DNA of 64,000 bases from Arthrobacter castelli DSM 16402 (GTDB taxonomy: Bacteria > Actinomycetota > Actinomycetes > Actinomycetales > Micrococcaceae): positions 1 to 64,000 of the forward strand of contig NZ_AUMN01000020.1 in NCBI RefSeq assembly GCF_000430705.1. The letters run 5' to 3'. The notes under the pieces are model-generated. The model had not been told where the DNA came from. It searched no databases and was given only the letters and a program-made list of their open reading frames with translations. This document shows, in pieces, positions 1 through 64,000 of this stretch (position 1 is the first letter of the stretch; each line of letters opens with the position of its first letter). The position numbers and the translations under genes were made by a program.

Positions 1-369
1 GTCCACGACGTCTCCGCCGAAGTGGACACGGTCTCGACCCTGGATGCTGATGATCCGGCGCTGGCCCACGTTGCCCCGGAGTTGCGGGGTGCTTTCACCT
101 CCGGGCACGCCCCGGTCCATGACGTGCAGCGGTTGCCGGCCGAGTTCCAGGGTGCCCCGAACGGGCATGAGGGCAGCCATCACTTCCTGGTCGATGACTT
201 CGTCACCGCCGTCAACGAGGCAACGTTGCCTCCGGTCAACGCCTGGGTCGCCGCCCGGTTCACCCTGCCGGGCATCATCGCCCACCAATCGGCCAACCGC
301 GACGGCGAACGCCTGCCCATCCCCGACTTCGGCGACGCCCCCGCTGCCGCTGGATATACTGGCGGATGA
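1..369 (+). CDS. Gfo/Idh/MocA-family oxidoreductase, C-terminal part
   Basis: This is the 3' end of a gene that starts before the window; the frame is open from base 1 to a TGA at 367-369. The visible 122 residues have the closing pattern of Gfo/Idh/MocA NAD(P)-dependent sugar or inositol dehydrogenases: a GHEGSHHFLVDDFV stretch, a PPVNAWVAARFTLPG segment, then a short tail rich in Asp, Pro and Ala. In this family the C-terminal alpha/beta domain forms the substrate site and the dimer sheet, while the Rossmann domain lies upstream, here outside the window. The LacI regulator begins 94 bp downstream on the same strand, which fits a sugar-catabolic operon with its own repressor. The substrate cannot be told from this fragment. 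Confidence 0.75.
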   Translation, partial: VHDVSAEVDTVSTLDADDPALAHVAPELRGAFTSGHAPVHDVQRLPAEFQGAPNGHEGSHHFLVDDFVTAVNEATLPPVNAWVAARFTLPGIIAHQSANRDGERLPIPDFGDAPAAAGYTGG

Positions 370-463
370 AAGGCCGGGAATCAGTCCGCCAAGCTCAATG
401 TCCGGGTTCCGGGAATTCGAACGCGGGCACAGCACGTGGGGCAACTTGGAGAAGGTGGGGCCG

Positions 464-1492
464 ATGGGAATGAGCGCAGACCCGTCCCCGCGTCCAGCCG
501 TCACCCGCGCCGATGTCGCCAGATATGCCGGCGTCAGCACCGCCGTCGTCAGCTACGTCGTCAATGACCGGCCAAATAAGGTCGCCCCGGCCACCGAGAC
601 CCGTGTCCGCGAGGCAATCCGGCTGCTCGGCTACCGGCCAAATGGCGCGGCCCGGGCCCTGAAACTTGGCTCCACCGAGATGCTCGGCCTGGTTATTCCG
701 GACAGCACCAATCCCTTCTTCGCGGAACTGTCCCACGCCATCGAAGATGCCGCCAATGAGCTCGGATATGCCTTGTTGCTGACCAACTCGAACGGTTCGA
801 TAGCAACGGAGCGCAAACACGTCCAGAATCTTTCCTCCCGGCGCGTTGACGGGCTGCTCCTCGCCAGCGTTGAGCCGCACCCTGACCTGGGACGCTTCAC
901 AGAGTCGGGGATTCCAGCAGTGCTGTTGAACCGCAATGAGCCTCTCCCCGGATCGACCTCAATCGGAGTTGACTTGGTTCAGGGCGCGCGGACAGCGGTG
1001 GAACACCTCATTGGGCATGACCACACTGATATCGATCTGGTGATGGGCGCCAACCCGGTGGCGCCGATCGACGGACGCGAAAAAGGGTGGCGTCATACCT
1101 TGGCCGAGCGAGGGCTGCCCGAGGGCGTGGTGTATCGAGGCGAGTTCAGCCGAAGGGGAGGTTACGACGCCGGCCAGCGACTGGTGGCGTCCCGACGTCG
1201 GCCCACTGCTGTTTTGGCCAGTTCGGATACGCAGGCCGTGGGCGTGCTGCGTGCCCTCCACGAGGCAGGGCTCCACGTGCCGCAGGACATTGCGCTGGTG
1301 TCCTTCGACGCATCGCAGGAATCCGAGTACGCTTGGCCGGCACTGACCGCTGTACGCCAACCGATCCACGAGATGGCACGGGCAGCCGTCGAAAAATTGC
1401 TAAAACCCGGAGAGTCCGGCGACGAGGAACATACGGTCTTCCCGACGGAGATGCTGATACGCCGATCATGTGGTTGTACCCCTGCGCCATGA
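464..1492 (+). CDS. LacI-family transcriptional regulator
   Basis: A 342-residue one-component repressor, the usual length for the family. An N-terminal lambda-repressor-like HTH (about residues 14-60, with motifs RADVARYAGVSTAVVSYVVN and LLGYRPNGAARAL) is followed by a periplasmic-binding-protein-like effector domain that opens with LGLVIPDSTNPFFAEL. It should bind a palindromic operator and release it when a sugar or sugar derivative binds. The ATG at 464 is preferred because GGAGAAGG lies at 448-455, 8 bp upstream; an ATG at 470 is the alternative. It follows the oxidoreductase fragment on the same strand, so that sugar operon is its likely target. The effector is unknown. Confidence 0.88.
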   Translation: MGMSADPSPRPAVTRADVARYAGVSTAVVSYVVNDRPNKVAPATETRVREAIRLLGYRPNGAARALKLGSTEMLGLVIPDSTNPFFAELSHAIEDAANELGYALLLTNSNGSIATERKHVQNLSSRRVDGLLLASVEPHPDLGRFTESGIPAVLLNRNEPLPGSTSIGVDLVQGARTAVEHLIGHDHTDIDLVMGANPVAPIDGREKGWRHTLAERGLPEGVVYRGEFSRRGGYDAGQRLVASRRRPTAVLASSDTQAVGVLRALHEAGLHVPQDIALVSFDASQESEYAWPALTAVRQPIHEMARAAVEKLLKPGESGDEEHTVFPTEMLIRRSCGCTPAP

Positions 1493-1566
1493 ACTGACAA
1501 TGGCTGCCCGGGCCGTGTCCGTCGTCGTCCTCGGGGAGCGATTTTCGGTGGGCCTTTGGCCGGGTG

Positions 1567-1592
1567 CCGATATTACCGTCCGGTAACATCGG
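1567..1592. promoter_or_regulatory. 26-bp near-perfect inverted repeat before the DUF4442 gene
   Basis: CCGATATTACCG, a TC spacer, then CGGTAACATCGG: 11 of 12 arm positions are complementary. The element ends 4 bp before the ATG at 1597, where a ribosome binding site would normally sit. No Shine-Dalgarno sequence is visible between it and the start codon. It could be an operator for a dimeric repressor or an RNA hairpin that controls translation. No cognate regulator can be assigned from the sequence. Confidence 0.6.
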
Positions 1593-1596
1593 CGGT

Positions 1597-2061
1597 ATGG
1601 CATCGACTTACGAGCTCTATCAAAAGATCACCGCCCGGCCGTTCGGCCGGCAGATCTTCTCCGCGGCCTACATGTTCAAGGCGCCGTACTTCCGCTCGGT
1701 GCGCCCCGGCGTTGTCGAGATGTCCCCGCACCGTGCGGTGGTCGAGATCAAGAAGCGGCGCGCGGTCCATAACCACATCGGCACCCTGCACGCCATCGCC
1801 ATCGCAAATGGCCTCGAGGCGGCGATGGGCCTGCTCGGCGAGGCGACCGTGGCGAAGGGGACTCGATGGATCCCGAAAGGCATCCAGCTGGACTACCTCG
1901 CCAAGGTGCCCGGCGATGTCCGCTGCATCGCGGAGACGGATCCGAAGGACTGGGACAAGGAGGCGCCGTCCCAGGTGGACGTCCGAGTCTCCGCGCATCT
2001 GCGCGACGGCGCCGAAGTGGTGCGCGGCATCATTCCCCTGTGGGTGACGGCGAAGAAGTAG
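1597..2061 (+). CDS. DUF4442 hotdog-fold protein (PaaI/YiiD-like thioesterase superfamily)
   Basis: A 154-residue protein with the DUF4442 pattern: an N-terminal helix (YELYQKITARPFGRQIFS), a central HNHIGTLHAIAIANGLEAAMG segment corresponding to the hotdog helix, and alternating strands at the C-terminus. Members of this superfamily usually act on acyl-CoA thioesters or bind acyl groups, but DUF4442 proteins are mostly uncharacterised. The ATG at 1597 gives the normal family length; a GTG at 1564 in the same frame would add 11 residues encoded by the inverted repeat, which is less likely. It stands alone between the LacI gene and a convergent membrane protein. No specific substrate is claimed. 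Confidence 0.75.
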   Translation: MASTYELYQKITARPFGRQIFSAAYMFKAPYFRSVRPGVVEMSPHRAVVEIKKRRAVHNHIGTLHAIAIANGLEAAMGLLGEATVAKGTRWIPKGIQLDYLAKVPGDVRCIAETDPKDWDKEAPSQVDVRVSAHLRDGAEVVRGIIPLWVTAKK

Positions 2062-2094
2062 CCATGCCGCCCCGTCTCCCTGTGGTTGGCGGGC

Positions 2095-3261
2095 TCAGGC
2101 GCGATGCTTGCCCGACCCCACTGTCGTCGGCTCGTCCCGGGTGGCGGCCCCGGCGTGGGTGTTGTCCTCGGTGTGGACCACCTCCTGGTTGCGGAAGTGT
2201 CCGACCAGCGTGAATACCACGCCCAGGACCGCCCAGCCGGCCAGCACCAGCCACGCAAAGGTGGTGTTCGCGTCCGGGAAGTAGGAGAGGTCTTTCAACA
2301 AGGTCGAGGAGGCGCCGGGTACGAACCATTGGCCGACGGCGCCCCAAGGCTCCGGCAGGAACTGCCATGGCGCCCGCGCGCCGGAGAGCGGGTTGGCGAT
2401 CAGCATTGTCAACACCGCGCCCACCGGGATGCCGAGCGTGCCGATCAATGCGTTCAGGCCCACGATCAGCGAACTTGTCCCCAGTACTGCCAACCCCGCA
2501 GCCAGCACATTCAGCAGGGCATTGCCTGCCAGCACCCCATACATGCCCTGCATGACCACGGCGATGATGCCGCCGGCCAGGGTCGCGAAGACGACGAGCG
2601 CTGTGATGCGGCGGCGATTGCCGGCCACGAGTAGCGAGACCAGAATGCCACCAAGCATCCCGCCCATGGCCAGCGGGAACGAGGCCAGCGCCAGGCCGGC
2701 GCCCTTGGGGTCTGCGTCGAGCAGGGGCACGACGTCGGTGAAGGCGACCTGAGGTGCCTGCCGGCCGGCTTCGGGCGCTCCGCCGGTGCCGGCAGATTCG
2801 CTTGCCAGGCCGTTGCCGCCGCCTGCGGCGGGTGCGTGGGCCTGGGCGCTTTGTTGTTTCGCTGCCGCCTGGGCGAGCTGTCCCTGGAGCTGTTGGCTGA
2901 CGCCCTTCATGATTTGGGTGACCGCGGCCCCGTTAGCCCCCGCGGCCAGGACCTCGGGCTTCTTTCCCAGGACGATCGCCCCGAACGCGTCACGGGTCTT
3001 AATGCGGTCGACGGCTTCCTGTCGGCTATCGACTGTGGTGATGTCGAAGGTGTCGCCGGCGCGCTGGTCCAAGGCCTTCGTCACGGTCTGGACTTGGGAG
3101 GCGGGGCCGGTCACAGCCAGCGGGATGTTCTTGGCCGATGAATTCATTCCCGGCCAGGTGAAGGCAAGCAGGATGATGCCGACAATCGCGGCCGCGGCGA
3201 CGCCGAGCACGACGACGCGTGCCCAGGGGGTGTGGGGTGTAGTTGCTGTGGTGGTCGACAT
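2095..3261 (-). CDS. YhgE/Pip-like (DUF3533-type) membrane protein
   Basis: A 388-residue membrane protein. One N-terminal membrane helix (about residues 15-38) is followed by an extracytoplasmic domain of roughly 150 residues with the YhgE/Pip pattern (NIPLAVTGPASQVQTVTKAL, then AFGAIVLGKKPEVL) and a Gln/Ala-rich stretch, then about six membrane helices and a charged tail. The architecture resembles ABC-2-type permeases and phage-infection-protein-like exporters, which in actinobacteria are often paired with a TetR repressor in efflux or envelope-stress loci. Here too a TetR gene is divergent, with twin operators in the shared promoter region. The ATG at 3261 starts just before the helix; an upstream start would run into the operators. 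The transported substrate is unknown. Confidence 0.75.
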   Translation of the reverse strand: MSTTTATTPHTPWARVVVLGVAAAAIVGIILLAFTWPGMNSSAKNIPLAVTGPASQVQTVTKALDQRAGDTFDITTVDSRQEAVDRIKTRDAFGAIVLGKKPEVLAAGANGAAVTQIMKGVSQQLQGQLAQAAAKQQSAQAHAPAAGGGNGLASESAGTGGAPEAGRQAPQVAFTDVVPLLDADPKGAGLALASFPLAMGGMLGGILVSLLVAGNRRRITALVVFATLAGGIIAVVMQGMYGVLAGNALLNVLAAGLAVLGTSSLIVGLNALIGTLGIPVGAVLTMLIANPLSGARAPWQFLPEPWGAVGQWFVPGASSTLLKDLSYFPDANTTFAWLVLAGWAVLGVVFTLVGHFRNQEVVHTEDNTHAGAATRDEPTTVGSGKHRA

Positions 3262-3282
3262 GGCGGGCCTTCGCTCGTAAAA

Positions 3283-3340
3283 AGAATGGTCGTTCTCTAT
3301 AATGAAGGTTGGCGGAGATCCCGTCAAGAACGTTCATTCT
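3283..3340. promoter_or_regulatory. Divergent promoter region with two TetR operators
   Basis: Two copies of one 14-bp palindrome lie head to head: AGAATGGTCGTTCT at 3283-3296 and AGAACGTTCATTCT at 3327-3340, 44 bp apart, about four helical turns. Between them is a perfect TATAAT (3298-3303) for the rightward tetR promoter. For the leftward gene there is TTGACG at 3327-3322 with CATTAT 17 bp downstream. The operators therefore flank both promoters, the classic arrangement for a TetR protein repressing itself and the divergent membrane gene. Confidence 0.75.
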
Positions 3341-3354
3341 TTTTGAGGTGGAAG

Positions 3355-3948
3355 ATGCCAAGAGTCACCGACGAGTACCGCGCTGCGCGGCGCCTCGAGA
3401 TCGCCCAGGCGGCGCTGCGCTGCTTCGCCCGCAAGGGATTCCAGGCGACGTCGATGTCAGACATTATCGCCGAATCGGGCCTGTCGGCCGGCGCCATCTA
3501 CGGGCATTTCAAGGGCAAGGACGACCTCATTTCCATCGTGGTCGGCGAGGTGCTGGAGCACCATATGACCTTCGTGGCGGACATGGACGACGAAGGCGCC
3601 ATGCCGGAGCCGGCGGAGGTCCTCGCGCGGTTCGTGCGTGGCGTCGAGGCGAGCTTCGACGATCTCGGACTGCTGGTTCAAACCTGGGCCGAGGCAACGA
3701 CCGTGCCGGGGCTTCGCCAGGCCTCGACGCGGGCGGTCGCCGGACTGCGGGGAGTTTTCGAGGACTATGCGTTCGCCTGGATCACCCGCCCCGACGCACC
3801 TGCCGGGTCTGACCCGGCCGCCCGCGCCCGGCAGTACGGGGCCGTCATGCTGGGGATCTGCCAGGGGTTCATTGTGCAGTCGGTCATCGACGACGACTTC
3901 GACATCGAGACCTATATTGACGGACTGGCCGCGGTGCATTTGCCGTGA
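3355..3948 (+). CDS. TetR-family transcriptional regulator
   Basis: A 197-residue TetR/AcrR protein. The N-terminal HTH is typical (IAQAALRCFARKGFQATSM, then IIAESGLSAGAIYGHFKGKD, residues about 12-55), followed by a helical ligand-binding domain. GAGGTG at 3345-3350 supports the ATG at 3355. The gene is divergent from the YhgE/Pip-like membrane protein, and two identical palindromes occupy the intergenic space, so it probably represses both genes until an effector binds. The effector is not predictable from the sequence. Confidence 0.9.
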   Translation: MPRVTDEYRAARRLEIAQAALRCFARKGFQATSMSDIIAESGLSAGAIYGHFKGKDDLISIVVGEVLEHHMTFVADMDDEGAMPEPAEVLARFVRGVEASFDDLGLLVQTWAEATTVPGLRQASTRAVAGLRGVFEDYAFAWITRPDAPAGSDPAARARQYGAVMLGICQGFIVQSVIDDDFDIETYIDGLAAVHLP

Positions 3949-4095
3949 GTCGAATGCATGCCCCGCGGCTGGCCTGCTCCGCCCCGTAAGCTGGAATCCA
4001 ACACGTGTACGCATACGCACCGATCTGGATCAACCAATCGTGCGGCGGCAGATCGCGAGCCGACTGCGGCCCAAGGCCCTATTGAAAGGCTGGAC

Positions 4096-4847
4096 ATGAC
4101 GGAAGAGCGTGCCTCTTAGTCACCGCTGCGCATCACTGTGTGGAATGAGGGCGTCCACGAAGCTACGCAGCCGGAGGTCTCGGCCGTGTATCCGGATGGC
4201 ATTCATAACGCCATCGCCGACGGCCTGCGGCTGCAGTTCGGCGATGGGCCGACGATCAGGACGGCCGTGCTGTCCGATCCCGAACACGGGCTGAGCGAGG
4301 CCGTGCTGGATGAAACGGATGTGCTGCTGTGGTGGGGCCATATTGCCCACGAGTCCGTTGACGACGACGTCGTCGAGCGGGTCCATCGCCACGTCCTGGC
4401 AGGTATGGGCCTGATCGTGCTGCACTCCGGCCATTTTTCGTAGATCTTCAGGGCTCTGATGGGAACGACGTGCTCGCTGCTGTGGCGCAATGAGGGAGAG
4501 CGCGAAATAGTGTGGAGCGTCAACCCCACGCATCCCATTGCCGGCGGCGTCGACGTGTTCCGCTCGTGCTGGACAGCCACGAAACCTATGGCGAATTCTT
4601 CGACATCCCTGCCCCGGACGAGTTGGTGTTCATCAGCTCGTTTGCCGGCGGGGAAGTCTTACGCTCCGGGGTTACGTTCAGCCGGGGACGGGGCAAAATC
4701 TTCTACTTCAGTCCCGGGGATCAGTCCTACCCGATTTACTATCAGCCCGGGATCCGGAGGGTTCTGGCCAACGCCGCCCAATGGGCTGCTCCGTCCTCGC
4801 CGATGGCAAGGAGCATGCCTTCAGTGGGAAATCCCCGTCGTGATTAG
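4096..4847 (+). pseudogene. ThuA-domain protein, broken by two amber stops and a frameshift
   Basis: The reading frame starts at the ATG at 4096 (GAAAGG just upstream) and encodes ThuA-type sequence: [46 protein letters not shown], then in another frame [20 protein letters not shown] and [13 protein letters not shown]. These are hallmarks of ThuA/trehalose-utilisation proteins, a glutamine-amidotransferase-like fold of roughly 240 residues used in sugar metabolism. Three lesions interrupt it: TAG at 4117-4119, TAG at 4441-4443, and a frameshift between about 4552 and 4566. Homology continues on both sides of each lesion. It converges on a truncated LacI gene, so this locus seems to be decaying. 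Confidence 0.82.
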
Positions 4848-4936
4848 TTTGAAGCCACCTCCAATCGGCAGGGAGACTGACGTGGGACCGGCGGCAATGG
4901 TGATCGGTGAGCAGGGATTAACACCAATCGGTATGT

Positions 4937-5689
4937 TCACCGGCGTGTCGGCAGTCGACACGCGGCGCGGCCGCCGTCGCTGTTGAGCCTGGTGCTGATT
5001 TTGCGGCCGCCCGTAATGGAAATGCCGTGCTCATCGGCCGTCCTGACGAAAGCCTGCTCGCGTGCCAGCGAAGCTGTGGAAATGCGTGGCCCGACGACGG
5101 TCGCGATCTCCCTGTATCCATGCCACAACACATGCTCCATGACCTCGGTCGCCGCGGCGTCGTCGTTGATGCCTACAAAGTCGCCCGCGACGAACGCTGT
5201 GTGACGGGACAGATAAACGTAGGGAATGCGATGCTGCCGCAACGTGCGCAGCGCCCTCGTGTCTTCGCGCAGAGCACCGGCGATGATGACGCCGTCGACA
5301 TTCCTGGCAGCGAGAGTGGCAGCGGACTGGGCGAGGGTTTCGGCATCGTCCTGGGTGGTGGAGACAAAGACCTCGTACCCCTCACGTGCGGTGGCATCGA
5401 TAACGCTTTGGGCCCACGCCATGTACATCTGGTTTGTGACATTGGGCAGGATCAGTCCGATCACGCGGGTCAGCTGGCCGCTCCGCTTGAGCTCCCCCTG
5501 GCGAGGGCGGAACCCAAGTTCATTCGCCACCGAGACGATATGCTTCCTGGTCTCGGCGGAGACCCCGCCCTTTCCATTCATCACATAGGAAACTGTGGCC
5601 GGAGAGACACCGGTCACCCTCGCGACCGCTGCGGCAGAGACGGAACGTGGGCGCATCAGGGTGTCCCCGGCGGTGTCCGTAGCTGCCAT
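4937..5689 (-). pseudogene. LacI-family regulator lacking its C-terminal third
   Basis: A 250-residue open frame whose N-terminal 235 residues are a good LacI protein: HTH (SAAAVARVTGVSPATVSYVM), LGFRPRQ linker, then IGLILPNVTNQMYMAW and a first half of the effector domain. LacI proteins normally run about 330-350 residues; here the protein ends abruptly after [12 protein letters not shown] and no matching C-terminal sequence was found in the next 90 bp. The start is strong (AAAGGAGGG ahead of the ATG at 5689). The DNA-binding half could still be made, but effector binding and dimerisation would be impaired. It converges on the broken ThuA gene, probably a former partner. Confidence 0.7.
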
Positions 5690-5754
5690 GGCGCCCTCCT
5701 TTAAGTGATCCATTCGACGGGCTGTGTGAGGACCATTACAGCCGCATAACAAAG

Positions 5755-5771
5755 CGTTAAGCAACGTTAAG
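5755..5771. promoter_or_regulatory. Paired CGTTAAG repeats in the lacI/glpP-like intergenic region
   Basis: CGTTAAG occurs at 5755-5761 and 5765-5771, exactly 10 bp apart, in the 172-bp space between the truncated lacI gene and the divergent antiterminator gene. Repeats on one helical face next to a LacI-type gene are a plausible autoregulatory site. On the minus strand TTGCTT and TGTAAT, 18 bp apart, could form the lacI promoter that the repeats overlap. Confidence 0.4.
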
Positions 5772-5861
5772 TGGCCGGAGGCAGGCCCGGTGGCGCCGCT
5801 TGTTCCAGGTTTGCGGTGGTGCGGCCGCCGTGGTGGGCAGGCCAAGGGGAGAATGGACGTT

Positions 5862-6455
5862 ATGAGTAACCAGTCGACTGCGGGCGCGGGACCTGCCGAA
5901 TTTCTCGAGCTGCTGCGCGAAGATCCCATTATCGCCACTGTCAAAGAGGAGGCGGGGCTCCGGGAGATACTGGACTCGGAACGCCAGGTGGTGTTTCTCC
6001 TGTTCGGCTCAATCCTGTCCATTGAAGAGACCGTCGCCCGGTGCAAGACGGCAGCGAAGACGGTGCTGGTGAACGTTGACATGGTGGACGGGCTCTCCGG
6101 ACGCGACGTCTCCATTGACTGGCTTGCTTCCCACACGCAGGTGGACGGGATTCTGTCGACCAAGACCTCCTTGATCCGGGCCGCGCGCCGCAACGGGCTG
6201 GTCACCGTACAGCGGTTCTTCCTCGTGGACTCGTTGTCCTACGGGCAGTTGCCGCGGGTGGCTTCGCAGGCACAGCCGGATGTGCTGGAAATCCTTCCGG
6301 GGTGCGTGCCCCGGGTGCTGACCTGGCTGCGCGAGGACACGGATATACCGCTGATCGCCGGGGGACTGGTCTGCGAGAAGGACGACGTCGTCGCGGCGCT
6401 GGGAGCCGGGGCGCTCGCCGTCGCGTCGTCGAACCGGGACGTGTGGACGATGTAG
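5862..6455 (+). CDS. GlpP-family antiterminator-like protein (YgcP type)
   Basis: A 197-residue protein of the glycerol-3-phosphate-responsive antiterminator family: VVFLLFGSILSIEETVARCK, VLVNVDMVDGLSGRD, TKTSLIRAARRNGL and VLEILPGCVPRVL follow the TIM-barrel-like GlpP pattern. Known GlpP proteins bind a phosphorylated ligand and let RNA polymerase pass a terminator in the leader of the target mRNA. AGGGGAGA at 5845-5852 favours the ATG at 5862 over 5853. The gene converges on the FGGY kinase/FAD oxidase/SDR operon, which has exactly such a leader terminator. The same four families occur together in the E. coli ygc locus, so YgcP is the better comparison than GlpP itself. Confidence 0.85.
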   Translation: MSNQSTAGAGPAEFLELLREDPIIATVKEEAGLREILDSERQVVFLLFGSILSIEETVARCKTAAKTVLVNVDMVDGLSGRDVSIDWLASHTQVDGILSTKTSLIRAARRNGLVTVQRFFLVDSLSYGQLPRVASQAQPDVLEILPGCVPRVLTWLREDTDIPLIAGGLVCEKDDVVAALGAGALAVASSNRDVWTM

Positions 6456-6528
6456 CGAACCGCCTGGCTGGCCGACTCTGTGGGCGAAGGCCTATGCGGG
6501 CAGCCGGCCTGTATGTGTGGGCGGCCAG

Positions 6529-7956
6529 TTATCCGACGATGCCGCTGGTGCGCCGGTAGATCGCGTCGGTGTGCGCGGTGGCGTCCTCGTGAACGGCACG
6601 CAGCGAGCGGTAGATGCCGGCGTTGTCCGGGTTGGGCGTGAAGGTGTCCCGGTGCCGCACCATCGCGTGGACGGCATCGGCGAAGGACGCGTAGCTTCCT
6701 GTCCCGACCGCGGCGCAGATGGCGGCGCCGCGGGCGGCGGCACTGTCGCCCTGCATCCGCAGGGTCGGGACCTCGAAGACATCCGCCATGATCTGCATCA
6801 TCAGCTCCGACATTGACCCGCCGCCGGAGACGACGGCCCGTTCAAAATGCGCTCCGAGCTCGTCGGCCATAGCGCCGGTCCGCGTCCGCATCGTCATCGC
6901 GATGCCCTCAAGGATTGAGCGGTACATGTGCGCTCGCCCCTGTCGGCCGTCGAAGCCGAGGATGCTTCCCTTGCGGAAAGCCGCATCCGAAGGTGCCAGC
7001 CAGTCCAGCACGGTCAGCAGGCCATCGGACCCGGCCGGCACCTGCATGGCTTCGTGATTGAGAACTTCCTCCAAGCGCAGCCCGCGCGCGGTGGCGGCGT
7101 CAACGGCCTCCGTTCCCAGCACGTCGCGGAACCAGCTGACGGTCCACATGCCCCGGCGGATCCCATGGCTTTCATACAGGTAGCGGCCCGGCTCGGAACC
7201 AAAGTTGGTCCAGAACGTTCCGGCGTCGTTGACCTCGACGTCTCCGATGGACATGCCTGCAATGTACGTGCCCAGCGAGACGAGCACCGTCGACGGCTCG
7301 AGCAGCCCGCATCCGAGCGCTTCGACGGCCTTGTCGTTGGCGGTCGCGATCACCGGAACCCCCGCAGGAAGTCCGGTGGCGGCAGACGCCGCATCCGTGA
7401 TGTGCCCGAGGGTTTCGCCGGGCTGGACGAGTTCGAACAGCTGCTCGTGCGCCATCCCGGTGTCCGCGTAGGCTTGCGGATCCGCGCTCCAGGCCCAGTT
7501 GGCTGTGTCGATGGGCCACATACCCTGATAGTTCGCGGCCGTGTCTCGAAACTCGCCGGTGAGGCGGGCGGTGATGTAACCGGACGACGTCGTCACGTAG
7601 CTGATGTCGTCATGCTCGGCAACGAACGGGGCACCGACCCGTGCATCCATCCAGCTGAGCATGGGCTGAGCGAGGGCGCCGTCTGCGCGCAGCATCGCCC
7701 GGCAGAAGCGGATGGTGCACAAACCCACGCCGGCGATCTGCGACGTCGAACCGCCGAAGTCCTTCAAGGCCAGCCGGCAGGCCTCAATGATCGAGTCCCA
7801 GATGTCGTCGTCGGGGAATTCGACGACGCCGGGCGCCGGGGTGTCGTTTGGGCGAAGGTTGGCGCGCCCCTCACTGACGATCGCGCCGTCGTCGTCGAAG
7901 ATGGCGACCTTCGACGATTGGGAACCGTTGTCGATGCCGACAAAATAACGCGCCAT
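6529..7956 (-). CDS. FGGY-family carbohydrate kinase (YgcE-like)
   Basis: A 475-residue kinase of the FGGY family (glycerol, xylulose, gluconate and erythritol kinases). The N-terminal phosphate-binding motif is YFVGIDNGSQSSKVAIFD. The C-terminal ATPase domain shows ANDKAVEALGCG, LVSLGTYIAGMS and the adenosine motif VVSGGGSMSELMMQIMADV. It should phosphorylate a polyol, ketose or sugar acid, giving the ligand that a GlpP-type sensor would recognise. It is the last gene of the SDR-oxidase-kinase operon; its ATG at 7956 lies 2 bp after the oxidase stop, with AGGGGA seven bases upstream (the ATG at 7962 lacks proper spacing). The substrate is unknown. Confidence 0.88.
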   Translation of the reverse strand: MARYFVGIDNGSQSSKVAIFDDDGAIVSEGRANLRPNDTPAPGVVEFPDDDIWDSIIEACRLALKDFGGSTSQIAGVGLCTIRFCRAMLRADGALAQPMLSWMDARVGAPFVAEHDDISYVTTSSGYITARLTGEFRDTAANYQGMWPIDTANWAWSADPQAYADTGMAHEQLFELVQPGETLGHITDAASAATGLPAGVPVIATANDKAVEALGCGLLEPSTVLVSLGTYIAGMSIGDVEVNDAGTFWTNFGSEPGRYLYESHGIRRGMWTVSWFRDVLGTEAVDAATARGLRLEEVLNHEAMQVPAGSDGLLTVLDWLAPSDAAFRKGSILGFDGRQGRAHMYRSILEGIAMTMRTRTGAMADELGAHFERAVVSGGGSMSELMMQIMADVFEVPTLRMQGDSAAARGAAICAAVGTGSYASFADAVHAMVRHRDTFTPNPDNAGIYRSLRAVHEDATAHTDAIYRRTSGIVG

Positions 7957-7958
7957 CG

Positions 7959-9485
7959 TCATCCCCTCAATCCGGCGGGGCCGGTGAACGTCGTATCCGG
8001 GTGTTGGGCGGCGGCAGGTATTGCCCCGTCAACCGGGAAGATGGTCCCCTTGTTCATGATCCCGTTGGGATCGAAGGCCTCCTTGAGCGCTGCCAGCATC
8101 GGGTAGGCCGTGCCGTGTTCCGCCGTCGTCCACGGTGTGCGGTACTTGCCGATGCCGTGGTGGTGCACCATCGACCCGCCGTGGCGCAGCGCCTCTTCGA
8201 CGATGATCGCGTTGAGCGGTACGTGGTACTTTGCGATTTCTTCCTCGACGGCGCAGTCGATGCGGTAGTCGTAGACGAAGTACATATTGGTGCCCGTCTG
8301 GTAGCTGTGCGAGGAATGGCCTCCGAGCATCGGCAGGTCGGCGTAGTGCGGGTACTCATGACGGATCCGTTCCATGACGGCGTCGTAGAGGTTTGCCACC
8401 TCAGACCAGTTCGCCGAGACCTCTGTGGTGTAGCCAAGCTGCTGATTGCTGAGCATTGCGGCCTTTTCCGCGTCGATCTTGTCCTGGCCCCAGTTGAGGT
8501 TGTCGAACCAGTCCTCGATCAGCTGCGGGTCGACGCGTTCGTGGCGGTGTTGGGCGAGGACCCGGTCGATCTCGTCGCCGGTGGCCTTGACGATTCCCCG
8601 AGGGCCTTCGGCAACGAACACGACGACGCACTGGTTCTTGGAGAAGTGGGAGAAGTGCTGGTTGGCGTCGTCCGGCGAGTAGAGGCGTGCCACGGACGGG
8701 CTGAACCCGTTGGTGACAACCTCCCTGAGAATTGCGACGCCGGTGCGCATGTCATCGACGAGCGCTCCGTGGAAGGAGTTGTTGTCCGGCATGTACTTGA
8801 AGAGCTTGATTGTCACTTCCGTGACCACACACAGCGCTCCTTCGTTGCCAATGACGATGTGCCGGATGTCCGGGCCGGCCGACCGGCGGGGGACATCCTT
8901 GATCTTTTGGATGCCGCCGTCAGGGAAGACTGCTTCCAGCCCCGTCACCATGTCCTCGATGGCCCCATACAGGGTGGAGAACTGGCCAATGGAACGCGTC
9001 GCAACCAGACCGCCGTACTGGGCGAGGGGTTTCGACTGCGGCGAGTGGCCGGTGGTCAGCCCCTGTTCGCGGAGCTGGTCTTCGAGGACCTGGAGCGGGA
9101 CGCCGGCCTGGACCGTGGCCTGCATGTTCTCCGGGTCGATGCCGATGATCCGGTCCATCTTCGAGCAGTCCAGCACGATGGTGTCGGCCACACTCGTCTC
9201 CAGCCCGCCTTCGGTGCCGGTCCGGCCGGTGCGCGGGACGATGTTGACCAGGTGTTCGTTGGCGAACTGCAGCACGGCCGAGACCTCTTCCGCAGAGGTG
9301 GCGTAGGCGATGGCGGCCGGAGTCGGCGCGTCGAAGATGCCGTTGACGGACTGGTATTTCTTGAAGCGGTCGACGCTGGCTTCCTTGAGGACTGCCTCTG
9401 AGGTTTCAACCTGGTCGGCGGGAAGCAGCGTGCGCAGGCGCGCGAGGATTGCGGCCCGGTCGAGGCTGGCGGTGGATTCAATCAT
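7959..9485 (-). CDS. FAD-binding oxidase, AGPS-like (YgcU-like)
   Basis: A 508-residue flavoprotein of the vanillyl-alcohol-oxidase/PCMH superfamily. The FAD-binding half is recognisable by PRTGRTGTEGG, IIGIDPENMQATVQAGV, TTGHSPQSKPLAQYGGLVAT and IVIGNEGALCVVTEVTIKL. The C-terminal half carries VHHHGIGKYRTPW, which matches the His-rich active-site motif of alkyl-dihydroxyacetonephosphate synthases and related oxidases. It probably oxidises a hydroxyl or handles a phosphorylated ketose in partnership with the kinase. The ATG at 9485 has AAAGGA at good spacing; an upstream ATG (9503) does not. It lies 45 bp after the SDR gene and almost touches the kinase gene. The same SDR/FAD oxidase/kinase trio occurs in the E. 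coli ygc locus. Confidence 0.85.
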   Translation of the reverse strand: MIESTASLDRAAILARLRTLLPADQVETSEAVLKEASVDRFKKYQSVNGIFDAPTPAAIAYATSAEEVSAVLQFANEHLVNIVPRTGRTGTEGGLETSVADTIVLDCSKMDRIIGIDPENMQATVQAGVPLQVLEDQLREQGLTTGHSPQSKPLAQYGGLVATRSIGQFSTLYGAIEDMVTGLEAVFPDGGIQKIKDVPRRSAGPDIRHIVIGNEGALCVVTEVTIKLFKYMPDNNSFHGALVDDMRTGVAILREVVTNGFSPSVARLYSPDDANQHFSHFSKNQCVVVFVAEGPRGIVKATGDEIDRVLAQHRHERVDPQLIEDWFDNLNWGQDKIDAEKAAMLSNQQLGYTTEVSANWSEVANLYDAVMERIRHEYPHYADLPMLGGHSSHSYQTGTNMYFVYDYRIDCAVEEEIAKYHVPLNAIIVEEALRHGGSMVHHHGIGKYRTPWTTAEHGTAYPMLAALKEAFDPNGIMNKGTIFPVDGAIPAAAQHPDTTFTGPAGLRG

Positions 9486-9530
9486 GGAGCTGTTCCTTTT
9501 CATCGGAGGATTGGTGCAGGCAGCGGCGGA

Positions 9531-10307
9531 TCAGCGGACCAGATATCCGCCATCGACGGTGAGCACGTGGCCGTTGACGTAGTTGGATGCGGGTGAGGCG
9601 AGGAACACCAGTGCGCCCATGAGGTCGGCGACATCGCCCCAGCGCCCGGCCGGGATATGGTCGAGGACGCGCTGGTTCGTTTCCGGGTTGGAGCGGGTTT
9701 CCTCTGTGATGGCAGTGGCAAAGTATCCCGGCGCGATGGCGTTGACTTGGATGCCGTACCGGGCGAGCTCGTCGCAGTAGGCCTTGGTGAAGCCGACGAT
9801 CCCGTGCTTGGTTGCCGCGTATGCCGGAGACTGCTGTCCGCCGCGGAACGCGAACAGCGAGGCGACATTGATGATCTTGCCGGAACCCTGCTCGATGAAG
9901 TGACCCGCGGCCGCATGGCCCAGGGTGAACGGAGCGGTGAGGTTGATGTCGACCATCGGATCCCACTTCGGACGGTCAAAATGTTCGACGTCGGCCAGCT
10001 TGGCGACCCCGGCGGAGTTGACCAGGATATCGAGCCCGCCAAGACGTCTGCTGCATTCGTCGATGACCTGGGCCGGCGCTTCGGCGGCGGTCAGGTCAGT
10101 TTCCACGAACTCGTACCGCACGCCCTCGGCGGTGACCAGATCCCGGGTCGTGCCGTCGTCGTCGCTCATGCTCGGCACAAAGATGTCGGCACCGGCTTTC
10201 GCCAGAGCGAGGCTGAACGCCTGTCCCAGTCCCGAATTACCGCCGGTGACAATCGCCCGCTTCCCTGTCAGCGAAAACATATCCAGCGAGAAGTCACGTA
10301 TATCCAT
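9531..10307 (-). CDS. SDR-family oxidoreductase (YgcW-like)
   Basis: A 258-residue classical short-chain dehydrogenase. The cofactor motif is VTGGNSGLGQAF (residues about 20-31), the NSAG motif is present, the catalytic Ser lies in the INVASL segment, and Tyr/Lys appear as YAATKHGI. The C-terminal NGHVLTVDGGYLV closes the fold. It should interconvert an alcohol and a carbonyl on a sugar or polyol with NAD(P). It is the first gene of the three-gene operon and is preceded by a leader that contains an intrinsic terminator, so its transcription probably depends on antitermination. The substrate is unknown. Confidence 0.9.
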   Translation of the reverse strand: MDIRDFSLDMFSLTGKRAIVTGGNSGLGQAFSLALAKAGADIFVPSMSDDDGTTRDLVTAEGVRYEFVETDLTAAEAPAQVIDECSRRLGGLDILVNSAGVAKLADVEHFDRPKWDPMVDINLTAPFTLGHAAAGHFIEQGSGKIINVASLFAFRGGQQSPAYAATKHGIVGFTKAYCDELARYGIQVNAIAPGYFATAITEETRSNPETNQRVLDHIPAGRWGDVADLMGALVFLASPASNYVNGHVLTVDGGYLVR

Positions 10308-10365
10308 CGTTCAATTCCTTGTTCCTTTCAAACTATGATGCCTTTGTCCGTCGGCGCCATGGCAT

Positions 10366-10414
10366 AAAAAAAGAGAACAGTCCCCTCCTTAAAGTCAAGG
10401 AGTCACTGTTCTCT
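10366..10414 (-). terminator. Leader terminator of the SDR operon, with competing upstream hairpin
   Basis: On the minus strand AGAGAACAG (10414-10406) pairs perfectly with CTGTTCTCT (10380-10372), with an inner AAGGAG/CTCCTT-type stem (10402-10397 with 10390-10385), followed directly by seven T residues (10372-10366). This is a textbook intrinsic terminator located 59 bp upstream of the SDR start. An alternative stem can form slightly upstream in the RNA: GUCACU (10428-10423) with AGUGAC (10407-10402). The two stems share bases and cannot coexist, the layout expected of a regulated antiterminator. It could alternatively just end transcription of the gene at 10526-10882. Confidence 0.75.
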
Positions 10415-10461
10415 GGTGTCTGAGTGACGCACCCGAAGGCGCTCGTATGTGGTTTGGAATC

Positions 10462-10490
10462 AACGTATCACGCGCTTTTCACAGCCTCAA
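10462..10490 (-). promoter_or_regulatory. Candidate promoter of the SDR operon
   Basis: On the minus strand TTGAGG (10490-10485) and TACGTT (10467-10462) are separated by exactly 17 bp. A transcript from here would begin near 10455 and carry a leader of about 150 nt containing the competing hairpin and terminator before the SDR gene. The match to the sigma-70-type consensus is moderate. Confidence 0.4.
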
Positions 10491-10525
10491 AGCACGCGCC
10501 GGGCAACCGATCGTACTGACTACTC

Positions 10526-10882
10526 TCACCAGCACGTCAGGTAATCCAAAAAGGCTTTCCTCACATATCCAGTCGCGACAAACTCTCTATCATCGGTGTA
10601 TATGTTGCCGTACACATAGGCAGGACTGCCACGCATCCAGTATCTAGAGGTGTTAATCCTGTTGAAGTAGTAGCCAGTCCAAGCAGTGTCTCTCCAACGC
10701 CAGTAGCCGCCGGTAGGCCAGCCAACGTACACACCGGTCTTCTGCGTGAACTTGTACTGCCATGTGCCACAGCTTGCCGCTTCAGCAGCGGGAGCGGTTG
10801 CCGTCTCAGCGGCGACTGAAATCCCGCTGACGGCCGTAAACGCCAAGGCGGTGGACAATGCCAAAGATGCGAAACGTCTCAT
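10526..10882 (-). CDS. Small secreted protein of unknown function
   Basis: A 118-residue protein with a clear Sec signal peptide: MRR, a hydrophobic run ending near LAFTAVSGISVAAE, and a likely cleavage after an AEA motif. The mature part is about 80 residues, rich in Tyr, Trp, Gly and Arg, with one Cys at each end, and looks like a compact beta domain, possibly SH3-like. GGAGAAG precedes the ATG at 10882; the longer frame beginning at 10978 lacks this support. Base composition is visibly lower in GC than the neighbours, and an oligo-T run lies just before the start on the plus strand. No family was recognised. Confidence 0.65.
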   Translation of the reverse strand: MRRFASLALSTALAFTAVSGISVAAETATAPAAEAASCGTWQYKFTQKTGVYVGWPTGGYWRWRDTAWTGYYFNRINTSRYWMRGSPAYVYGNIYTDDREFVATGYVRKAFLDYLTCW

Positions 10883-10977
10883 GACTTCTCCATTTTTTTT
10901 GGCTTCAAACAGAAGAAGCTTATCTACGCCCCTCGGAAAAGCCAACAGACGTCGGAGATTCGCAGCTTCTACGTTCA

Positions 10978-12018
10978 TCAGTGAATGTCGGCCATGTCGA
11001 GGACGAACCGGTAGCGCACATCGTTGTTCGAGAGTCTGTCCAGAGCTGTCGCGACGTCAGCGGAGGGGAGGGTTTCGACGTCGGCAGTGATGTGGTGCCG
11101 GCCGCAGAAATCCAGCAGTTCCTGGGTGCGGCGATGGCCGCCGCTGCCGGCCGAACTGAGGCTCTTGCGTCCAATCAGCAGGTCTGTCGTTTCGACCTCA
11201 ATCTGGCCGAGGAATCCCAGCGAGCATAACGTTCCGTCGAGGGCGACGGTCGGCAGATAAGGCGCCGGAGAATGCGGTGCCGAGACGGTATCGATGACCA
11301 GGTCGAGTGTGTTTGCCTGGTCGGCCATCGCGGTTTCGTCAGTGGTGATGACGACGTCGTGTGCGCCGAGTGCGCGGGCGTCGGCTTCTTTTGCCGGGGA
11401 CGTGGTGAATACCGTGACTTCCGCGCCCAGTGCAGCGGCGAGCTTCACGGCCAGGTGTCCGAGGCCTCCCAGTCCGACGACTCCCACTTTGCTTCCAGGT
11501 CCTGCTTCCCAGCGCCGCAATGGTTCCCACACGGTAATCCCCGCACACATCAGTGGGGCGACGCCGGCCGGGTCGAGGTTGGCGGGCCGGTGGTAAACGA
11601 ACTGGTCGCGAACTATGTACTCGGTTGAGAAGGCTCCTTGCGTGACCGAGCCATCCCGGCGGTCGACGCCACCGTAGGTGAGTGTTGGGAAGTCCCGGCA
11701 GAAATTCTCCTGACCGGCATGGCACATGGGGCACTGCTGGCAGGAGTCAACGATATTCCCCACCGCTACGGGATCCCCTGGCCCAAATCCAGTAACTGAT
11801 GGTCCGACGTCGATCACCTCGCCGACGAATTCGTGCCCCGGAGTCAGCGGGAAGGTCTCCGGGTCCGTGGATGCCAGTGAATGCAGGTCTGTATGGCAGA
11901 CGCCGCAGTGGCTGATCCGCACCGCCACGTCATCGGCCCGCAGGTCCCGCCGGGAAATTGGGTGCAGGCCCAGAGGCTGGTTGGGGCCCTCGGCGACATA
12001 GGCAGTAGCGGTGGGCAT
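10978..12018 (-). CDS. Zinc-dependent alcohol dehydrogenase, NADP-type (YahK/cinnamyl alcohol dehydrogenase group)
   Basis: A 346-residue medium-chain dehydrogenase. Catalytic zinc ligands appear in ISHCGVCHTDLHSL and GHEFVGEV; the structural zinc lobe is CQQCPMCHAGQENFC; the nucleotide-binding motif is GLGGLGHLAVKLAAALGAEV. Enzymes of this group reduce aldehydes to alcohols, often for detoxification. GAGGAGAG immediately precedes the ATG at 12018. A TetR gene is divergent, and one of two palindromic operators lies 16 bp before this start, so expression is likely induced by a ligand of that repressor, perhaps a toxic aldehyde or quinone. Confidence 0.9.
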   Translation of the reverse strand: MPTATAYVAEGPNQPLGLHPISRRDLRADDVAVRISHCGVCHTDLHSLASTDPETFPLTPGHEFVGEVIDVGPSVTGFGPGDPVAVGNIVDSCQQCPMCHAGQENFCRDFPTLTYGGVDRRDGSVTQGAFSTEYIVRDQFVYHRPANLDPAGVAPLMCAGITVWEPLRRWEAGPGSKVGVVGLGGLGHLAVKLAAALGAEVTVFTTSPAKEADARALGAHDVVITTDETAMADQANTLDLVIDTVSAPHSPAPYLPTVALDGTLCSLGFLGQIEVETTDLLIGRKSLSSAGSGGHRRTQELLDFCGRHHITADVETLPSADVATALDRLSNNDVRYRFVLDMADIH

Positions 12019-12033
12019 GATCTCTCCTCTAAA

Positions 12034-12099
12034 TAAACAAACTAGTTAGTTTATTAAACGTAGTGCGGAAGTGGAAGAGTTGCAAACCAACTGGTTGGT
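12034..12099. promoter_or_regulatory. Two TetR operators between adh and tetR
   Basis: Operator 1 (12034-12053) is a 20-bp dyad, TAAACAAACT followed by AGTTAGTTTA, symmetric at 18 of 20 positions. Operator 2 (12086-12099) is ACCAAC-TG-GTTGGT with perfect 6-bp arms. Both share the AAC-NN-GTT core. They sit next to the adh start and the tetR start respectively, consistent with one TetR dimer controlling both genes. Confidence 0.7.
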
Positions 12100-12110
12100 A
12101 GTGTTGAAAG

Positions 12111-12707
12111 ATGATCGACGACAGCCAACTCACGGCCCGGGGGCGGGCCACCCGTCAGCGGATGCTGGAGGCTGCCACCGAGGAATTCTCCTGCTTCGGT
12201 ATTGCTGGAGCCCGCGTTGACCGGATTACTGCCACCGCACGGACGAACAAGGCGCAGCTCTACTCGTACTTCGGCAGCAAGGAGCAATTGTTCGACGCTA
12301 TATTCATGGACTCCCTCGAGCGCATTATGGATGTCGCCCCAATCGGGGACGCCAGCGATATTGCCGACTGGGCGGTGCGTCTCTATGACGAGTATCTTCG
12401 CCGCCCTGACCTCATCAGGCTCGCCACGTGGGCGCGGCTGGAGCGTCGACCGACCGGTCATTTGGTGCCTGACGCCGAGCGGATGGACGACACCAAACTT
12501 GCTGCAATTGCCGCGGCCCAAGCGAGTGGTTCGGTCACGGCGTCGGCGGATCCGTTCGACGTGATGGCCATGGTGATCGCTATGTCTATGGCCTGGTCGC
12601 CGGTCAGCAATGTCTACGCTGCCAGCGCCGATGAAGATGAGGCGGAGCATGATCGGCGTCGGGAATTGCTGCGCATCAGCGTGAGGAAAGCCTTTATGGA
12701 ATCCTGA
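12111..12707 (+). CDS. TetR-family transcriptional regulator
   Basis: A 198-residue TetR protein with N-terminal HTH (MLEAATEEFSCFGIAGARVD, RITATARTNKAQLYSYFGSK, residues about 19-62). The ligand domain begins FDAIFMDSLERIMDVAP and resembles the TetR_C_17-like group often found beside oxidoreductases. It is divergent from the alcohol dehydrogenase, with two similar palindromes between them, so autorepression and repression of adh are likely. The ribosome binding site is weak (GAAAG). Confidence 0.88.
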   Translation: MIDDSQLTARGRATRQRMLEAATEEFSCFGIAGARVDRITATARTNKAQLYSYFGSKEQLFDAIFMDSLERIMDVAPIGDASDIADWAVRLYDEYLRRPDLIRLATWARLERRPTGHLVPDAERMDDTKLAAIAAAQASGSVTASADPFDVMAMVIAMSMAWSPVSNVYAASADEDEAEHDRRRELLRISVRKAFMES

Positions 12708-12757
12708 GCGCGTGCACCAGGGAAAGTCGCAGGAAGGCACCGGCGAATTCAAGTGTC

Positions 12758-13513
12758 TTACTCGTCGGGTGTCTGTTTTGATAGCTCCATGAACATGGTG
12801 CGGTGAAGTGTTTCCACGTGAGTGCGGGCAATTTCCACCGCGCCAGCCACATCGCGCCGCATCAGTGCGGCTACAAGAGCAATGTGGTCCTCGTTGGCCC
12901 GATGCAGGGCTTCAATCGGGTACGGGATGAAGTGTTCGTACAGCTCCGTCAGGGCTTCGTTGTAGATCTCTGCGGCGCCGCCGAGATGTGAGGCTTCGGC
13001 GACCAGCCGGTGAAACTGGCTGTCGGCTTGATGATATTCCGACCAGTCCTCCGCCCGGGCCATCTGCTCCGTTAGTGCTTCCAACCGCTCCAGTTCCTCA
13101 TTCGAGCCTTGGGTGGCGGCAAAGTGGGTGACGGCGCATTCGGCCAGCAGCCGGCGGTCCACCAATGCGTGGATGGCAGGCGCGTCGGTATTCGCCGACC
13201 GTAGCCGCTTCAGGGCCTCCTGCGGCGGATCGTCGGCAACAAACGTTCCACCGGCACGTCCTCGGCGCCGGACGACGATGCCCTCGTCCGCCATGCTGGC
13301 CATTGCCCTGCGGGCCGTCATCGGGCTGACAGATAGTCCCAGGGCAACATCCTTTTGCCCCGGAAGTTTCTCTCCAGGTTTAAGCAGGCCGAGCCAGATC
13401 GCCGTAGCGAATCGGGCACGGACGGCGTCGATGGCGCTGCGCCTTCCCATGCCGGGCAAAGCTCCCTCATTCAACCTGGACTCCTCGGTCGAGGTTGTTG
13501 TCGAGGCGTTCAT
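12758..13513 (-). CDS. GntR-family regulator (FCD domain)
   Basis: A 251-residue FadR-like GntR protein. A winged HTH (DVALGLSVSPMTARRAMASM, then VVRRRGRAGGTFV) is followed by an all-helical FCD domain with the metal-ligand His pattern (DSQFHRLVAEASH and HIALVAALMRRD). It is divergent from the nitrilase/permease operon that starts at 13612, only 98 bp away, and so very likely controls that operon in response to its substrate, probably an amide, amino acid or carboxylate. The ATG at 13513 with GGTGGG upstream gives normal family length; the longer open frame reaches into the neighbouring gene and is rejected. Confidence 0.85.
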   Translation of the reverse strand: MNASTTTSTEESRLNEGALPGMGRRSAIDAVRARFATAIWLGLLKPGEKLPGQKDVALGLSVSPMTARRAMASMADEGIVVRRRGRAGGTFVADDPPQEALKRLRSANTDAPAIHALVDRRLLAECAVTHFAATQGSNEELERLEALTEQMARAEDWSEYHQADSQFHRLVAEASHLGGAAEIYNEALTELYEHFIPYPIEALHRANEDHIALVAALMRRDVAGAVEIARTHVETLHRTMFMELSKQTPDE

Positions 13514-13611
13514 GAGCCCACCGTATCTATGATTGCGTGCATGGGTTGATAATAGATCAAAATGAACTAATATTGCCTGCGTCACGTTAGCCAGTTCAAA
13601 GGTGCACTCTT

Positions 13612-14490
13612 TTGCCACAGATACTGCCGCTTGCCGCTGTTCAAGCGGAGCCCCGCAGGATAGACGAACCACTCTCTGCGTTCGAGGCGGAAGTCAGTGC
13701 CACACTGGAGAGCCATCCGGAGTCACAGTTGGTGATTTTTCCGGAACTGCATCTCTTCGGCGACGGCGTCCCCGACCAGCAGCGGACGGAGGCTCTGCAG
13801 GAAGCGGCGCAACCGCTCGATGGTCGGCTCGTCCGTGAGCTGCAGCAATTGGCAGGGGATCTGAAGGTGTGGCTGGTTCCGGGAAGCATCTGCGAGCGCG
13901 GTCGGGAGGGACAGCTATTCAATACCGCATTGGCGCTTTCACCTGAGGGAAAGCTGGCTGCCAGCTACCGTAAGATATTTCCCTGGCGTCCCCACGAGCC
14001 ATACGATCCCGGCGACCAATTCGTCACGGTTGACCTGGACGGGTTCGGCAGGGCCGGCTTGTCCATCTGCTACGACGCCTGGTTCCCGGAAGTCAGCCGG
14101 CAGTTGGCCTGGATGGGTGCGGACGTGATCGTCAATGTGGTCAAGACGACCACTAAAGATCGAGCCCAGGAACTTGTCTTGGCGCGGGCCAGCGCGATTA
14201 CCAATCAGATCTTTGTCGTCAGCGTAAATTGTGCGGGCCCGACCGGCCGCGGCCACAGCCTCATCGTCGATCCAGAGGGCGGGGTCATTGACGCGCTCGA
14301 CGACGATGCTTCGGGCATACTGCCCGCGCAATTGGATCGCGCCCATGTGCAGAAGGTGCGGAGTCATGGCACTGCGGGCCTGAACCGCATGTGGTCACAG
14401 TTCCACTCACACGAAGCGCCGATCGAATTGCCCGTATACCAGGGCCGCATCAACCCCTCCACTTGGGACCCGCAGAACCATGGCCAGTAA
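13612..14490 (+). CDS. Carbon-nitrogen hydrolase (nitrilase superfamily), first copy
   Basis: A 292-residue nitrilase-superfamily enzyme with the complete catalytic triad: Glu45 in VIFPEL, Lys121 in YRKIFPW and Cys153 in ICYDAWFPE. Enzymes of this type hydrolyse amides, N-carbamoyl compounds or nitriles to acids and ammonia. The start is TTG at 13612 with AAAGG at 13599-13603; no ATG gives a complete N-terminus. It is the first gene of an operon (permease, second nitrilase, ornithine-cyclodeaminase-like protein follow within a few bases) and is divergent from a GntR regulator. The long insert between Glu and Lys does not reveal the substrate. Confidence 0.88.
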   Translation: MPQILPLAAVQAEPRRIDEPLSAFEAEVSATLESHPESQLVIFPELHLFGDGVPDQQRTEALQEAAQPLDGRLVRELQQLAGDLKVWLVPGSICERGREGQLFNTALALSPEGKLAASYRKIFPWRPHEPYDPGDQFVTVDLDGFGRAGLSICYDAWFPEVSRQLAWMGADVIVNVVKTTTKDRAQELVLARASAITNQIFVVSVNCAGPTGRGHSLIVDPEGGVIDALDDDASGILPAQLDRAHVQKVRSHGTAGLNRMWSQFHSHEAPIELPVYQGRINPSTWDPQNHGQ

Positions 14491-14500
14491 GGAAACATCT

Positions 14501-15844
14501 ATGGAGCAAACACCACATCTCATCCGGACGCTCCGGCTGCCTTCGCTCGTGCTGTTCGGGCTTGCCTATCTCACTCCACTGATTGTGCTGGCAATTTTTG
14601 GCGTCATCGCCGAGACTACTGGCGGCGCATCGCCGTCGGCCTATCTGCTGGCCCTGGTGGCTATGCTGTTCACCGCCCATAGTTACGGACGCATGTCGGT
14701 GGCCCATCCGGTCGCCGGCTCTGCCTACACCTACGTACGCCGTTCGATTGAGCCGCGCGTGGGGTTTCTGGTGGGCTGGGCAATCCTGCTCGACTACCTA
14801 TTCCTTCCGATGGTGATCTGGCTGATCGGCGGTTCCTACCTCAACGCGCAGTTCCCCGGCGTTCCGATTGGTGTTTGGATCCTGGGCTTCGTAGTCATCA
14901 CCACGTTGCTGAACCTTATTGGCATCAAGGTGGCCGAAAAGGCGAACTACATGTTGATGACCTTCCAACTGCTGGTTATCGCCATTTTCGTGGCCCTGAC
15001 GATCGGAACTCTCGTCAGCACCTCAGGGGCAGATGCGCTCATCAGCGCCGAACCCTTTATCAACGACACCTCCAATCTCAGTACGATTGCCGCTGGCGCA
15101 GCCATCGCCGCATACTCGTTCCTGGGATTTGACGCTGTCACCACGCTGACCGAGGAAGCGGTCGAGCCAACGAAAACGATGCCCAAGGCGATTATGCTGA
15201 TCGCCGTGATTGGCGGCGCCATCTTTGTGTCCGTCTCCTATATAACGCAGCTGATCCGCCCGGGCGGATTCTTTGAAAACTCGTCGTCGCTGGCATCGGA
15301 TATTGCGCTGCAGATTGGCGGACAGCTCTTCGCCGCTATCTTTCTGGCGGGCCTCGTCGTCGCGCAGTTCGCTTCAGGGCTCGCCGCTCAGGCCAGCGGA
15401 TCCCGGCTGTTGTATGCAATGGGGCGTGACGGTGTACTGCCCCGCAGAGTGTTCGGCTACATCAGCGCGAAGTTCCGCACCCCCGCCTTCAACCTGATTG
15501 TCACCGGTGCCGTGGGGTTGATCGCGATTTTCCTCGATGTCGCCACGTCAACCTCGTTCATCAATTTTGGTGCGTTTACTGCCTTCGCGCTCGTCAATGT
15601 TTCGGTGATTGCCTACTACCTCCGGCAACGGAAGGCCGGCCATCCGCTCAACCCGGTTGGCTACCTCGCTTTGCCGGCCGTTGGTGCCCTTATCGACGCA
15701 TTTCTGCTGACCCAGCTCGATCCGACGGCGATCACCTTGGGGCTGATCTGGCTCGGAGTCGGAGTTGTGGTGCTGGCTATTTCGACCCGCGGCTTCCGCA
15801 ATGCACCGCCGGATATGGCGGAACCGGAGAAGGAAACGGTTTAA
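14501..15844 (+). CDS. APC-family amino acid/amine permease
   Basis: A 447-residue permease with about 12 membrane helices. The APC signature begins LVLFGLAYLTPLIVLAIFGV, followed by SVAHPVAGSAYTYVRRS and AYSFLGFDAVTTLTEEAVEP, which is the conserved helix 6-7 region of amino acid/polyamine transporters. It probably imports the amide or amine that the flanking hydrolases attack. TAAGGA at 14488-14493 supports the ATG at 14501; the gene follows the first nitrilase by 10 bp. The C-terminus (GFRNAPPDMAEPEKETV) is cytoplasmic and charged. Confidence 0.88.
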   Translation: MEQTPHLIRTLRLPSLVLFGLAYLTPLIVLAIFGVIAETTGGASPSAYLLALVAMLFTAHSYGRMSVAHPVAGSAYTYVRRSIEPRVGFLVGWAILLDYLFLPMVIWLIGGSYLNAQFPGVPIGVWILGFVVITTLLNLIGIKVAEKANYMLMTFQLLVIAIFVALTIGTLVSTSGADALISAEPFINDTSNLSTIAAGAAIAAYSFLGFDAVTTLTEEAVEPTKTMPKAIMLIAVIGGAIFVSVSYITQLIRPGGFFENSSSLASDIALQIGGQLFAAIFLAGLVVAQFASGLAAQASGSRLLYAMGRDGVLPRRVFGYISAKFRTPAFNLIVTGAVGLIAIFLDVATSTSFINFGAFTAFALVNVSVIAYYLRQRKAGHPLNPVGYLALPAVGALIDAFLLTQLDPTAITLGLIWLGVGVVVLAISTRGFRNAPPDMAEPEKETV

Positions 15845-15847
15845 TGA

Positions 15848-16666
15848 GTGGCCATACCAGCATCCGTTCCTGAAAGCCGCCTACCTATGCTTATTACTTT
15901 GGCCCAGATGGACTCAGGCCCCGACATCGCGCAGAACCTGGATCGGATTGAGCAGCTGACCGGGGATGCTGCGCGGGCCGGGGCACGGATGATCGTGTTC
16001 CCCGAATATGCGGTGTATGAGAAACCGCGGGTGGACAGCAGTTTTGTCGCGAGTGCCGAACCGGCAGACGGCCCTGTGGCGAGAAGGCTCGCTGATATCG
16101 CAATGCGGTACCAGTTGGTGCTAGTGGCCGGGATTGTCGAAAGTTCCGACGAACCAGACCGCGCTTACAACACCATTCTTGCGCTCGGGCCCGACGGCGA
16201 CCGTCTCGCCCTGTACCGGAAGATTCACCTTTTCGACAGCCAAGGGCTTCAGGAATCCCAATACATCAAGCCAGCGGAGGACCTTCGCCCGGTGACATTC
16301 GCCGTCGACGGGACGGTGTTTGGGATTCTCACCTGCTACGATCTGCGGTTTCCCTCGCTCGCCAGTTCCATCACCGCTGCTGGGGCGGAGGTGCTGCTTG
16401 CGCCGTCAGCGTGGGTTCCCGGCCCGAGCAAGAGCGATCAATGGAACGTTCTGACAAGGGCACGTGCCATGGACAACGGCGCCTTCGTGGTGGCAGTGTC
16501 ACAGGCAGCTCCGGTTTCCATCGGCTCCAGTCTGGTGGCCGACCCGATGGGTGTGGTGATAACGCAGTGCAATACAGGGGCAACGAGCCACACGATCGAT
16601 CTGCCCCTGGAACGTGTTGCCGAGGCCCGGCGGCTGCTTCCGCTAGCCCTGCAACACCGAGTATGA
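15848..16666 (+). CDS. Carbon-nitrogen hydrolase (nitrilase superfamily), second copy
   Basis: A 272-residue enzyme with the nitrilase-superfamily triad Glu53 (VFPEYAV), Lys125 (YRKIHLFD) and Cys163 (TCYDLRFPS). The YRKIHLFD and CYDLRFP motifs place it near the omega-amidase/deaminated-glutathione amidase branch, distinct from the first copy. GTG at 15848 overlaps the permease stop region; the conserved first strand (MLITLAQMDSG) begins at an ATG at 15887, which is an equally good start. Two different amidases in one operon suggest sequential or parallel hydrolysis of C-N bonds in one substrate class. Confidence 0.88.
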   Translation: MAIPASVPESRLPMLITLAQMDSGPDIAQNLDRIEQLTGDAARAGARMIVFPEYAVYEKPRVDSSFVASAEPADGPVARRLADIAMRYQLVLVAGIVESSDEPDRAYNTILALGPDGDRLALYRKIHLFDSQGLQESQYIKPAEDLRPVTFAVDGTVFGILTCYDLRFPSLASSITAAGAEVLLAPSAWVPGPSKSDQWNVLTRARAMDNGAFVVAVSQAAPVSIGSSLVADPMGVVITQCNTGATSHTIDLPLERVAEARRLLPLALQHRV

Positions 16667-17613
16667 GGGACATTCACAACGTGAATTCGACACAACCAAC
16701 GTGGTACAGCGCCGAAGACACAGTCGAGCGGGCCTCGCCTCGCATCGCGCGGCGGTTGATTGAACGCGCTCTGCTCGACGGGTTCGATCCCGCAACCGAT
16801 CCGGGACGTATCAATATTCCGGCCGGAGCGGGCCACCTGCTGATCATGCCCTCGACTCTCGGCGACTGGGTCGGGACCAAGGTGGCATCCGTGGCGCCGG
16901 GCAATCCGGACAAGGGACTGCCGAGGATTCAGGCGACCTACGTGTTGCTGGATGCGGAGACGCTGACGACGGCGGCGCTGATGGATGGCTCGGCACTGAC
17001 CACCCTGCGAACGCCGGCGGTCTCTGCGGTCGCGGCGGACAAGCTGGCCGCGCCGGACGCCGCTCAGCTGACTGTTTTTGGCACCGGGCCTCAGGCGTTG
17101 GCTCACATTGTTGCGTTCGCCGATATTCGTGAGCTGTCGCGGATCACGGTGGTGGGACGTAACCCTGGAAAGGTCGGTTCCGTCGTGGACGAGACCGCGA
17201 AGCTGGGGCTACCGGTGGAAGCAGGCCGCGCCGAGGACATCGCCGAGGCGGACATCGTCGTCTGCGCCACGTCGGCGGCGGAGCCGCTCTTCGACGGCGC
17301 GGGCGTGAAGGGCGGCGCGTGCGTGGTCGCGATGGGCTCACACGAGACAGGCCGCCGCGAACTGGACAGCGGACTGATGGGGCGCTCGCAGGTGGTGGTC
17401 GAGGATGCTGCCGCGGCGTTGCGCGAGGCCGGCGATGTGGTGATGGCAGTCGACGACGGGGCCCTGGCAGCGGGGAAGCTGGTGACTCTGCGCGATGTGG
17501 TGACTGGCGCCGTCGCACGCCGTGACGACAGGCCCAATGTCTTCAAGGGCGTGGGGATGTCCTGGCAGGATCTGGCCGTCGCCGTCGGCGTGATTGAGGC
17601 GGACTTTCAGTAG
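16663..17613 (+). CDS. Ornithine cyclodeaminase/mu-crystallin family protein
   Basis: A 316-residue NAD(P)-binding protein. The N-terminal substrate domain (LIMPSTLGDWVGTKVASVAPGN) precedes a Rossmann domain with FGTGPQALAHI and VVGRNPGKV. Family members include ornithine cyclodeaminase, alanine dehydrogenase and ketimine reductases. The ATG at 16663 overlaps the preceding stop (ATGA), so it is translationally coupled to the second nitrilase. In this operon it could deaminate, or reduce, an amino acid or cyclic imine released by the hydrolases. The usual ornithine-binding residues cannot be confirmed by eye. Confidence 0.85.
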   Translation: MRDIHNVNSTQPTWYSAEDTVERASPRIARRLIERALLDGFDPATDPGRINIPAGAGHLLIMPSTLGDWVGTKVASVAPGNPDKGLPRIQATYVLLDAETLTTAALMDGSALTTLRTPAVSAVAADKLAAPDAAQLTVFGTGPQALAHIVAFADIRELSRITVVGRNPGKVGSVVDETAKLGLPVEAGRAEDIAEADIVVCATSAAEPLFDGAGVKGGACVVAMGSHETGRRELDSGLMGRSQVVVEDAAAALREAGDVVMAVDDGALAAGKLVTLRDVVTGAVARRDDRPNVFKGVGMSWQDLAVAVGVIEADFQ

Positions 17614-17680
17614 GGGGCGGGGCGGGCAACCACATGAACTGGAGTCAAGAGGCCGGTGCCGATTGCCAGTTATTGTGCGC

Positions 17681-17712
17681 CAACTATAGTTACTCATCAG
17701 CTACTTTAGTTG
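17681..17712. promoter_or_regulatory. Orphan inverted repeat upstream of the two-component genes
   Basis: CAACTATAGTTACT (17681-17694) and AGCTACTTTAGTTG (17699-17712) are inverted with 11 of 14 arm positions matching and a CATC spacer. The AT-rich CAACTAWAGT core resembles operators of MarR-type regulators. No MarR gene is present in the window, and the site is about 160 bp before the response regulator. The rest of 17614-17869 shows nothing clear. Confidence 0.4.
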
Positions 17713-17869
17713 CTTGAGTCCTCATGGGCGGCGAGCGACGGCGGATCCCGCAGGAATGATACCGAACAATAGGCCGACCACTCGCTGGCGTACCGGTCCG
17801 TAAACCTTCACAAGTCCTCCACATGTCACCCCCACAACGGCCAGCACGCCCGCTTGTAGGCTCGAAAGC

Positions 17870-18565
17870 ATGACGGAAGAAAAGGGGACCACCCGCAGGC
17901 TGCTGGTTGTCGAGGACGACGTAACGATCAATCAGGCGTTGGCCGACCGGCTGACCGCCGAGGGGTTCGAGGTCTTCAGCGCCTTTGACGGCCCCGGCGC
18001 CATCACCGCTTTCGACGAGCACGAACCGGACCTCGTGCTGCTGGACGTGATGCTCCCGGGGTTCGACGGGCTGGAGGTGTGCCGGCGGATCCAGGCGAAG
18101 CGGCCGGTCCCGGTGCTGATGCTCACCGCCAAAGTCGATGAGACCGACGTGCTCGTCGGGCTGGGTGTTGGTGCCGACGACTATGTGGTCAAGCCGTTCC
18201 GGATGCGCGAGGTGGTGGCCCGGGTCCAGGCGCTGCTGCGGCGGGTCGACCGAGCCGTTGAGCTGGCCGCCGCCAATCAGCCTGCGCTGACGGTTGGCGA
18301 TCTCGTCCTTGAGCGTTCCACCCGCAGGGTGCAGGTCGCCGAAGCTGAGGTGCATCTGACCCCATTGGAGTTCGACCTCCTGGCGATGCTCGCCGAGCGG
18401 CCCGGCGCCGTGCACAGCCGCGAAGCCCTGATGACCGAGGTCTGGGGGTGGGCCGATGCCCGCGGCACCCGCACCTTGGACAGCCACGTGAAGTCGCTGC
18501 GCGCGAAGGTCGGCGCCTCGCGGGTGCGCACCGTCCACGGCGTCGGCTATGCGCTGGAGAACTGA
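17870..18565 (+). CDS. OmpR/PhoB-family response regulator
   Basis: A 231-residue response regulator. The receiver domain has the acidic pocket (VVEDD, residues 13-17), the phosphoacceptor Asp59 in LVLLDVMLPG, and the switch motifs LTAKVDE and VVKPF. The C-terminal winged helix is of the OmpR type (HLTPLEFDLLAMLAERPGAV, then LDSHVKSLRAKVG, TVHGVGYALE). It is followed at once by the sensor kinase gene, whose ribosome binding site lies within the 3' end of this gene. It should bind direct-repeat DNA sites when phosphorylated; its targets are not evident. Confidence 0.93.
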   Translation: MTEEKGTTRRLLVVEDDVTINQALADRLTAEGFEVFSAFDGPGAITAFDEHEPDLVLLDVMLPGFDGLEVCRRIQAKRPVPVLMLTAKVDETDVLVGLGVGADDYVVKPFRMREVVARVQALLRRVDRAVELAAANQPALTVGDLVLERSTRRVQVAEAEVHLTPLEFDLLAMLAERPGAVHSREALMTEVWGWADARGTRTLDSHVKSLRAKVGASRVRTVHGVGYALEN

Positions 18566-18566
18566 G

Positions 18567-21242
18567 ATGGCCGAACGCCCCTCGCGCACCACCCGTCCGC
18601 TGGATGGGGTGGCATCGATCAAGTTCAAGATCGGCCTACTCGTCGCGCTCAGCATTATGGCCGCCGTCGTGATGCTGCAAGTGGGCATCCGGGCCGGGGT
18701 GCCCGGCTGGCTGACGCTGCCGGTCACGCTCGCCGCGGCGCTGGGGGTCACGCAGTGGCTGGCGCGCGGGATGACCGCGCCGCTGCGGGAGATGACCCGG
18801 GCGGCGGGCCGGATGGCAACCGGCGACCATTCGGTCCGCGTCACTGCCACCTCGGCCGACGAGGTGGGGCGGCTGGCGCGAGCATTCAACACCATGACAG
18901 GCGAGCTGGCCACGGTGGACCAGCAGCGCCGGCAGTTGTTGACAACGGTGTCCCACGAGCTGCGCACCCCCTTGGCCGCGCAGCGGGCGCTGCTGGAGAA
19001 CCTCGTCGATGGGGTGGTCAGGCCCGACGACGACGTGCTGCAGGGCGCGCTCACACAGTCCGAGCGGCTGAGCGCGCTGGTTGAAGACCTGCTCGACGTC
19101 GGGCGGGTCGACGGCGGAGCGGCACCACTGCGATATGCTCCCGTCCCCCTGGCGGAGCTGCTCGATCAAGCGGTTGCCGAGGCGGGGGTTGGCGGCCGGG
19201 CCGTGCGCTTCGAAACGTCCGTCGAGCCGCAGGACCTGGTGATCCAGGCGGATGCCGGGCGATTGGCCCAGGTCGTGGCCAACCTGCTGGACAATGCCGT
19301 CCGGCACAGCCCGCCCGACGGGCTCGTGCAGGTGCGTGCCATCGCCGAAGGTGATGACCGGTGGTCCCTTGAGGTCACCGATGAGGGCCCGGGGGTCCCG
19401 GCAGAAGATGCGCAGCGGGTGCTGACCCGGTTCGGGGTGGGCGACGATAGCAGCGGGGGTACCGGACTCGGCCTGGCCATCGCCAGCTGGGTCTGCCAGC
19501 TGCACGGCGGTTCCATCGAGGTGTTGCCACGCAGTGATGGGGCCGCGGGAGCGCGGATGCGCGCGTTGCTGCCACGCAATCCGGATCAAGGCCGTGGGAA
19601 AGATGCCGCTGCCGCCCGGGAGCCGGACGCCGGTCCGGAGCCCCGGCCAGCCCCTGGCGCCGCTCCGGAACCCCGACCAAACCATGCCACTGGCACTGAC
19701 CCTGAGGAGACCCACGTGACCGCTCATTCCGACGACGTCGCCCGGCCCGGCGGATCGACCATCGCGCTGCCGTCCTTCGCCAGCTCGCTGTTCGGCGACT
19801 ACTGGCCCGAGCGGGGATTGCGTACGGCGCCCGTGCCGCTCTACGCATCGATCGCGATCGGGCTGCTGGCCGCCGTCGTGCTGCCCTACCGCAACTTCGG
19901 ACTGGCGACCCTGCTGGTGCTGGTGGCGTCCGGGGCCCTGATGCTGACGCTGTCGGCCAACCGCCGTCGTCCGTGGACGGTGTTCTCCACCCTCCTGTGC
20001 CTCGGGCTGGGCTCGCTGGTGGTCTTGCGCGCCGCCGAATGGTTGGCCGTCCTTGCGGTGTTGGTTGCCGGGGTGCTTGTCACGACGTCGCTCACCGGCG
20101 CCAGGCGGCTGCCGCCGATGCTTGCGGGCGCGGCGTCCTGGGTGCTCAGCGGCATCCGGGGGCTGCCGCTGCTGCGCCGGACCTTGTCGGCCACCAGCCG
20201 GCACCGCATGCTGTGGCCGGTGCTGCGCACCGCGGCGATCTCGGTCGTGGCGCTGGTGGTCTTCGGCGGGCTGTTCGCCTCCGGGGACGCGGTGTTCGGC
20301 TCCTGGGTGTCCCGGGTGCTTCCCGATGTGGACATCGCCGACGGCCTCGTGTTGCGCGCCTTCGTGTGGTTCGTGATCGGCGGAGTGGTGCTTGCCGGGT
20401 GCTACCTGGCGCTCAACCCGCCGCGTGTCCATACCGTCGCGATGCCGCCGGCCCGGCCGGTGACCCGGACATGGGAGTGGATGGTGCCCGTCGGCGTCGT
20501 CATCGCCGTCTTCCTCACCTTCGTCGCGGCGCAGGCCTCTGCGATGTGGGGCGGCCACGCCTTCATCACGAGCACCACCGGACTGAGCTACGCCGAGTAT
20601 GTCCATCAGGGTTTCGCGCAATTGACCATCGCGACGGCGCTGACGCTGGCGACCATCGCGCTGGCCGTGCGCAAGGCGCCGCAGGCCGGCAAGCGGGACC
20701 AGTTGCTGTTGCGCATCGTGCTGGGAATCCTCTGTGCGCTCACCCTCGTGGTGGTGGCATCGGCGCTGTTCCGGATGGCGGTCTATCAGCAGGCCTACGG
20801 CTTCACGGTGCTGCGGGTTTTGGTTGATGCATTCGAGGTCTGGCTCGGCATCCTGGTGCTGCTGGTGATGGTGGCCGGCATACGGCTGTCCGGCTGGTGG
20901 CTGGCCCGGGTTGCGCTCGCCTCGGGGGCGGTGCTGCTGCTGGCGATTGGCTTGGCCAATCCCGAGGCGTGGGTGGCTCAGCAGAATATCGATCGCTATG
21001 AGGCAACCGGCAAGCTCGACCTTCAGTACCTCTCTACCCTTGGAGCGGATGCGACCCCGGTTATTGCAGAGGGACTGCCTGCCGAACTGGCACAGTGCGT
21101 GATCGCCCAACAGCCCGTCCCAGGAGCGAGCACTGACGATTGGCTGGCGTGGAATCTCGGAAGGGCCCGGGCTGAAGCTGTCCCCGCCTACGGTCCCGGG
21201 GAAGTGCCGGTAGGGTCGTGTCCCGACCAGATCGGGCAATAG
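18567..21242 (+). CDS. Sensor histidine kinase fused to a DUF4173/DUF4153-like membrane protein
   Basis: An 891-residue fusion. Residues about 1-345 are a complete kinase: two membrane helices, HAMP, H-box SHELRTPL with His130, N-box NLLDNAVRHS, G1 DEGPGV and G2 GTGLGLAI. A low-complexity Pro/Ala/Glu linker of about 40 residues follows. From about residue 400 the protein has roughly 11 membrane helices and ends in the DUF4173-type tail (GLANPEAWVAQQNIDRY, GKLDLQYLSTLGADA). Such domains are normally separate proteins. Inside the linker, GAGGAGACCCAC precedes an in-frame GTG (codon 384, position 19716), which looks like a preserved start of the membrane protein. The ATG at 18567 follows GGAG; the ATG at 18549 overlaps the regulator. 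Confidence 0.85.
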   Translation: MAERPSRTTRPLDGVASIKFKIGLLVALSIMAAVVMLQVGIRAGVPGWLTLPVTLAAALGVTQWLARGMTAPLREMTRAAGRMATGDHSVRVTATSADEVGRLARAFNTMTGELATVDQQRRQLLTTVSHELRTPLAAQRALLENLVDGVVRPDDDVLQGALTQSERLSALVEDLLDVGRVDGGAAPLRYAPVPLAELLDQAVAEAGVGGRAVRFETSVEPQDLVIQADAGRLAQVVANLLDNAVRHSPPDGLVQVRAIAEGDDRWSLEVTDEGPGVPAEDAQRVLTRFGVGDDSSGGTGLGLAIASWVCQLHGGSIEVLPRSDGAAGARMRALLPRNPDQGRGKDAAAAREPDAGPEPRPAPGAAPEPRPNHATGTDPEETHVTAHSDDVARPGGSTIALPSFASSLFGDYWPERGLRTAPVPLYASIAIGLLAAVVLPYRNFGLATLLVLVASGALMLTLSANRRRPWTVFSTLLCLGLGSLVVLRAAEWLAVLAVLVAGVLVTTSLTGARRLPPMLAGAASWVLSGIRGLPLLRRTLSATSRHRMLWPVLRTAAISVVALVVFGGLFASGDAVFGSWVSRVLPDVDIADGLVLRAFVWFVIGGVVLAGCYLALNPPRVHTVAMPPARPVTRTWEWMVPVGVVIAVFLTFVAAQASAMWGGHAFITSTTGLSYAEYVHQGFAQLTIATALTLATIALAVRKAPQAGKRDQLLLRIVLGILCALTLVVVASALFRMAVYQQAYGFTVLRVLVDAFEVWLGILVLLVMVAGIRLSGWWLARVALASGAVLLLAIGLANPEAWVAQQNIDRYEATGKLDLQYLSTLGADATPVIAEGLPAELAQCVIAQQPVPGASTDDWLAWNLGRARAEAVPAYGPGEVPVGSCPDQIGQ

Positions 21243-21313
21243 CGGCGCCGCGCGTGAGCTGCATCGGTCGTAGCAAGGTGCACGCCACTGTCGTCCGGCG
21301 GGCTTACAAGCGC

Positions 21314-22210
21314 TCAGTCCCCGATTAGCCGCTGACCATTGGACCAGCACACCGCCCGCAACCAGTCGTCGTCGAGCCCTGGCTCCTGCTCGCGGAGCCG
21401 TTCAAGGGATTTGAGCTGGTGGGCATAGGAGTAGGGGATGTTCGGAAAGTCGCTGCCCAGCATGATCCGGTCGCCCAGGTCAGCCAGCCGGGGGAGCAGC
21501 TCCGTCGGGAAGGGCGCCACGTCTTCGAAGAAGTCGGTGAAGGCCATGGTGGTGTCCAGGTGCACCCGCGGGTAACGGTCGGCGAGGTCGAGGAACTCGG
21601 CATATTCGGGTGCGCCAAGATGGGCGACGACGGCGGTCAGATTCGGGTGCCGGCGCAGCACTCCTTCGAGTTTGTCCGGCCCGGTCGCGCCTCCGCGCGG
21701 GACCGGGCCGGAACCGATGTGGATGACGACGGGAACCCCGGCTTCGGCGAGGAGCCCCCACGCCTCGTCCAGTATCGGTTCGCGCAGGTCGAACCCGCCG
21801 ACTTGGGGGTGCAGCTTGAACACCCGGGCGCCCCGGTCGAGGGCGGAGCGGACCTGATGCACCACACCGTCCTCGGGAAAGAACGTGGCACTGGGGACGC
21901 AGTCCGGATTCTCCTCGGACAGGTCGAGTGCGAATTCGGTGAGGTCGGCGGCCATGCCGGGCTTGTGCGCATACGTCAGCGCGGTGAAGCGGCGGATACC
22001 CAGTCGCCGCAGGTGGGCCAGTCTCGCGTCCTGGTCCCAGCGGTAGTTAATCGGCCAGGGCCGCCCGATCAGCGGGCCGGCGTCGTCGAAATGGGCCCAT
22101 ACCCGCCGCATCATCCGATCGGGCAGGAAGTGGGTATGAATATCGATCAACCCGGGCAGGCCGAGCCGCTGCCACCAGGCAGGCACGTCGTCGTCGGTCA
22201 GTGGCTCCAC
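21314..22210 (-). CDS. Amidohydrolase-family protein (amidohydrolase_2/ACMSD-like)
   Basis: A 298-residue TIM-barrel metal hydrolase. The first metal site is IDIHTHFLPD; further ligands lie in VIHIGSG, VVAHLGAPEY and the closing Asp in MLGSDFPNIPYSY. The pattern matches the amidohydrolase_2 group, which includes decarboxylases of aromatic or lactone compounds and lactonases. The start is taken as GTG at 22210 with GAAAGG upstream, giving a normal length; the frame stays open to 22297 but that part is Arg/Pro rich and unlike the family. It is a single gene between the kinase fusion and the M14 peptidase. Confidence 0.82.
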   Translation of the reverse strand: MEPLTDDDVPAWWQRLGLPGLIDIHTHFLPDRMMRRVWAHFDDAGPLIGRPWPINYRWDQDARLAHLRRLGIRRFTALTYAHKPGMAADLTEFALDLSEENPDCVPSATFFPEDGVVHQVRSALDRGARVFKLHPQVGGFDLREPILDEAWGLLAEAGVPVVIHIGSGPVPRGGATGPDKLEGVLRRHPNLTAVVAHLGAPEYAEFLDLADRYPRVHLDTTMAFTDFFEDVAPFPTELLPRLADLGDRIMLGSDFPNIPYSYAHQLKSLERLREQEPGLDDDWLRAVCWSNGQRLIGD

Positions 22211-22453
22211 GTAGTCAGCGGCCTTTCGAGCTGGGTATCCTGGCGCCGGTTTCGGCCATATTCCTCGACGTCGACCATGCCACGTTTGCGCCAGCAATCC
22301 AACTGCTCCCGGCTGCCGGCGAAATGTAACACCACTTCCTGCGTGCGTCCAGAGTCAGGCGCGATACTGGTTTCTTTTCCGCCGTTTTCATTGACGCGCC
22401 TTGGTCCCACTGTGACGCTTGGGTTGTCCCAATCACTCGACACTGGAGTCATC

Positions 22454-23614
22454 GTGAAATTTTTGAATAGATCGAATCCGTCGAAGACAACCACCGGGCC
22501 GGGGAGGAAACGGCTGCTGGCCGCAGCTGCCGCCGTCGCACTGCTGCCGATGGGTCTTATGGGCAGTGCAGCCGCGGATCCGCAGAGCAATCCCAATGGT
22601 CCGTGGGGAGATTCCAACCTCGCCGCCATACATAGCTACGAGCAGTTATGGTCCACTTTGGAGACGCTTGAGCACCGCGCCAAGGGCGCGTTCGACCTGT
22701 CGCCGGCGCCGCTGACCAGCAATACGGGCCGGGAGATTCCCGTCGTCACAATTGGCGACGGCCCGCGGTCGATTATGTACATCGCCAGCCAGCACGGCGA
22801 CGAGTTTGTGGTCTCCGAGTCGATGATTAACATTATCCGCAATATCAGCGGCAATAACCCGACGGCGAAGAAAATCCGCAACGAGGTCACGATCACGATT
22901 GTGCCCCGTGTCAACGTCGACGGCTTCGACGCCGATGTCACCGACGCATCCGGTGCCACGACGCCGTGGCGGCAGAACTACGATCCGACCTGCGAAATCG
23001 CATGCGATGCCTTCTATGAGGAGGGCCGCGGATACGACATCAACCGTTTCCACTCCTACAGCGACAATGCCTACGACCACCCCTATGTACCGGGCGATGA
23101 CAATCTGAACCCGGTGCCTGAAGCGATCGCGATGCGGCTGCTGTGGGAAGAGCGCCAGCCGGAACTGGTGATGGATTTCCACCACCAAGGTTCCTACGTG
23201 GACGATGAAGGCCGGCTGATCACGGCGTCGACCATGTGGCCTAATGCCTTGGAAGAGGCCGAGAACCTCGGCATCTCCGAGGAGTTCGCGGACACCATTG
23301 TGCGGTCGAAGAAGGCAGTATCGGTGCTGCTGCAGGAACTGGATCAGTATGGCTACGCGAACGTCACCAGGTATCCGAGCACCACGACGCCGGGCATCGC
23401 GCGTAACGCCTACGGCCTGTTGGGGTCCGCATCGGTGCTATTCGAGATGCGCGGCGGCATCGGAGCCAAGTCCAACGGCTACATCACGAAGACCGCAGAG
23501 AGGGCCGGCATGTCCGTGCTGGAAGCCGTGGCCGATGGCGAATGGCTGACCGCAAGCCTTGAACCGGTCGAGAACATCAGGGAGCGGGGTGAACGCATTT
23601 CGGATCCTCACTAA
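22454..23614 (+). CDS. Secreted M14-family zinc carboxypeptidase
   Basis: A 386-residue secreted protein. A long signal peptide with a basic start (GPGRKR) and a hydrophobic core ending in GSAAAD is followed by an M14 domain. Zinc ligands are His114 and Glu117 in QHGDE, with the third ligand in DFHHQG (His243 or His244); the catalytic Glu331 lies in LFEMRGG. Unusual for the family, Cys residues occur only as a pair (PTCEIACDAFY), probably a disulfide. The start is GTG at 22454 with GGAG six bases upstream. It should trim peptides or remove C-terminal residues outside the cell. The 243 bp upstream show no other clear gene. Confidence 0.85.
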   Translation: MKFLNRSNPSKTTTGPGRKRLLAAAAAVALLPMGLMGSAAADPQSNPNGPWGDSNLAAIHSYEQLWSTLETLEHRAKGAFDLSPAPLTSNTGREIPVVTIGDGPRSIMYIASQHGDEFVVSESMINIIRNISGNNPTAKKIRNEVTITIVPRVNVDGFDADVTDASGATTPWRQNYDPTCEIACDAFYEEGRGYDINRFHSYSDNAYDHPYVPGDDNLNPVPEAIAMRLLWEERQPELVMDFHHQGSYVDDEGRLITASTMWPNALEEAENLGISEEFADTIVRSKKAVSVLLQELDQYGYANVTRYPSTTTPGIARNAYGLLGSASVLFEMRGGIGAKSNGYITKTAERAGMSVLEAVADGEWLTASLEPVENIRERGERISDPH

Positions 23615-23633
23615 TCACACATAACTGAGGTGG

Positions 23634-23668
23634 AGCGGGTCTCGCGGCAAACTGTTGCGGGGCCCGCT
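23634..23668. terminator. Hairpin between convergent peptidase and methyltransferase genes
   Basis: AGCGGG (23634-23639) pairs with CCCGCT (23663-23668), with further inner pairing between GCAA and TTGC around a short loop. It lies in the 70-bp space between two convergent stops, so it can serve as a terminator for both genes. There is no T-tract, as is common in high-GC actinobacteria. Confidence 0.5.
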
Positions 23669-23684
23669 GCTGTGTTGATCACGA

Positions 23685-24440
23685 CTAGCCTCGGGGGCGC
23701 CCGAGAGCGTACCGGAAAGCATTGTTAAGGTGGTAGCTCCCGCTCCGGGTGCGGAAGGGGCGGGCTGCCTCGACGACCGTGGGGGCCTCGGCCTCGATGG
23801 CGGAAGGGTCCTCACCCAGCAGCACTGCGCTGACGAGGTCATTGTCGTCGGCCGCGGCCCACGGGACGTCGATGAGTCCTGAGGAGACGACGTCGAGCTG
23901 TCCGTCCGCGAGTAGTTGTTGCAGGCCACCGGGCAGACGCAGGTCGCCGTCGGGAAGGGGCTCCTCTCCTGCGGCGCGTGCGACGGCGTTTTCGATGGTG
24001 TTCAGGTCGTTGCGGTCGTCCTCTGCCCAGTTGGATATCGCGATGTATCCGCCAGGCTTGACGACTCGGGCCATTTCAGCGAGGGCGTCGAGCGTATCGT
24101 CGGCGAACTGCAGCGCGTTGATGGATGTCACCAAGTCGAACGAAGCATCGGGCCATGGAAGATGTTCCGCCGAGCCGACCCGTAGATCGGTGTTGGGCAC
24201 TCTGGTGCGGGCAAGTTCGACCATGCCGGTGGCCGGGTCGATGCCGGCGGTGGAGGTGCCGAGCTTGTCCAGGTGGGCGAGCAGATCGCCGCTGCCGCAT
24301 CCGACGTCGAGCACGACCGTACCCGGGCCGGCGCCGCTGGCATCGACCACGGCTCGCCAGACCGGCTCGGCGAAGCCGCCCCACAACTCGGCCCAGCCGC
24401 TCGCCACCGCCGACCAGCCCTGAGGGTCGCCGCCGTTCAT
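23685..24440 (-). CDS. Class I SAM-dependent methyltransferase
   Basis: A 251-residue Rossmann-fold methyltransferase. Motif I is VLDVGCGSGDLLAHL (residues about 42-56), motif II contains GIDPATGM, and motif IV contains DASFDLVTSINALQFADD, followed by VKPGGYIAISNW. The pattern fits the Methyltransf_11/UbiE-like group that methylates small molecules. The N-terminal WSAVASGWAELWGGF helix is typical. Flanking genes give no pathway, and the methyl acceptor is unknown. Confidence 0.88.
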   Translation of the reverse strand: MNGGDPQGWSAVASGWAELWGGFAEPVWRAVVDASGAGPGTVVLDVGCGSGDLLAHLDKLGTSTAGIDPATGMVELARTRVPNTDLRVGSAEHLPWPDASFDLVTSINALQFADDTLDALAEMARVVKPGGYIAISNWAEDDRNDLNTIENAVARAAGEEPLPDGDLRLPGGLQQLLADGQLDVVSSGLIDVPWAAADDNDLVSAVLLGEDPSAIEAEAPTVVEAARPFRTRSGSYHLNNAFRYALGRPRG

Positions 24441-24634
24441 CGGAACCCCGACTGCCGGGACACCCTCACCTTGGGCAGCCGGGCGGGATCATTACGCTCC
24501 ATGGTTCTGAGTCTGCCAGAGAAGGCCCCTGCATCATGGAACGGCCCGCCGGCGCCGCCCTCTCAGTGAGGCCTGAAACTGTCTGCCCGATTGCTCGGTT
24601 GGGATTGCGCGGGATGTGGTCGCCTTGACGGTGC

Positions 24635-24640
24635 TATATT
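24635..24640 (+). promoter_or_regulatory. Extended -10 promoter candidate for the esterase gene
   Basis: TGCTATATT contains a TG motif one base before TATATT, an extended -10 element that needs little -35 contact. It lies about 60 bp upstream of the GTG at 24702, in the 261-bp gap after the methyltransferase gene. No other structure was seen in that gap. Confidence 0.4.
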
Positions 24641-24701
24641 AACTTCCAGCGTCGCGTGTCGATGGCGGACAGCGTCAGGCATGGAGGCGTGGTAGTGAAA
24701 G

Positions 24702-25478
24702 GTGGCTACTGCCATCCTGGAGCAATCCGAACTTGTTTCAACCGAAATCTATCCTGCCGCACCCGGGTTTTTCGGCCCGCGGCCGTCTGTCCTGGTGCTT
24801 CCGGGCGGGGCTTTCCGGGAGCACACCGGGCACGAGGGCGAGGGATATGCCCGCTGGCTCAGCGACATTGGCCTCCACGCTTTTGTGGTCAATTACCGGT
24901 TACTGCCGCACGGGTTTCCTGCTCCGCTGGAGGACGCACGGGCGGGGCTGCATTACATCAGGCACGGTGATCACGGCCTGTCCGTTGATACGGCACGCGT
25001 CGGCGTCATCGGATCCAGCGCGGGTGGACATCTCGCAGGCCTGTTGATGGTCGGCACGGTCTTGTCCATCGAAACTTTGGACGAGGCGCCTCCACGTCCG
25101 GACTTCGCCATTCTCGCCTACGCGGTCGCGGATCTGGATCTGCTGCCCGGCCCGGCCGTCGAAGCATTATTGGGGGAGCGGATCAACCTCAAGGACGAGC
25201 TGTCCCCGGTGCGGCATCTCGATGAACGGGTTTGCCCGGCGTTCGTGTGGGCAACGGCAGAAGATCCTCCCGGGTTTCCCAACGCCCTGGCCTGGGCGAC
25301 TGCGCTGGTTGATGCCAGCGTCGCCGTCGAGCTTCACATCTACCCCCATGGGTGGCACGGGCTCGGCCTGGCCGATGGCCAGGCCTACGGCGATCACGGC
25401 CATACCCACATACCGCACACTGCACAATGGTCCTCGGCGGCCGAGTCCTGGCTCCGCGAGGAGTGCTTCCTTGAGTGA
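24702..25478 (+). CDS. Alpha/beta hydrolase (BD-FAE/carbohydrate-esterase-like)
   Basis: A 258-residue alpha/beta hydrolase. The oxyanion-hole motif is LVLPGGAFREH, the nucleophile elbow is VIGSSAGGHLAGL, and the catalytic His sits in YPHGWHGLGL near the C-terminus. The HGGxxxxH-like start and GxSAGG elbow are those of small esterases that deacylate xylan side chains or other acetyl esters. There is no signal peptide, so it acts in the cytoplasm. The start is GTG at 24702; GGAGG lies somewhat far upstream. A short hemerythrin-like frame begins inside its last codons. Confidence 0.82.
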   Translation: MATAILEQSELVSTEIYPAAPGFFGPRPSVLVLPGGAFREHTGHEGEGYARWLSDIGLHAFVVNYRLLPHGFPAPLEDARAGLHYIRHGDHGLSVDTARVGVIGSSAGGHLAGLLMVGTVLSIETLDEAPPRPDFAILAYAVADLDLLPGPAVEALLGERINLKDELSPVRHLDERVCPAFVWATAEDPPGFPNALAWATALVDASVAVELHIYPHGWHGLGLADGQAYGDHGHTHIPHTAQWSSAAESWLREECFLE

Positions 25479-25593
25479 TAAACGTCTGATCGCCTGGGGC
25501 GACGAACTGCGGGAGGTCCACCGCAAGCTTCGCCAGGCCTCGGACCACTGGCCTGAGGACACAGAGACTCAGCCACCGAGGTGCCAGGAGTAA
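25471..25593 (+). pseudogene. Remnant N-terminus of a hemerythrin-domain protein
   Basis: A TTG at 25471 with GAGGAG six bases upstream opens a 40-codon frame overlapping the esterase stop. It encodes RLIAWGDELREVHRKLRQA, which closely resembles the first helix of actinobacterial hemerythrin (HHE) proteins, where it is followed by about 150 more residues with iron ligands. Here the frame turns into unrelated sequence (ETQPPRCQE) and stops inside the convergent zinc-ribbon gene. It is probably the 5' stub of a gene lost by deletion. Confidence 0.55.
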
Positions 25594-26294
25594 CTGGCCT
25601 CATCCCAGTTGGTGGTGGCTGAGAACCGATAGCCGGACGCCGTGCCGTCGTCGTGTTCTTCATTGACGGCAATGCAGTCATAACTTCCGGTCAGAGCTGT
25701 CAGGTCGTCAGTCGAGCCGCCTGCCATAGGCGTGCACGAGACTTCCACGATTGGACCTGTGAGGATTCCCGTCGCGACGCGTTCTTTGGCATCGTCCAGG
25801 ATCGACTTCTCCATTTCCTCCACAACGAGTTCCCTGTAGACCCGTTCCGCTTGGTCCTCGCGCTTTTGGGCTTCGCGCTTCGCGGCGGCACGTTCGGCTG
25901 CTTCGGCCCGGCGTTCCTCGGCAGCGGCTGCCTCGGCTTTGCGTTTGTCAGCTGCGGCTTCTTGAGCTGCAACCTCGTTATTGTGCTGGATGATGAGACC
26001 GGTGCCGGTTCCTATGCCGCCAAGAACGAGTAAAGCCACCAGCGCCAGCACGATTCTTTTTCGGCCCTTGGAACGTGCGGCGGTTCCGTAAGGGGCGGCG
26101 CAGTGAGGACAGAAGTTGCCATCTGTCCGGGTCTGTACGCTGCACCGCTTGCAAAGCTTGATCGGGGTTTCGGCGGCCTCCGATGCGCCGACAACTGGTG
26201 CGGCCAGTGGAATTTCCGAGGTGGGTGCTTCATTCCACCCGTCTTCCTCCGGAGAAGAAGGGAGAGGAGGGCGCGGTGGTTCGTCGTGAGACAT
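25569..26294 (-). CDS. Zinc-ribbon membrane protein with coiled coil
   Basis: A 241-residue protein of clear architecture but unknown function. A Pro/Glu-rich N-terminus is followed by a zinc ribbon (CKRC then CPHC, residues about 48-66), one membrane helix (VLALVALLVLGGIGTGTGLI), a highly charged Ala/Glu/Lys/Arg coiled coil of about 60 residues, and a C-terminal beta-rich domain with two Cys (VEVSCTP, YDCIAV) that would lie outside the membrane. A smaller relative with the same ribbon-helix layout is encoded 2.2 kb away (28541-28897). It may sense or bind something at the cell surface, but this is a guess. Confidence 0.7.
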   Translation of the reverse strand: MSHDEPPRPPLPSSPEEDGWNEAPTSEIPLAAPVVGASEAAETPIKLCKRCSVQTRTDGNFCPHCAAPYGTAARSKGRKRIVLALVALLVLGGIGTGTGLIIQHNNEVAAQEAAADKRKAEAAAAEERRAEAAERAAAKREAQKREDQAERVYRELVVEEMEKSILDDAKERVATGILTGPIVEVSCTPMAGGSTDDLTALTGSYDCIAVNEEHDDGTASGYRFSATTNWDEASYSWHLGG

Positions 26295-26438
26295 GCGGAA
26301 TGTCCTTCATAGGAGTGCGATAAGTGATTTGGAACTGCCCCGATGCCGGTCGCTTCCCCTCAACCGTTGAAATTGACGACACGATTACGAGTCATCGGTT
26401 CATTCCCCCTGCCAGTTAGTTTATAACAACTGGTACCG

Positions 26439-26984
26439 TCATTTTCCGCCGATGCGAGGCACCCCCAGCCTCCAGGCGGAGAACGCGCATGCCGCCGCGA
26501 AGACGACGTACGCCGCCGCGGCCAGCGGCAATGGCAGCGCCCCGGTGGCGAAGGTAACCAGGGCGGCGAGGAGCGCGTATCCAAGCAGGGCGCCCGATTT
26601 CGTCCGGACTCCGACGAGGAACAGGAAGACGGCATAGAAAGGGCTGAAGCCGGCAATGGACCAACTGAATACGGTGACCAGCACTGCAATCGCAACCAGC
26701 AGTGCCGCGGCCCCGCGATGTTCGCGGATGGACCTGGACACTTCCCAACGGCTGACCATCCACCAAAACGCGAGCGCAAAAAGCGGTGGTGTCGCGGAGC
26801 TGATAAGGATGTACGGGGCGGATGCGATCCATCCTGCCCCGGCCGCTGCCATGATCAAGGATCCGAGCAGGCTCAGAAGCGCGGCGGCGCCCGCCACGAG
26901 CAAAGCGAGGCTGTTGGCGTGTAGTGCGGCCTGTTGACGTTCGACGTCGGATGCTGCGGGCTGAGTGCCTCGAGCGGCGTTCAT
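26439..26984 (-). CDS. Multi-pass membrane protein of unknown function
   Basis: A 181-residue integral membrane protein with five or six predicted helices (for example LALLVAGAAALLSLLGSLIM, PLFALAFWWMV, AALLVAIAVLVTVFSW). No family motif was recognised. The ATG at 26984 follows weak purine-rich sequence and precedes a hydrophilic 20-residue N-terminus (ARGTQPAASDVERQQ), which suits a cytoplasmic start. The 144 bp between it and the zinc-ribbon gene show no element. It is divergent from the YnfA-like gene. Confidence 0.6.
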   Translation of the reverse strand: MNAARGTQPAASDVERQQAALHANSLALLVAGAAALLSLLGSLIMAAAGAGWIASAPYILISSATPPLFALAFWWMVSRWEVSRSIREHRGAAALLVAIAVLVTVFSWSIAGFSPFYAVFLFLVGVRTKSGALLGYALLAALVTFATGALPLPLAAAAYVVFAAACAFSAWRLGVPRIGGK

Positions 26985-27096
26985 TATGCTCGTTTCTTCG
27001 ATAATCAGTTGCCATGGCCATCGTATCGCTGACCGCACCGCCTAACTGCGCATCCGCGTATCCGCCGGTCTGCGAAGAATGCGCGAGACTGGACGC

Positions 27097-27438
27097 ATGA
27101 CCATTCTTAAGCCTGTTGTGTTATTCGCCCTGGCCGCGCTGGCAGAGATCGGCGGCGCCTGGCTGATCTGGCAGTCCGTCCGCGAGGATCGAGCCTGGTG
27201 GTGGGCCGGGCTCGGCGTGATGGCATTGGGACTGTACGGTTTCATCGCAACGCTGCAGCCGGACGCCCACTTTGGACGGATACTCGCCGCCTATGGCGGG
27301 GTGTTCGTGGCAGGCTCGCTGGCGTGGGGCGTCGTCGTCGACGGTTTCCGGCCGGACCGCTGGGACCTCACCGGGGCAGCCATCTGCCTGCTCGGGGTTG
27401 CGGTGATTATGTTCGCTCCCCGGGGCTCGGCGCCGTAG
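27097..27438 (+). CDS. YnfA/UPF0060-family membrane protein
   Basis: A 113-residue protein with four membrane helices, the normal UPF0060 length. The family pattern is clear: [17 protein letters not shown] with Glu in helix 1, the [17 protein letters not shown] segment, [17 protein letters not shown] and [20 protein letters not shown]. The fold resembles small multidrug resistance exporters, and some members have been linked to drug or toxic-ion efflux. Its 3' end overlaps the end of the convergent PAP2 gene by 32 bp, so transcription of the two genes may interfere. Confidence 0.85.
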
Positions 27439-28501
27439 CGCCTGCCTCCTGCCGGATGGCACCTGTCCGGCCGATCTCCACATCCAGGGTCGGCCGGCCG
27501 CGGCGCACCGCCAGCCAGGCCAGCCATACTGACAAACCGCCGACGGCGAAGCCGGCGGGCACGTCCACTACGTAGTGCCAGCCGAAGTAGATGGTGGCCA
27601 CACAGGTGAGGACCACGTAAATCCACATGAAGACCCGCACCGGGTTGGGCATCCGCGTCAGGTGGGCAATCAGCGCTGCGGTGAACACCACGGACACGTG
27701 CAGCGATGCGAAGGCGGCGATGCCATGGACCGTCAGAGTGTCATGCGGTCCGGCCAGCACCTCCAGCCGGTTCTCCCATAGCGCGTCCTGCAGCCCTGAT
27801 ACTTCGGTGGGAGGCAGGTCGGCGAACGGTGCAGGGGCAGCATAGATGGGTCCGAGCGCGGGCAGCATGTAGTACGTCGCTGTGCCAAGGATCCAATTGA
27901 AGGACAACGCAGTGGCGTACCAGGCCCCGCGGGCCAAGTCGTTCGCCCAGGCGAGGGAAGCGGCCAGGGTGAGAGGGACGAACAGCATGTAGAACATGTA
28001 GACCAGCGAAAGTATGTGGGCGCTAATGCCGGTTCCGAGCAGCAGGTGCAGTACATCCGCCGGGTGGGCGCCAAAGGCCAGCCAGGAGTCGATGGCGGCC
28101 AGTGCCGGGTCCGTCAGGTGTTCCTGCAGGAATGGCAGGAAGCTCTTCAGGTTCCGGTAGGCCACATAGGCCAGGTAGAACGTTGCCAGACCGGCAGCGA
28201 TAACTGCCAGTCGCGGGCCGGTCCATCGTTCACGCAACACCCCTGCCATGGCCGGGAACCAATTACGGTACCCGGGCCTTCGCCGGATAACCCTGGGGAC
28301 GACGTCGGCCATCATCACGATCGCGATCATCAGCGGGAGCCGCACATAGCTGGGGCCAATGAAGCCGTCCGGATCGCGCACCGGCAACCCGGCAACAATA
28401 GCCGTAATCAGCATCAGCGCCCCGAATGATAGCGTGACGACAAGCGGGACACCGAAAAGCTGGCGCCAGGCTGGACGTGGGCGTCCGAGGTCATTGCTCA
28501 T
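27407..28501 (-). CDS. PAP2-superfamily membrane protein (inositolphosphotransferase-like)
   Basis: A 364-residue membrane protein with about seven to eight helices and the PAP2_3/Aur1-like pattern: the ASLHVS motif supplies one active-site His ([17 protein letters not shown]), and [16 protein letters not shown] supplies the second His/Asp pair. Such proteins transfer or hydrolyse lipid-linked phosphates, for example in phosphoinositol lipid or undecaprenyl phosphate metabolism; actinobacteria use inositol lipids. The C-terminal cytoplasmic tail is charged. The start is ATG at 28501. The end overlaps the convergent YnfA-like gene. Confidence 0.82.
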
Positions 28502-28540
28502 CAGTCATTTGTACCGCATTTACCACCCGGAACCCCGAAT

Positions 28541-28897
28541 TTAACCTGAGAGTCTCATCAAGACGGTCTGGGCAGAGGTTGTTTGTACGCCCTGTCCGGC
28601 GGTCCCGACGCTCATTTCACTGTTGTAAGCGGTGATCATGGCCCCGGCGGCGATCAGGCCGGCAATGATGAGTGCCGCCAGCGCGACAGTCCTCCACAGC
28701 CGCTGGAATGGCGTCCTGCTCCGGTATCGTGCCGCACACTGCGGGCAGAACTCGTCGTGCGTCCGGGTGACTGCGCGGCACCGGCCGCATGCCTTCCGGG
28801 GAGCCTCGGACACCGGGGCGGCCGGGCTGGATACATCGATGGCGGGCAGTTCGACGGTGGGCGGATCGTCCTCGTAATCCGGGAAGTAGGTAGGCAT
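28541..28897 (-). CDS. Small zinc-ribbon single-helix membrane protein
   Basis: A 118-residue protein: acidic N-terminus (FPDYEDDPPTVELPAID), zinc ribbon CGRC then CPQC (residues about 37-54), and one membrane helix (VALAALIIAGLIAAGAM) with a short external tail. The ribbon sequence TRTHDEFCPQCAARYR is clearly related to TRTDGNFCPHCAAPY in the larger protein at 25569-26294, so the two are paralogues. It lacks the coiled coil and C-terminal domain of that protein. The function is unknown. The following 236 bp, up to the racemase gene, hold nothing recognisable. Confidence 0.6.
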   Translation of the reverse strand: MPTYFPDYEDDPPTVELPAIDVSSPAAPVSEAPRKACGRCRAVTRTHDEFCPQCAARYRSRTPFQRLWRTVALAALIIAGLIAAGAMITAYNSEMSVGTAGQGVQTTSAQTVLMRLSG

Positions 28898-29133
28898 AGG
28901 GGTCCCCTGGGAATGCTAAGAAATGAGTGAATGGAGCGAAGCTGCCAGACCTGGACAGCCCACGGCGTGGAGTCAGAATTTCGACGCCCGGTACTGCGCT
29001 TTATGCTTCGCTGAATCATTTTTAGCAGCACATGCATCAGGTACGGAAGACCTGTGAGATCCCTGAAGGGCAAGTGTGCTGGAAATCATACAATCGTGTT
29101 AGTCCGAGGCCTCGAGGAGCCCGGCCTGAGCGC

Positions 29134-29856
29134 TCAGCTGCGGGGAGGCCAGTTCTTGAAATTCTTGGGCCGCGGGGGAGCGAAGGTGCGGATTTTCGAC
29201 GTCGACAATCCCAGCCGCACCAACGATTCGGCAATGGTGACGGCGGCCGTCACGCCGTCGACCACCGGCACCCCGGTGCGTTCGACGACGCGTTCGTTCA
29301 GCCCCGCCATCCCGCCGCAGCCCAGGCAGACCACCTCGGCCTTGTCGGTCTCGACGGCGCGGGCAGACTCGGCTGCGATCGCTTCCACCGTGGCGTCCGG
29401 ATCGCGTTCGAGTTCCAGTACTCCCAGCCCGCTCGCGCGGACGGAGGCGCACCGTTCATAGAGACCGGCGAGCTTGAGCCGGTCCTCGATCAGAGGAACG
29501 GTCCGGTCCAACGTGGTGACCACTGAGTATTTATGGCCGAGGAACTGCGCGGTGCTGGCCGCCGCCTCGGTAATGTCCACCACAGGCACGTTGAGCAGTT
29601 CCTGCAGTCCCTCCCGGCCGTGCTCTCCGTATCCGGCCTGGATGACGGCGTCGAAATCGCCTTCATAGGAGCGCACTGTTTCCATCACAGCGATGGCCGC
29701 CAGATAGCTCTCATAGTTACCCTCCACGGAGTCCGCGCCGAAGATCGGGCTCAGCGGAACGATTTCGGTTCCCGGCGCGGCGACCGATGCCGCCTGCTCT
29801 CCGATAGCTTCGGTCATCGCGTCGGTGGTGTTGACGTTGACAACAAGGATCCGCAC
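29134..29856 (-). CDS. Asp/Glu/hydantoin racemase family protein
   Basis: A 240-residue two-domain racemase. The first catalytic Cys is replaced or shifted: VNVNTTDAMTEAI opens domain 1, and the C-terminal half has VVCLGCGGMAGL with a Cys in the expected position. The GIPVVDGVTAAVTIAE-like end (GVPVVDGVTAAVTIAESL) is typical of hydantoin racemases. It probably interconverts enantiomers of hydantoins or allantoin, so that both can be used. It lies 20 bp downstream of the NCS1 transporter gene in the same direction, which supports a nucleobase or hydantoin substrate. Confidence 0.82.
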   Translation of the reverse strand: MRILVVNVNTTDAMTEAIGEQAASVAAPGTEIVPLSPIFGADSVEGNYESYLAAIAVMETVRSYEGDFDAVIQAGYGEHGREGLQELLNVPVVDITEAAASTAQFLGHKYSVVTTLDRTVPLIEDRLKLAGLYERCASVRASGLGVLELERDPDATVEAIAAESARAVETDKAEVVCLGCGGMAGLNERVVERTGVPVVDGVTAAVTIAESLVRLGLSTSKIRTFAPPRPKNFKNWPPRS

Positions 29857-29876
29857 TTGCGCAGACCTCCTCAGAG

Positions 29877-31352
29877 TTATTCGCTCGGAACGGCGATGGA
29901 CTCGCCGTCGACGTCGGTAAACGTACGGTCACGGTCGGCCACTATCAAGTAGAACACCAAGGCGAGGCCGGCACCGATAAACCAGGAGAACCCGGAGAGG
30001 GCGGCGAACACCGGCACCAGCGCCAGCACAATGGCGATGATCGCGGCCGGCACCAAGGCGAGGATGGCGCGCCGATTGTATCCGGAACGGTAGTGGTAAT
30101 CGCTCTCGGGATCCTCGGTATACAAGGCCGGGATGTTGACCTTGGACCTGCGCAGCAGCCAGTAGTCGGCGATGATGACACCGAAGACCGGGCCGAGGGC
30201 GGCTCCGAGGCCGCTAAGGAAGTACTGGATGACGACCGCTGAGTCGTACAGGTTCCACGGCGTGATGACTGCGCCGATGATGGCCGTGACCAGACCGGCG
30301 CGGCGGAAGTTCAACTTGCGGGGGAAGAGGTTGGCCAGCATGTAGATGGGGGCGACGAAATTCGCCAGCAGGTTGACAGCAATGGTGACCAGGATCAGGG
30401 CCACGCAAGCGACCACCAGCAGGAAGGTGTTGGGGATCGTCTGCACGATGTCGGAAGGGCTGGTGACGATATTGCCGTTTATCTCGAACTGTGCGCCGGC
30501 CATGACCACGACGATCCCGGCGAAGAAGAGCATATTGATCGGGATGCCGACGAGATTGCCCTTGACGATGGCTGCCTTGCTCTTCGCCGAGCGGGTGAAA
30601 TCGCAGACGTTGAGGACGAAGGTGCCGTAAATGACGACCCAGAGCGCGGCGCCTTGGAAAATTTCGAGCCACATCTTGCCACCGGTGAGGCTCTTGTCAG
30701 TGGACAGCGCGATACTGCCGCCAGCTTCGAAGAATTTCCACCCGGCAATGGCGAGCATGGTGGTCAGGATGGTCGGACCGACGTACGCCATGTACTTGCG
30801 GATCATGCCCATGCCATAACTGACAATGATGACCTGGACTATCCAGAGGCAGATAAAGGAGATCCAGCCCAGCAGGGGAAGGCCGAGCAGCGACGTGTTG
30901 GTCAGCGATTCCAGCGACGGGAAGAGGGCTATCAGCAACACATTAAGTACGAGGGCGGCCAAATAGGTCTGGATGCCGAACCAGACGATCGCCACACCGC
31001 CGCGCACCACGGCGGCTATCTGTGCGCCGCTGATGCCGAATGCGATGCGGCTCATGACCGGAAACGGCACGCCGGTCTTCTCTCCCATGAAACCGGAGAG
31101 GGTCAGCAGCAGGAAGATCATCGCCGACCCGAGCAGGAACGTCAGCATAATCTGCCAGACTCCCAATCCCAGCGCAAACAGTCCGATGGCGAAGGCGTAG
31201 TTGGCGAGGCTGTGCACATCGTTGGCCCACAACGTGAAGATGTTGTAAGTGCCCCAACGGCGCCCGGCGCGCTGGGTGGGGGCAAGGTCGTAGTTGTACA
31301 AGCGAGGGCTGATCTGTACATCCGTCGACTGCGCCGGGTTGAATGTCATCAT
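29877..31352 (-). CDS. NCS1-family nucleobase/hydantoin/allantoin transporter
   Basis: A 491-residue transporter with 12 helices. NCS1 hallmarks are present: LYNYDLAPTQRAGRRWGTYNIFTLWANDVHS at the N-terminus (given here only as the conserved start), GVPFPVMSRIAFGISGAQIAAV in helix 3 region and GVIIADYWLLRRSKVNIPALY near the C-terminus. These proteins import hydantoins, allantoin, uracil or related compounds with Na+ or H+. The neighbouring racemase favours a hydantoin or allantoin. Upstream, GTTTCA and TGGAAC around a TATCA spacer (31367-31383) is a possible regulator site, but no regulator gene is adjacent. Confidence 0.9.
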   Translation of the reverse strand: MMTFNPAQSTDVQISPRLYNYDLAPTQRAGRRWGTYNIFTLWANDVHSLANYAFAIGLFALGLGVWQIMLTFLLGSAMIFLLLTLSGFMGEKTGVPFPVMSRIAFGISGAQIAAVVRGGVAIVWFGIQTYLAALVLNVLLIALFPSLESLTNTSLLGLPLLGWISFICLWIVQVIIVSYGMGMIRKYMAYVGPTILTTMLAIAGWKFFEAGGSIALSTDKSLTGGKMWLEIFQGAALWVVIYGTFVLNVCDFTRSAKSKAAIVKGNLVGIPINMLFFAGIVVVMAGAQFEINGNIVTSPSDIVQTIPNTFLLVVACVALILVTIAVNLLANFVAPIYMLANLFPRKLNFRRAGLVTAIIGAVITPWNLYDSAVVIQYFLSGLGAALGPVFGVIIADYWLLRRSKVNIPALYTEDPESDYHYRSGYNRRAILALVPAAIIAIVLALVPVFAALSGFSWFIGAGLALVFYLIVADRDRTFTDVDGESIAVPSE

Positions 31353-31501
31353 TGAACGAACCTATAGTTTCATATCATGGAACTGAATTTCCGGTAATAG
31401 AAATTTAGCGTACGCGTGAGCTGGTTCACCGTCAACCATTACGGCAGCGGCACCTTCCATTGCGTGACTGGTGAGCCTGCTGGTAAAGCTGATGCCATTC
31501 A

Positions 31502-31521
31502 CCCCGGCCCTCAGGCCGGGG
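31502..31521 (+). other. GC-rich hairpin in the leader of the universal stress protein gene
   Basis: CCCCGGCC and GGCCGGGG form a perfect 8-bp stem around a CTCA loop. The hairpin ends 25 bp before the ATG and 11 bp before AAGGG of the ribosome binding site. It could stabilise the mRNA, act as an attenuator, or be a relic of an IS200/IS605-type element end, which often carries such a hairpin; no transposase sequence is visible nearby. Confidence 0.55.
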
Positions 31522-31546
31522 AACTACACAAGAAGGGTCCGCACAT

Positions 31547-32416
31547 ATGCGCTACATCGTTGGCTACACCCCCGACTCCCGGGGCGAGGACGCCCTGGCG
31601 CTGGCCGCGTCGCTTGCCCGTAATCCAGGCGCCGAGCTGGAGCTGGTCCACGTACTGGATGGGCCCGAACCCGGTGAAGCGTCGTCCGGCCCTGAGTCAA
31701 CAGTGCAACAGATCCGCGCGGGCCGGGCAGAGAGCTGGCTGAACGAAGCCGTGGAATCATTTCCCCACGACGTCCCCGTTTCAACGCAGGTGCGCTACGC
31801 GCCGTCGTTTGCTGAAGGATTGATTGAGGCGGCCGAGGAGGCAGCCGCAAAGCTGATTGTGGTTGGAGCGGCGCGTAACGGATTGTTCGGTTACTTCACC
31901 GTCGGATCGGTGGCCAGTGCACTGCTGCACGCATCGACCGTGCCATTGGCCCTGGTGCCCTCTGGCTATCACGCGCCCGAAAGCATCGGCCGGATTACCT
32001 GCGCGATCGGCACCCGTCCTGGCGCGGAAGCGCTGTTCGATGTCGCAATTGATGCCGCTTCCCGTCGTCGGATCCCGCTGCGGCTGATCTCCCTGCTGGC
32101 CTTGGATGCCCATGACGATGACGAGGGGCAGCGGGCCGCCGAACAAGCCGGTGCCCACGCGCAGCACGTGCTGGAACAGGCTGGTGAAAAGTCCGACGGC
32201 CGACTGCAGCTCAGTGCCAAGGTGGCACGGGGCAAGTCCATCGAGGACGCGATCGAAGACCTCGAGTGGAACGACGACGAGATGGTGCTGATCGGCTCCA
32301 GCAGGCTCGCCCAGCGCCGCCAACTGTTCCTGGGAGCGACGGCGAACAAGATGCTGCGTTCCCTGCCCGTGCCCATGGTGGTCGTCCCGCGCGACTACGT
32401 GTCGCTGGACGACTGA
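31547..32416 (+). CDS. Tandem universal stress protein
   Basis: A 289-residue protein made of two UspA domains. Domain 1 (residues 1-145) starts MRYIVGYTPDSRGEDALALA and ends with IVVGAARNGLFGYFTVGSVASALLH (shown only as motif), the ATP-binding GxxGxxxxGSVA pattern. Domain 2 ends LIGSSRLAQRRQLFLGATANKML then PVPMVVVPRDY. Such proteins bind ATP and help cells survive starvation, hypoxia or oxidative stress. AAGGG at 31533-31537 supports the start. The stop lies inside a perfect palindrome shared with the convergent gene. Confidence 0.9.
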   Translation: MRYIVGYTPDSRGEDALALAASLARNPGAELELVHVLDGPEPGEASSGPESTVQQIRAGRAESWLNEAVESFPHDVPVSTQVRYAPSFAEGLIEAAEEAAAKLIVVGAARNGLFGYFTVGSVASALLHASTVPLALVPSGYHAPESIGRITCAIGTRPGAEALFDVAIDAASRRRIPLRLISLLALDAHDDDEGQRAAEQAGAHAQHVLEQAGEKSDGRLQLSAKVARGKSIEDAIEDLEWNDDEMVLIGSSRLAQRRQLFLGATANKMLRSLPVPMVVVPRDYVSLDD

Positions 32417-32433
32417 GCCCGGGTCAGTCGTCC
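32407..32433. terminator. Bidirectional hairpin across two convergent stop codons
   Basis: GGACGACTGA (32407-32416) and TCAGTCGTCC (32424-32433) form a perfect 10-bp stem with loop GCCCGGG. Each arm contains the last codons and TGA stop of one gene, so both proteins end in Asp-Asp. The hairpin can terminate transcription from both sides. Confidence 0.7.
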
Positions 32434-33587
32434 TGCCGGGCTTCGTACCGCTCGATCTCCCGGCGCCCATAGGTCGCCTGCCGGATAGCACGATCGTCTT
32501 CGAAGCTGGAGCCGAGGGCGCCCGCAATCGTGCCCATCGACGTCGAGAGCCAGGCCAAGGAGATGTAGCTGAACAGGTCCACCGGTTGTCCCAGCGTCTT
32601 TTCGAAGTAGCCGGGTGGAATGATGGCCAGGCCGGCCAGCAGGGTCAGCACGAACAGCAGCACGTAAAAGAAGCCGACGCCGACTCCGACCGAAAGCACA
32701 GTTGCCCCGTTGTACATGCGCGAATCCCGTTTCCACGCCGCGTTCTTCGGTTTCTCCCACATATCGTTGTAGGAGATCAGCCAGGTAATCATGGCGGCGA
32801 CGGCGATAACAGTGACTGAGGCTTGCCGCGCCACGGTGAGCGAGTTCGCCATCATCCAAATGCTTGAGTAGAAGATGCCGAAGGCCGAGGTTGCTGCCGC
32901 GGCGGCGAAGGCGCTGGACAGGCTGGGCACCAGGCGCCACGGGCGGTTGATCCGGATCATCCCCAGCAGCATCCTGACCATTCCGGTGGCACCTGTCAGG
33001 CGCAAGGATGAGGTTGTGCCGTCTTTCCGGTCCGTGCTGGTCTTCCGTTGAGGCGATGTGGTGCCCGCCCCGAGTTTCTTGAGGGGCCGCTGGCCGCCCG
33101 TCTCGGTGCGTTCCGGCTGCAGCTCGTCAGGCACCAGCACGCGGCCCACCCGGACTATGGCGGTCAGCACATGGTGGCGCAGCCGGACCGGTCCAAGTGC
33201 AGGTAGTGCCACCAAGGCTGCCTCGTGATCGAGATTCGCCTCACTGATCACCAGCTCATTGTCGATTCGCCGGCTCAATTCACTGAGGCAGATCAACAGA
33301 TCCCAGCCGTGCTCCCGCTTGATCCGGTCGCTGTGCTTCCAGACCAGCAGGCGCCCGTCGCCGTCCAGCGGCAGGGATTCGGAATGGAAATCAACCGTCC
33401 ACTGGACTTGATCGCTCACTCTCTCTTCCAGCACTGCCGTCAGATCGTCAACGATGTTCGCCGCGATATCAGTGGGCAGGCCAGGGTCGGTCACGAGACC
33501 GAGTGTGATTTTGTGCAAGTGGCGCGCGGCTTCCTGTTCATATGTGTTGGTAAAGGCCCGGGGCTGCCCCAGCATGCTCCGGGCCAT
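32424..33587 (-). CDS. Actinobacterial membrane protein of unknown function
   Basis: About 387 residues. The N-terminal soluble half starts with ITLGLVTDPGLPTDIAANI and continues WDLLICLSELSRRIDNELVI and AALVALPALGPVRLRHHV, a pattern seen in a conserved actinobacterial family sometimes mislabelled as methylene-tetrahydrofolate dehydrogenase. The C-terminal half has four or five membrane helices (SSAFAAAAATSAFGIFYSS, TVIAVAAMITWLISY, VLLFVLTLLAGLAIIPP). It appears to link a sensor-like domain to the membrane. The start is uncertain: the ATG at 33587 is chosen because the frame further upstream has unconvincing sequence. The last codons form the palindrome with the stress protein gene. Confidence 0.6.
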   Translation of the reverse strand: MARSMLGQPRAFTNTYEQEAARHLHKITLGLVTDPGLPTDIAANIVDDLTAVLEERVSDQVQWTVDFHSESLPLDGDGRLLVWKHSDRIKREHGWDLLICLSELSRRIDNELVISEANLDHEAALVALPALGPVRLRHHVLTAIVRVGRVLVPDELQPERTETGGQRPLKKLGAGTTSPQRKTSTDRKDGTTSSLRLTGATGMVRMLLGMIRINRPWRLVPSLSSAFAAAAATSAFGIFYSSIWMMANSLTVARQASVTVIAVAAMITWLISYNDMWEKPKNAAWKRDSRMYNGATVLSVGVGVGFFYVLLFVLTLLAGLAIIPPGYFEKTLGQPVDLFSYISLAWLSTSMGTIAGALGSSFEDDRAIRQATYGRREIERYEARQDD

Positions 33588-33765
33588 GCTCGTGGTTGAA
33601 ACAGCGAGCACAACCGTCAGTCTAACGGGCCGGCAAAAATCCCAGCTGTGGTTGGCGACGACGGGGGATAGTCCAAACGATGGGTCGTGATCCATCGAAC
33701 GGTTGATGTGAGCGCCTGGGGCCCTCCATAGATTGGAAGCAGTTATCCGTTTGAAAGGTAATCCG

Positions 33766-34206
33766 TTGAAGAAGCTCTTCTATTCCGCGTTTGCCTACAC
33801 CATCATTGGTCTCTTGTCCGGGCTGTACTACCGCGAACTGACCAAGGCACAGGATTTCGCCGGAGAGACCCAGCTCGCCGTGGTCCACACGCACCTTCTG
33901 GTACTGGGCACACTTGTCTTCCTCCTCGCCATGGTGCTGGAGAGGTCCTTCGGTATTTCCCGAAGCAAGCTGTTCAACTGGTTCTTCTGGCTCTTCAGCG
34001 CCGGGCTGGTGCTGACCGTCGGCATGCTGGTGGTGCATGGAACCATGACGGTGATGGGGGCCGAAGCAGGTGCCGCCATTGCGGGAATTGCCGGGATAGG
34101 CCACATCCTGCTGACCGCCGGTTTCGTCATCTTCTTCCTGGCCCTCCGCTCTGTGGCTTTCGGCGTCAAGAGCGGCTCCACGAACGTGGTGACGGCAGAC
34201 GCCTAG
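33766..34206 (+). CDS. DUF2871 membrane protein
   Basis: A 146-residue protein with four membrane helices. The DUF2871 pattern is clear: FAYTIIGLLSGLYYRELTK, AVVHTHLLVLGTLVFLLAM and GHILLTAGFVIFFLAL. Conserved His residues in VHTHLLVLG and GIGHILL recall haem- or metal-binding membrane proteins, but no function is established. TTG at 33766 with AAAGG eight bases upstream is preferred over the TTG at 33733. Its stop overlaps the stop of the convergent GntP gene by four bases. Confidence 0.78.
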   Translation: MKKLFYSAFAYTIIGLLSGLYYRELTKAQDFAGETQLAVVHTHLLVLGTLVFLLAMVLERSFGISRSKLFNWFFWLFSAGLVLTVGMLVVHGTMTVMGAEAGAAIAGIAGIGHILLTAGFVIFFLALRSVAFGVKSGSTNVVTADA

Positions 34207-35597
34207 GCGGAGGCGACGCCGAAGATCGCCCAGCTGAGCAGGAAGCCGACGAAGCCGATGATCGTCTCCATTACCGTCCACGTCTTCAGCGTCGTCTTCA
34301 CGTCCAGTTCGAGGAATTTGCCCACCAGCCAGAAGCCGGAGTCGTTGACGTGGCTGAGCATCACGGACCCGGCGCTCAGGGCCAGTACGATGGCGACAAC
34401 CTGCATGGCGTTATAGTCGCCGGCGGCCACCAGTGGCTGCATCAGTGCTGCCGAGGTGGTCAGCGCGACGGTGGCCGAGCCTTGTGCCACCCGGATGATG
34501 GTGGAGATGACGAAGCCGGCAATCATGATCGGCATTCCGATGTTCTCCAGCGAACCGGCCAGGGCGTCGCCAATGCCGCTGGCCACCAGCACGCCGCCGA
34601 ACATGCCGCCGGCGCCGGTGATCAGGATGATGGCGCAGATGGGGCCGAGGGAGCCATCCAGCAGTTTTTCGATGGTGCTCCGGCTGCGGCCGCGACGGGT
34701 GCCCAGCACCACGGAGGCGACGAGTACAGAGATGAGCAGCGCGATGGGTGTGGCGCCGAGGGTCTGGAGCACGCCGACCCAGGTGGCGTCGCCGTTGAGG
34801 ACGCCGCTGGTGGCAAGGGTGTTCAGCACGGTGTTCATGGTGATCAGCAGGATGGGCAACAGCAGCATGGCCACGACGACGCCGGCATGGGGCGGGTGCT
34901 CGTCGTGCTCCTGCTGGGGTCCGCCGCTGATGAATTCGGGCACCGGGCGAATGTTCTTCCGGCCGCTGACCTGTCCGAAGATATAACCGGCAACCACCCA
35001 GGTGGGCAGGGCGACGATGAGCCCGGCCAGCACCAGCAGTCCGACGTTGGCGTCCAGCAGGCTGGCCGCGGCCACCGGCCCGGGGTGCGGCACCAGGAAG
35101 ACGTGCATTACAGAGAATGCGCCGGCCGCGGGCAATGCGTACAGCAGGATGCCGCCGCCGAGCCTGCGGGCCACGGCGAAGATCACCGGCAGCATCACCA
35201 CGAGGGCGGCATCCAGGAAGACCGGGAAGCCGAAGATCAACGATGCGACGCCGAGGGCCAGCGGTGCGCGTTTCTCGCCGAAGAGGCGCATTAGCGAGTC
35301 GGCCAGGGCCTGCGCGCCGCCGCTGACTTCGACGAGGCGTCCGAGCATCACCCCGAGCCCCACCAGCAGGCCGACGCTGGCGATAGTGTCGCCGAATCCG
35401 GCGAGGAGCACGTCGGTGATGGATCCGGCCGGGATGCCGGTGACGAATGCCGTGAGCAGGCTGACCAGGATGAGCGCGACGAACGCGTGCATCTTGAATT
35501 TGATGATCAGGAACAGCAGTAGAGCAACTGCACCGGCAGCGATGAACATCAGCGGTGCTGTGCCCATCGGCTGGGTCCAGTTTTCGAGCACGTCCAT
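34203..35597 (-). CDS. GntP-family gluconate/galactonate permease
   Basis: A 464-residue H+ symporter of the GntP family with 12-14 helices. The N-terminal IIKFKMHAFVALILVSLLTA and the central FGFPVFLDAALVVMLPVIF and LVPHPGPVAAASLL are family signatures. It imports aldonates such as gluconate. As the last gene of the operon with DgoD, KDPGal aldolase and a KDGal kinase, D-galactonate is the most likely substrate. The 100 bp between it and the dehydratase gene are G-rich with repeated TGCGT but contain no clear promoter. Confidence 0.88.
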   Translation of the reverse strand: MDVLENWTQPMGTAPLMFIAAGAVALLLFLIIKFKMHAFVALILVSLLTAFVTGIPAGSITDVLLAGFGDTIASVGLLVGLGVMLGRLVEVSGGAQALADSLMRLFGEKRAPLALGVASLIFGFPVFLDAALVVMLPVIFAVARRLGGGILLYALPAAGAFSVMHVFLVPHPGPVAAASLLDANVGLLVLAGLIVALPTWVVAGYIFGQVSGRKNIRPVPEFISGGPQQEHDEHPPHAGVVVAMLLLPILLITMNTVLNTLATSGVLNGDATWVGVLQTLGATPIALLISVLVASVVLGTRRGRSRSTIEKLLDGSLGPICAIILITGAGGMFGGVLVASGIGDALAGSLENIGMPIMIAGFVISTIIRVAQGSATVALTTSAALMQPLVAAGDYNAMQVVAIVLALSAGSVMLSHVNDSGFWLVGKFLELDVKTTLKTWTVMETIIGFVGFLLSWAIFGVASA

Positions 35598-35696
35598 ACA
35601 GGTCAGGGTCCTTCCGTGGGGGTGGAAAACGCGTTGGGGGCCAGGGAATGCGTCAGGGGTGGGGGATGCGTTGGTGCGGTGGTGCGTTTACTTCAA

Positions 35697-36845
35697 TCAC
35701 CATTCGGCTATGGAACCGTCGGCGTGCCGCCACACAGGGTTGCGCCAGCGGTGGCCGACGCCGGCGCGTTCGAGGACGTAGTCCTCGTTGACGTCGATTC
35801 CCAGGCCCGGGCCGGTGGGGATGGTGACGTAGCCGTCGTCGTACGCAAAAACCGACGGATCGCGCACATAGTCGAGCAGGTCGTTGGTGGTGTTGTAATG
35901 GATGCCCAGGCTTTGTTCCTGGATGAAAGCGTTGTGGCAGCCGGCGTCGAGCTGCAGGCAGGTGGCCAGCGCGATCGGCCCCAGCGGGCAGTGCAGGGCG
36001 AGGCCGACGCCGTATGCCTCGGCCATTGCGGCGATTTTCCGGGTTTCGGTGATGCCGCCGGAGTGGGACGGGTCGGGCTGGATGATGTCGACGGCGCCGG
36101 AGGCCAGGATCTTTTTGAAGTCCCACCGGCTGTAGAGCCGCTCGCCGAGCGCGATGGGGGTGCTGGTGTGGCGCATCGCGTCGAGCAACCCGTCGGTTTC
36201 TTCGCTGAGCACAGGTTCCTCGATGAACATCAGCTTGAACTGCTCCAACTCGCGCAGCAGCACCTTGGCCATTGGCTTGTGCACCCGGCCGTGGAAGTCG
36301 ACGCCGATGCCGACGTTCGGTCCGACGGCGTCGCGGACCGCGCCGACGCTGTCGATGCAGTCCTGCACCTTGTCCCAGCTGTCCACGTACTGCAGCTCGC
36401 TGGTGCCGTTCATCTTCACCGCCGTGAAGCCGCGGTCGACGGTGTCCCGTGCCGCCGCCGCGGTGTCGGCCGGACGGTCGCCGCCGATCCAGGAGTAGAC
36501 CCGGATCGTGTCCCGCACGGATCCGCCGAGCAGTTCGGACACGGGCACGCCGAAGCTCTTGCCCTTGATGTCCCACAGCGCCTGGTCGATGCCGGCCAGC
36601 GCGCTCATCAGGATCGGCCCGCCGCGGTAGAAGCCCGAGCGGTACATGGTGCTCCACAGGTCTTCGATATGCCGCGGGTCCTTGCCGACGACGTAGTCGG
36701 ACAGCTCCTCCACGGCCGCTGCGACGGTGGCGGCCCGGCCTTCGACGACGGGCTCTCCCCAGCCGGTGACGCCGTCGTCCGTCTCAATCTTGAGGAAAAG
36801 CCAACGCGGCGGCACCTGGTAGGTGGTGAGTTTGGTGACCTTCAT
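35697..36845 (-). CDS. dgoD: D-galactonate dehydratase
   Basis: A 382-residue enolase-superfamily enzyme of normal DgoD length. It begins MKVTKLTTYQVPPRWLFLKI and has the metal-ligand strands GIGVDFHGRV, FIEEPVL and LGERLYSRWDF, plus LHCPLGPIALATCLQLDA near the C-terminus. It should dehydrate D-galactonate to 2-keto-3-deoxygalactonate using Mg2+. Its ATG directly follows the aldolase stop codon, so the two are co-translated. The downstream GntP permease and upstream kinase complete the De Ley-Doudoroff pathway for galactonate. Confidence 0.9.
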   Translation of the reverse strand: MKVTKLTTYQVPPRWLFLKIETDDGVTGWGEPVVEGRAATVAAAVEELSDYVVGKDPRHIEDLWSTMYRSGFYRGGPILMSALAGIDQALWDIKGKSFGVPVSELLGGSVRDTIRVYSWIGGDRPADTAAAARDTVDRGFTAVKMNGTSELQYVDSWDKVQDCIDSVGAVRDAVGPNVGIGVDFHGRVHKPMAKVLLRELEQFKLMFIEEPVLSEETDGLLDAMRHTSTPIALGERLYSRWDFKKILASGAVDIIQPDPSHSGGITETRKIAAMAEAYGVGLALHCPLGPIALATCLQLDAGCHNAFIQEQSLGIHYNTTNDLLDYVRDPSVFAYDDGYVTIPTGPGLGIDVNEDYVLERAGVGHRWRNPVWRHADGSIAEW

Positions 36846-37460
36846 TTAGCTGCTCCTGCCAATCAGGGTGGCCAGCCGGTCCAGCTGGCTGGCGTCTTCG
36901 AGTGCGGAGCCGACGGCGACCACGCTGGCGCCGGCGTCCAGGTACTCGGCGGCGTTGGTGGCGTTCATGCCGCCGGTGGCCACGACCTTCAGTCCGGGGA
37001 ACGGGCCGGGCATGGCCTTGAACCAGGCGGTGCCCAGCGCGGTGGCGGGGAAGGCCTTGACCCAGCCCATCCCCAGTTGCCGTGCCCGCTGGATTTCCGT
37101 GGGGGTGGCGACGCCGGGCAAGTGGGGGAGTCCGGCGTCGATGCTGGCATGCGCAACGTCAGGGTCCAAGCCGGGGGCGACGGTGAACGCGGCGCCGTTG
37201 GCGTCGGCCTGCCGCACCTGCTCGAGGCTGACCACGGTCCCGGCGCCGACCTGGTGCCCGCGTTGCCGGCCGGCCGCGATGGCCGCGGCGAGGCTGTCGA
37301 TGGCCGCCGGCGTCTCGATAGGCACCTCCACGCTGGTGATGCCCAGGCCCCAGGCGGTTTCGGCCAGTTCGACGGTCTTCTCCGGGCTGAAACCGCGCAG
37401 AATGGCCATTACCGGGCATTGCGCGAATGTGTTGTCGAACCACTCGTTCATGGCCGCCAT
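36846..37460 (-). CDS. dgoA: 2-dehydro-3-deoxy-6-phosphogalactonate aldolase
   Basis: A 204-residue KDPG/KDPGal-family aldolase. The catalytic Glu lies in SVEVPIETP, the phosphate-binding loop in VGAGTVVSLEQV, and the Schiff-base Lys in GWVKAFPATALG. It splits KDPGal into pyruvate and glyceraldehyde 3-phosphate. GGAG is best placed for the ATG at 37460, which overlaps the IclR gene by 13 bases; the ATG at 37451 is possible. It abuts dgoD. KDPG aldolase is the alternative assignment, but the DgoD and KDGal kinase neighbours favour galactonate. Confidence 0.88.
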   Translation of the reverse strand: MAAMNEWFDNTFAQCPVMAILRGFSPEKTVELAETAWGLGITSVEVPIETPAAIDSLAAAIAAGRQRGHQVGAGTVVSLEQVRQADANGAAFTVAPGLDPDVAHASIDAGLPHLPGVATPTEIQRARQLGMGWVKAFPATALGTAWFKAMPGPFPGLKVVATGGMNATNAAEYLDAGASVVAVGSALEDASQLDRLATLIGRSS

Positions 37461-38191
37461 CCGATCTCCTTCGATATTGACGTTGTGACTTCTTTTAGCC
37501 GGGGCGCCAGCTGCTGCAGCTCATCGAGGTCCGCCCTCGCCTTCAGCGACGTGATGGAGGCCGAGGCAAACACTGCCCCGCCGGCGTCGTGCAGTGGCAT
37601 CGCGATGCAGTTCACGTAGTCCTCGTACTCGCCGGCATCGACCGCCCACCCCTGGTCACGGACGTGGTCCAGTTCGCGCCGGAAGGCGTCGGGTGAGGTG
37701 ATGGTGGCGTCTGTGTAGCTCTCGAAAGAGCAGGATTCGAGCATGGCGTCGACGACGGCGGCGCTCTGGTGGGCGAGGATGGCCTTGCTGACGCCGGAGG
37801 TGTGCAGCACCACGGGCTGGCCGATCTGCGAGTACAGCCTCACCATCCCGGGCTGTTCGATCTTGTCCACGTAGGCGATCGAGCGGCCCTGGAGTTCGGC
37901 CAAGTGGATGGTGTGCGAGCAGGACTCGCCGAGGGCAGCCAGGTGGGGTTTGGCGACGGCGGCCAGGTCGAACTGTTCCTGGGCGACATGCGCCAGGCCG
38001 GTCAGCCGGTAACCCACCCCGTACAGCCCGTCATTGCGGCGCCGGGCCAGCCCGGTTTCGGACAACGTCTGCAGCATGCGCAGCGCGGTTGAACGGTGCA
38101 CCTGAAGATGCTCTGCCACCTCCGACGGCGTCCTGGGCCGGATGCTGACGAACTCCAGGATGTCGGCGGCGCGCTGGATACTCTGCGACAT
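37448..38191 (-). CDS. IclR-family regulator of the galactonate operon
   Basis: A 247-residue IclR protein: N-terminal HTH (SIQRAADILEFVSIRPRTPSEVAEHL as conserved start, then HRSTALRMLQTL) and a GAF-like effector domain (AILAHQSAAVVDAML, VDAGEYEDYVNCIAMPL). It lies inside the operon, two bases after the kinase stop and overlapping the aldolase start, so it is co-regulated with the pathway. In E. coli this role is played by the GntR protein DgoR; here an unrelated family has taken it over. The likely operator is the TGCAAC repeat cluster before the kinase gene. Confidence 0.88.
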   Translation of the reverse strand: MSQSIQRAADILEFVSIRPRTPSEVAEHLQVHRSTALRMLQTLSETGLARRRNDGLYGVGYRLTGLAHVAQEQFDLAAVAKPHLAALGESCSHTIHLAELQGRSIAYVDKIEQPGMVRLYSQIGQPVVLHTSGVSKAILAHQSAAVVDAMLESCSFESYTDATITSPDAFRRELDHVRDQGWAVDAGEYEDYVNCIAMPLHDAGGAVFASASITSLKARADLDELQQLAPRLKEVTTSISKEIGWRP

Positions 38192-38193
38192 GG

Positions 38194-39123
38194 TCAGCGG
38201 CCTGTCTCGGGGACGAAGTCGTCATAGCTGCCAAGTGCCCGTGCGGCCAACCGGTGGCCGTGCTGCAACCGGGTGTGCGGGTCGTCGGACCGCAGCAGTG
38301 CGGAGAGGTAGCCGGCGGCGAAGGCGTCTCCGGCGCCGACCGGCTCGACCACGTCCACGGTCTCGGCCGGCACGAATGTTGTGGTTCCGGAGGCAATCTC
38401 GGTGGCGCCGACGTCGTCATCCTTGACCACGACGGTGCCGCCGCTGTCGATAAAGGCGGCGATGGATTCCGCGCTACTGGTGCCCCACAGTATCTCCGCC
38501 TCGTCCCGCCCGACCAGTACGACGTCTGCCTGGCGGGCGAAGTCCGCCAACACGCCTGCGGCCTGTTCGACGGACCAAAGACCCGAGCGGTAATTGACGT
38601 CGAAGGAGACCATGGTTCCGTCACGCCGGGCGCGGGCGAAGATGTCCGTGAGCAACCCGCAGCAGGACTCCGAGAGGGCTGCGGTGATGCCGGAGACGTG
38701 GATGAGCCGGGCCTCGGCCAGGGGCAGGTCTTCGAGGATCGCCATGGACATTTTCGACGCCGCCGAGCCACTGCGATAGTAATGCACCTTTGTCGCGCCC
38801 GGTTGGGGATCCTTGAAATAGACGCCTGTCGGGGCCTCCTCTATGACCCGCACGTGGGAGGTGTCGACGCCGTGCCGGTTCAAGGTGGACAGCAGCCGGC
38901 GGCCGAACGGGTCGTCGCCGACCTGGCTGACCCAGCCGGCGCGGTGGCCCATCTCGGCCAGGTACAGCGCGACCGTTGACTCCGCACCGCCGAAGCTGAT
39001 GGTGCAGGCGGCAGCGTGCTCGAGGCCTTGGCCGTCCGAAGGGGACACCAGCGCCATCGACTCGCCCACGCAGATGACCCCCGGGGCGCCCGTGGTGCTC
39101 CGGTCCTGGTCGGATAGAGACAT
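38194..39123 (-). CDS. PfkB-family 2-keto-3-deoxygalactonate/gluconate kinase
   Basis: A 309-residue ribokinase-fold kinase. N-terminal ICVGESMALVSPSDG and SFGGAESTVALYLAEMG, and the C-terminal ATP site VEPVGAGDAFAAGYLSALL, are PfkB signatures. It should phosphorylate KDGal (or KDG) at C6 to feed the aldolase. E. coli DgoK belongs to a different kinase family, so no symbol is given. The ATG at 39123 with AGGAAG upstream gives normal length; the longer frame runs through the operator region. It is the first gene of the operon. Confidence 0.87.
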   Translation of the reverse strand: MSLSDQDRSTTGAPGVICVGESMALVSPSDGQGLEHAAACTISFGGAESTVALYLAEMGHRAGWVSQVGDDPFGRRLLSTLNRHGVDTSHVRVIEEAPTGVYFKDPQPGATKVHYYRSGSAASKMSMAILEDLPLAEARLIHVSGITAALSESCCGLLTDIFARARRDGTMVSFDVNYRSGLWSVEQAAGVLADFARQADVVLVGRDEAEILWGTSSAESIAAFIDSGGTVVVKDDDVGATEIASGTTTFVPAETVDVVEPVGAGDAFAAGYLSALLRSDDPHTRLQHGHRLAARALGSYDDFVPETGR

Positions 39124-39162
39124 GCCGGTGGCAACTTCCTGTGTGCTGGGCGTTCCGATACG

Positions 39163-39197
39163 TGCAACATATGCAACAACGATGTTTAATGTGCAAC
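39163..39197. promoter_or_regulatory. TGCAAC repeats upstream of the galactonate operon
   Basis: TGCAAC occurs at 39163-39168, 39172-39177 and 39192-39197, with a further GGCAAC at 39130-39135. The first two are 9 bp apart. They lie 40-75 bp before the kinase start, where a regulator would act. The IclR protein of the operon is the natural candidate. The remainder of the gap to 39288 shows no other element. Confidence 0.5.
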
Positions 39198-39288
39198 GCG
39201 AGAACAAACGTTACGGGCATCACACCATCGGGCGCAAGTCCCCGCTGAAATCCCGCCAATCCATTGGGCGCGGGCGACGCGTGCTGGC

Positions 39289-40722
39289 TCAGGCCAGCAG
39301 GTAGACGGCGGCACCGAGGACGGCCACCACCGCGACGTTGGTCGCCACCACCGGACGGAAGACGGTGCCGAACGGCGTCGTGCGGTGGCTGCCGCCGTCG
39401 GCCACCGAGATCGCCAACGCCACCCTCGGCGGTGCCGACATGAAAGTTACTGAGGCCGCCGCGTTCTGGCCGGCAAGGGCGACTAGTCGGCTGCTGTTCA
39501 GCTGCTCGGCCGCCTGCACGGTACTGGTGGAGAACATCGCCGCCGAGCCGGTGTTGGATCCCGTGATGAAACCGCCGATTCCACCGATCACGGGAATCAG
39601 CGTCAAATACGGCTTCCCAAGCTGCGCGGCATAACCAGCCATGGCACTGCTCATTCCGCTGGCCGCCAGGATCCCGCCAAGGACCAGGAAGGCGCCGGTG
39701 GCATAACCGATGGCCCACCAGGTGCCCAATCCTTCGACGAACAGCCGGGGCAGACGCCGGGTGGGCATACCGACCAGCTTCGGCGTCACTGCGCAGGTAA
39801 TCAGCAACCAGAGGGCCGGGCTTGCCGCGTACTCCGCCAGCGAGCCGGCGTCGAACGCGTCCAACAGCAGGCTGGTGCCGAGCAGGCCGCAAATCAGCAC
39901 CGAATAGGGCAGCACCGCCCGCCGGATCGGCCCCCGGAACGACGCCCTCGAGCCATCCCGGAACCGGGCGATCAGCAGCGTCGCGGCAATGCCTGTCAGC
40001 GTGGCCGCCACACCGGCCAGGGGCACCGAGATGAAGTAGTTGAAGCCAATCAGTACGACCCACATCAGTAGGCTGACGCCGACGGCGTGCGGCATGTAGG
40101 GCACGGCCCGGCGGAAACCAAAGGCGATGACCAGCGACGTCAGGCTCATGACCAGCAGCACCGGCAGGTTGAAGACCGCGCTCCACGTGCCCAGCAGCCG
40201 GAAACTGACGTTACCCAGTTCTGCAGCCACCAGCGTGCCGGGAGCCAGCGAACCCCAGGCGCCGGAAGTGAGGCCCAGCAGTCCCACCGTTGCCGCGCGG
40301 GTCGGCGAGAGGCCGAAATGCAGCAGGATCGGAATGCCCACGATCACCCCGAGGCCAAAACCCGTGACCGACTCGGCGAAGGCTGTAATGCCCAGCACTA
40401 CCAGCAGTACGGCCCGTTGTGGGTTGGAACAGGCTCTCTCCACCCACTCCGAAATGACCTGTTGCGCCCCGGACGCCCGCAACAGCCCGCCCAGCAGCAC
40501 CCCGCCGAGGATGATCAGCAGCACCTCGATCACCACCGGTCCCAGCGATGAGGCGACCTCGGCCGCGCTCGCGGGTGAGATGGGAAAGGCCAGGGCGCTG
40601 ACGACGACGGCGGTCAGCACGGCCGCCGATGCGGCGATGGAGGACCGGATTCCCAGGCCGAGCAGCAGGCAGGCGCACACAATCGGGGTCGAGGCGAGCA
40701 ACGCCGTCGACCATTCCACCAT
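39289..40722 (-). CDS. LctP-like carboxylate permease
   Basis: A 477-residue membrane protein with about 13 helices. LITAFAESVTGFGLG-type sequence (GITAFAESVTGFGLGVIVGI), TVGLLGLTSGAWGSLAPGT and the second-half GGIGGFITGSNTGSAAMFSTS match the two symmetric loops of L-lactate permeases (LctP/LldP). It should import lactate, glycolate or a related carboxylate with H+. GGAGG seven bases upstream supports the ATG at 40722. It lies between the galactonate operon and the benE pseudogene, with no enzyme partner, so the substrate is open. Confidence 0.78.
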   Translation of the reverse strand: MVEWSTALLASTPIVCACLLLGLGIRSSIAASAAVLTAVVVSALAFPISPASAAEVASSLGPVVIEVLLIILGGVLLGGLLRASGAQQVISEWVERACSNPQRAVLLVVLGITAFAESVTGFGLGVIVGIPILLHFGLSPTRAATVGLLGLTSGAWGSLAPGTLVAAELGNVSFRLLGTWSAVFNLPVLLVMSLTSLVIAFGFRRAVPYMPHAVGVSLLMWVVLIGFNYFISVPLAGVAATLTGIAATLLIARFRDGSRASFRGPIRRAVLPYSVLICGLLGTSLLLDAFDAGSLAEYAASPALWLLITCAVTPKLVGMPTRRLPRLFVEGLGTWWAIGYATGAFLVLGGILAASGMSSAMAGYAAQLGKPYLTLIPVIGGIGGFITGSNTGSAAMFSTSTVQAAEQLNSSRLVALAGQNAAASVTFMSAPPRVALAISVADGGSHRTTPFGTVFRPVVATNVAVVAVLGAAVYLLA

Positions 40723-40808
40723 GCGCGCACCTCCAGCAGGCCACGGCGGATGCACCGGGCCCGAGGAGCCATTCTAGCTGGATCAATCGGACGTTAGGCT
40801 CGAGCCCG

Positions 40809-41803
40809 CTAAGCACCCGCCCGGACGGCGTGCTGGTTGCAGCGGCGGAGCACCAGATAGGCGACGCTGCCTGCCAGCAGTCCCCAGAACGGTGACACGA
40901 TGCCCAGCGGACATCTTCGTGGGCTTCCAGGCCGGAGCAGATGCCTGCGGTGACGGCCGCCAGGTTGATGCCGTGCGAGCCGAACGGAGCCGACACCAGC
41001 CAGGCCAGGGACGCGCCGCTGAGCACGAGCTTGTCATTCACCCGGTATCCGGAGGTGCGCATGACGGCCAGGCCCGGACCGTTCTGGCCCGCCATAGTGA
41101 CGATCATCAGTGGAATGGAGATGCTGATGATCGCCTGGAGATCGAAGGTCGGCGTGGTCCAGATGGGTCCGCTTAGGTCCCATTCGAGCGCCGGTGCTGA
41201 GGCTTGTCCCGTCGCGGCGCTGAGGGCCGCGCCCACCACCACCGCCAGCAGCACGGCATAGCGGGGCGTGAGCCGTCGGTCGATCAGGAAGGCGGCCGCC
41301 AGCGCGCCTGCGATTATTGGGGAACTGACGACGGCGGAGGCCACGTTGAGCACGAACGGCAGCAGGACTCCGGCGAATACGGCGGCTATGACCGGTTTGG
41401 GCACGATCGACAGAGGCTTGCCGAAAAGACCGGTCGCGCCCAGGAACAGTGCCAGCAGCGCCGCCACAATATAGGCGCCGATTGCATCACTGTAGTCGTA
41501 GTCGCCGAGGGCGGTCAGCAACAGAGCTGCGCCCGGGATGGACCACGCGACCACCACCGGCTGGCGGGCGACCAGGCTCAGGACAATGCAGGTCACGCCG
41601 CTGGCCACGGCGATGGCCCAGATCCACGACGTCGTTTGCGCCGTGCTCAACCCGGTACTGCGGGCAGCCTGCAACACGACCAGCATCGGGCCCGCGTATG
41701 AGACCGCGACAGCAACGAAGCCGGCAGTCACCGCTGACAGCGACATCGAGGCCCGTAGGCCGGGTCACTTCTGCCGATCCGGCTTGGTCAGTGTTCGCGC
41801 CAT
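40809..41803 (-). pseudogene. benE: benE-like benzoate/H+ symporter, broken by a stop and an internal deletion
   Basis: From the ATG at 41803 (AGGAAGG upstream) the frame reads MARTLTKPDRQK, then TGA at 41767-41765, then PGLRASMSLSAVTAGFVAV, which is the usual start of a BenE protein. Good BenE sequence continues (AWSIPGAALLLTAL, SAPFGSHGINLAAVTAGICS, EAHED) until about 40904. There it jumps, with a frame change, straight to the BenE C-terminal helix (GIVSPFWGLLAGSVAYLVL) and a stop at 40809. About 100 residues are missing. BenE normally imports benzoate; this copy cannot make a full transporter. Confidence 0.8.
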
Positions 41804-42041
41804 CAGCGCCCGCCTTCCTGATTCGTGCGGAATGTGCCGGTCACTGTAGCGGAAATCACCCCTATCGGTGCGCCGGTTTTGGATATGAATTCGGCGGCTC
41901 TGGCACGGGAACTTTCCCAATGTGGGGCCAGGTCGGCCCGGGGGCCGCAGCACCTGCGCCACAAGTGGGTGGGAGACTGGAACCAATAGAATTCTGTCGT
42001 CTGGGCGCACTGGTTGCCGGGCCGGTTGAAAGGGAGTACGG

Positions 42042-42977
42042 ATGCGGGTATTGATTGCGGGCGCGGGAGCTACTGGAGGCGCCTTTGGAAGCCGGCTCCA
42101 GGAAGCGGGCAAGGATGTGACGTACCTTGTTCGCCCCGGACGCCAGCAGCTCCTCCAAAGGGATGGTCTGCGGTTCCTTGCCCCGGACGGCGAACGGACT
42201 AACGCGGTCACAGCAATTTCCAGTGTCCCCGAGGGCGATCACTACGACTTGGTGGTGATCGCGGTGAAAGCACCAGCACTCAAGAGCATCCTCGACAATG
42301 CTGGCCCGGCAATTGGCAACAAGACGCTGATTTTGCCGTTCCTCAACGGCTTTGACCATATTGATCTGCTCGAAGACGCGTATCCAGGGCAGGTTATTGG
42401 TGGTCTGGTGAAGATCGTCGCCATGGTCGACGACGCCGGCGCCATCCGGCAGATGGCGCCACTGTCCACAATGACCATCGGATCGTTGACGCCTGATCCG
42501 CTTCCTGACTCCCTGGTGGAAACCCTGGACGTTCCCGGCATCGACCTGACCGTCACGAACACGATAAAGCAGCAACTCTGGGAAAAATGGGCGTTCATCA
42601 GCGCAGCAGGAGCCATCACCTGCCTGCTGCGCAACAATGTGGCCGCGATCCTCGAAGCAGGAGGGCGCTCGCAGATCCTGCAGGCCATCGCCGAAACTGA
42701 AAGCGTTGCGGCAGCAGCCGGCTACCCGGTGAGCGAGTCAGGGCATCAGCAGAGCCTTGACATCCTGACGGCTCCCGGTTCAGCGTTTACGTCTTCGGTG
42801 TACCGCGATCTGCAAAGCGGGCAAGCAGTCGAAGCTGAGCACCTTCTTGGCTCCTTGTCGGCCCGGGCCCGCACCTTGAATGTCGATACACCGTTCCTGG
42901 ACCTCGCCGTGACACAGGTGCGGGCTCACCACATCAATCACACCGGAGGAGGGATCTTCGACTCTGCCTCCGCCTGA
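42042..42977 (+). CDS. Ketopantoate reductase family (ApbA/PanE) protein
   Basis: A 311-residue two-domain reductase. The N-terminal NADPH site is VLIAGAGATGGAFGSRLQEAG, followed by VTYLVRPGRQQLL and DLVVIAVKAPAL; the C-terminal helical domain contains LWEKWAFISAAGAITCLLR, matching the ApbA_C active-site Lys region. True PanE makes pantoate for CoA, but paralogues reduce other 2-keto acids, and nothing nearby belongs to CoA synthesis. GAAAGGGAG precedes the ATG. The 238-bp upstream gap contains TAGAAT as a possible -10 and nothing else notable. Confidence 0.85.
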   Translation: MRVLIAGAGATGGAFGSRLQEAGKDVTYLVRPGRQQLLQRDGLRFLAPDGERTNAVTAISSVPEGDHYDLVVIAVKAPALKSILDNAGPAIGNKTLILPFLNGFDHIDLLEDAYPGQVIGGLVKIVAMVDDAGAIRQMAPLSTMTIGSLTPDPLPDSLVETLDVPGIDLTVTNTIKQQLWEKWAFISAAGAITCLLRNNVAAILEAGGRSQILQAIAETESVAAAAGYPVSESGHQQSLDILTAPGSAFTSSVYRDLQSGQAVEAEHLLGSLSARARTLNVDTPFLDLAVTQVRAHHINHTGGGIFDSASA

Positions 42978-43094
42978 AGCGTGTCCGGCCGGGGCCCCAC
43001 TCCTTGGAAATGGAATGTTGGTGCCGTCCCGGCCGCGTTGCCGAAGCGGGCGAGGGCACTGAATAGTCGGGCCACGGCGTGTTATACCTAGCGT

Positions 43095-43541
43095 ATGGGC
43101 AATCCCGAAGTTGAAGACCGGCAGCTGGATGAGCTCACGAGTGAGTTGCGCACTATCGTTCCGGGAGTCACTGTTCTCTTCGCGTTCCTGCTGACTCTGC
43201 CGTTTTCATCCGGTTTCAGCCAGCTGAACGAACGAGACCGCGCGGTGTACATGGTCTCGTTGATCTCCGCAGCCTGCAGCCTTGTGCTGCTGCTCGGGGA
43301 GAGCGCCTATCACCGGTTGCGGGGCAAGCCGTACGACAAGAAGCAGCTGATCATCACGGCCACGCGCCAGGCGGTTGCGGCGCTGCTCCTGCTCATGATC
43401 TCCCTCACCTCATGTGTTTGGTACGTCACGCAGGTCGTATTTCCGGGGCGGCTGGCCATTTCCACGGCCGGCGGGCTACTGGTTCTGACCATCGCCACCT
43501 GGTTCGTACTCCCGCTCCTGAGACGTCGACGCAACCGCTGA
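43095..43541 (+). CDS. DUF6328 membrane protein
   Basis: A 148-residue protein of a conserved actinobacterial family. A charged N-terminus (QLDELTSELRTIVPGVTVLF) is followed by four membrane helices; ERDRAVYMVSLISAA between helices 1 and 2 and HRLRGKPYDKKQLI in the middle are characteristic. Function is not established. It ends in a very basic RRRRNR tail. Just after the stop there is a copy of the 48-bp dispersed repeat, which contains a hairpin and T-run that could end transcription. Confidence 0.78.
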   Translation: MGNPEVEDRQLDELTSELRTIVPGVTVLFAFLLTLPFSSGFSQLNERDRAVYMVSLISAACSLVLLLGESAYHRLRGKPYDKKQLIITATRQAVAALLLLMISLTSCVWYVTQVVFPGRLAISTAGGLLVLTIATWFVLPLLRRRRNR

Positions 43542-43556
43542 GAGCGCCTCCCGGTG

Positions 43557-43604
43557 CACGAATGGCCGGCTTCGGCATTTTGTACTCCTCGTACGAACAT
43601 CCCC
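43557..43604 (+). repeat. 48-bp dispersed repeat, copy A
   Basis: This copy runs CACGAATGGCCG ... TTTTGTACTCC ... ACGAACATCCCC and aligns without gaps to copy B at 48124-48171, with most positions identical. Its first half folds as AATGGCCG/CGGCATT (one bulge) followed by TTTT, like an intrinsic terminator. It lies between the convergent DUF6328 and MFS genes. Confidence 0.6.
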
Positions 43605-43615
43605 AGACTCACAGA

Positions 43616-44878
43616 CTACGGTTTCAGCGAACGGGACCGGGAGCGATCTACAACGGTGACGATCGCGACGATTGCGGTCAGCGTGGCTGCCAGCGCCAGC
43701 GGCGTCCAGACGGCATACGCAATGGCTGCTCCTGCCGCGGCTGTTCCGGCAGATCCAGCCGCGATCTTGAGCGCCCCGACCCAGATGAAAACCTGGCTGC
43801 GGGTCTCGGCCGAAGAATATTCGCTCCTCGCAGCGAGCGTTGCAGCGAAGAATATTGCGTTGGCAGCTCCGGCCAGGCCGAAAGCGGCCAGCGAAGTGGC
43901 CAGGGTGGGAACAAGCATCACCAGCGTCAGAAACGTTGCGACGACGACGGCCAGCAAGCTCATCAGCCGGTCGGCATTCCCGCGCAGCGGCCAAAGGATG
44001 AGACCTGCAGCCCCAAGGAGGTTTCCAATCCCATACGCGGCGACCAATGTCCCGGCTGCTGCGGGTGCCCCCAGCATAGGGGCGACGGCGACAGCGTAGA
44101 CCGGCAGCGCGGCGACAGTGAATGCAACTGTCACGGTGAGCGATAGTGTGCGGCGGAGCGGGCGGTTTCGCCAGATAACTCTCAGCGCGCCGACGGGGGA
44201 GGGGACGTCAACTGTGTGATGGAGTGGGGCTTGTTTGGGAAGCACCAGGACAGCGCCGGCGCCGAGGACGGCTGATCCGGCGAGGACCAGCGTGGCCGTG
44301 AGTACGTCGGACGTTGCCGTGATCCATGCAACTGCGGCGGGGCCAAGGGTGGCGCTCATCCCGTAGCTGACGACGTCCCAGCTTTGTGCCCTGCGGTGGC
44401 TCTCCAGCCCGGGGCCGGCTATGGATGGCAGCCGGCTGCTTACCCCGCCGGTGATCATGGGTCCGAAGGCGCCGGAGGCTACTAACGGGATGGCAGGCCA
44501 CAGCCCGCCCGTGATCGGCAGGAGCAGCGCAGCAGCGCCGAGCAATACACCGTGCAGAGCGCCGGACACTGCGATTACCTTTCGGCCGTCGCGGGCTGTA
44601 TCGAGACGCCGCGCGATGAAAGGGCCAAGCAGATGCGGCGCGGTGATTGAAGCGCCCAATATTCCGGCCACCCATCCCGGCGCTCCGTTGGCCGTTGCGA
44701 GCAGCACGATTGCGACGACGGCGCCACCGTCTGCGCTGCGGACCAGCGTCGCGGCGAAGATGTAGCGCGCCAGACCGCCGATGCGGCGCTTTTCCTCGGG
44801 AGACGTCCCCGTGTCGGTGTTACCGCTGGAGGCCGAGCTCATTAACAACCGTGGCAACGCGGGCTCGCTGGTGCTCAT
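43616..44878 (-). CDS. MFS transporter
   Basis: A 420-residue major facilitator protein with 12 helices. The loop 2-3 motif is GPFIARRLDTARDGRKVIAV, a form of the MFS A-motif. The C-terminus ends RSRSRSLKP. The ATG at 44878 has AAGGG upstream and overlaps the end of the DapA-family gene by 59 bases; 44842 is an alternative. It is the last gene of the XRE-controlled operon and could import or export the substrate of the lyase. The substrate is not predictable. Confidence 0.82.
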   Translation of the reverse strand: MSTSEPALPRLLMSSASSGNTDTGTSPEEKRRIGGLARYIFAATLVRSADGGAVVAIVLLATANGAPGWVAGILGASITAPHLLGPFIARRLDTARDGRKVIAVSGALHGVLLGAAALLLPITGGLWPAIPLVASGAFGPMITGGVSSRLPSIAGPGLESHRRAQSWDVVSYGMSATLGPAAVAWITATSDVLTATLVLAGSAVLGAGAVLVLPKQAPLHHTVDVPSPVGALRVIWRNRPLRRTLSLTVTVAFTVAALPVYAVAVAPMLGAPAAAGTLVAAYGIGNLLGAAGLILWPLRGNADRLMSLLAVVVATFLTLVMLVPTLATSLAAFGLAGAANAIFFAATLAARSEYSSAETRSQVFIWVGALKIAAGSAGTAAAGAAIAYAVWTPLALAATLTAIVAIVTVVDRSRSRSLKP

Positions 44879-45719
44879 TCAGCCCTTGGATCGGCAATGG
44901 GAGGCTGTCCCGGGGTGCGAGCCCCAAATGTTCTGCCAGGGCCGCCACAACGCGGATGCTGCCGCCGAAATCGGCGAACAATTGCCACAATGGCGCAAGG
45001 CGTTCGGATTCGGCCAATGCCTCGGACACGCGACCTTCCAGCGCGTCTCGGGTGATCCGCATGGCCGGATCCGGCAGTGTCCCTCCGATGACGGAATACC
45101 ACGTATCGCATCCGGCGGCGAGACCGGCGGCGGCCGTCGGGTCTCCTGACACGCCGATAGTTACGTGCTCGGGCACGGCTCTGCGGATCTCCTCCACCCG
45201 GGCTTGGGCCTGCTCCGGATCGGTCGGAACCCCGGGGATCTTGATGGAGGCGATCCCGGGCAGTTCCGCGATACGTCCATACAGCTCGGTGGTGAAGCTG
45301 AAGTGGGTGGTCCCGGGATTGTCGTAGACGACGACGGGCAGCGAGGAGTTCTGCGTGACGGTCCGGAACAGCTCGTACACGTCATCGTCGGTGAGGGGCT
45401 GATACGTCATCGGCGCGAGTAAGAGCCCCGAGGCGCCGGCTTCCTGCGCTTCTTCCGCATGCCTGAGCACCTGCGAGGTCCGCAGTCCGCCAATCCCGGC
45501 CAATACGGGTGTGCCGTTGGCGTGTTCGACGGCGAGGCGGGCGACGCGGCTGCGTTCCTCGCTGCTCAGGTATGCATAGGAGCCGGTTGATCCGAGCGCG
45601 GTGATGGAATCCACGTCCGCCTCCGCCAGTCGTTGGATCAGACCGATGAAGGCTTCCTCATCGATGGCATCATTTGCCAGAGGCGTGAGGGGAAAGGCAC
45701 TCATGCCGGTGAACATCAT
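44820..45719 (-). CDS. DapA/NanA-family dihydrodipicolinate synthase-like lyase
   Basis: A 299-residue TIM-barrel aldolase. TALGSTGSYAYLS corresponds to the GTTGE substrate loop, LLAPMTYQPLTDDD supplies the catalytic Tyr, and IASIKIPGVPTD the Schiff-base Lys. The altered substrate loop (GSTGSYAYLS rather than GTTGE) and the operon context argue against lysine synthesis and for a catabolic keto-acid aldolase or dehydratase. AGGAG supports the ATG at 45719. It sits between an EamA exporter and an MFS transporter. Confidence 0.85.
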   Translation of the reverse strand: MMFTGMSAFPLTPLANDAIDEEAFIGLIQRLAEADVDSITALGSTGSYAYLSSEERSRVARLAVEHANGTPVLAGIGGLRTSQVLRHAEEAQEAGASGLLLAPMTYQPLTDDDVYELFRTVTQNSSLPVVVYDNPGTTHFSFTTELYGRIAELPGIASIKIPGVPTDPEQAQARVEEIRRAVPEHVTIGVSGDPTAAAGLAAGCDTWYSVIGGTLPDPAMRITRDALEGRVSEALAESERLAPLWQLFADFGGSIRVVAALAEHLGLAPRDSLPLPIQGLNEHQRARVATVVNELGLQR

Positions 45720-45726
45720 GCGGCTC

Positions 45727-46626
45727 CTATGCGTTGAGGTCGGTGTGGGAGGGCGCGCTGTCAAGGTTCCGTGGCCGACGTCGTCCGCCCCGTTGCGCGG
45801 CGGCCCCGGCGAAGACGATGAGCAGGATCCCCGCGATCTGGATGCCGGAGGGCTGCTGATGCAGCACCAGCAAGCCGAGCAGCACGCCGAAGGCCGGTTC
45901 GAGCGCCATCAGGGTCCCGAACGCCGTCGGCGTCATATGGCGCAGGGCGAGCATCTCGAAGGCGAAAGGCAACACCGGCAACAGGATGGCCAGCCCGGCT
46001 GCGGCGGCCAGCACGCCAAGGCCGAGGTGGCCGAGCGCCTGTGGTATGCCGACGACAGCGGCCGTCGCCGCGGCGACAGGCACGGTCAGCGTCAATGCTC
46101 CGATGCCGGTGAAATGGTCCCCGATGTGCTGGGTGAGCGTGATGTAGACGGCCCACCCCACCGCCGCGAAGGCGGCGAAACCGATGCCGGCGAGGTTGAT
46201 GTCGCCCTGCCAGGGTTTGGTGAGCAGCACGACGCCGATCAGCGCCACGGCCGGCCAGACCAGCGCCTTCGCGTTGTGGCTGCGCACGGCCGCGATGGTC
46301 AGCGGGCCCAGGAACTCGATGGAGACCGCGGTGCCGAGCGGGATGTGCTCGATCGCCGCCAGGAAGGCGATGGTCACCAGCCCGGTGGTGATGCCCAGTC
46401 CGAGCAGGGCGGGCATGTCACGGCGGCGCACATCACGCAGCGGCGGGCGGGCCAGGGCCAGCAGGATCAGCGCGCCCATGGTGAGCCTGAGCCAGGCGGT
46501 TCCGGCGGCGCCGACGGCCGCGATCAAATCCACCGACAGGGCCGAGCCCAGCTGCACGGACAGCATCGCCGCCACCGCCAGCGACCACGGAGGCACTGGC
46601 AGACGGCCCGCGGAGCGACGGATCAC
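45727..46626 (-). CDS. EamA/RhtA-family metabolite exporter
   Basis: A 299-residue DMT-superfamily transporter with ten helices in two EamA repeats (GAAGTAWLRLTMGALILLAL in the first, FEMLALRHMTPTAFGTLMAL in the second). The pattern is close to RhtA/YddG-type exporters of threonine, homoserine and aromatic amino acids. Its ATG overlaps the stop of the B3/B4 gene (ATGA), so the genes are translationally coupled. It may remove an amino acid made or tested by its neighbours. Confidence 0.87.
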   Translation of the reverse strand: MIRRSAGRLPVPPWSLAVAAMLSVQLGSALSVDLIAAVGAAGTAWLRLTMGALILLALARPPLRDVRRRDMPALLGLGITTGLVTIAFLAAIEHIPLGTAVSIEFLGPLTIAAVRSHNAKALVWPAVALIGVVLLTKPWQGDINLAGIGFAAFAAVGWAVYITLTQHIGDHFTGIGALTLTVPVAAATAAVVGIPQALGHLGLGVLAAAAGLAILLPVLPFAFEMLALRHMTPTAFGTLMALEPAFGVLLGLLVLHQQPSGIQIAGILLIVFAGAAAQRGGRRRPRNLDSAPSHTDLNA

Positions 46627-47411
46627 GGGGCCACCGCTTCACCGCCGGACGATCCGGCGTCGCGGCTGGAGCCGGCGCCAGGCGACCCGGCGTCGCCGCT
46701 GCGGATCAACCGGCGGGCGACCGCGACGTCGGGGCCGAGCCGTCCCAGATGCGCTGTCAGGCTGTCGGCGGCCGCGTCCAGTTCCTCGTCGGTCATCGGC
46801 TCGAGCGCGTCGAGGATGAACAGCGCCGACGTCGTGTCCTCAGTCAGCGCGGTGCGCCGTCCCTGGCGCCAGTTCCAGCGTCGGCAGGTCACCCCCGACT
46901 CGTCGCACCACACCACCTCGCCGAGTTTGGGATGCTCGATCACTGATTCTCCACCGGCGACGGTATCGAACAGCTCCTCGCCGGAGGCGCGGATCAGCCG
47001 CGGCGCGCCGGTGTACCCGGCCAGATCTTCCCCGCCGACCGGGCTCTGATGGAGGACGGAGATGGCGTTGTACAGGTCGGTGAGCCGATTGACCCGCGGC
47101 AGGCCCTCCTCGGCCCGGCGCAGCAATGCCTCCAGGCTGTTGCGGGTCCGTTGCGGCTTCGCACCGAACGCCCGGTAGGCCTCCCGCCAAGCGGCCACAT
47201 GACCCAGTTCCTCCACCGGCCGGCTTGCGAGCAGTTCACGAGTGGCGGTTTCAGCCGACTCGAGCAAAGACTCACTCACCTCATCGGTCGGACCGGGAAT
47301 AATCCCGTCAACGGCGAGCAGCATCGCCCGGTAGTCAGGCCGCAGGTCGAACACGGCGGCGTCGACATGGCCGCGATCGAGGAAATCCTGCAGCACGGGC
47401 GCATCACCCAT
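46623..47411 (-). CDS. B3/B4 tRNA-binding-domain protein
   Basis: A 262-residue protein with the B3/B4 fold that edits misacylated tRNA in phenylalanyl-tRNA synthetase beta subunits: HVAAWREAYRAFGAKPQRTRNSLEAL (conserved core), LYNAISVLHQSPVGGEDLAGY, GEVVWCDESGVTCRRWNWRQG. Free-standing B3/B4 proteins are common near amino acid exporters and regulators, but their substrate is not known. GGAGG lies inside the end of the XRE gene and serves the ATG at 47411; both ends overlap neighbours. A Ser/Gly/Asp-rich tail ends the protein. Confidence 0.85.
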   Translation of the reverse strand: MGDAPVLQDFLDRGHVDAAVFDLRPDYRAMLLAVDGIIPGPTDEVSESLLESAETATRELLASRPVEELGHVAAWREAYRAFGAKPQRTRNSLEALLRRAEEGLPRVNRLTDLYNAISVLHQSPVGGEDLAGYTGAPRLIRASGEELFDTVAGGESVIEHPKLGEVVWCDESGVTCRRWNWRQGRRTALTEDTTSALFILDALEPMTDEELDAAADSLTAHLGRLGPDVAVARRLIRSGDAGSPGAGSSRDAGSSGGEAVAP

Positions 47412-48009
47412 GGTCTGCCTCCATCTTGTGTGCCGTTCCCACGCCCGGTTCGAATACCGACAGCGAAAAACGCGCCGGCTCCCCGGTCGGGTTGGCATAG
47501 GAATGCGCCACATCGCCGTCGAAGCCCACTGCATCTCCCGCGTCAAGGGTGACTGATTGGTCAGCCGCCTCGACCGTGATGCTGCCCTGATGCACCTGCA
47601 GCAATTCCTTGGTCCCCGGTGCATGGGCCTCACTGGTGTGCTGATCGCCGGGACCCAGCGTCCAGTCCCACAGTTCGACGACGTCGGGAGGCTCGGTGCC
47701 GGCCATTAGCACGCCGCGTCCGCCGGCGTCACCATGCCACAGCGCCGCGCCATCACCCCGTCGCGTCACCTTCACCGGCTTTGGCCCCGCAGACTCGACC
47801 AGCGCCGGCAGCCCCACACCGAGGGCGTCACTGATTCGCAACAAGGTGCCGATACTGGGGTTGGCCGCAGCCTGCTCCACATTGACCAACATCCTGCGGC
47901 TCACCCCGGCGGCCTCCGCCAGTTGATCCAGCGTCCACCCGCGCGACTGCCGCTCCTGCTTCACCCTGGCACCGATCGCCGAGGACAACGCTGCTACATG
48001 CTCATCCAT
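47404..48009 (-). CDS. XRE-family regulator with cupin domain
   Basis: A 201-residue regulator. The N-terminal Cro/C1 HTH (WTLDQLAEAAGVSRRMLVNVEQ, residues about 26-47, given as motif) is joined to a C-terminal cupin (LQVHQGSITVEAADQSVTLDAGDAVGFDGDVAHSYANP as its central strands) that probably binds a small ligand. It heads the operon B3/B4, EamA, DapA-like, MFS. The ATG at 48009 has no Shine-Dalgarno site, and a CATTAT -10 lies nine bases upstream, so the mRNA may be leaderless. A palindrome overlaps this promoter, suggesting autoregulation. Confidence 0.85.
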   Translation of the reverse strand: MDEHVAALSSAIGARVKQERQSRGWTLDQLAEAAGVSRRMLVNVEQAAANPSIGTLLRISDALGVGLPALVESAGPKPVKVTRRGDGAALWHGDAGGRGVLMAGTEPPDVVELWDWTLGPGDQHTSEAHAPGTKELLQVHQGSITVEAADQSVTLDAGDAVGFDGDVAHSYANPTGEPARFSLSVFEPGVGTAHKMEADHG

Positions 48010-48022
48010 AAAGGCACGATAA

Positions 48023-48037
48023 TGCACTCATAGTGCA
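48023..48037. promoter_or_regulatory. Operator palindrome at the XRE-cupin promoter
   Basis: TGCACT-CAT-AGTGCA, with perfect 6-bp arms, lies 14-28 bp upstream of the XRE start. On the minus strand it overlaps CATTAT and the spacer to TTTGCA, the presumed promoter. It is the natural binding site of the XRE protein itself. Confidence 0.6.
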
Positions 48038-48078
48038 GGATGCAAAGCCGGGATGTTTGGCCGGGGAGCTCCGGGCCA

Positions 48079-48119
48079 GGTGTGGTGTCGTTCGGCCGGG
48101 GAGTACAACAGCGGGTCCC
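48079..48119 (-). repeat. Dispersed repeat, copy C (inverted, diverged)
   Basis: Read on the minus strand it contains GCTGTTGTACTCCCC then GGCCGAACGACACC, matching the second half of copies A and B (TTGTACTCC...CGAACA). It faces copy B head to head, so the pair can fold into a long hairpin in the space between the XRE gene and the pRiA4b-type gene. Confidence 0.5.
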
Positions 48120-48123
48120 GATG

Positions 48124-48171
48124 CACTAATGCCCGATTTTGGCGGTTTTGTACTCCCGGCACGAACACCCC
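48124..48171 (+). repeat. 48-bp dispersed repeat, copy B
   Basis: CACTAATGCCCG ... GGTTTTGTACTCC ... ACGAACACCCC aligns gap-free with copy A at 43557-43604. Differences in the first half tend to keep the potential stem (AATGCCCG with a TGGCGGTT partner is weaker). The rest of the 278-bp gap to 48287 is GC-rich with tandem CCGTCAC units near 48240-48275. Confidence 0.6.
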
Positions 48172-48287
48172 GCGCCACGAACACCCACCGCACGGCGGAG
48201 TCCCGGCAGAACGCCGCCGGTGCACGGAGGCGCAGGCCACCCTGCCGTCACCCTGCCGTCACCCCCGCCGTCACAGGCCGAGCCGGG

Positions 48288-50177
48288 CTACCTCAGCCTG
48301 GACAACGCCGCGTTGACGCTGTCCACCTCGAACGCCTTCGGGTCGATGGACTCACCGGGCTCGAGGCCGAGCCAGTCCCGGAACTCAGCGTGCTCTTCGT
48401 GCGAGGGGTCATTGGCGGCTTCGACCATCTCCGTCCAGCCATGGACGCCGCCCGAATCGTCGGCGGGTGCTGCACCCCTGCCGCCGGTGCAAACGGGCAA
48501 TTCCTCACCGGCTGAATCCAGCGTCTTCTCCACCTGGATGTCGTGGACCCAGTCATCGCCGAAGTCGTACACGTAGGTCAGCTTCTTGACGGCTCCCGAG
48601 AACAGTTCATCCAGGGAAACCGTTGACTCGTCACGCTCGCCTTCGTCCATGAACTCCGGGGGACGGTAAAGAGTACCGCGGTACGGTCCGTCAGTGCTGA
48701 AGGCATGCATATGGGAGCCCATCCAGCCGAAGGATAGCTGGATGACCGCGTGCAACTCATTCAGGCGGATTGAAGAGGGCACCACGATGCGTCGCCAGAT
48801 CGGCGGCTTGGACCCGTGCAGCCCGATTTTCAACTGCCATGCCTCGGCGTCGGGGGAGTTCGTGATGCCGTCCGCCGTGCTGGTGCCGGGGAAAGGCGTC
48901 TCAAACAGTTCGTCGTCGAAGTCCTCCTCGGCCGCAAGCGCAAAATCCCTGACATTGTCAACGATCGCACCGACACACTGGGCAACGGCCGGAGCCACCG
49001 TGAAATGATCCTTGCCGGTGAGCACACCAAGTTCCGAAAGCTGGTCCAGGCGGTGCTTGGCGAAGCGGGCGGTCAACGTGCTGAAGATATCCGACTCGTC
49101 AGCTGGCTCGGTCAGCAGCTCATCGAACCTCGCTCTTTCCACAGGCTCCGACGTACCGGCCGTCAGCACCATCAACATCAGAGACGCGACGGCGGGAACC
49201 ATCGGCTCGAATACATCGTCCGGCACAACGGTGCGCAGCAGGAAACTGGTGACGAAGTTCCGGTACTGGTTGACTCGTTCCGGTTCTCCGCCGTGCAGCC
49301 ATTGCTCGGCCTGAGCGGTGGGCTTCACCGTCGTCGACGTTAGCGATATGAGCTCGACTTCATACAAGGCCGCCCAAATGGTGCTGAGCAGCGGAACGTC
49401 GTGCATGGAGCGGACGGTCGGGACGGTTTCGTCGTCGGGCACATCATCCGTCAGCTCGAGACCGGGCAGGGGCTCGAACATGGGACTGGATTTATTGCCG
49501 GCCTTCACCCGTACGCCGACGCACGCTGCCGCTGCCTCGATGTCTTTTCGCCGCAGCGCTCCGGTTTGGGTCACTTGCTTGCCGGCCCCCAGCCACTGCA
49601 GCAGGTGGCTCGTCCGGCGGATCAACTCCAGCTCTGAAAAGCCGGTGGCTTCTTCGGAATGACTGAGTTCGGGGACGTCCAACTCCGGCAGCGACGGGTC
49701 GTCCTCGTCCCAGTCTTCCTCCGACAGCAGGCCATCGGTGTCGGCGAACTCCTCGTCAGAGCCGGTCCAGCGGCCGCTGTCTTGCAGGTAGTGCAGGTAC
49801 AAGTGCCATGCATTGACGAACGCTTCGGCGGCTCCGGGTTCATCGGATGTTGCGGAGTAGACCGAGGTGATGGCCTCTTCGATTGTCCATGGAGGCAGGA
49901 ATGTGGCGGTGGCCTCGGGCGACATCTGAGAGCACATTTCGACCAAGGTCTGCGCCATATTCAGGCAGAGCATCGCTCCGTCCGGATCATCTGTCTCCTG
50001 GCTGAACCACTCGACGAAATCCGGGGTGAACGAGTCGATGAGTTGCTTATTGCGTTCTTCCGCCGTGCGTGCCGGGGCGGAGGGCACCGCGTGCAGGTGG
50101 CGGCGCTGCTTGGCCTTGGCGGACTTGTCGGATTTGTTTTTGGGCTTGGGCCGGTTCGCCTTGGGTCGCTTCGACAC
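48288..50177 (-). CDS. Plasmid pRiA4b ORF-3-family protein
   Basis: A 629-residue protein. The N-terminus is Lys-rich and basic (SKRPKANRPKPKNKSDK), followed by about 420 residues of mostly helical, acidic sequence without a known domain. The last 180 residues are the pRiA4b ORF-3 (IS1096 TnpR-like) domain: WQLKIGLHGSKPPIWRRIVV, HAVIQLSFGWMGSHMHAF, LTYVYDFGDDWVHDIQVEK and CTGGRGAAPADDSGGV. The domain's function is unknown, and the long N-terminal region is unusual. GTG at 50177 follows AAGGGA at good spacing; an ATG at 50192 is the alternative. Confidence 0.8.
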   Translation of the reverse strand: MSKRPKANRPKPKNKSDKSAKAKQRRHLHAVPSAPARTAEERNKQLIDSFTPDFVEWFSQETDDPDGAMLCLNMAQTLVEMCSQMSPEATATFLPPWTIEEAITSVYSATSDEPGAAEAFVNAWHLYLHYLQDSGRWTGSDEEFADTDGLLSEEDWDEDDPSLPELDVPELSHSEEATGFSELELIRRTSHLLQWLGAGKQVTQTGALRRKDIEAAAACVGVRVKAGNKSSPMFEPLPGLELTDDVPDDETVPTVRSMHDVPLLSTIWAALYEVELISLTSTTVKPTAQAEQWLHGGEPERVNQYRNFVTSFLLRTVVPDDVFEPMVPAVASLMLMVLTAGTSEPVERARFDELLTEPADESDIFSTLTARFAKHRLDQLSELGVLTGKDHFTVAPAVAQCVGAIVDNVRDFALAAEEDFDDELFETPFPGTSTADGITNSPDAEAWQLKIGLHGSKPPIWRRIVVPSSIRLNELHAVIQLSFGWMGSHMHAFSTDGPYRGTLYRPPEFMDEGERDESTVSLDELFSGAVKKLTYVYDFGDDWVHDIQVEKTLDSAGEELPVCTGGRGAAPADDSGGVHGWTEMVEAANDPSHEEHAEFRDWLGLEPGESIDPKAFEVDSVNAALSRLR

Positions 50178-50250
50178 CTGCTGTCCCTTCATCGGCAATG
50201 GTTTGTTCCAAACCTACAAGCCCAGCTGCCGTCGGTTCCAGATGTCTTCG

Positions 50251-50508
50251 CTATCCGTAGTGATAACGTACGGAGACGATGACGAGCTGGTCGTCGTCGA
50301 CGGCGTAAACCAGCCTGTGCTCGTCGGAGATCCTTCGTGACCAATATCCGGCCAACTGATGCTTCAGTGCCTCGGGCTTACCCAACCCCTCCAACGGTGA
50401 TCGCAAACAATCTTTGATGAGAAGATTGACCCTTTTGAGCGTGGCGTTGTCGGTCTTCTGCCAATAGAGATAGTCGTCCCACGCGTGTGGCGTGAAAACC
50501 ACGTTCAT
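50251..50508 (-). CDS. yoeB: Txe/YoeB-family toxin (mRNA interferase)
   Basis: An 85-residue toxin, the exact family length. Residues known to be catalytic in E. coli YoeB are in the same positions: Glu46 (KPEALKH), Arg65 (DEHRLVY), and His83-Tyr84 at the C-terminus (VRYHYG). It binds the ribosomal A site and cleaves mRNA when its antitoxin is degraded. The start overlaps the antitoxin stop by four bases, so the pair is translationally coupled. Confidence 0.93.
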   Translation of the reverse strand: MNVVFTPHAWDDYLYWQKTDNATLKRVNLLIKDCLRSPLEGLGKPEALKHQLAGYWSRRISDEHRLVYAVDDDQLVIVSVRYHYG

Positions 50509-50750
50509 TCGGGCAGGCTTTGCTCGACCGTTTCTCCGCGACGGTGTTGAGCTATGCTCTCCAGCAGGTAGGTGGCATTGGCAGGTGAGCGCAAAAGGTG
50601 CGCCGTTTCTTCAAGAGACTCGTATTCGCTGAGTGACATCAGCACGGCATTGCCGCGCTTGGACGTTATTTCGATGGCGGTCCGGTCGTCGTTGACCTGC
50701 TCGATAAGTGGAAAGAGGCTTTTCCGTGCCTCCGAAGCTGTGACAGCCAT
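50505..50750 (-). CDS. yefM: Phd/YefM-family antitoxin
   Basis: An 81-residue antitoxin. The N-terminal DNA-binding and dimer domain is typical (AVTASEARKSLFPLIEQVND, then ITSKRGNAVLMSLSEYESL), and the C-terminal third would wrap the toxin. AGGAGGGG precedes the ATG at 50750. It should neutralise the YoeB toxin and repress the operon through the palindrome 14 bp upstream. Confidence 0.93.
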   Translation of the reverse strand: MAVTASEARKSLFPLIEQVNDDRTAIEITSKRGNAVLMSLSEYESLEETAHLLRSPANATYLLESIAQHRRGETVEQSLPE

Positions 50751-50763
50751 GACCCCTCCTATA

Positions 50764-50783
50764 TGGTACAAAATATTGTACCA
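50764..50783. promoter_or_regulatory. YefM-YoeB operator
   Basis: TGGTACAA and TTGTACCA form perfect 8-bp arms around AATA. The TGTAC core matches the known YefM-type operator motif. On the minus strand TACAAT inside it can serve as -10, so binding of the antitoxin complex would block transcription. Confidence 0.8.
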
Positions 50784-50785
50784 CT

Positions 50786-52585
50786 CTAGCCGAACACGCG
50801 CTCGCCATCCCGGGTCAACCACCAGTTCTCAACATAGAAGTTGTCCGGGTTGATGGTCCCCCGCTCGGCGACATAGTTGATCAGCAGCTGCCGGATTTCC
50901 TGCTGCTGGTTCACCAGCACCGGGGCCTCCGCAATATGCGGGAAGTTCCCGCCGCCGGACTGCCGGTAGTTGTTCGTCGCGACCGCGAAGCGCTGGTCCG
51001 GATCGACGGGTTCGCCCTGGTGCTGCAGATTGGTGATCCGTTCGCCCGCGGGCTTGCTGATATCGATCTCGTAGGAGACGCCGGAGATCATGTCGTAGTT
51101 GTAGTCGGGGATCCCGCCGGCGTTGGTCAGGGACTCGATGTCGACCGGCTCACCCGGTGCCAGCTGGGTGAAATATCGTGCCGAATACTCCAGGTAATCC
51201 TTGATCTGCGCGCCGGTCATTTCCACGCCGAAGAGTGTATTGGGGTAGATATACAACCCCGCGATATCCTGGATCGTCACCGGACCCTGGGGGATGCCCG
51301 CTTCACGGTTGAACGGGGCCACAATCGAGACCACGGGCAGGTCCGCATTCGGGCCGCCTTCGAGCGCCTGGTCGACCGCGTTTGCCTGCACCTCGTTGAC
51401 GAAGTCCATCACGGCCGTGTCACGGTAGCGGGACTCTGCGGCGGGCATGGATTCGGTGGCCGTGCCGATCGGGGTGTTGACGTGGTCGATCACCGTCTGG
51501 TGTTCATCGGCCACCAGTGCGGAGATCTCCGGGTCCGCCTTGACGGTATTGGCGTTGAGGATATCGGCCGCCATCGACGTCACATCCCATTGGCCGCGGG
51601 TCTTGGTCAGCTCGAAATCCATCACCGACAGCCGCATGCCCCACTTCAATGGTTCGGTCAGCAGCACCTGCTCGCCGGTGACTTCATTGGTGACGAAGCG
51701 TTCCTCGATTTCCTCATGCGCGTGCCCCACCAGCACGGCGTCGATGCCCGGCACTTCTTTGGCCAGCGCAGTGGAAGCGTTCTCCACCGGCAGTTCGTCG
51801 CCGTACGACGAGGTGCCGGACGTGCCGGAGTGGCTACTGGCAACCACGACGTCGGCCCCGGCCGCCTTCATCTGCGGCACGAACTTCTCCGCCTGCTCAA
51901 CGATGCCGGGGAAACGGAGCTTTCCTTGAACATTGTGCTTGTCCCAGATGGCGACGCCGGGGTTGGTCAGCCCGAGGATGCCCACCTGGACAGGCTTGGA
52001 GCCCTTCAGGTTGACGGTCTTGATGATGTATGGCGTGAACGCCGGCTCACCGGTGTCGGCGTCGACGGCGTTGGCGGCCAGCAGCGGGAAGTCCAGTTGG
52101 CTTTCGAACGTGCGCAGTAGCGGCAGCCCGTAGTTGAACTCGTGGTTGCCCAGCGCGGCCGCATCGTATCCGATGGCGTTCATTGCCGCGGCCACCGGGT
52201 GCAGCGCCCCGGTCTCAGTGATCGGTTCCACGTTGGCGTAGTAGTTCGTCAGCGAGGTGCCCTGGATCGTGTCACCGGCGTCGATCAGCAGCGTATGCTC
52301 GTCGCCGCGGTCGGCGCGGACCTGGTCAACAAGGGTGGAGATCTTGGCGAGCCCGACGTCGTTGCCGGCTTCGTCGTCGTACTCGGCATTCTTGAAGTAA
52401 TCCCAATTCTCCACATGCCCATGCAAGTCGGTGGTCCCCATGACCGTCAGGTCGACCGTGTGATTCTTCGATGCCCGGGGATTGTCGGGGGCGGCCGCAG
52501 CGGGACCGGCCATGCCGACGGCGAGGCAACCCGCGGCGATGGCGGCGGCAGCGGAACGTGAACGTCTACGGGGTTTGGACGGCAT
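50786..52585 (-). CDS. Secreted 5'-nucleotidase/2',3'-cyclic phosphodiesterase (UshA/CpdB-like)
   Basis: A 599-residue exported metallophosphatase. A signal peptide (basic PRRRSRS, then a hydrophobic run ending GPAAAAPD) is followed by the calcineurin-like metal site: GTTDLHGHV, LIDAGDTIQGT, LGNHEFNYG, and SSHSG and GHAHEEIEE. The C-terminal substrate domain contains NNYRQSGGGNFPHI. It probably releases phosphate or nucleosides from nucleotides outside the cell. AGGAG eight bases upstream supports the ATG at 52585. Its 3' end reaches the yefM operator region. The 260 bp upstream contain the promoter of the next gene. Confidence 0.92.
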   Translation of the reverse strand: MPSKPRRRSRSAAAAIAAGCLAVGMAGPAAAAPDNPRASKNHTVDLTVMGTTDLHGHVENWDYFKNAEYDDEAGNDVGLAKISTLVDQVRADRGDEHTLLIDAGDTIQGTSLTNYYANVEPITETGALHPVAAAMNAIGYDAAALGNHEFNYGLPLLRTFESQLDFPLLAANAVDADTGEPAFTPYIIKTVNLKGSKPVQVGILGLTNPGVAIWDKHNVQGKLRFPGIVEQAEKFVPQMKAAGADVVVASSHSGTSGTSSYGDELPVENASTALAKEVPGIDAVLVGHAHEEIEERFVTNEVTGEQVLLTEPLKWGMRLSVMDFELTKTRGQWDVTSMAADILNANTVKADPEISALVADEHQTVIDHVNTPIGTATESMPAAESRYRDTAVMDFVNEVQANAVDQALEGGPNADLPVVSIVAPFNREAGIPQGPVTIQDIAGLYIYPNTLFGVEMTGAQIKDYLEYSARYFTQLAPGEPVDIESLTNAGGIPDYNYDMISGVSYEIDISKPAGERITNLQHQGEPVDPDQRFAVATNNYRQSGGGNFPHIAEAPVLVNQQQEIRQLLINYVAERGTINPDNFYVENWWLTRDGERVFG

Positions 52586-52790
52586 AAAGGTGCTCCTGTG
52601 CAAGTGGTGTGCTCTGGAGACTATATGTGGCCCTGATCACTGTCAACGACGACGACGGCGGGCGGTGGAGCCTGCGCGCGAGGGGCGTGCCGGGCATATC
52701 CCGTTGATAACGCGCTCAGTGGAATGCGTAACGGTTTGGCGCTGTATTGGACTTGACCGGTCTTTTCGCCTGATCGCGCCATATCATAGT

Positions 52791-52833
52791 GATGTTCATC
52801 ACGCAATACCGGCGGATGATCGTCACGCAACAC
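52791..52833. repeat. Direct repeats and palindrome upstream of the AMIN-like gene
   Basis: GATGTTCATCACGCAATAC (52791-52809) and GATGATCGTCACGCAACAC (52815-52833) are direct repeats 24 bp apart. The first is embedded in a perfect palindrome, GTGATG-TT-CATCAC (52789-52802). They end 12 bp before the ATG at 52846. Tandem sites with such spacing could bind a response regulator or two repressor dimers. Confidence 0.5.
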
Positions 52834-52845
52834 TAGGGGCACACT

Positions 52846-53391
52846 ATGAGGAAACTATATGCCTGGTTGGGGGCCATGGCACTGATTTTGAGCCTGGGAT
52901 TGATTGTTCCAAGCTCCGCGACCGCAGCTCCATTCTGTGGGATTTACTGGGGGTCATTGGCCAAGGCGAATTCGTCGTCCACCCATGCTCCCATCATCGA
53001 TGTCCGGTCCGGCAGGCACGCCTGCTTCGACCGGCTGGTTGTCGATATCAGAGGCGACGGCGCCGGCTACGACGTCCGCTACGTCAACAGGGTCCGGGCC
53101 GATGGGTCGGGCCAGGCGGTCTGGCTGCGGGGTGGCGCCGACCTCTCCGTCACCATCAACGCTCCCGGCTACAACCGGCACGGCAACGCCACGTACCGCC
53201 CGGCTGATCGCAGGCATGTCGTCAACGTCTCGAACTACTCAACGTTCCGGCAGGTTGCTTTGGTCAGCAGTTTCGAAGGCAAGACAAAGATCGGGCTCGG
53301 CGTCCGCGCCCGCCTGCCTTTCCGCACCTTCGTGCTGGATGGACCCGGTGACAATTCAAGGGTGGTGATTGATGTAGCGCATCGTTGGTAG
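52846..53391 (+). CDS. Secreted AMIN-like domain protein
   Basis: A 181-residue secreted protein. The signal peptide (RKLYAWLGAMALILSLGLIV, cleavage after ATAA) precedes a mature part with an AMIN-like beta domain: SGRHACFDRLVVDIRG, GYDVRYVN, TFRQVALVSSFEGKTKIGLG and FRTFVLDGPGDNSRVVIDVAH. Two Cys (PFCGIYWG and HACFDR) probably form a disulfide. AMIN-type domains often hold proteins at the cell wall. The function is not known beyond this. Direct repeats lie just upstream of its start and a strong hairpin follows it. Confidence 0.75.
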   Translation: MRKLYAWLGAMALILSLGLIVPSSATAAPFCGIYWGSLAKANSSSTHAPIIDVRSGRHACFDRLVVDIRGDGAGYDVRYVNRVRADGSGQAVWLRGGADLSVTINAPGYNRHGNATYRPADRRHVVNVSNYSTFRQVALVSSFEGKTKIGLGVRARLPFRTFVLDGPGDNSRVVIDVAHRW

Positions 53392-53416
53392 CGGTCAATC
53401 ATGGCGACACATGACA

Positions 53417-53450
53417 CGGCGGCGGCCGGGCAGTGATCCGGCCGCCGCCG
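53417..53450 (+). terminator. Strong GC-rich hairpin terminator
   Basis: CGGCGGCGGCCGG (53417-53429) and CCGGCCGCCGCCG (53438-53450) form a perfect 13-bp stem with an 8-base loop. It starts 26 bp after the AMIN-like gene stop. It lacks a T-tract, as is common for high-GC actinobacterial terminators. Confidence 0.75.
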
Positions 53451-53598
53451 GTGGTGCGTCCGGTAGGGATGGCGGCGACTCTGCCGGGGCGGAACGGATG
53501 CCCTTCTCAAACGCACGGACATGGCGCATCATGTGCACAGTGGGCCAATACCTATATCTATATCTATCTTCAATCGGCGGCGACGGGAGCTGATGGGC

Positions 53599-54444
53599 AT
53601 GCCGGACATTCTGCGCTACGCGACTTTTACCCAGCAGCCCGACGGCGGCAACCCGGCCGGCGTCGTGCTTAATGCCGACGAAATCAGCGATCACGGGATG
53701 CAGCAGATCGCGGCCGACGTCGGCTACTCTGAATCTGCGTTCGTGGGCACCGTGACGGGCCGGCACCGGTATGAGCTGCGGTTCTTCAGCCCGGTTGGTG
53801 AAGTAGCCTTTTGCGGGCACGCCACGATTGCCACCGCCGTCGTGATGGCCGAAGCGGACGGGCCGGGGCGCATTGTGTTTGAGACATCCGCCGGAGAAGT
53901 GGAAGTCGAGACCCAACGGCTGGACGGCGGCATGCTGGCCAGCCTGCGCAGCGTCCCCACCCACACCAGGGAAGCCTCCGGCGACGAAACAGCGCGGGCG
54001 CTGGCGGCGCTGGGCTGGGCCGCGGACGATCTGGATCCCGATCACCCGCCGCATGTCGCGTATGCCGGAAATAATCACTTGATGTTTGGTGTGCGTTCCC
54101 GTGAGCGGTTGGCGGACCTGGCGTACGACTTCGATGCGTTGCGCGAACTCATGCTGGAGCGGGACTGGACGACTGTCCAATTGTTCTGGGTCGAAGAGCC
54201 GGCAGTGGTGCACGCCCGCGACCCGTTCCCTGTCGGCGGGGTGGTGGAGGATCCGGCAACGGGGGCCGCGGCAGCCGCCCTCGGTGGATACTTCCGGGAG
54301 CTGGGTCTGGTCCACGAGCCGGTGACTATCACTATCCGCCAGGGCGAAGACATGGGCAGGCCAAGTGAGCTGACGGTCGACGTCTCGCCGGATGACCCCC
54401 AGGTGAAGGTGTCCGGCTACGCGGTGCCGATCGTTGAATACTGA
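53599..54444 (+). CDS. PhzF-family isomerase/epimerase
   Basis: A 281-residue diaminopimelate-epimerase-fold protein. It starts ILRYATFTQQPDGGNPAGVV and contains YSESAFVGT with the catalytic Glu, ELRFFSPVGEVAFCGHATIA, VEDPATGAAAAALGGYF with the C-terminal Asp, and the closing VKVSGYAV. PhzF-type proteins catalyse proton shifts; most are of unknown substrate. GGGAG nine bases upstream favours the ATG at 53599. It begins an operon with an NRAMP-like transporter and a YcsI-like protein. A TATATCTATATCTAT microsatellite lies about 30 bp upstream. Confidence 0.88.
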   Translation: MPDILRYATFTQQPDGGNPAGVVLNADEISDHGMQQIAADVGYSESAFVGTVTGRHRYELRFFSPVGEVAFCGHATIATAVVMAEADGPGRIVFETSAGEVEVETQRLDGGMLASLRSVPTHTREASGDETARALAALGWAADDLDPDHPPHVAYAGNNHLMFGVRSRERLADLAYDFDALRELMLERDWTTVQLFWVEEPAVVHARDPFPVGGVVEDPATGAAAAALGGYFRELGLVHEPVTITIRQGEDMGRPSELTVDVSPDDPQVKVSGYAVPIVEY

Positions 54445-54491
54445 TGTGATGCGCACCATACTGAGAGGGGTTTCCGACTGAGAGGCTGACC

Positions 54492-55763
54492 ATGGCGAAA
54501 CGGCATTCCAATCCTGGCTCCGGTCCGGGCCCTGATGATGCAGAGGTGCTGCCGGCACCGGAAGGCAAGATGAGCAGGACCCACAAGCGGGTGCTGTGGG
54601 GCGCCATCTTCCTGATGGCGACATCGGCCATCGGCCCCGGGTTCCTGACACAAACCGCTGTCTTCACCAACGATTTCGGCAGGAACTTCGCGTTCGCGAT
54701 TCTGCTGTCTGTCATTATCGATATCGGCGCACAGATGAACATCTGGCGCGTGCTGGTGGCAGCCAAAAAACGGGGCCAGGATGTCGCCAATATGGTGCTG
54801 CCCGGACTTGGCTCGGTGATTGCCGTGCTGATTGTCATCGGCGGCCTGGCTTTCAATATCGGCAACGTGGCCGGTGCCGGGCTGGGCATGCAAGTGCTGT
54901 TCGGGATATCGCCAAAATGGGGTGCCGTCATCGCCGGCGTCCTGGCGATCATCGTCTTCAGCCTGAAGAACTCCGGGAAAATCATGGACGCCGTGGCGAT
55001 CATTCTTGGCGGGGTGATGATCATCCTGGTGGCCTTCGTGATGTTCACTGCCCGGCCACCGTTCCTCGACGCCGCCGTCGCCAGCGTGGTGCCCGACGAC
55101 TACGCGGCGCTGGTGCTGCCGGTTATTACCCTCATTGGCGGCACCGTCGGCGGCTACATCACCTTCGCAGGCGCGCACCGACTGATCGACGCCGGTGTGA
55201 TGGGACACCAGAATGTGAAGTTCGCCGGCAAAGCGGCAACCCTCGGCGTGATTACCACCGGCGTGATGCGGGTGATCCTGTTCCTCGCCGTACTGGGTGT
55301 CGTGGCCGCCGGGCACACCTTGGACCCGGACAATCCGCCTGCGTCGGTCTTCGAGATCGCGCTCGGCAATGTCGGGTACAAGATTTTCGGCGTCGTGCTC
55401 TTCTCTGCCGCCATTACTTCCATCATCGGCGCGGCCTACACCAGTGTGTCGTTCCTGCGTTCCTTCCACCCGTCCATTGCCGGCAACAACAACCGGTACA
55501 TCATCGGTTTCATCGCATTCTCGACCCTGGTATTCGTCTTCGTAGGCGAGCCGGTGGCGATCCTCGTCATTGTCGGTTCCCTCAATGGCCTGATCCTGCC
55601 ATTCACGCTGGGATCGGTGCTGGTGGCCTCGAGGCAGAAGCGGATCGTCGGCGACTACAAGCATCCTATGTGGATAATTATCTTCGGCATCGTGGCAGTG
55701 CTCATCACCGTGGTGGCGGGTTGGCTGTCTCTGCAGTCCATTGCCGACGTGTGGACAGGATAG
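54492..55763 (+). CDS. NRAMP-related transporter without canonical metal ligands
   Basis: A 423-residue transporter with 11 helices and the NRAMP fold pattern. In helix 1 the metal-binding DPGN motif is replaced ([16 protein letters not shown]), and in helix 6 the MPH motif is absent ([14 protein letters not shown]). True Mn2+/Fe2+ transporters need these residues, so the substrate is probably different. B. subtilis YcsG is a related protein beside ycsF and ycsI, a pyroglutamate-linked cluster, and here too a YcsI-like gene follows 10 bp downstream. The N-terminus is hydrophilic (about 30 residues). Confidence 0.85.
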
Positions 55764-55773
55764 GAGGGCCGGT

Positions 55774-56559
55774 ATGTCGGGGACGACGTCGTCAGCGGCC
55801 GCCGAAGCTCGGGCCAGGTTCAGGGGCGGGCACATCAGCCCGACGTCGGGCCTCGCCGCCGGCTTCACCCAGGCGAACCTGATGATCCTGCCCGAAGCTG
55901 AGGCGTTCGACTTCCTGCTGTTCGCCCAGCGCAACCCGAAGTCCTGCCCCGTGTTGGCCGTGCTGGAGCCAGGCGAAACGACCGGGCCGCTACTGGCCGG
56001 TGGGGACATCCGCACCGACGCACCGCTGTACCGGGTATACGTCGACGGCGTGCTGGAGACCGAAACGCCGGACATCACTCAATGGTGGCGGCCGGACCTT
56101 GTCTCCTTCCTGATTGGCTGCAGCTTTACCTTCGAACGGGCGCTGTTGGAGGCCGGGGTGCCGATTGCCCACCTCGACCAAGGAGTCAACGTGCCGATGT
56201 ACCGTACCTCGCTCCGCTGTCCCGGCGCGGGAGCGATGGGCGGGCCGATGGTGGTGTCGATGCGCCCGGTGCCTGCCTCCCAGGTGGCTGACGCGGTGCG
56301 GATCACCGCCCGGTACCCGGCCGTCCACGGCGCGCCCGTGCACGTTGGTGATCCGGAGCAGCTGGGAATCGCCGACCTGGACCGCCCGGACTTTGGCGAC
56401 CCGGTCAGGATCAAACCGGGCGAGCTGCCGGTTTTCTGGGCATGCGGCGTCACCCCTCAGGCTGCTGTGATGGAGTCCCGACCGCCATTGGCGATTTCAC
56501 ATGCACCCGGGCACATGCTCATCACCGACGCCCAGGACAGCGACTACCTGGTGCCGTGA
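55774..56559 (+). CDS. YcsI/DUF1445-family putative hydro-lyase (D-glutamate cyclase-like)
   Basis: A 261-residue protein of the putative hydro-lyase family. Conserved segments are [27 protein letters not shown] (as its first conserved block), [60 protein letters not shown] (start only) and [13 protein letters not shown], with [11 protein letters not shown] near the end. Mammalian and bacterial relatives convert D-glutamate to 5-oxo-D-proline. AGGAGGG supports the ATG at 55774. The operon with PhzF and an NRAMP-like transporter suggests import and conversion of a glutamate-like compound. Confidence 0.88.
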
Positions 56560-56592
56560 GCAGCCAGAATCCGTCGCTGTAGACTTCGGCAG

Positions 56593-57099
56593 ATGGTGGA
56601 AACATACATTAACCCGAAGGCGCGCAAAGGCAGTCCGAGCGACATCGCGGGTCGGGGACTGCACGCCGTCGAACCGATCGCCGGCGGCGAGGTTGTGGCC
56701 GTCAAAGGTGGTCATATCGTGACCACGCAGACGCTTCACATACTGCCTGATCCGCTGCCGAACTCCGAGGTCCAAATCGCTGATAGCTTGCATCTGGTTG
56801 CCCTGACCAAGGCTGAATACGAGTCGGCGATGCTATTCCTCAACCACTCCTGTGAGCCGAACGTCGGCTTCGGCGGCAATATCGTGCTGATTGCCATGCG
56901 TGACATTCGCGCCGGTGAAGAGCTGACCACGGACTATGCGCTGTTCGATGACTATGATGGGCAGATGAGCTGCACTTGCGGTACTGCCATGTGCCGCGGC
57001 ACCATTCACGGCCGGGACTGGCAGCGCTCTGACCTACAGGCCCGCTACCGCGGCTACTTCTCCTGGTACCTGCAGGCCAAATTCGATGCCAGGGCATGA
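56593..57099 (+). CDS. Bacterial SET-domain protein
   Basis: A 168-residue protein with a compact SET domain. GRGLHAVEPIAGGEVVAV opens the fold; the SAM/lysine-site motif is LNHSCEPNVGF with Asn84-His85; the catalytic Tyr115 lies in ELTTDYALFDDYD; and a post-SET-like Cys cluster follows (Cys127, Cys129, Cys134 in SCTCGTAMCRG). SET proteins methylate protein lysines using SAM; bacterial ones are sporadic and mostly uncharacterised, with ribosomal, DNA-binding or host histone targets reported for a few. It lies 33 bp after the YcsI-like gene and may be in the same transcript. Confidence 0.85.
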   Translation: MVETYINPKARKGSPSDIAGRGLHAVEPIAGGEVVAVKGGHIVTTQTLHILPDPLPNSEVQIADSLHLVALTKAEYESAMLFLNHSCEPNVGFGGNIVLIAMRDIRAGEELTTDYALFDDYDGQMSCTCGTAMCRGTIHGRDWQRSDLQARYRGYFSWYLQAKFDARA

Positions 57100-57486
57100 G
57101 GTGGTGGATCGCTTTGACGGTACCTGAACATGTCGAGCTGTAAAAATGGGGGCGCTCCTTCAGTGACTGGCCTGGTGACGTCCGTCGACGTCGACGATGA
57201 CGCTGGTGTTCAGCGACTGCCCGTATCCGGACGAACCATTTGACGGGCGTTCGTCCGACGACATGGAAGCTGCCCACTGGGGGCATCTGGTCGAGGTTCT
57301 CCGGCAGCAGGGAGTCGTTGCGGATCCACTGCAACTGAAACGAGCTCCACATGATGTCGTGCTCAGCGAACGGCTGCTGGCGCGCATCGGCCGCGATCCG
57401 GGCGATGCCATCCAACGATGATGTTGCTCTGCGCACGGCGGGCCGTACCTGCACCGATCAATGGGCATCGCCGTCACGGGCTCTCG
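57100..57486. other. Intergenic region without a recognised gene
   Basis: A 387-bp stretch between the SET gene and the VOC gene. Short open frames occur on both strands (for example 57197-57421, plus strand, 74 codons, and a longer minus-strand frame with WSSFQLQWIRND), but none has a recognisable domain or a good ribosome binding site. It may hold a decayed gene. GTCCGTCGACGTCGACG around 57181 is a short GC-rich repeat of GTCGAC. Confidence 0.4.
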
Positions 57487-57927
57487 TCAGCCGATCTGTT
57501 CAGCCAAGGCGATGATGATGCCGGCAGGGCCGCGAAGGTAGCAAAGCCGGAAGATGGACTCGTACTGCGCCACCTCGCCGAGGAGTTCGGCGCCGTGGGC
57601 GCGCAGGCGGGAGATGGTGTCATCGATGTCGTCGACCGCGAACATCACGCGATGCAGGCCCAGCGTGTTGGGCGGCGGATCCTCCTGTCCGGTGCCCGAG
57701 ACCGCGGGGTTGTGGTATTTGGTCAACTCCAACTTGCCGTGGCCGTCCGGAGTGCGCATCATTGCGATGTCGCTCCGGACACCGTCGAGTCCGACGGTCT
57801 GATCCGCAAAGAGGCCCTCGATTTCCCCTGTGCCTTCCAGCTCCATGCCGAGCTCAGCGAAGAACGCAACAGCGGCGTCCAGATCGTCTACGACAATGCC
57901 CACGTTGTCCATCCGCTGAAGTGCCAT
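57487..57927 (-). CDS. VOC-family glyoxalase/dioxygenase-like protein
   Basis: A 146-residue vicinal-oxygen-chelate protein: RMDNVGIVVDDLDAAVAFFAELGMELEG opens the first beta-alpha-beta repeat (given as motif), LGLHRVMFAVDDIDDTISRLRAHGAEL the second, and LCYLRGPAGIIIALAEQIG closes it with the metal-ligand Glu. Members include glyoxalase I, dioxygenases and fosfomycin or bleomycin resistance proteins. Neighbours do not show its substrate. A second, broken VOC gene lies 1 kb downstream. Confidence 0.87.
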   Translation of the reverse strand: MALQRMDNVGIVVDDLDAAVAFFAELGMELEGTGEIEGLFADQTVGLDGVRSDIAMMRTPDGHGKLELTKYHNPAVSGTGQEDPPPNTLGLHRVMFAVDDIDDTISRLRAHGAELLGEVAQYESIFRLCYLRGPAGIIIALAEQIG

Positions 57928-57973
57928 GTCTGCGAGCGTACAGCAGGCGGCCGGTCGGAAATAGGAAGCACGA

Positions 57974-58561
57974 TCACACCCGGAGACGCATCACCCAACG
58001 CCATTTGGCAATTCTGCGGTCGCGCACGAATCCGAAGTCCTCGAACAGGGTCTCGGGCCCAGTGTGGAAGTAGCTGCCCCGCTGCAGCTCACGGCCTTCG
58101 GCCTGTTCAGGATAGGCCTCGACGAGACCGCCACCAGATTCCCCGACCGCAGCCAGGACGGCGGCGACTGCTGCTCTCGCGACTCCGTTTCGGCGATGGC
58201 CCTTGCCGGTGAAGATGCAACCGATCCGCCAGTCAGGAAGTTCGCTAAGTTCCTTGTTGTAAGCGGCGGGATTCTTAATACCCGGAAGCTCTGCTGGGGG
58301 ACCGTATTGGCACCACCCCACGCACGTCACGCCGTCGTAGATTAGGATCTGGTGGACCGTTCCCCGGCGCACATGTGCGTGCTTGGCATCGCGGTTCTGC
58401 GCAACGGTGTGGCCTTTACCCACCCCTTCAGGGTGGAAACCCATGCACCAGCAGCCGCCCCAGACGCCGTTGTTCTCCTCCACTAGCTTGGCGAAGTCGT
58501 TCCAGGTGTCACCGGTTAGTGGACGAGTACTATAGACGGGATCCGCGGGCGCGCGCTCCAT
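57974..58561 (-). CDS. GNAT-family N-acetyltransferase
   Basis: A 195-residue acetyltransferase. The acetyl-CoA site is GCIFTGKGHRRNGVARAAV (residues about 115-133). VWGGCWCMGFHPEG and CVGWCQYGPPAELPGI are conserved in a GNAT subgroup whose members are often annotated only by fold. The end (FEDFGFVRDRRIAKWRWVMRLRV) is typical. The ATG at 58561 is preferred to a GTG one codon upstream. Expression starts away from the broken DHFR-like gene. Confidence 0.83.
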   Translation of the reverse strand: MERAPADPVYSTRPLTGDTWNDFAKLVEENNGVWGGCWCMGFHPEGVGKGHTVAQNRDAKHAHVRRGTVHQILIYDGVTCVGWCQYGPPAELPGIKNPAAYNKELSELPDWRIGCIFTGKGHRRNGVARAAVAAVLAAVGESGGGLVEAYPEQAEGRELQRGSYFHTGPETLFEDFGFVRDRRIAKWRWVMRLRV

Positions 58562-58639
58562 CACCTCACCATACGTCCGTCAACGATCCTTGGGACAGCA
58601 GCCACCGAGGGGCCATCTGTAAACCGGTTCCTATCGGCG

Positions 58640-58815
58640 ATGGGTAAGTTCGGCCCCAAGCAGGCGAATGGCCCGACGACCGTTGGCGCGGTTGGTGGGG
58701 CGACGAACCACCGTTTCAGACACCGGTGTTCGTCATGTCGCACTACCCACAATGTCGCACTACCCACACCAGCCGATTGAATCTGCCAACGGGACCAGCT
58801 TCCACTTTGTGGACG
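58640..58815 (+). pseudogene. Dihydrofolate-reductase-family (RibD C-terminal-like) gene fragment
   Basis: Three pieces in different frames give a DHFR-family core: MGKFGP, then EWPDDRWRGWWGDEPPFQTP plus VFVMSHYP, then HQPIESANGTSFHFV. Proteins of this family normally read WGDxPPFHTPVFVxTHxPR...GTTFHFVTDGI in one frame. The second frame break is a 17-bp tandem duplication (58735-58768); deleting one unit restores the frame exactly. The first break is near 58660. No start, NADPH-binding end or stop can be assigned, so this is a remnant. It explains most of the 346-bp gap between the GNAT and VOC genes. Confidence 0.65.
58735..58768 (+). repeat. 17-bp perfect tandem duplication
   Basis: ATGTCGCACTACCCACA occurs twice without a spacer (58735-58751 and 58752-58768). 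Because 17 is not a multiple of three, it shifts the frame of the DHFR-family remnant in which it lies. The duplication looks recent because the two units are identical. Confidence 0.85.
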
Positions 58816-58910
58816 GGCACCGATCACCCTCGGGCGCGGCTGGAACAAGACCGGTCACGCATAGGCCAGAGCAGAATCGAATCAGATGAAGCGCTTCTTA
58901 GAGTCTTGCC

Positions 58911-59314
58911 TTATGACTCTGGCGAGAGGAATTCCAGACGGTTGCCGTTGTTGTCCGGCAAATAGAAGCGACGCATGTCTGGAAAGCTTCCGTCCCATTC
59001 AGGAGTCATTCTATGTGCCTCAACCTGTGCGGCCAAAGCGTCGATGTCCTGAACCAGGATGCCGGGGTGAGCTTTCTTCTGCGGCTTGAAATCTTGTTCG
59101 ACGCCCAGGTGGATCTCGAGATTATCGGCTCGAACCCAAAGGCCGCCTCGAGCGGCAAGTACCGGAGGTTCTCCACTTCAGTAAGTCCAAGAATGTCGAC
59201 ATAGAATTTTCGGCAATCGTCCTCACCGCCCGGAGGTAACGCGAGTTGGACATGATGCAACCCCAGCTTGAACGGCGTTTCAGCAGGGACATCTTCATAT
59301 CGATCAACTGACAT
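58911..59314 (-). pseudogene. VOC-family protein gene with a one-base frameshift
   Basis: From the ATG at 59314 the frame encodes a good VOC protein (FKLGLHHVQLALPPGGEDDC, FYVDILGLTEVEN) until about 59168. There the homology continues in another frame: VLAARGGLWVRADNLEIHLG, HPGILVQDIDALAAQVEAH, FYLPDNNGNRLEFLSPES, ending with TAA at 58913-58911. One added base would restore a normal protein of about 135 residues. The C-terminal Glu metal ligand (NRLEFLSP) is preserved, so the break is either recent or a sequencing error. Confidence 0.82.
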
Positions 59315-59402
59315 AGGTTTCCCATCACCGCAGCAACAATGTTTCAGCTCCTACCACGGGCCCAACCATAGCGCGATTGCCTCGTCCCAGTAATCAGATC
59401 GG

Positions 59403-60347
59403 CTACCTGGCGCGATATTCCGTGGCCGCCCAATCGATCTCTTCAGAGAGCAGGTCCAAACCGGTGCCAACTGGGTCGTATCCGAGCCGGGCGGATGCTC
59501 CCGTATCGAGCACGATCGGATGTGGCGCCAGCCACGGGTGTCGTCCCCGCTCTGGGTCGGACATGTCGTCGAGGAGATCGAGTGTTCCGGTCCAGCCCAG
59601 CCGTGTGCCGATCCTCTCAACGATCTGTTCGGCAGCTGGAGTATCGGGATCCGCGCTGTTGAGAATCCTCGCCCCTGGCAGCTTGGCAACCGTTGCGATG
59701 AGCGCTGCAGTATTCGCCGCCGCTGTGAGATGGTCAATTGAACCACCATGCTCCGCCAGCTCAATCCGCTCGTCACCACGGAGCATCGATTCGACCAGGT
59801 CGCGGGTACGAGGGTTGCGCGCCCAGCGTCCATGAACCTTGGACGGGCGGATCACGGTGACCGGCAACCCGCTATCCAGCGCTACTCGTTCGGCCGCGAC
59901 CTTTGATGGCGCGTATCCCTCGCGGCTGAATGGCTCCACCTCGTCCCCGGCGGGTGGTAGCGTCGGTGCGCTTTCGGCAATCGGGCCCGGAAACCGCGGT
60001 GGAGCATCACCGTTGACATGGCGGCCAACGGGATCGACATAGACGGCCCTGCTTGAGATGAGAACCGGACTTGACACGTATCTCATGGCCGGAACTAGTG
60101 CACGTACATCAGCGCCACGGTACGCCACCAGGTCCACGAGCAACTCCGCCCCATCGCCGACCAAATGTTGGATGGCCTTCACGTCGTTCCGGTCAATCGG
60201 GTGAAAGCAGACGCCGGCGCTGGCTAATTCGGGCGGCATCGCATCCGGATCCCGTCCGGTCACCTCGACAGACCATCCAGCTGCTGCCAGATGTGCCGCC
60301 GTCGCTCCTCCGATAGCTCCCGTCCCGCCCAAAACAATCGCCCGCAC
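59403..60347 (-). CDS. NAD-dependent epimerase/dehydratase family protein
   Basis: A 314-residue extended-SDR protein. The Rossmann motif is AIVLGGTGAIGGATAAHLAAAG (residues about 4-25, given as motif), LVDLVAYRGADV corresponds to the diphosphate region, and YAPSKVAAERVAL provides the Tyr-x3-Lys pair. VTVIRPSKVHGRWARNPRTR is typical of NAD-dependent epimerases. The start is GTG at 60347 with AAGGAGG seven bases upstream; the ATG at 60368 lacks a site. It stands alone, and its substrate, probably a nucleotide sugar or isoprenoid-like compound, is unknown. Confidence 0.83.
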   Translation of the reverse strand: MRAIVLGGTGAIGGATAAHLAAAGWSVEVTGRDPDAMPPELASAGVCFHPIDRNDVKAIQHLVGDGAELLVDLVAYRGADVRALVPAMRYVSSPVLISSRAVYVDPVGRHVNGDAPPRFPGPIAESAPTLPPAGDEVEPFSREGYAPSKVAAERVALDSGLPVTVIRPSKVHGRWARNPRTRDLVESMLRGDERIELAEHGGSIDHLTAAANTAALIATVAKLPGARILNSADPDTPAAEQIVERIGTRLGWTGTLDLLDDMSDPERGRHPWLAPHPIVLDTGASARLGYDPVGTGLDLLSEEIDWAATEYRAR

Positions 60348-60659
60348 GCGCTTCCTCCTTGAGACCAACCGACATCAGGGATGAAAGCAACACTACGGAA
60401 CCATTGCCGGGACAGGCCGCGCGGCGGCGCGGGATGTCTGCGCAAAGGCGTGCGGCTCTGCTGCGACAGGCCCCCATATCGTGGCCTGAGGCAATGTGCA
60501 ATAGCGGGGGCCGCAAAGTTCATTTTCTATTCACCTTCGGCTGACCGGCGGTTAATTCCGCGTACCTACTGTCGATGGCAGGCGTTGAATAAATCCGCCA
60601 TCGTTCCCCATCGAAGCGATACCCCAGCAGCACCTTTCCGTTCACCATGTGAGGGTTCC
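60348..60659. other. Intergenic region upstream of the ECF transporter
   Basis: A 312-bp gap between the divergent epimerase and ECF genes. No riboswitch of a known vitamin class was recognised. A 44-codon minus-strand frame (start near 60651, VNGKVLLGYRFDGERWRIYS) ends at 60520; it looks protein-like but has only a weak ribosome site and no family. AT-rich sequence around 60530-60590 (TTAATT, GTTGAATAAA) is a likely promoter area for the transporter. Confidence 0.4.
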
Positions 60660-61307
60660 ATGACCGCCAACAAGAAAACCGCGCCCACGCAACAGACCGA
60701 CACCCGCGCTTCTGCTCCCAGAGCCATGGTGGTGGCCGCACTGGTTGCCGTGCTCTTCTTCTTCGGATTGCTGATCTTCGAACGCATCCCCGAGATCCCC
60801 GTAGACATTGACTTCAAGCCATTCTTCATTCCGTTCATGTTCCTTGCCCTGCTGCCCAAGGGCCTGCCGACCCTGGCTATCCCGCTGGGTGCCGCCGTCG
60901 GCGAATCCATCGGCGACATCATTGAAGGCTACGAGGTCGACGACGTCTTCGGCTTCGCCGGCTATTTCATCGGCTTCGCCATCGCCGGGCTGATCGTCAA
61001 CGGGCAACCGCTGAAGTGGGGCCGCGTCGCGATGGCCTGCCTGGTCGGAGCACTGGTCCAGGCCGTGATTGAAGCATCCGCCTTCCTGGTCTTTGGCGAA
61101 GAAGGCCTGAGCGTTGCCCTCTTCAGTGCCCTCGGCAACACCATCACCCACGGCATCATCCTCGGCGCCATCATCACCATCCCGCTGGTGCGAGCCCTGC
61201 ACGGCAGGGTCGAACGGCTGCTGGGCTTTACGCCGCAACGCCCGCAGGCATCAAGCCGGCGCACCGCTTCCACCGAAACGCCGTCGAAGAGTGAAGCCAA
61301 GTCATGA
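60660..61307 (+). CDS. ECF transporter substrate-binding (S) component
   Basis: A 215-residue membrane protein with five to six helices. After a hydrophilic N-terminus it reads MVVAALVAVLFFFGLLIF, then FIPFMFLALLPKGLPTLAIPLGAAVGESIGD (conserved core, shortened here), and FGFAGYFIGFAIAGLIVNG. Gly-rich helices and the AxxxA pattern for contact with EcfT fit S components. Its stop overlaps the ATPase start (ATGA). GAGGG precedes the ATG at 60660. The substrate, perhaps a vitamin or its precursor, cannot be read from the sequence, and no riboswitch helps. Confidence 0.8.
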   Translation: MTANKKTAPTQQTDTRASAPRAMVVAALVAVLFFFGLLIFERIPEIPVDIDFKPFFIPFMFLALLPKGLPTLAIPLGAAVGESIGDIIEGYEVDDVFGFAGYFIGFAIAGLIVNGQPLKWGRVAMACLVGALVQAVIEASAFLVFGEEGLSVALFSALGNTITHGIILGAIITIPLVRALHGRVERLLGFTPQRPQASSRRTASTETPSKSEAKS

Positions 61308-63100
61308 TTACAGCCCAGTCGCTTGAACTGACCTACCCGGAAACCGACTATCCCGCACTGGCCGACGTCGACCTGCAGCTGAACGCAGGGGAGGTGCTCG
61401 GTGTCGTCGGCCCGATGGGTGCCGGGAAAACAACCCTGTGCATGTCGCTGGCCGGCCTGGTGCCGCGCACCACCGGCGGCGAATCCGGCGGTGACCTTGA
61501 GGTCGTGGACCTCGACCCGCGCCAGGCGCCGGTGTCTGAGGTGGCGCAGCGAATCGGCCTGGTGTTCGAAGACTACGCGTCCCAGCTGACCCAGATCACC
61601 ATGCTCTCCGAAGTGATGGCCCCGATGCTCAACCACGATGTGCCGGTGAAGCAGGCGGAGGCGGAAGCGCGACGGCTGCTCGGCGAACTTGGGCTGGCCG
61701 GGCTCGACCTGGAGCACAAGCGCACCTGGGAGCTCTCCGGCGGCCAGCAACAGCGCGTCGCCATTGCCGCGGCGCTGGCGGCCAACCCGCAGGTGCTGAT
61801 CCTGGACAACATCACCGGGCTGCTGGACCCGGACGGTAAGGAAGAAATCCGTTCGCTGGTCAGCCAGCTCTCACACCGGATGACCCTCGTGGTGGTGGAG
61901 CAGGACATCGACCTGCTGGTTGGCGTTGCCGACCAGCTGCTGATGCTCCGCGAGGGCGAGGTCAGTGCGTTGGGCCCGGCCGGCGAGCTGTTGCGCGACC
62001 TGGCCGCACTCGACGATGCGCAGGTTGAACCACCCGTCGTCGTGCAGGTCGCCCAGGCTGCCGGGCTGCCCGATAACCCGCTCACGATCGAAGAGCTGAC
62101 CTCAGCGGTCCAGCCGCCGGCAGCATTGGATCCCGCGACGGCGGCCGGCCCGGAATCGATGGAACCTGCACCGGGGGTACAAGCCCCGGAGCCGGTTGAC
62201 CGTCCGGCCGAATCCGGCACTCGCCCCGCTGAACCAGGCGACCGTCCGAAGGCCGTCGCCATCGACGGTGTGTCGTTCGCCTACAAGGATGGCACGACGG
62301 CGGTGCAGGACGTGGCGCTGCAGGTGGCCCGGGGCGAGGTCCACGCAATCGTGGGCGGCAACGGGGCAGGCAAGTCCACCTTGCTGCGGATGCTCTGCGG
62401 GCTGGTCCGTCCCTCCTCGGGAACCGTGGTGATGGACGGGCAGGACACGCGGGAGTGTTCGCCGGCCGAGCTGGCCCGAAGCGTGGGCACCGCCTTGCAG
62501 AACCCGGACGAGCAGATCACCGAACGCACCGTGCGCCAGGAAATCGGCGACGCGCTGCACCGGCGCCGGAAGCGCCGCGCGGGGTGGTTCAAGCGCGAGG
62601 TTGTCATCTCCGACGAGCAGATCTCCGACGCCGTCGACCGGGCGGTGGAACTGGTGGGCCTCCCGCCGGAGCTGATGGACCAGGACCCGACCCACCTGTC
62701 CCGCGGCCACCGCAAGCTGGTGGCCATTGCCGGCGCACTGGTGCTCGATCCGGCCGTCTTGATCCTCGACGAACCCCGGGTGTCGCTGGATGCTCCGGCC
62801 CGCGCCGCACTGCGCCGGCTGCTGCACCAGCTCCGTGACCGGGGCACCGCCGTCGTCATTGTTGAACATGACCTGGACCTGGTGGCCGAAACCGCAGACA
62901 GGGTCACCCTGCTCGACCTCGGACGAGTGGTTGCTTCAGGCAGCCCCCATGACGTGTTCGGCGCCAGGGGAGCGGAAGCGCTGGCGAAAACGTCGCTGCG
63001 CCCGCCGCGCGCGGCACAGGTCGCCGCGCCCTTCGGCGTGGACGCGATCACGGTGGCCGAACTGGCCACGCAGCTTTATCCCGTCAAACAGGAGGTGTGA
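61304..63100 (+). CDS. ECF transporter double ATPase (two fused ABC domains)
   Basis: A 598-residue fusion of two ABC ATPases (EcfA-EcfA). Domain 1: Walker A GPMGAGKTT (residues 36-44), signature LSGGQ (144-148), Walker B LILDN, where Asn169 replaces the catalytic Glu. Domain 2: Walker A GGNGAGKST (351-359), signature LSRGHRK (465-471), Walker B LILDE with Glu490. A Pro/Ala/Glu linker of about 60 residues (near 260-320) joins them. The degenerate Walker B of domain 1 and the degenerate signature of domain 2 face the same ATP site, so one site is probably inactive. It powers the S and T components encoded on either side. Confidence 0.9.
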   Translation: MITAQSLELTYPETDYPALADVDLQLNAGEVLGVVGPMGAGKTTLCMSLAGLVPRTTGGESGGDLEVVDLDPRQAPVSEVAQRIGLVFEDYASQLTQITMLSEVMAPMLNHDVPVKQAEAEARRLLGELGLAGLDLEHKRTWELSGGQQQRVAIAAALAANPQVLILDNITGLLDPDGKEEIRSLVSQLSHRMTLVVVEQDIDLLVGVADQLLMLREGEVSALGPAGELLRDLAALDDAQVEPPVVVQVAQAAGLPDNPLTIEELTSAVQPPAALDPATAAGPESMEPAPGVQAPEPVDRPAESGTRPAEPGDRPKAVAIDGVSFAYKDGTTAVQDVALQVARGEVHAIVGGNGAGKSTLLRMLCGLVRPSSGTVVMDGQDTRECSPAELARSVGTALQNPDEQITERTVRQEIGDALHRRRKRRAGWFKREVVISDEQISDAVDRAVELVGLPPELMDQDPTHLSRGHRKLVAIAGALVLDPAVLILDEPRVSLDAPARAALRRLLHQLRDRGTAVVIVEHDLDLVAETADRVTLLDLGRVVASGSPHDVFGARGAEALAKTSLRPPRAAQVAAPFGVDAITVAELATQLYPVKQEV

Positions 63101-63101
63101 G

Positions 63102-63866
63102 ATGCGGGTTCCCCTGCTGTACACGGAGAAGAACAGTTTCCTGCATCGCCGCGACCCGCGGATCAAGCTGCTGCTGTTCGCCGTCGTCATCATTTTCCTC
63201 TACACCGCCCCGAACTGGCAGTGGATGCTCGCCGCCAGCGTCCTCGGGCTCGCGCTGAGCATCGCCGCGCGGGTCCCTCCGCTGGTGCTGCTCATCCTGT
63301 GGCTGCTGCAGCTGCCCAACTTCATCGGACTGGTCGCCATTCCGCTGGGGCAGGAGCTGCTGGCGGATGACTTCACGCCGTTCGACGGCGACCTGACGTT
63401 CGGGCTGCGGCTGGGGCTGGCATGGTCGGCCGCGCTGTTTTTGAGCATGGCGTTGCTGTCCACGATGTCGCCGGACAAGATCACTGACGGCATGCGCGGT
63501 CTGAAGATTCCGGAACCGCTGTGCTTCCTGGTCGGCTACTCGTTCCTGCTGATGTACGCCAGCATGTCGGACATTTTCCGCACCATCGACGCGATGAAAC
63601 TCAAGGGCATCGAACTGACCATTCGCAGGCCCATCGAGAGCATCACGAACATGGCAAAGCTGTTTGTCCCCGCGGTCATCATCATGGCGCGGCGGGCCGG
63701 GACCATGATGTCGACGCTGCAGCTGCGCGGTTTCTCCTTCACCCACCGGCCCGCCACCACGCTGGGAGCGGTTGGCGTGGCCGACGTCGCGCTGCTGGTG
63801 GCCGGCGTCGGCGGGCTTGCCGTGGCTGCACTGGTGCGGTTCGCTCCGGCTGTATTGGGGCTGTAG
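63102..63866 (+). CDS. ECF transporter transmembrane (T) component
   Basis: A 254-residue EcfT protein. It opens FLHRRDPRIKLLLFAVVIIF, has five or six helices, and carries the coupling-helix motif near MARRAGTMMSTLQLRGFS, where the Ala-Arg-Arg/Ser-Arg type sequence contacts the ATPases. LARRPL-type helices typical of this family are represented by ELTIRRPIESITN. AGGAGGTGTGAG is an excellent ribosome binding site, and the start follows the ATPase stop by one base. It completes the S-AA-T operon. Confidence 0.88.
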   Translation: MRVPLLYTEKNSFLHRRDPRIKLLLFAVVIIFLYTAPNWQWMLAASVLGLALSIAARVPPLVLLILWLLQLPNFIGLVAIPLGQELLADDFTPFDGDLTFGLRLGLAWSAALFLSMALLSTMSPDKITDGMRGLKIPEPLCFLVGYSFLLMYASMSDIFRTIDAMKLKGIELTIRRPIESITNMAKLFVPAVIIMARRAGTMMSTLQLRGFSFTHRPATTLGAVGVADVALLVAGVGGLAVAALVRFAPAVLGL

Positions 63867-63876
63867 GGGCGGCCGC

Positions 63877-64000
63877 TTATTCGATGACGGTCAGCACGGC
63901 GTCGGCATCGATCTTGTCGCCGGGCTGCTGCCCGAGTTCGCCGATGGTGCCGGAGCGGTGGGCGGCAATGGTGGACTCCATCTTCATGGCCTCAAGTACG
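63877..64000 (-). CDS. Biotinyl domain of a biotin-dependent carboxylase, C-terminal fragment
   Basis: The last 40 codons of a gene that begins beyond the window. VLEAMKMESTIAAHRSGTIG contains the biotin attachment motif AMKM, and the rest (LGQQPGDKIDADAVLTVIE) completes a biotinyl/BCCP domain. It could end an acyl-CoA carboxylase alpha chain, pyruvate carboxylase or urea amidolyase. The frame is open at the window edge; the stop is TAA at 63879-63877. Confidence 0.88.
   Translation of the reverse strand, partial: VLEAMKMESTIAAHRSGTIGELGQQPGDKIDADAVLTVIE

Follow-up and report, generated by a model that had tools for sequence, protein, structure and literature searches.

Orthologues of Escherichia coli YgcP, YgcE, YgcU and YgcW in Arthrobacter castelli: the core of a possible catabolic cassette

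Four neighbouring genes of Arthrobacter castelli DSM 16402 encode proteins which, by sequence comparison, are full-length orthologues of YgcP, YgcE, YgcU and YgcW of E. coli. They lie in a window of 64,000 nucleotides, the whole stretch of DNA analysed here (contig NZ_AUMN01000020.1). We see roughly an even chance that the window contains the core of a catabolic cassette with the regulation, the reverse-AGPS chemistry and the betaine-lipid substrate proposed below. Beyond an earlier note on this DNA, the sequences point to membership of the oxidase in the AGPS group, to a conserved leader terminator for the GlpP-type protein and to recurring quaternary-amine transporters.

An orthologous core of the ygc cluster

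The four families lie together as the earlier note had described: all four ORFs are present and their families were confirmed by Pfam (Table 1). The lengths of 197 and 258 aa given there are correct, whereas 475 for the kinase and 508 for the oxidase apply only from internal ATG codons. The genes for the short-chain dehydrogenase (SDR), the FAD enzyme and the kinase form one operon, and the GlpP gene is convergent to this trio. The truncated LacI-type regulator matches the LacI HTH and the first ~150 of 281 positions of Peripla_BP_1 (Pfam); its frame stops at 4937 and no continuation was found in other frames. It is a candidate part of the system with an unproven role.

Table 1. Features of the locus
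Feature	Position	Strand	Remarks
LacI-type regulator, C-terminally truncated	4937..5690	-	divergent from GlpP gene
GlpP/YgcP-type antiterminator protein (PF04309)	5862..6455	+	197 aa; G3P_antiterm Pfam E 4.8e-59
FGGY kinase, YgcE orthologue	6529..7962	-	477 aa, 475 from internal ATG; Pfam FGGY_N/C
AGPS-group FAD enzyme, YgcU orthologue	7959..9503	-	514 aa, 508 from internal ATG; Pfam FAD_binding_4 + FAD-oxidase_C
Short-chain dehydrogenase (SDR), YgcW orthologue	9531..10307	-	258 aa; Pfam adh_short_C2
Leader hairpin + T-run, 5' of SDR gene, candidate GlpP antitermination target	10364..10413	-	GAGAACAGTGACTCCTTGACTTTAAGGAGGGGACTGTTCTC-TTTTTTT

With the E. coli K-12 proteins as the reference, identity was 43% over 184 aa to YgcP, 45% over 473 aa to YgcE, 61% over 482 aa to YgcU and 66% over 253 aa to YgcW. 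All four aligned over their full length with their namesakes and ranked these above other subfamilies, so the resemblance noted earlier from protein lengths was borne out; kinase, oxidase and SDR matched best within the YgcE, YgcU and YgcW subfamilies and not in unrelated ones. The SDR gene lies beside the FAD gene in 82 of 82 loci from Actinobacteria, Enterobacterales, Bacillota and others. The kinase gene adjoins it in 80 of them; of the two misses, one is a contig of 5.3 kb and the other a MAG contaminated with E. coli. Pairwise distances within the trio correlated with r of 0.79-0.84 (maximum in permuted sets 0.32), which supports inheritance as one unit. Because of the subfamily matches, the near-universal co-occurrence and the distance correlations, a single conserved pathway whose intermediate is phosphorylated and oxidised, as suggested earlier, is well supported. 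None of the four proteins passed an NCBIfam equivalog cut-off.

The window and most non-enterobacterial loci lack genes for ETF (ygcQR), for ETF-quinone-reductase-like proteins (ygcNO) and for MFS proteins. Thus the window holds the orthologous core and not the whole ygc cluster. No transporter gene adjoins the window locus, as had also been observed before.

The enzymes of the trio

The FAD enzyme had AGPS as its best match in the PDB by sequence (E 6e-53; LctD E 1.5e-25), by profile and by fold. In the structure comparison, for which plasmid-derived rows were left out of the input, AGPS was found with E 1e-31, albeit modestly separated from the lactate dehydrogenases (TM normalised by query 0.77 vs 0.73). 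In the tree the enzyme groups with AGPS, apart from the glycolate/lactate oxidases. The AGPS catalytic residues are matched by R273, Y408 and H447-H448-H449, which 87-88 of 88 orthologues retain, and the His-rich motif reported earlier is real (HHHGIGK). GlcD and LDHD carry GEH(G) where this enzyme has HHH(G); on these histidines, the Tyr, the Arg and the tree we rejected the reading as a GlcD-type D-2-hydroxyacid dehydrogenase. The second catalytic Arg of AGPS (R447 in Dictyostelium) is not kept, the aligned column containing K, R, I, Q or F in a weakly aligned region. For this reason we class the enzyme as AGPS-like and not as AGPS; membership in the AGPS group is well founded in sequence.

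Since AGPS is the nearest characterised enzyme, the trio could serve ether or lipid biosynthesis, making an alkyl-DHAP ether as in eukaryotes. We regard this as very improbable: genes for acyl-DHAP, acyl-CoA and lipid synthesis are absent beside the trio, and the uptake systems, the control by IclR, RpiR or GlpP and the set of ALDH and lyase genes suggest catabolism. In favour of the reverse-AGPS pathway proposed below, distant AGPS-like enzymes (28-33% identity) also have a kinase of glycerol type and a dehydrogenase of G3P or glycerol type encoded beside them: GlpK and GlpD at L096, GlpD and an FGGY protein at L091 and L095 (the latter also with ALDH, ADH and enoyl-CoA hydratases), and a 'xylulokinase' with glycerol DH at L093 and L094.

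The FGGY kinase shared 45% identity with YgcE and ~25-28% with the other FGGY kinases tested. Its best PDB match was AI-2 kinase (E 1.6e-33), and it reached no equivalog cut-off of an FGGY kinase of known substrate, the best score being 154 bits against a cut-off of 528 (AI-2 kinase). The SDR has the YxxxK catalytic motif as YAATK and is closest to models of KduD (2-dehydro-3-deoxygluconate 5-dehydrogenase) and gluconate 5-dehydrogenase, below the KduD equivalog cut-offs (276 vs 339 bits for TIGR01832, 321 vs 369 for NF005390).

These affinities of the SDR, and those of the kinase to AI-2, xylulo- and gluconokinases, would fit a sugar-acid or polyol pathway with a GlcD-like D-2-hydroxyacid (aldonate) dehydrogenase, a KduD/gluconate-5-dehydrogenase-type SDR and a keto-sugar kinase, whose product is split elsewhere. 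The ETF partners likewise resemble LctD/ETF lactate dehydrogenases, LctD itself being a homologue of GlcD. Yet the FAD enzyme sits in the AGPS group, with HHHG and the essential Tyr and Arg and not the GEHG of GlcD/LDHD; no aldolase, dehydratase or isomerase recurs; and the quaternary-amine transporters would be left unexplained. Hence we consider such a pathway unlikely. ETF genes adjoin YgcU in enterobacteria, Enterococcus, Ilyobacter and Desulfotignum. This suggests a redox enzyme, whereas the non-redox reverse-AGPS step that we favour would need no such partner.

The leader hairpin and the GlpP-type protein

The GlpP-type protein has the PF04309 fold with its phosphate-binding loops and shares the phosphate-loop motifs ILPG, AGGL and SSN..W with Listeria GlpP (3kts). 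The leader of the SDR gene contains a terminator-like hairpin. With model R1, built from 20 sequences that include the window hairpin itself, it scored 54.9 bits and was the only match in the 4.59-Mb genome. The presence of this leader element goes with the GlpP-type protein across loci, and we predict that it is a conditional terminator, the expected target of GlpP antitermination.

Alternatively, the hairpin could have no connection with the GlpP-type protein and be an ordinary intrinsic terminator or attenuator. It does have the form of an intrinsic terminator, and GlpP binding is a prediction. Nevertheless we find this quite improbable, because Actinobacteria and Enterobacterales share GAGAAnAGTnA and, with compensatory changes, the paired 3' arm, because the element precedes the operon in 42 of 48 loci with a YgcP-type protein vs 1 of 32 without (the single exception encodes its YgcP on another contig), and because strong matches occur just once or twice per genome, at these leaders. 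Weak R1 matches in Bacillus genomes were ordinary AT-rich terminators and were not beside glp genes.

E. coli carries the hairpin twice, before ygcW and before yqcE, and of 5426 complete genomes of the species 5019 contain the intergenic region with both copies. Rfam contains nothing at this hairpin, and the main text of a study mapping E. coli 3' ends does not mention ygcW or yqcE (PMC7815308).

Recurring neighbours, a proposed pathway and known systems

The trio repeatedly has quaternary-amine transporters, ALDH, a remodelled aspartase or a Fae-like protein as neighbours. By manual tally an OpuC-type or BCCT transporter was found in 14 of 28 non-enterobacterial genera, where about one genus is expected from genome-wide density (Poisson 3e-12); about half of the genera, and the window, have none at the locus. 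In place of OpuC, YgcS lies beside Fae/ALDH in Streptomyces, Pantoea and Serratia, and in Priestia it replaces BCCT beside lyase/ALDH. YgcS and YqcE are MFS proteins, which we counted against a quaternary-amine substrate. Overexpression of YgcS is reported to raise NMN output (PMC8601175); we do not accept this as proof of its natural substrate. The aspartase-like lyase keeps S318, K324 and N326 of AspB and has, in Bacillales and Vibrio, the changes T101I, N142S and H188C; the two aspartase-family proteins of the host genome share 38-39% identity with it. Fae is absent from the A. castelli DSM 16402 genome, and no lipase or deacylase recurs beside the trio. A divergent family member in Prauserella (L020) was left out of the lyase count, ThiF/MoeA genes beside the Pantoea cluster were judged irrelevant, and an ORF family after the kinase in Curtobacterium and Saccharopolyspora ('cluster 20'), with no Pfam match, is probably an ORF-calling artefact.

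From these data we infer a chemistry for the pathway and offer its substrate as a hypothesis. By default, transcription of the trio would stop at the leader hairpin; the GlpP-type protein with a glycerol-phosphate-like ligand would prevent this, in the way that GlpP acts at glpD of B. subtilis. Starting from a glyceryl compound R-O-CH2-CHOH-CH2OH, oxidation of C2 by the SDR and phosphorylation by the FGGY kinase would yield a 1-O-substituted dihydroxyacetone phosphate, the type of product that AGPS makes. The YgcU-type enzyme would then perform the AGPS reaction backwards, with deprotonation at C1, formation of a flavin N5 adduct, expulsion of R-OH and addition of water, so that DHAP is released from the alkyl-DHAP-type intermediate. 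R may carry a quaternary ammonium group, the best fit being deacylated betaine lipids (glyceryl-trimethylhomoserine and relatives). Where the extra genes occur, an alcohol/aldehyde dehydrogenase pair and the remodelled aspartase (or the Fae-like protein) could convert R-OH to a C4 acid and trimethylamine.

The OpuC, BCCT and BADH-like neighbours and the ETF genes beside YgcU in four lineages could also indicate catabolism of quaternary amines, the flavoenzyme being an oxidase or ETF-dependent dehydrogenase of a non-ether substrate, or expelling an amine from C1 of a DHAP skeleton, as AGPS chemistry would allow in principle. However, release of an alcohol from an ether would be the simplest reason for the ADH, ALDH and aspartase-like lyase near the trio, and we know of no common natural N-glyceryl quaternary amine. 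This makes such catabolism unlikely.

Our search found no paper characterising ygcE, ygcU, ygcW or ygcP and none on the breakdown of betaine-lipid head groups. Tentatively, and with less confidence than for the window itself, we suggest that a widespread bacterial pathway, present in most E. coli, breaks down deacylated betaine lipids or similar glyceryl ethers: the SDR and the FGGY kinase would make the alkyl-DHAP-type intermediate, an AGPS-group flavoenzyme would split the ether without oxygenase chemistry, and the operon would be under GlpP-type control through a cross-phylum leader RNA absent from Rfam. Functionally unassigned E. coli y-genes would thereby become a testable pathway with enzyme steps, an intermediate class (1-O-substituted DHAP), a substrate class and an RNA switch. 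If true, bacteria have a flavin-based route of glyceryl ether cleavage, the betaine-lipid head groups of algae, fungi and bacteria have a fate, and GlpP antitermination serves more than the use of glycerol and extends to Actinobacteria and enterobacteria.

The E. coli K-12 cluster ygcNOP-ygcQRS-ygcU-ygcW / yqcE-ygcE shares the four orthologues and the leader hairpin with the window, which in contrast lacks YgcN/O, YgcQ/R, YgcS and YqcE and has the trio in one operon with a convergent GlpP gene. Like B. subtilis GlpP with the glpD and glpFK leader terminators, the system combines a PF04309 protein bearing phosphate-loop motifs with a terminator hairpin in the 5' leader of the operon under control, and in Virgibacillus a similar hairpin follows canonical glpP upstream of glpK. 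The hairpin sequence of the ygc-type system is different, however, and canonical glp leaders do not stand out with R1. Since the operon under control is here ygcW-U-E, the protein probably responds to something other than plain glycerol-3-phosphate.

With AGPS (4bby, 2uuu) the YgcU-type enzyme has in common the fold, the HHH motif, the equivalents of Tyr578/508 and Arg419/352 and, as in Dictyostelium AGPS, a His-S-H-Y motif around the site. It differs in the additional invariant residues K158, R207, W338 and E346, in its catabolic-looking operon and in the proposed cleaving direction. Alkylglycerol monooxygenase (AGMO) resembles the proposed pathway in cleaving glyceryl ethers, but it uses oxygen and tetrahydrobiopterin, acts on the alkyl carbon and is unrelated as a protein to the YgcU-type enzyme. 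PMC7911779 describes AGMO as the only enzyme known to cleave glyceryl ethers.

The four genes and their conservation

The four genes placed in the window by the earlier note, coding for a GlpP-type protein, an FGGY kinase, an FAD enzyme and an SDR, were re-examined and do lie there, at the positions and in the families it proposed. Its proposed match to E. coli YgcP, YgcE, YgcU and YgcW was also right: in alignments with the K-12 proteins, identities were 43, 45, 61 and 66%, respectively, all over the full length. The orthology, as read from these alignments, is practically certain, and no other part of the case is better supported. On the minus strand the order is SDR-FAD enzyme-kinase; the GlpP gene on the plus strand is convergent. 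Our search of the open-access literature turned up no paper that characterises the E. coli ygc genes.

That the same genes are grouped in distant genomes was borne out too. Scanning the YgcU pair against 84,980 species genomes gave 176 relatives, from which we retained 80 loci; 779 plasmid records matched the YgcU query. All 82 loci have an adjacent SDR gene and 80 of them an adjacent kinase gene, the two exceptions being L084 (a 5.3-kb contig) and L059, a "Planctomycetota" MAG. The ygc genes of the L059 contig are 100% identical to those of E. coli K-12, i. e. contamination. Pairwise identities of the three proteins correlate at 0.79-0.84, a level compared with at most 0.32 in 999 permutations. 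Very likely, the trio is a functional unit. Its distribution is patchy and probably horizontal, since within the window's own family only one other of 36 genomes carries the cluster, and that copy belongs to a different branch (56-57% identity). Close matches occur in 3 of 397 genomes spread over the phylum, the window's own counted.

Next to the GlpP gene, the LacI-type regulator probably no longer works, because its ligand-binding domain is truncated and the other frames hold no continuation. A nearby relic without an intact ORF looks, by eye, like the C-terminal portion of a ThuA-like trehalose-utilisation protein.

Coordinates of genes and leader elements (window positions unless a locus is named)
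Feature	Position	Strand	Remark
ThuA-like relic	4580-4850	+	
LacI-type regulator gene	4937-5690	-	adjoins GlpP gene, divergent
GlpP-type gene	5862-6455	+	
FGGY kinase gene	6529-7962	-	
FAD enzyme gene	7959-9503	-	
SDR gene	9531-10307	-	
Hairpin in leader of SDR gene	10413-10366	-	GAGAACAGTGACTCCTTGACTTTAAGGAGGGGACTGTTCTC then seven T
E. coli K-12 leader element, copy 1	L004:15297-15347 = NC_000913.3 2900296-2900346	-	ygcW-yqcE intergenic region
E. coli K-12 leader element, copy 2	L004:15521-15569 = NC_000913.3 2900520-2900568	+	ygcW-yqcE intergenic region
Enterococcus hairpin	L086:2816-2860	-	23.5 bits
Enterococcus hairpin	L087:1060-1104	-	23.5 bits
Fae homologue	L027:5085-5651		
Fae homologue	L043:2491-2991		

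The flavoenzyme and alkyl-DHAP synthase

By sequence, profile and predicted fold (Foldseek; mean pLDDT 83), alkyl-DHAP synthase (AGPS) ranks first for the FAD enzyme. R273, Y408 and H447-H449, kept in 87-88 of 88 orthologues, are equivalent to R419/R352, Y578/Y508 and the HHH motif of AGPS; the GlcD/D-lactate dehydrogenase type, which has GEH and lacks the Arg, Tyr and HHH, was rejected. In AGPS the flavin N5 forms an adduct with DHAP and the C1 group is exchanged with no net redox change; R352, Y508 and R447 are demonstrably important (PMC3509576). The position aligned with R447 varies among YgcU-type orthologues, and the enzyme is therefore filed as AGPS-like and not as AGPS proper. We consider it somewhat probable that a DHAP-type intermediate is handled by AGPS chemistry: SDR and kinase would make an alkyl-DHAP-type compound, which the flavoenzyme would cleave to DHAP. 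In four lineages ETF genes lie beside YgcU; they suggest that the flavin passes electrons on and do not fit this proposal. Speculatively, they could be explained if the ether were cleaved oxidatively to yield an aldehyde, or if flavin trapped in its reduced state had to be re-oxidised.

Every distant AGPS-like protein encoded on a plasmid (28-33% identity) has AHHHG or SHHHG. Their neighbours are GlpK and GlpD, GlpD and an FGGY kinase, or a "xylulokinase" and glycerol dehydrogenase; thus the combination of kinase, glycerol-type dehydrogenase and AGPS-like enzyme recurs with different dehydrogenases and kinases. The Paracoccus jeotgali locus additionally has an ALDH, an iron-ADH and two enoyl-CoA hydratases, the gene set that alkylglycerol breakdown would need. 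AGPS-like (HHHG) operons with a kinase and GlpD or glycerol dehydrogenase were seen on plasmids L091 and L093-L097; L095 has beta-oxidation genes as well, and L097 has PdxA plus a four-carbon-acid sugar kinase. Possibly, these are separate glyceryl-ether pathways.

Neighbouring genes and candidate substrates

OpuC-type ABC transporters lie near the trio in Microbacterium, Lentzea, Naasia, Salinibacterium, Nesterenkonia and Enterococcus, and BCCT transporters in Mesobacillus, Bacillus, Peribacillus, Vibrio, Prauserella and an Actinomycetaceae MAG. By our own tally one or the other occurs in 14 of 28 non-enterobacterial genera versus about one expected; the background was 83 BCCT and 83 OpuAC matches in 20 host genomes (~105 Mb), i. 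e. ~0.034 per 21.5-kb locus. Two processing modules recur. The first comprises an ADH, a BADH-like ALDH and an aspartase-like lyase, with IclR (Mesobacillus, Bacillus; partial in Priestia and Vibrio), the second a 3-hydroxyisobutyrate-dehydrogenase-like enzyme, an SSADH-like ALDH and a Fae homologue (Microbacteriaceae, Lentzea, Streptomyces NBC_01549); Fae and ALDH are also present in Pantoea, Erwinia and Serratia. YgcS, like YqcE an MFS protein, replaces OpuC in the Fae/SSADH-like setting and BCCT in the ADH/lyase setting, which ties E. coli-type loci to a substrate of this kind too.

Fae homologues adjoin the trio in both Actinobacteria and Enterobacterales (L027, L043 and relatives), neither of which, to our knowledge, is known for methanopterin; these homologues probably catalyse another reaction. 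In the lyase the catalytic serine and alpha-carboxylate contacts of aspartase are retained, and T101, N142 and H188 (AspB numbering), whose roles we take from general knowledge, are changed both in Bacillales and in Vibrio.

In betaine lipids a quaternary-ammonium acid is bound to glycerol as an ether. Cleavage of a DGTS head group would release homoserine betaine as the alcohol; the acid formed from it would be trimethylaspartate, from which elimination would yield fumarate and trimethylamine. We infer that ADH, ALDH and lyase each match one step of this chain. A quaternary-ammonium glyceryl ether is a tentative candidate substrate, rather less than an even chance; the DGTS head group specifically is unlikely, and DGTA or DGCC head groups may serve instead. 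Several observations do not fit. Besides the ETF neighbours, the window has no transporter, as the earlier note had remarked, its locus has no R-processing module, a search of its genome found no Fae, and no lipase recurs among the trio neighbourhoods. The genome's aspartase relatives look ordinary, with only 38-39% identity to the special lyase.

The leader hairpin and probable GlpP-type antitermination

The leader hairpin of the window's SDR gene has equivalents before ygcW and the divergent yqcE in enterobacteria, the two E. coli K-12 elements facing outward, and before the first operon gene in Streptomyces, Amycolatopsis, Nesterenkonia, Curtobacterium relatives and others. An alignment of 20 sequences has GAGAA..G..A and a 3' TTCT common to both phyla. 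In the stem, 27 cells are changed on both sides versus a shuffle mean of 12, and none of 500 shuffles reached 27; pairing holds in 92% of cells versus 57-68% with the partner slid. R1, a covariance model built from this alignment, finds the element outside its training set (L090, L022, L017, L008 and L024, 41-49 bits). In whole-genome scans, strong matches were confined to such leaders, with a single one in the genome of the window and in most actinobacterial genomes, and a pair in most enterobacterial ones. Rfam had no match in window positions 4000-12000.

In Enterococcus, which also carries a YgcP-type gene, a weak R1-like hairpin, possibly a third-phylum version of the element, precedes a YqcE-like MFS gene by 33 nt.

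The element is present in 42 of 48 loci with a YgcP-type gene versus 1 of 32 without (Fisher's p = 5e-15, which overstates independence as the loci are related). The sole exception is Serratia microhaemolytica, whose YgcP gene (71% identity) lies on a different contig; genome searches of the hairpin-less Microbacterium, Lentzea, Streptomyces NBC_01549 and Prauserella cavernicola found no YgcP relative. In B.subtilis, GlpP with glycerol-3-phosphate disrupts the terminator in the glpD, glpT and glpFK leaders (PMC9604022). In Virgibacillus, too, a canonical glpP is followed by a leader hairpin that lies upstream of glpK. These precedents and the association of hairpin and YgcP make GlpP-type antitermination at the leader likely.
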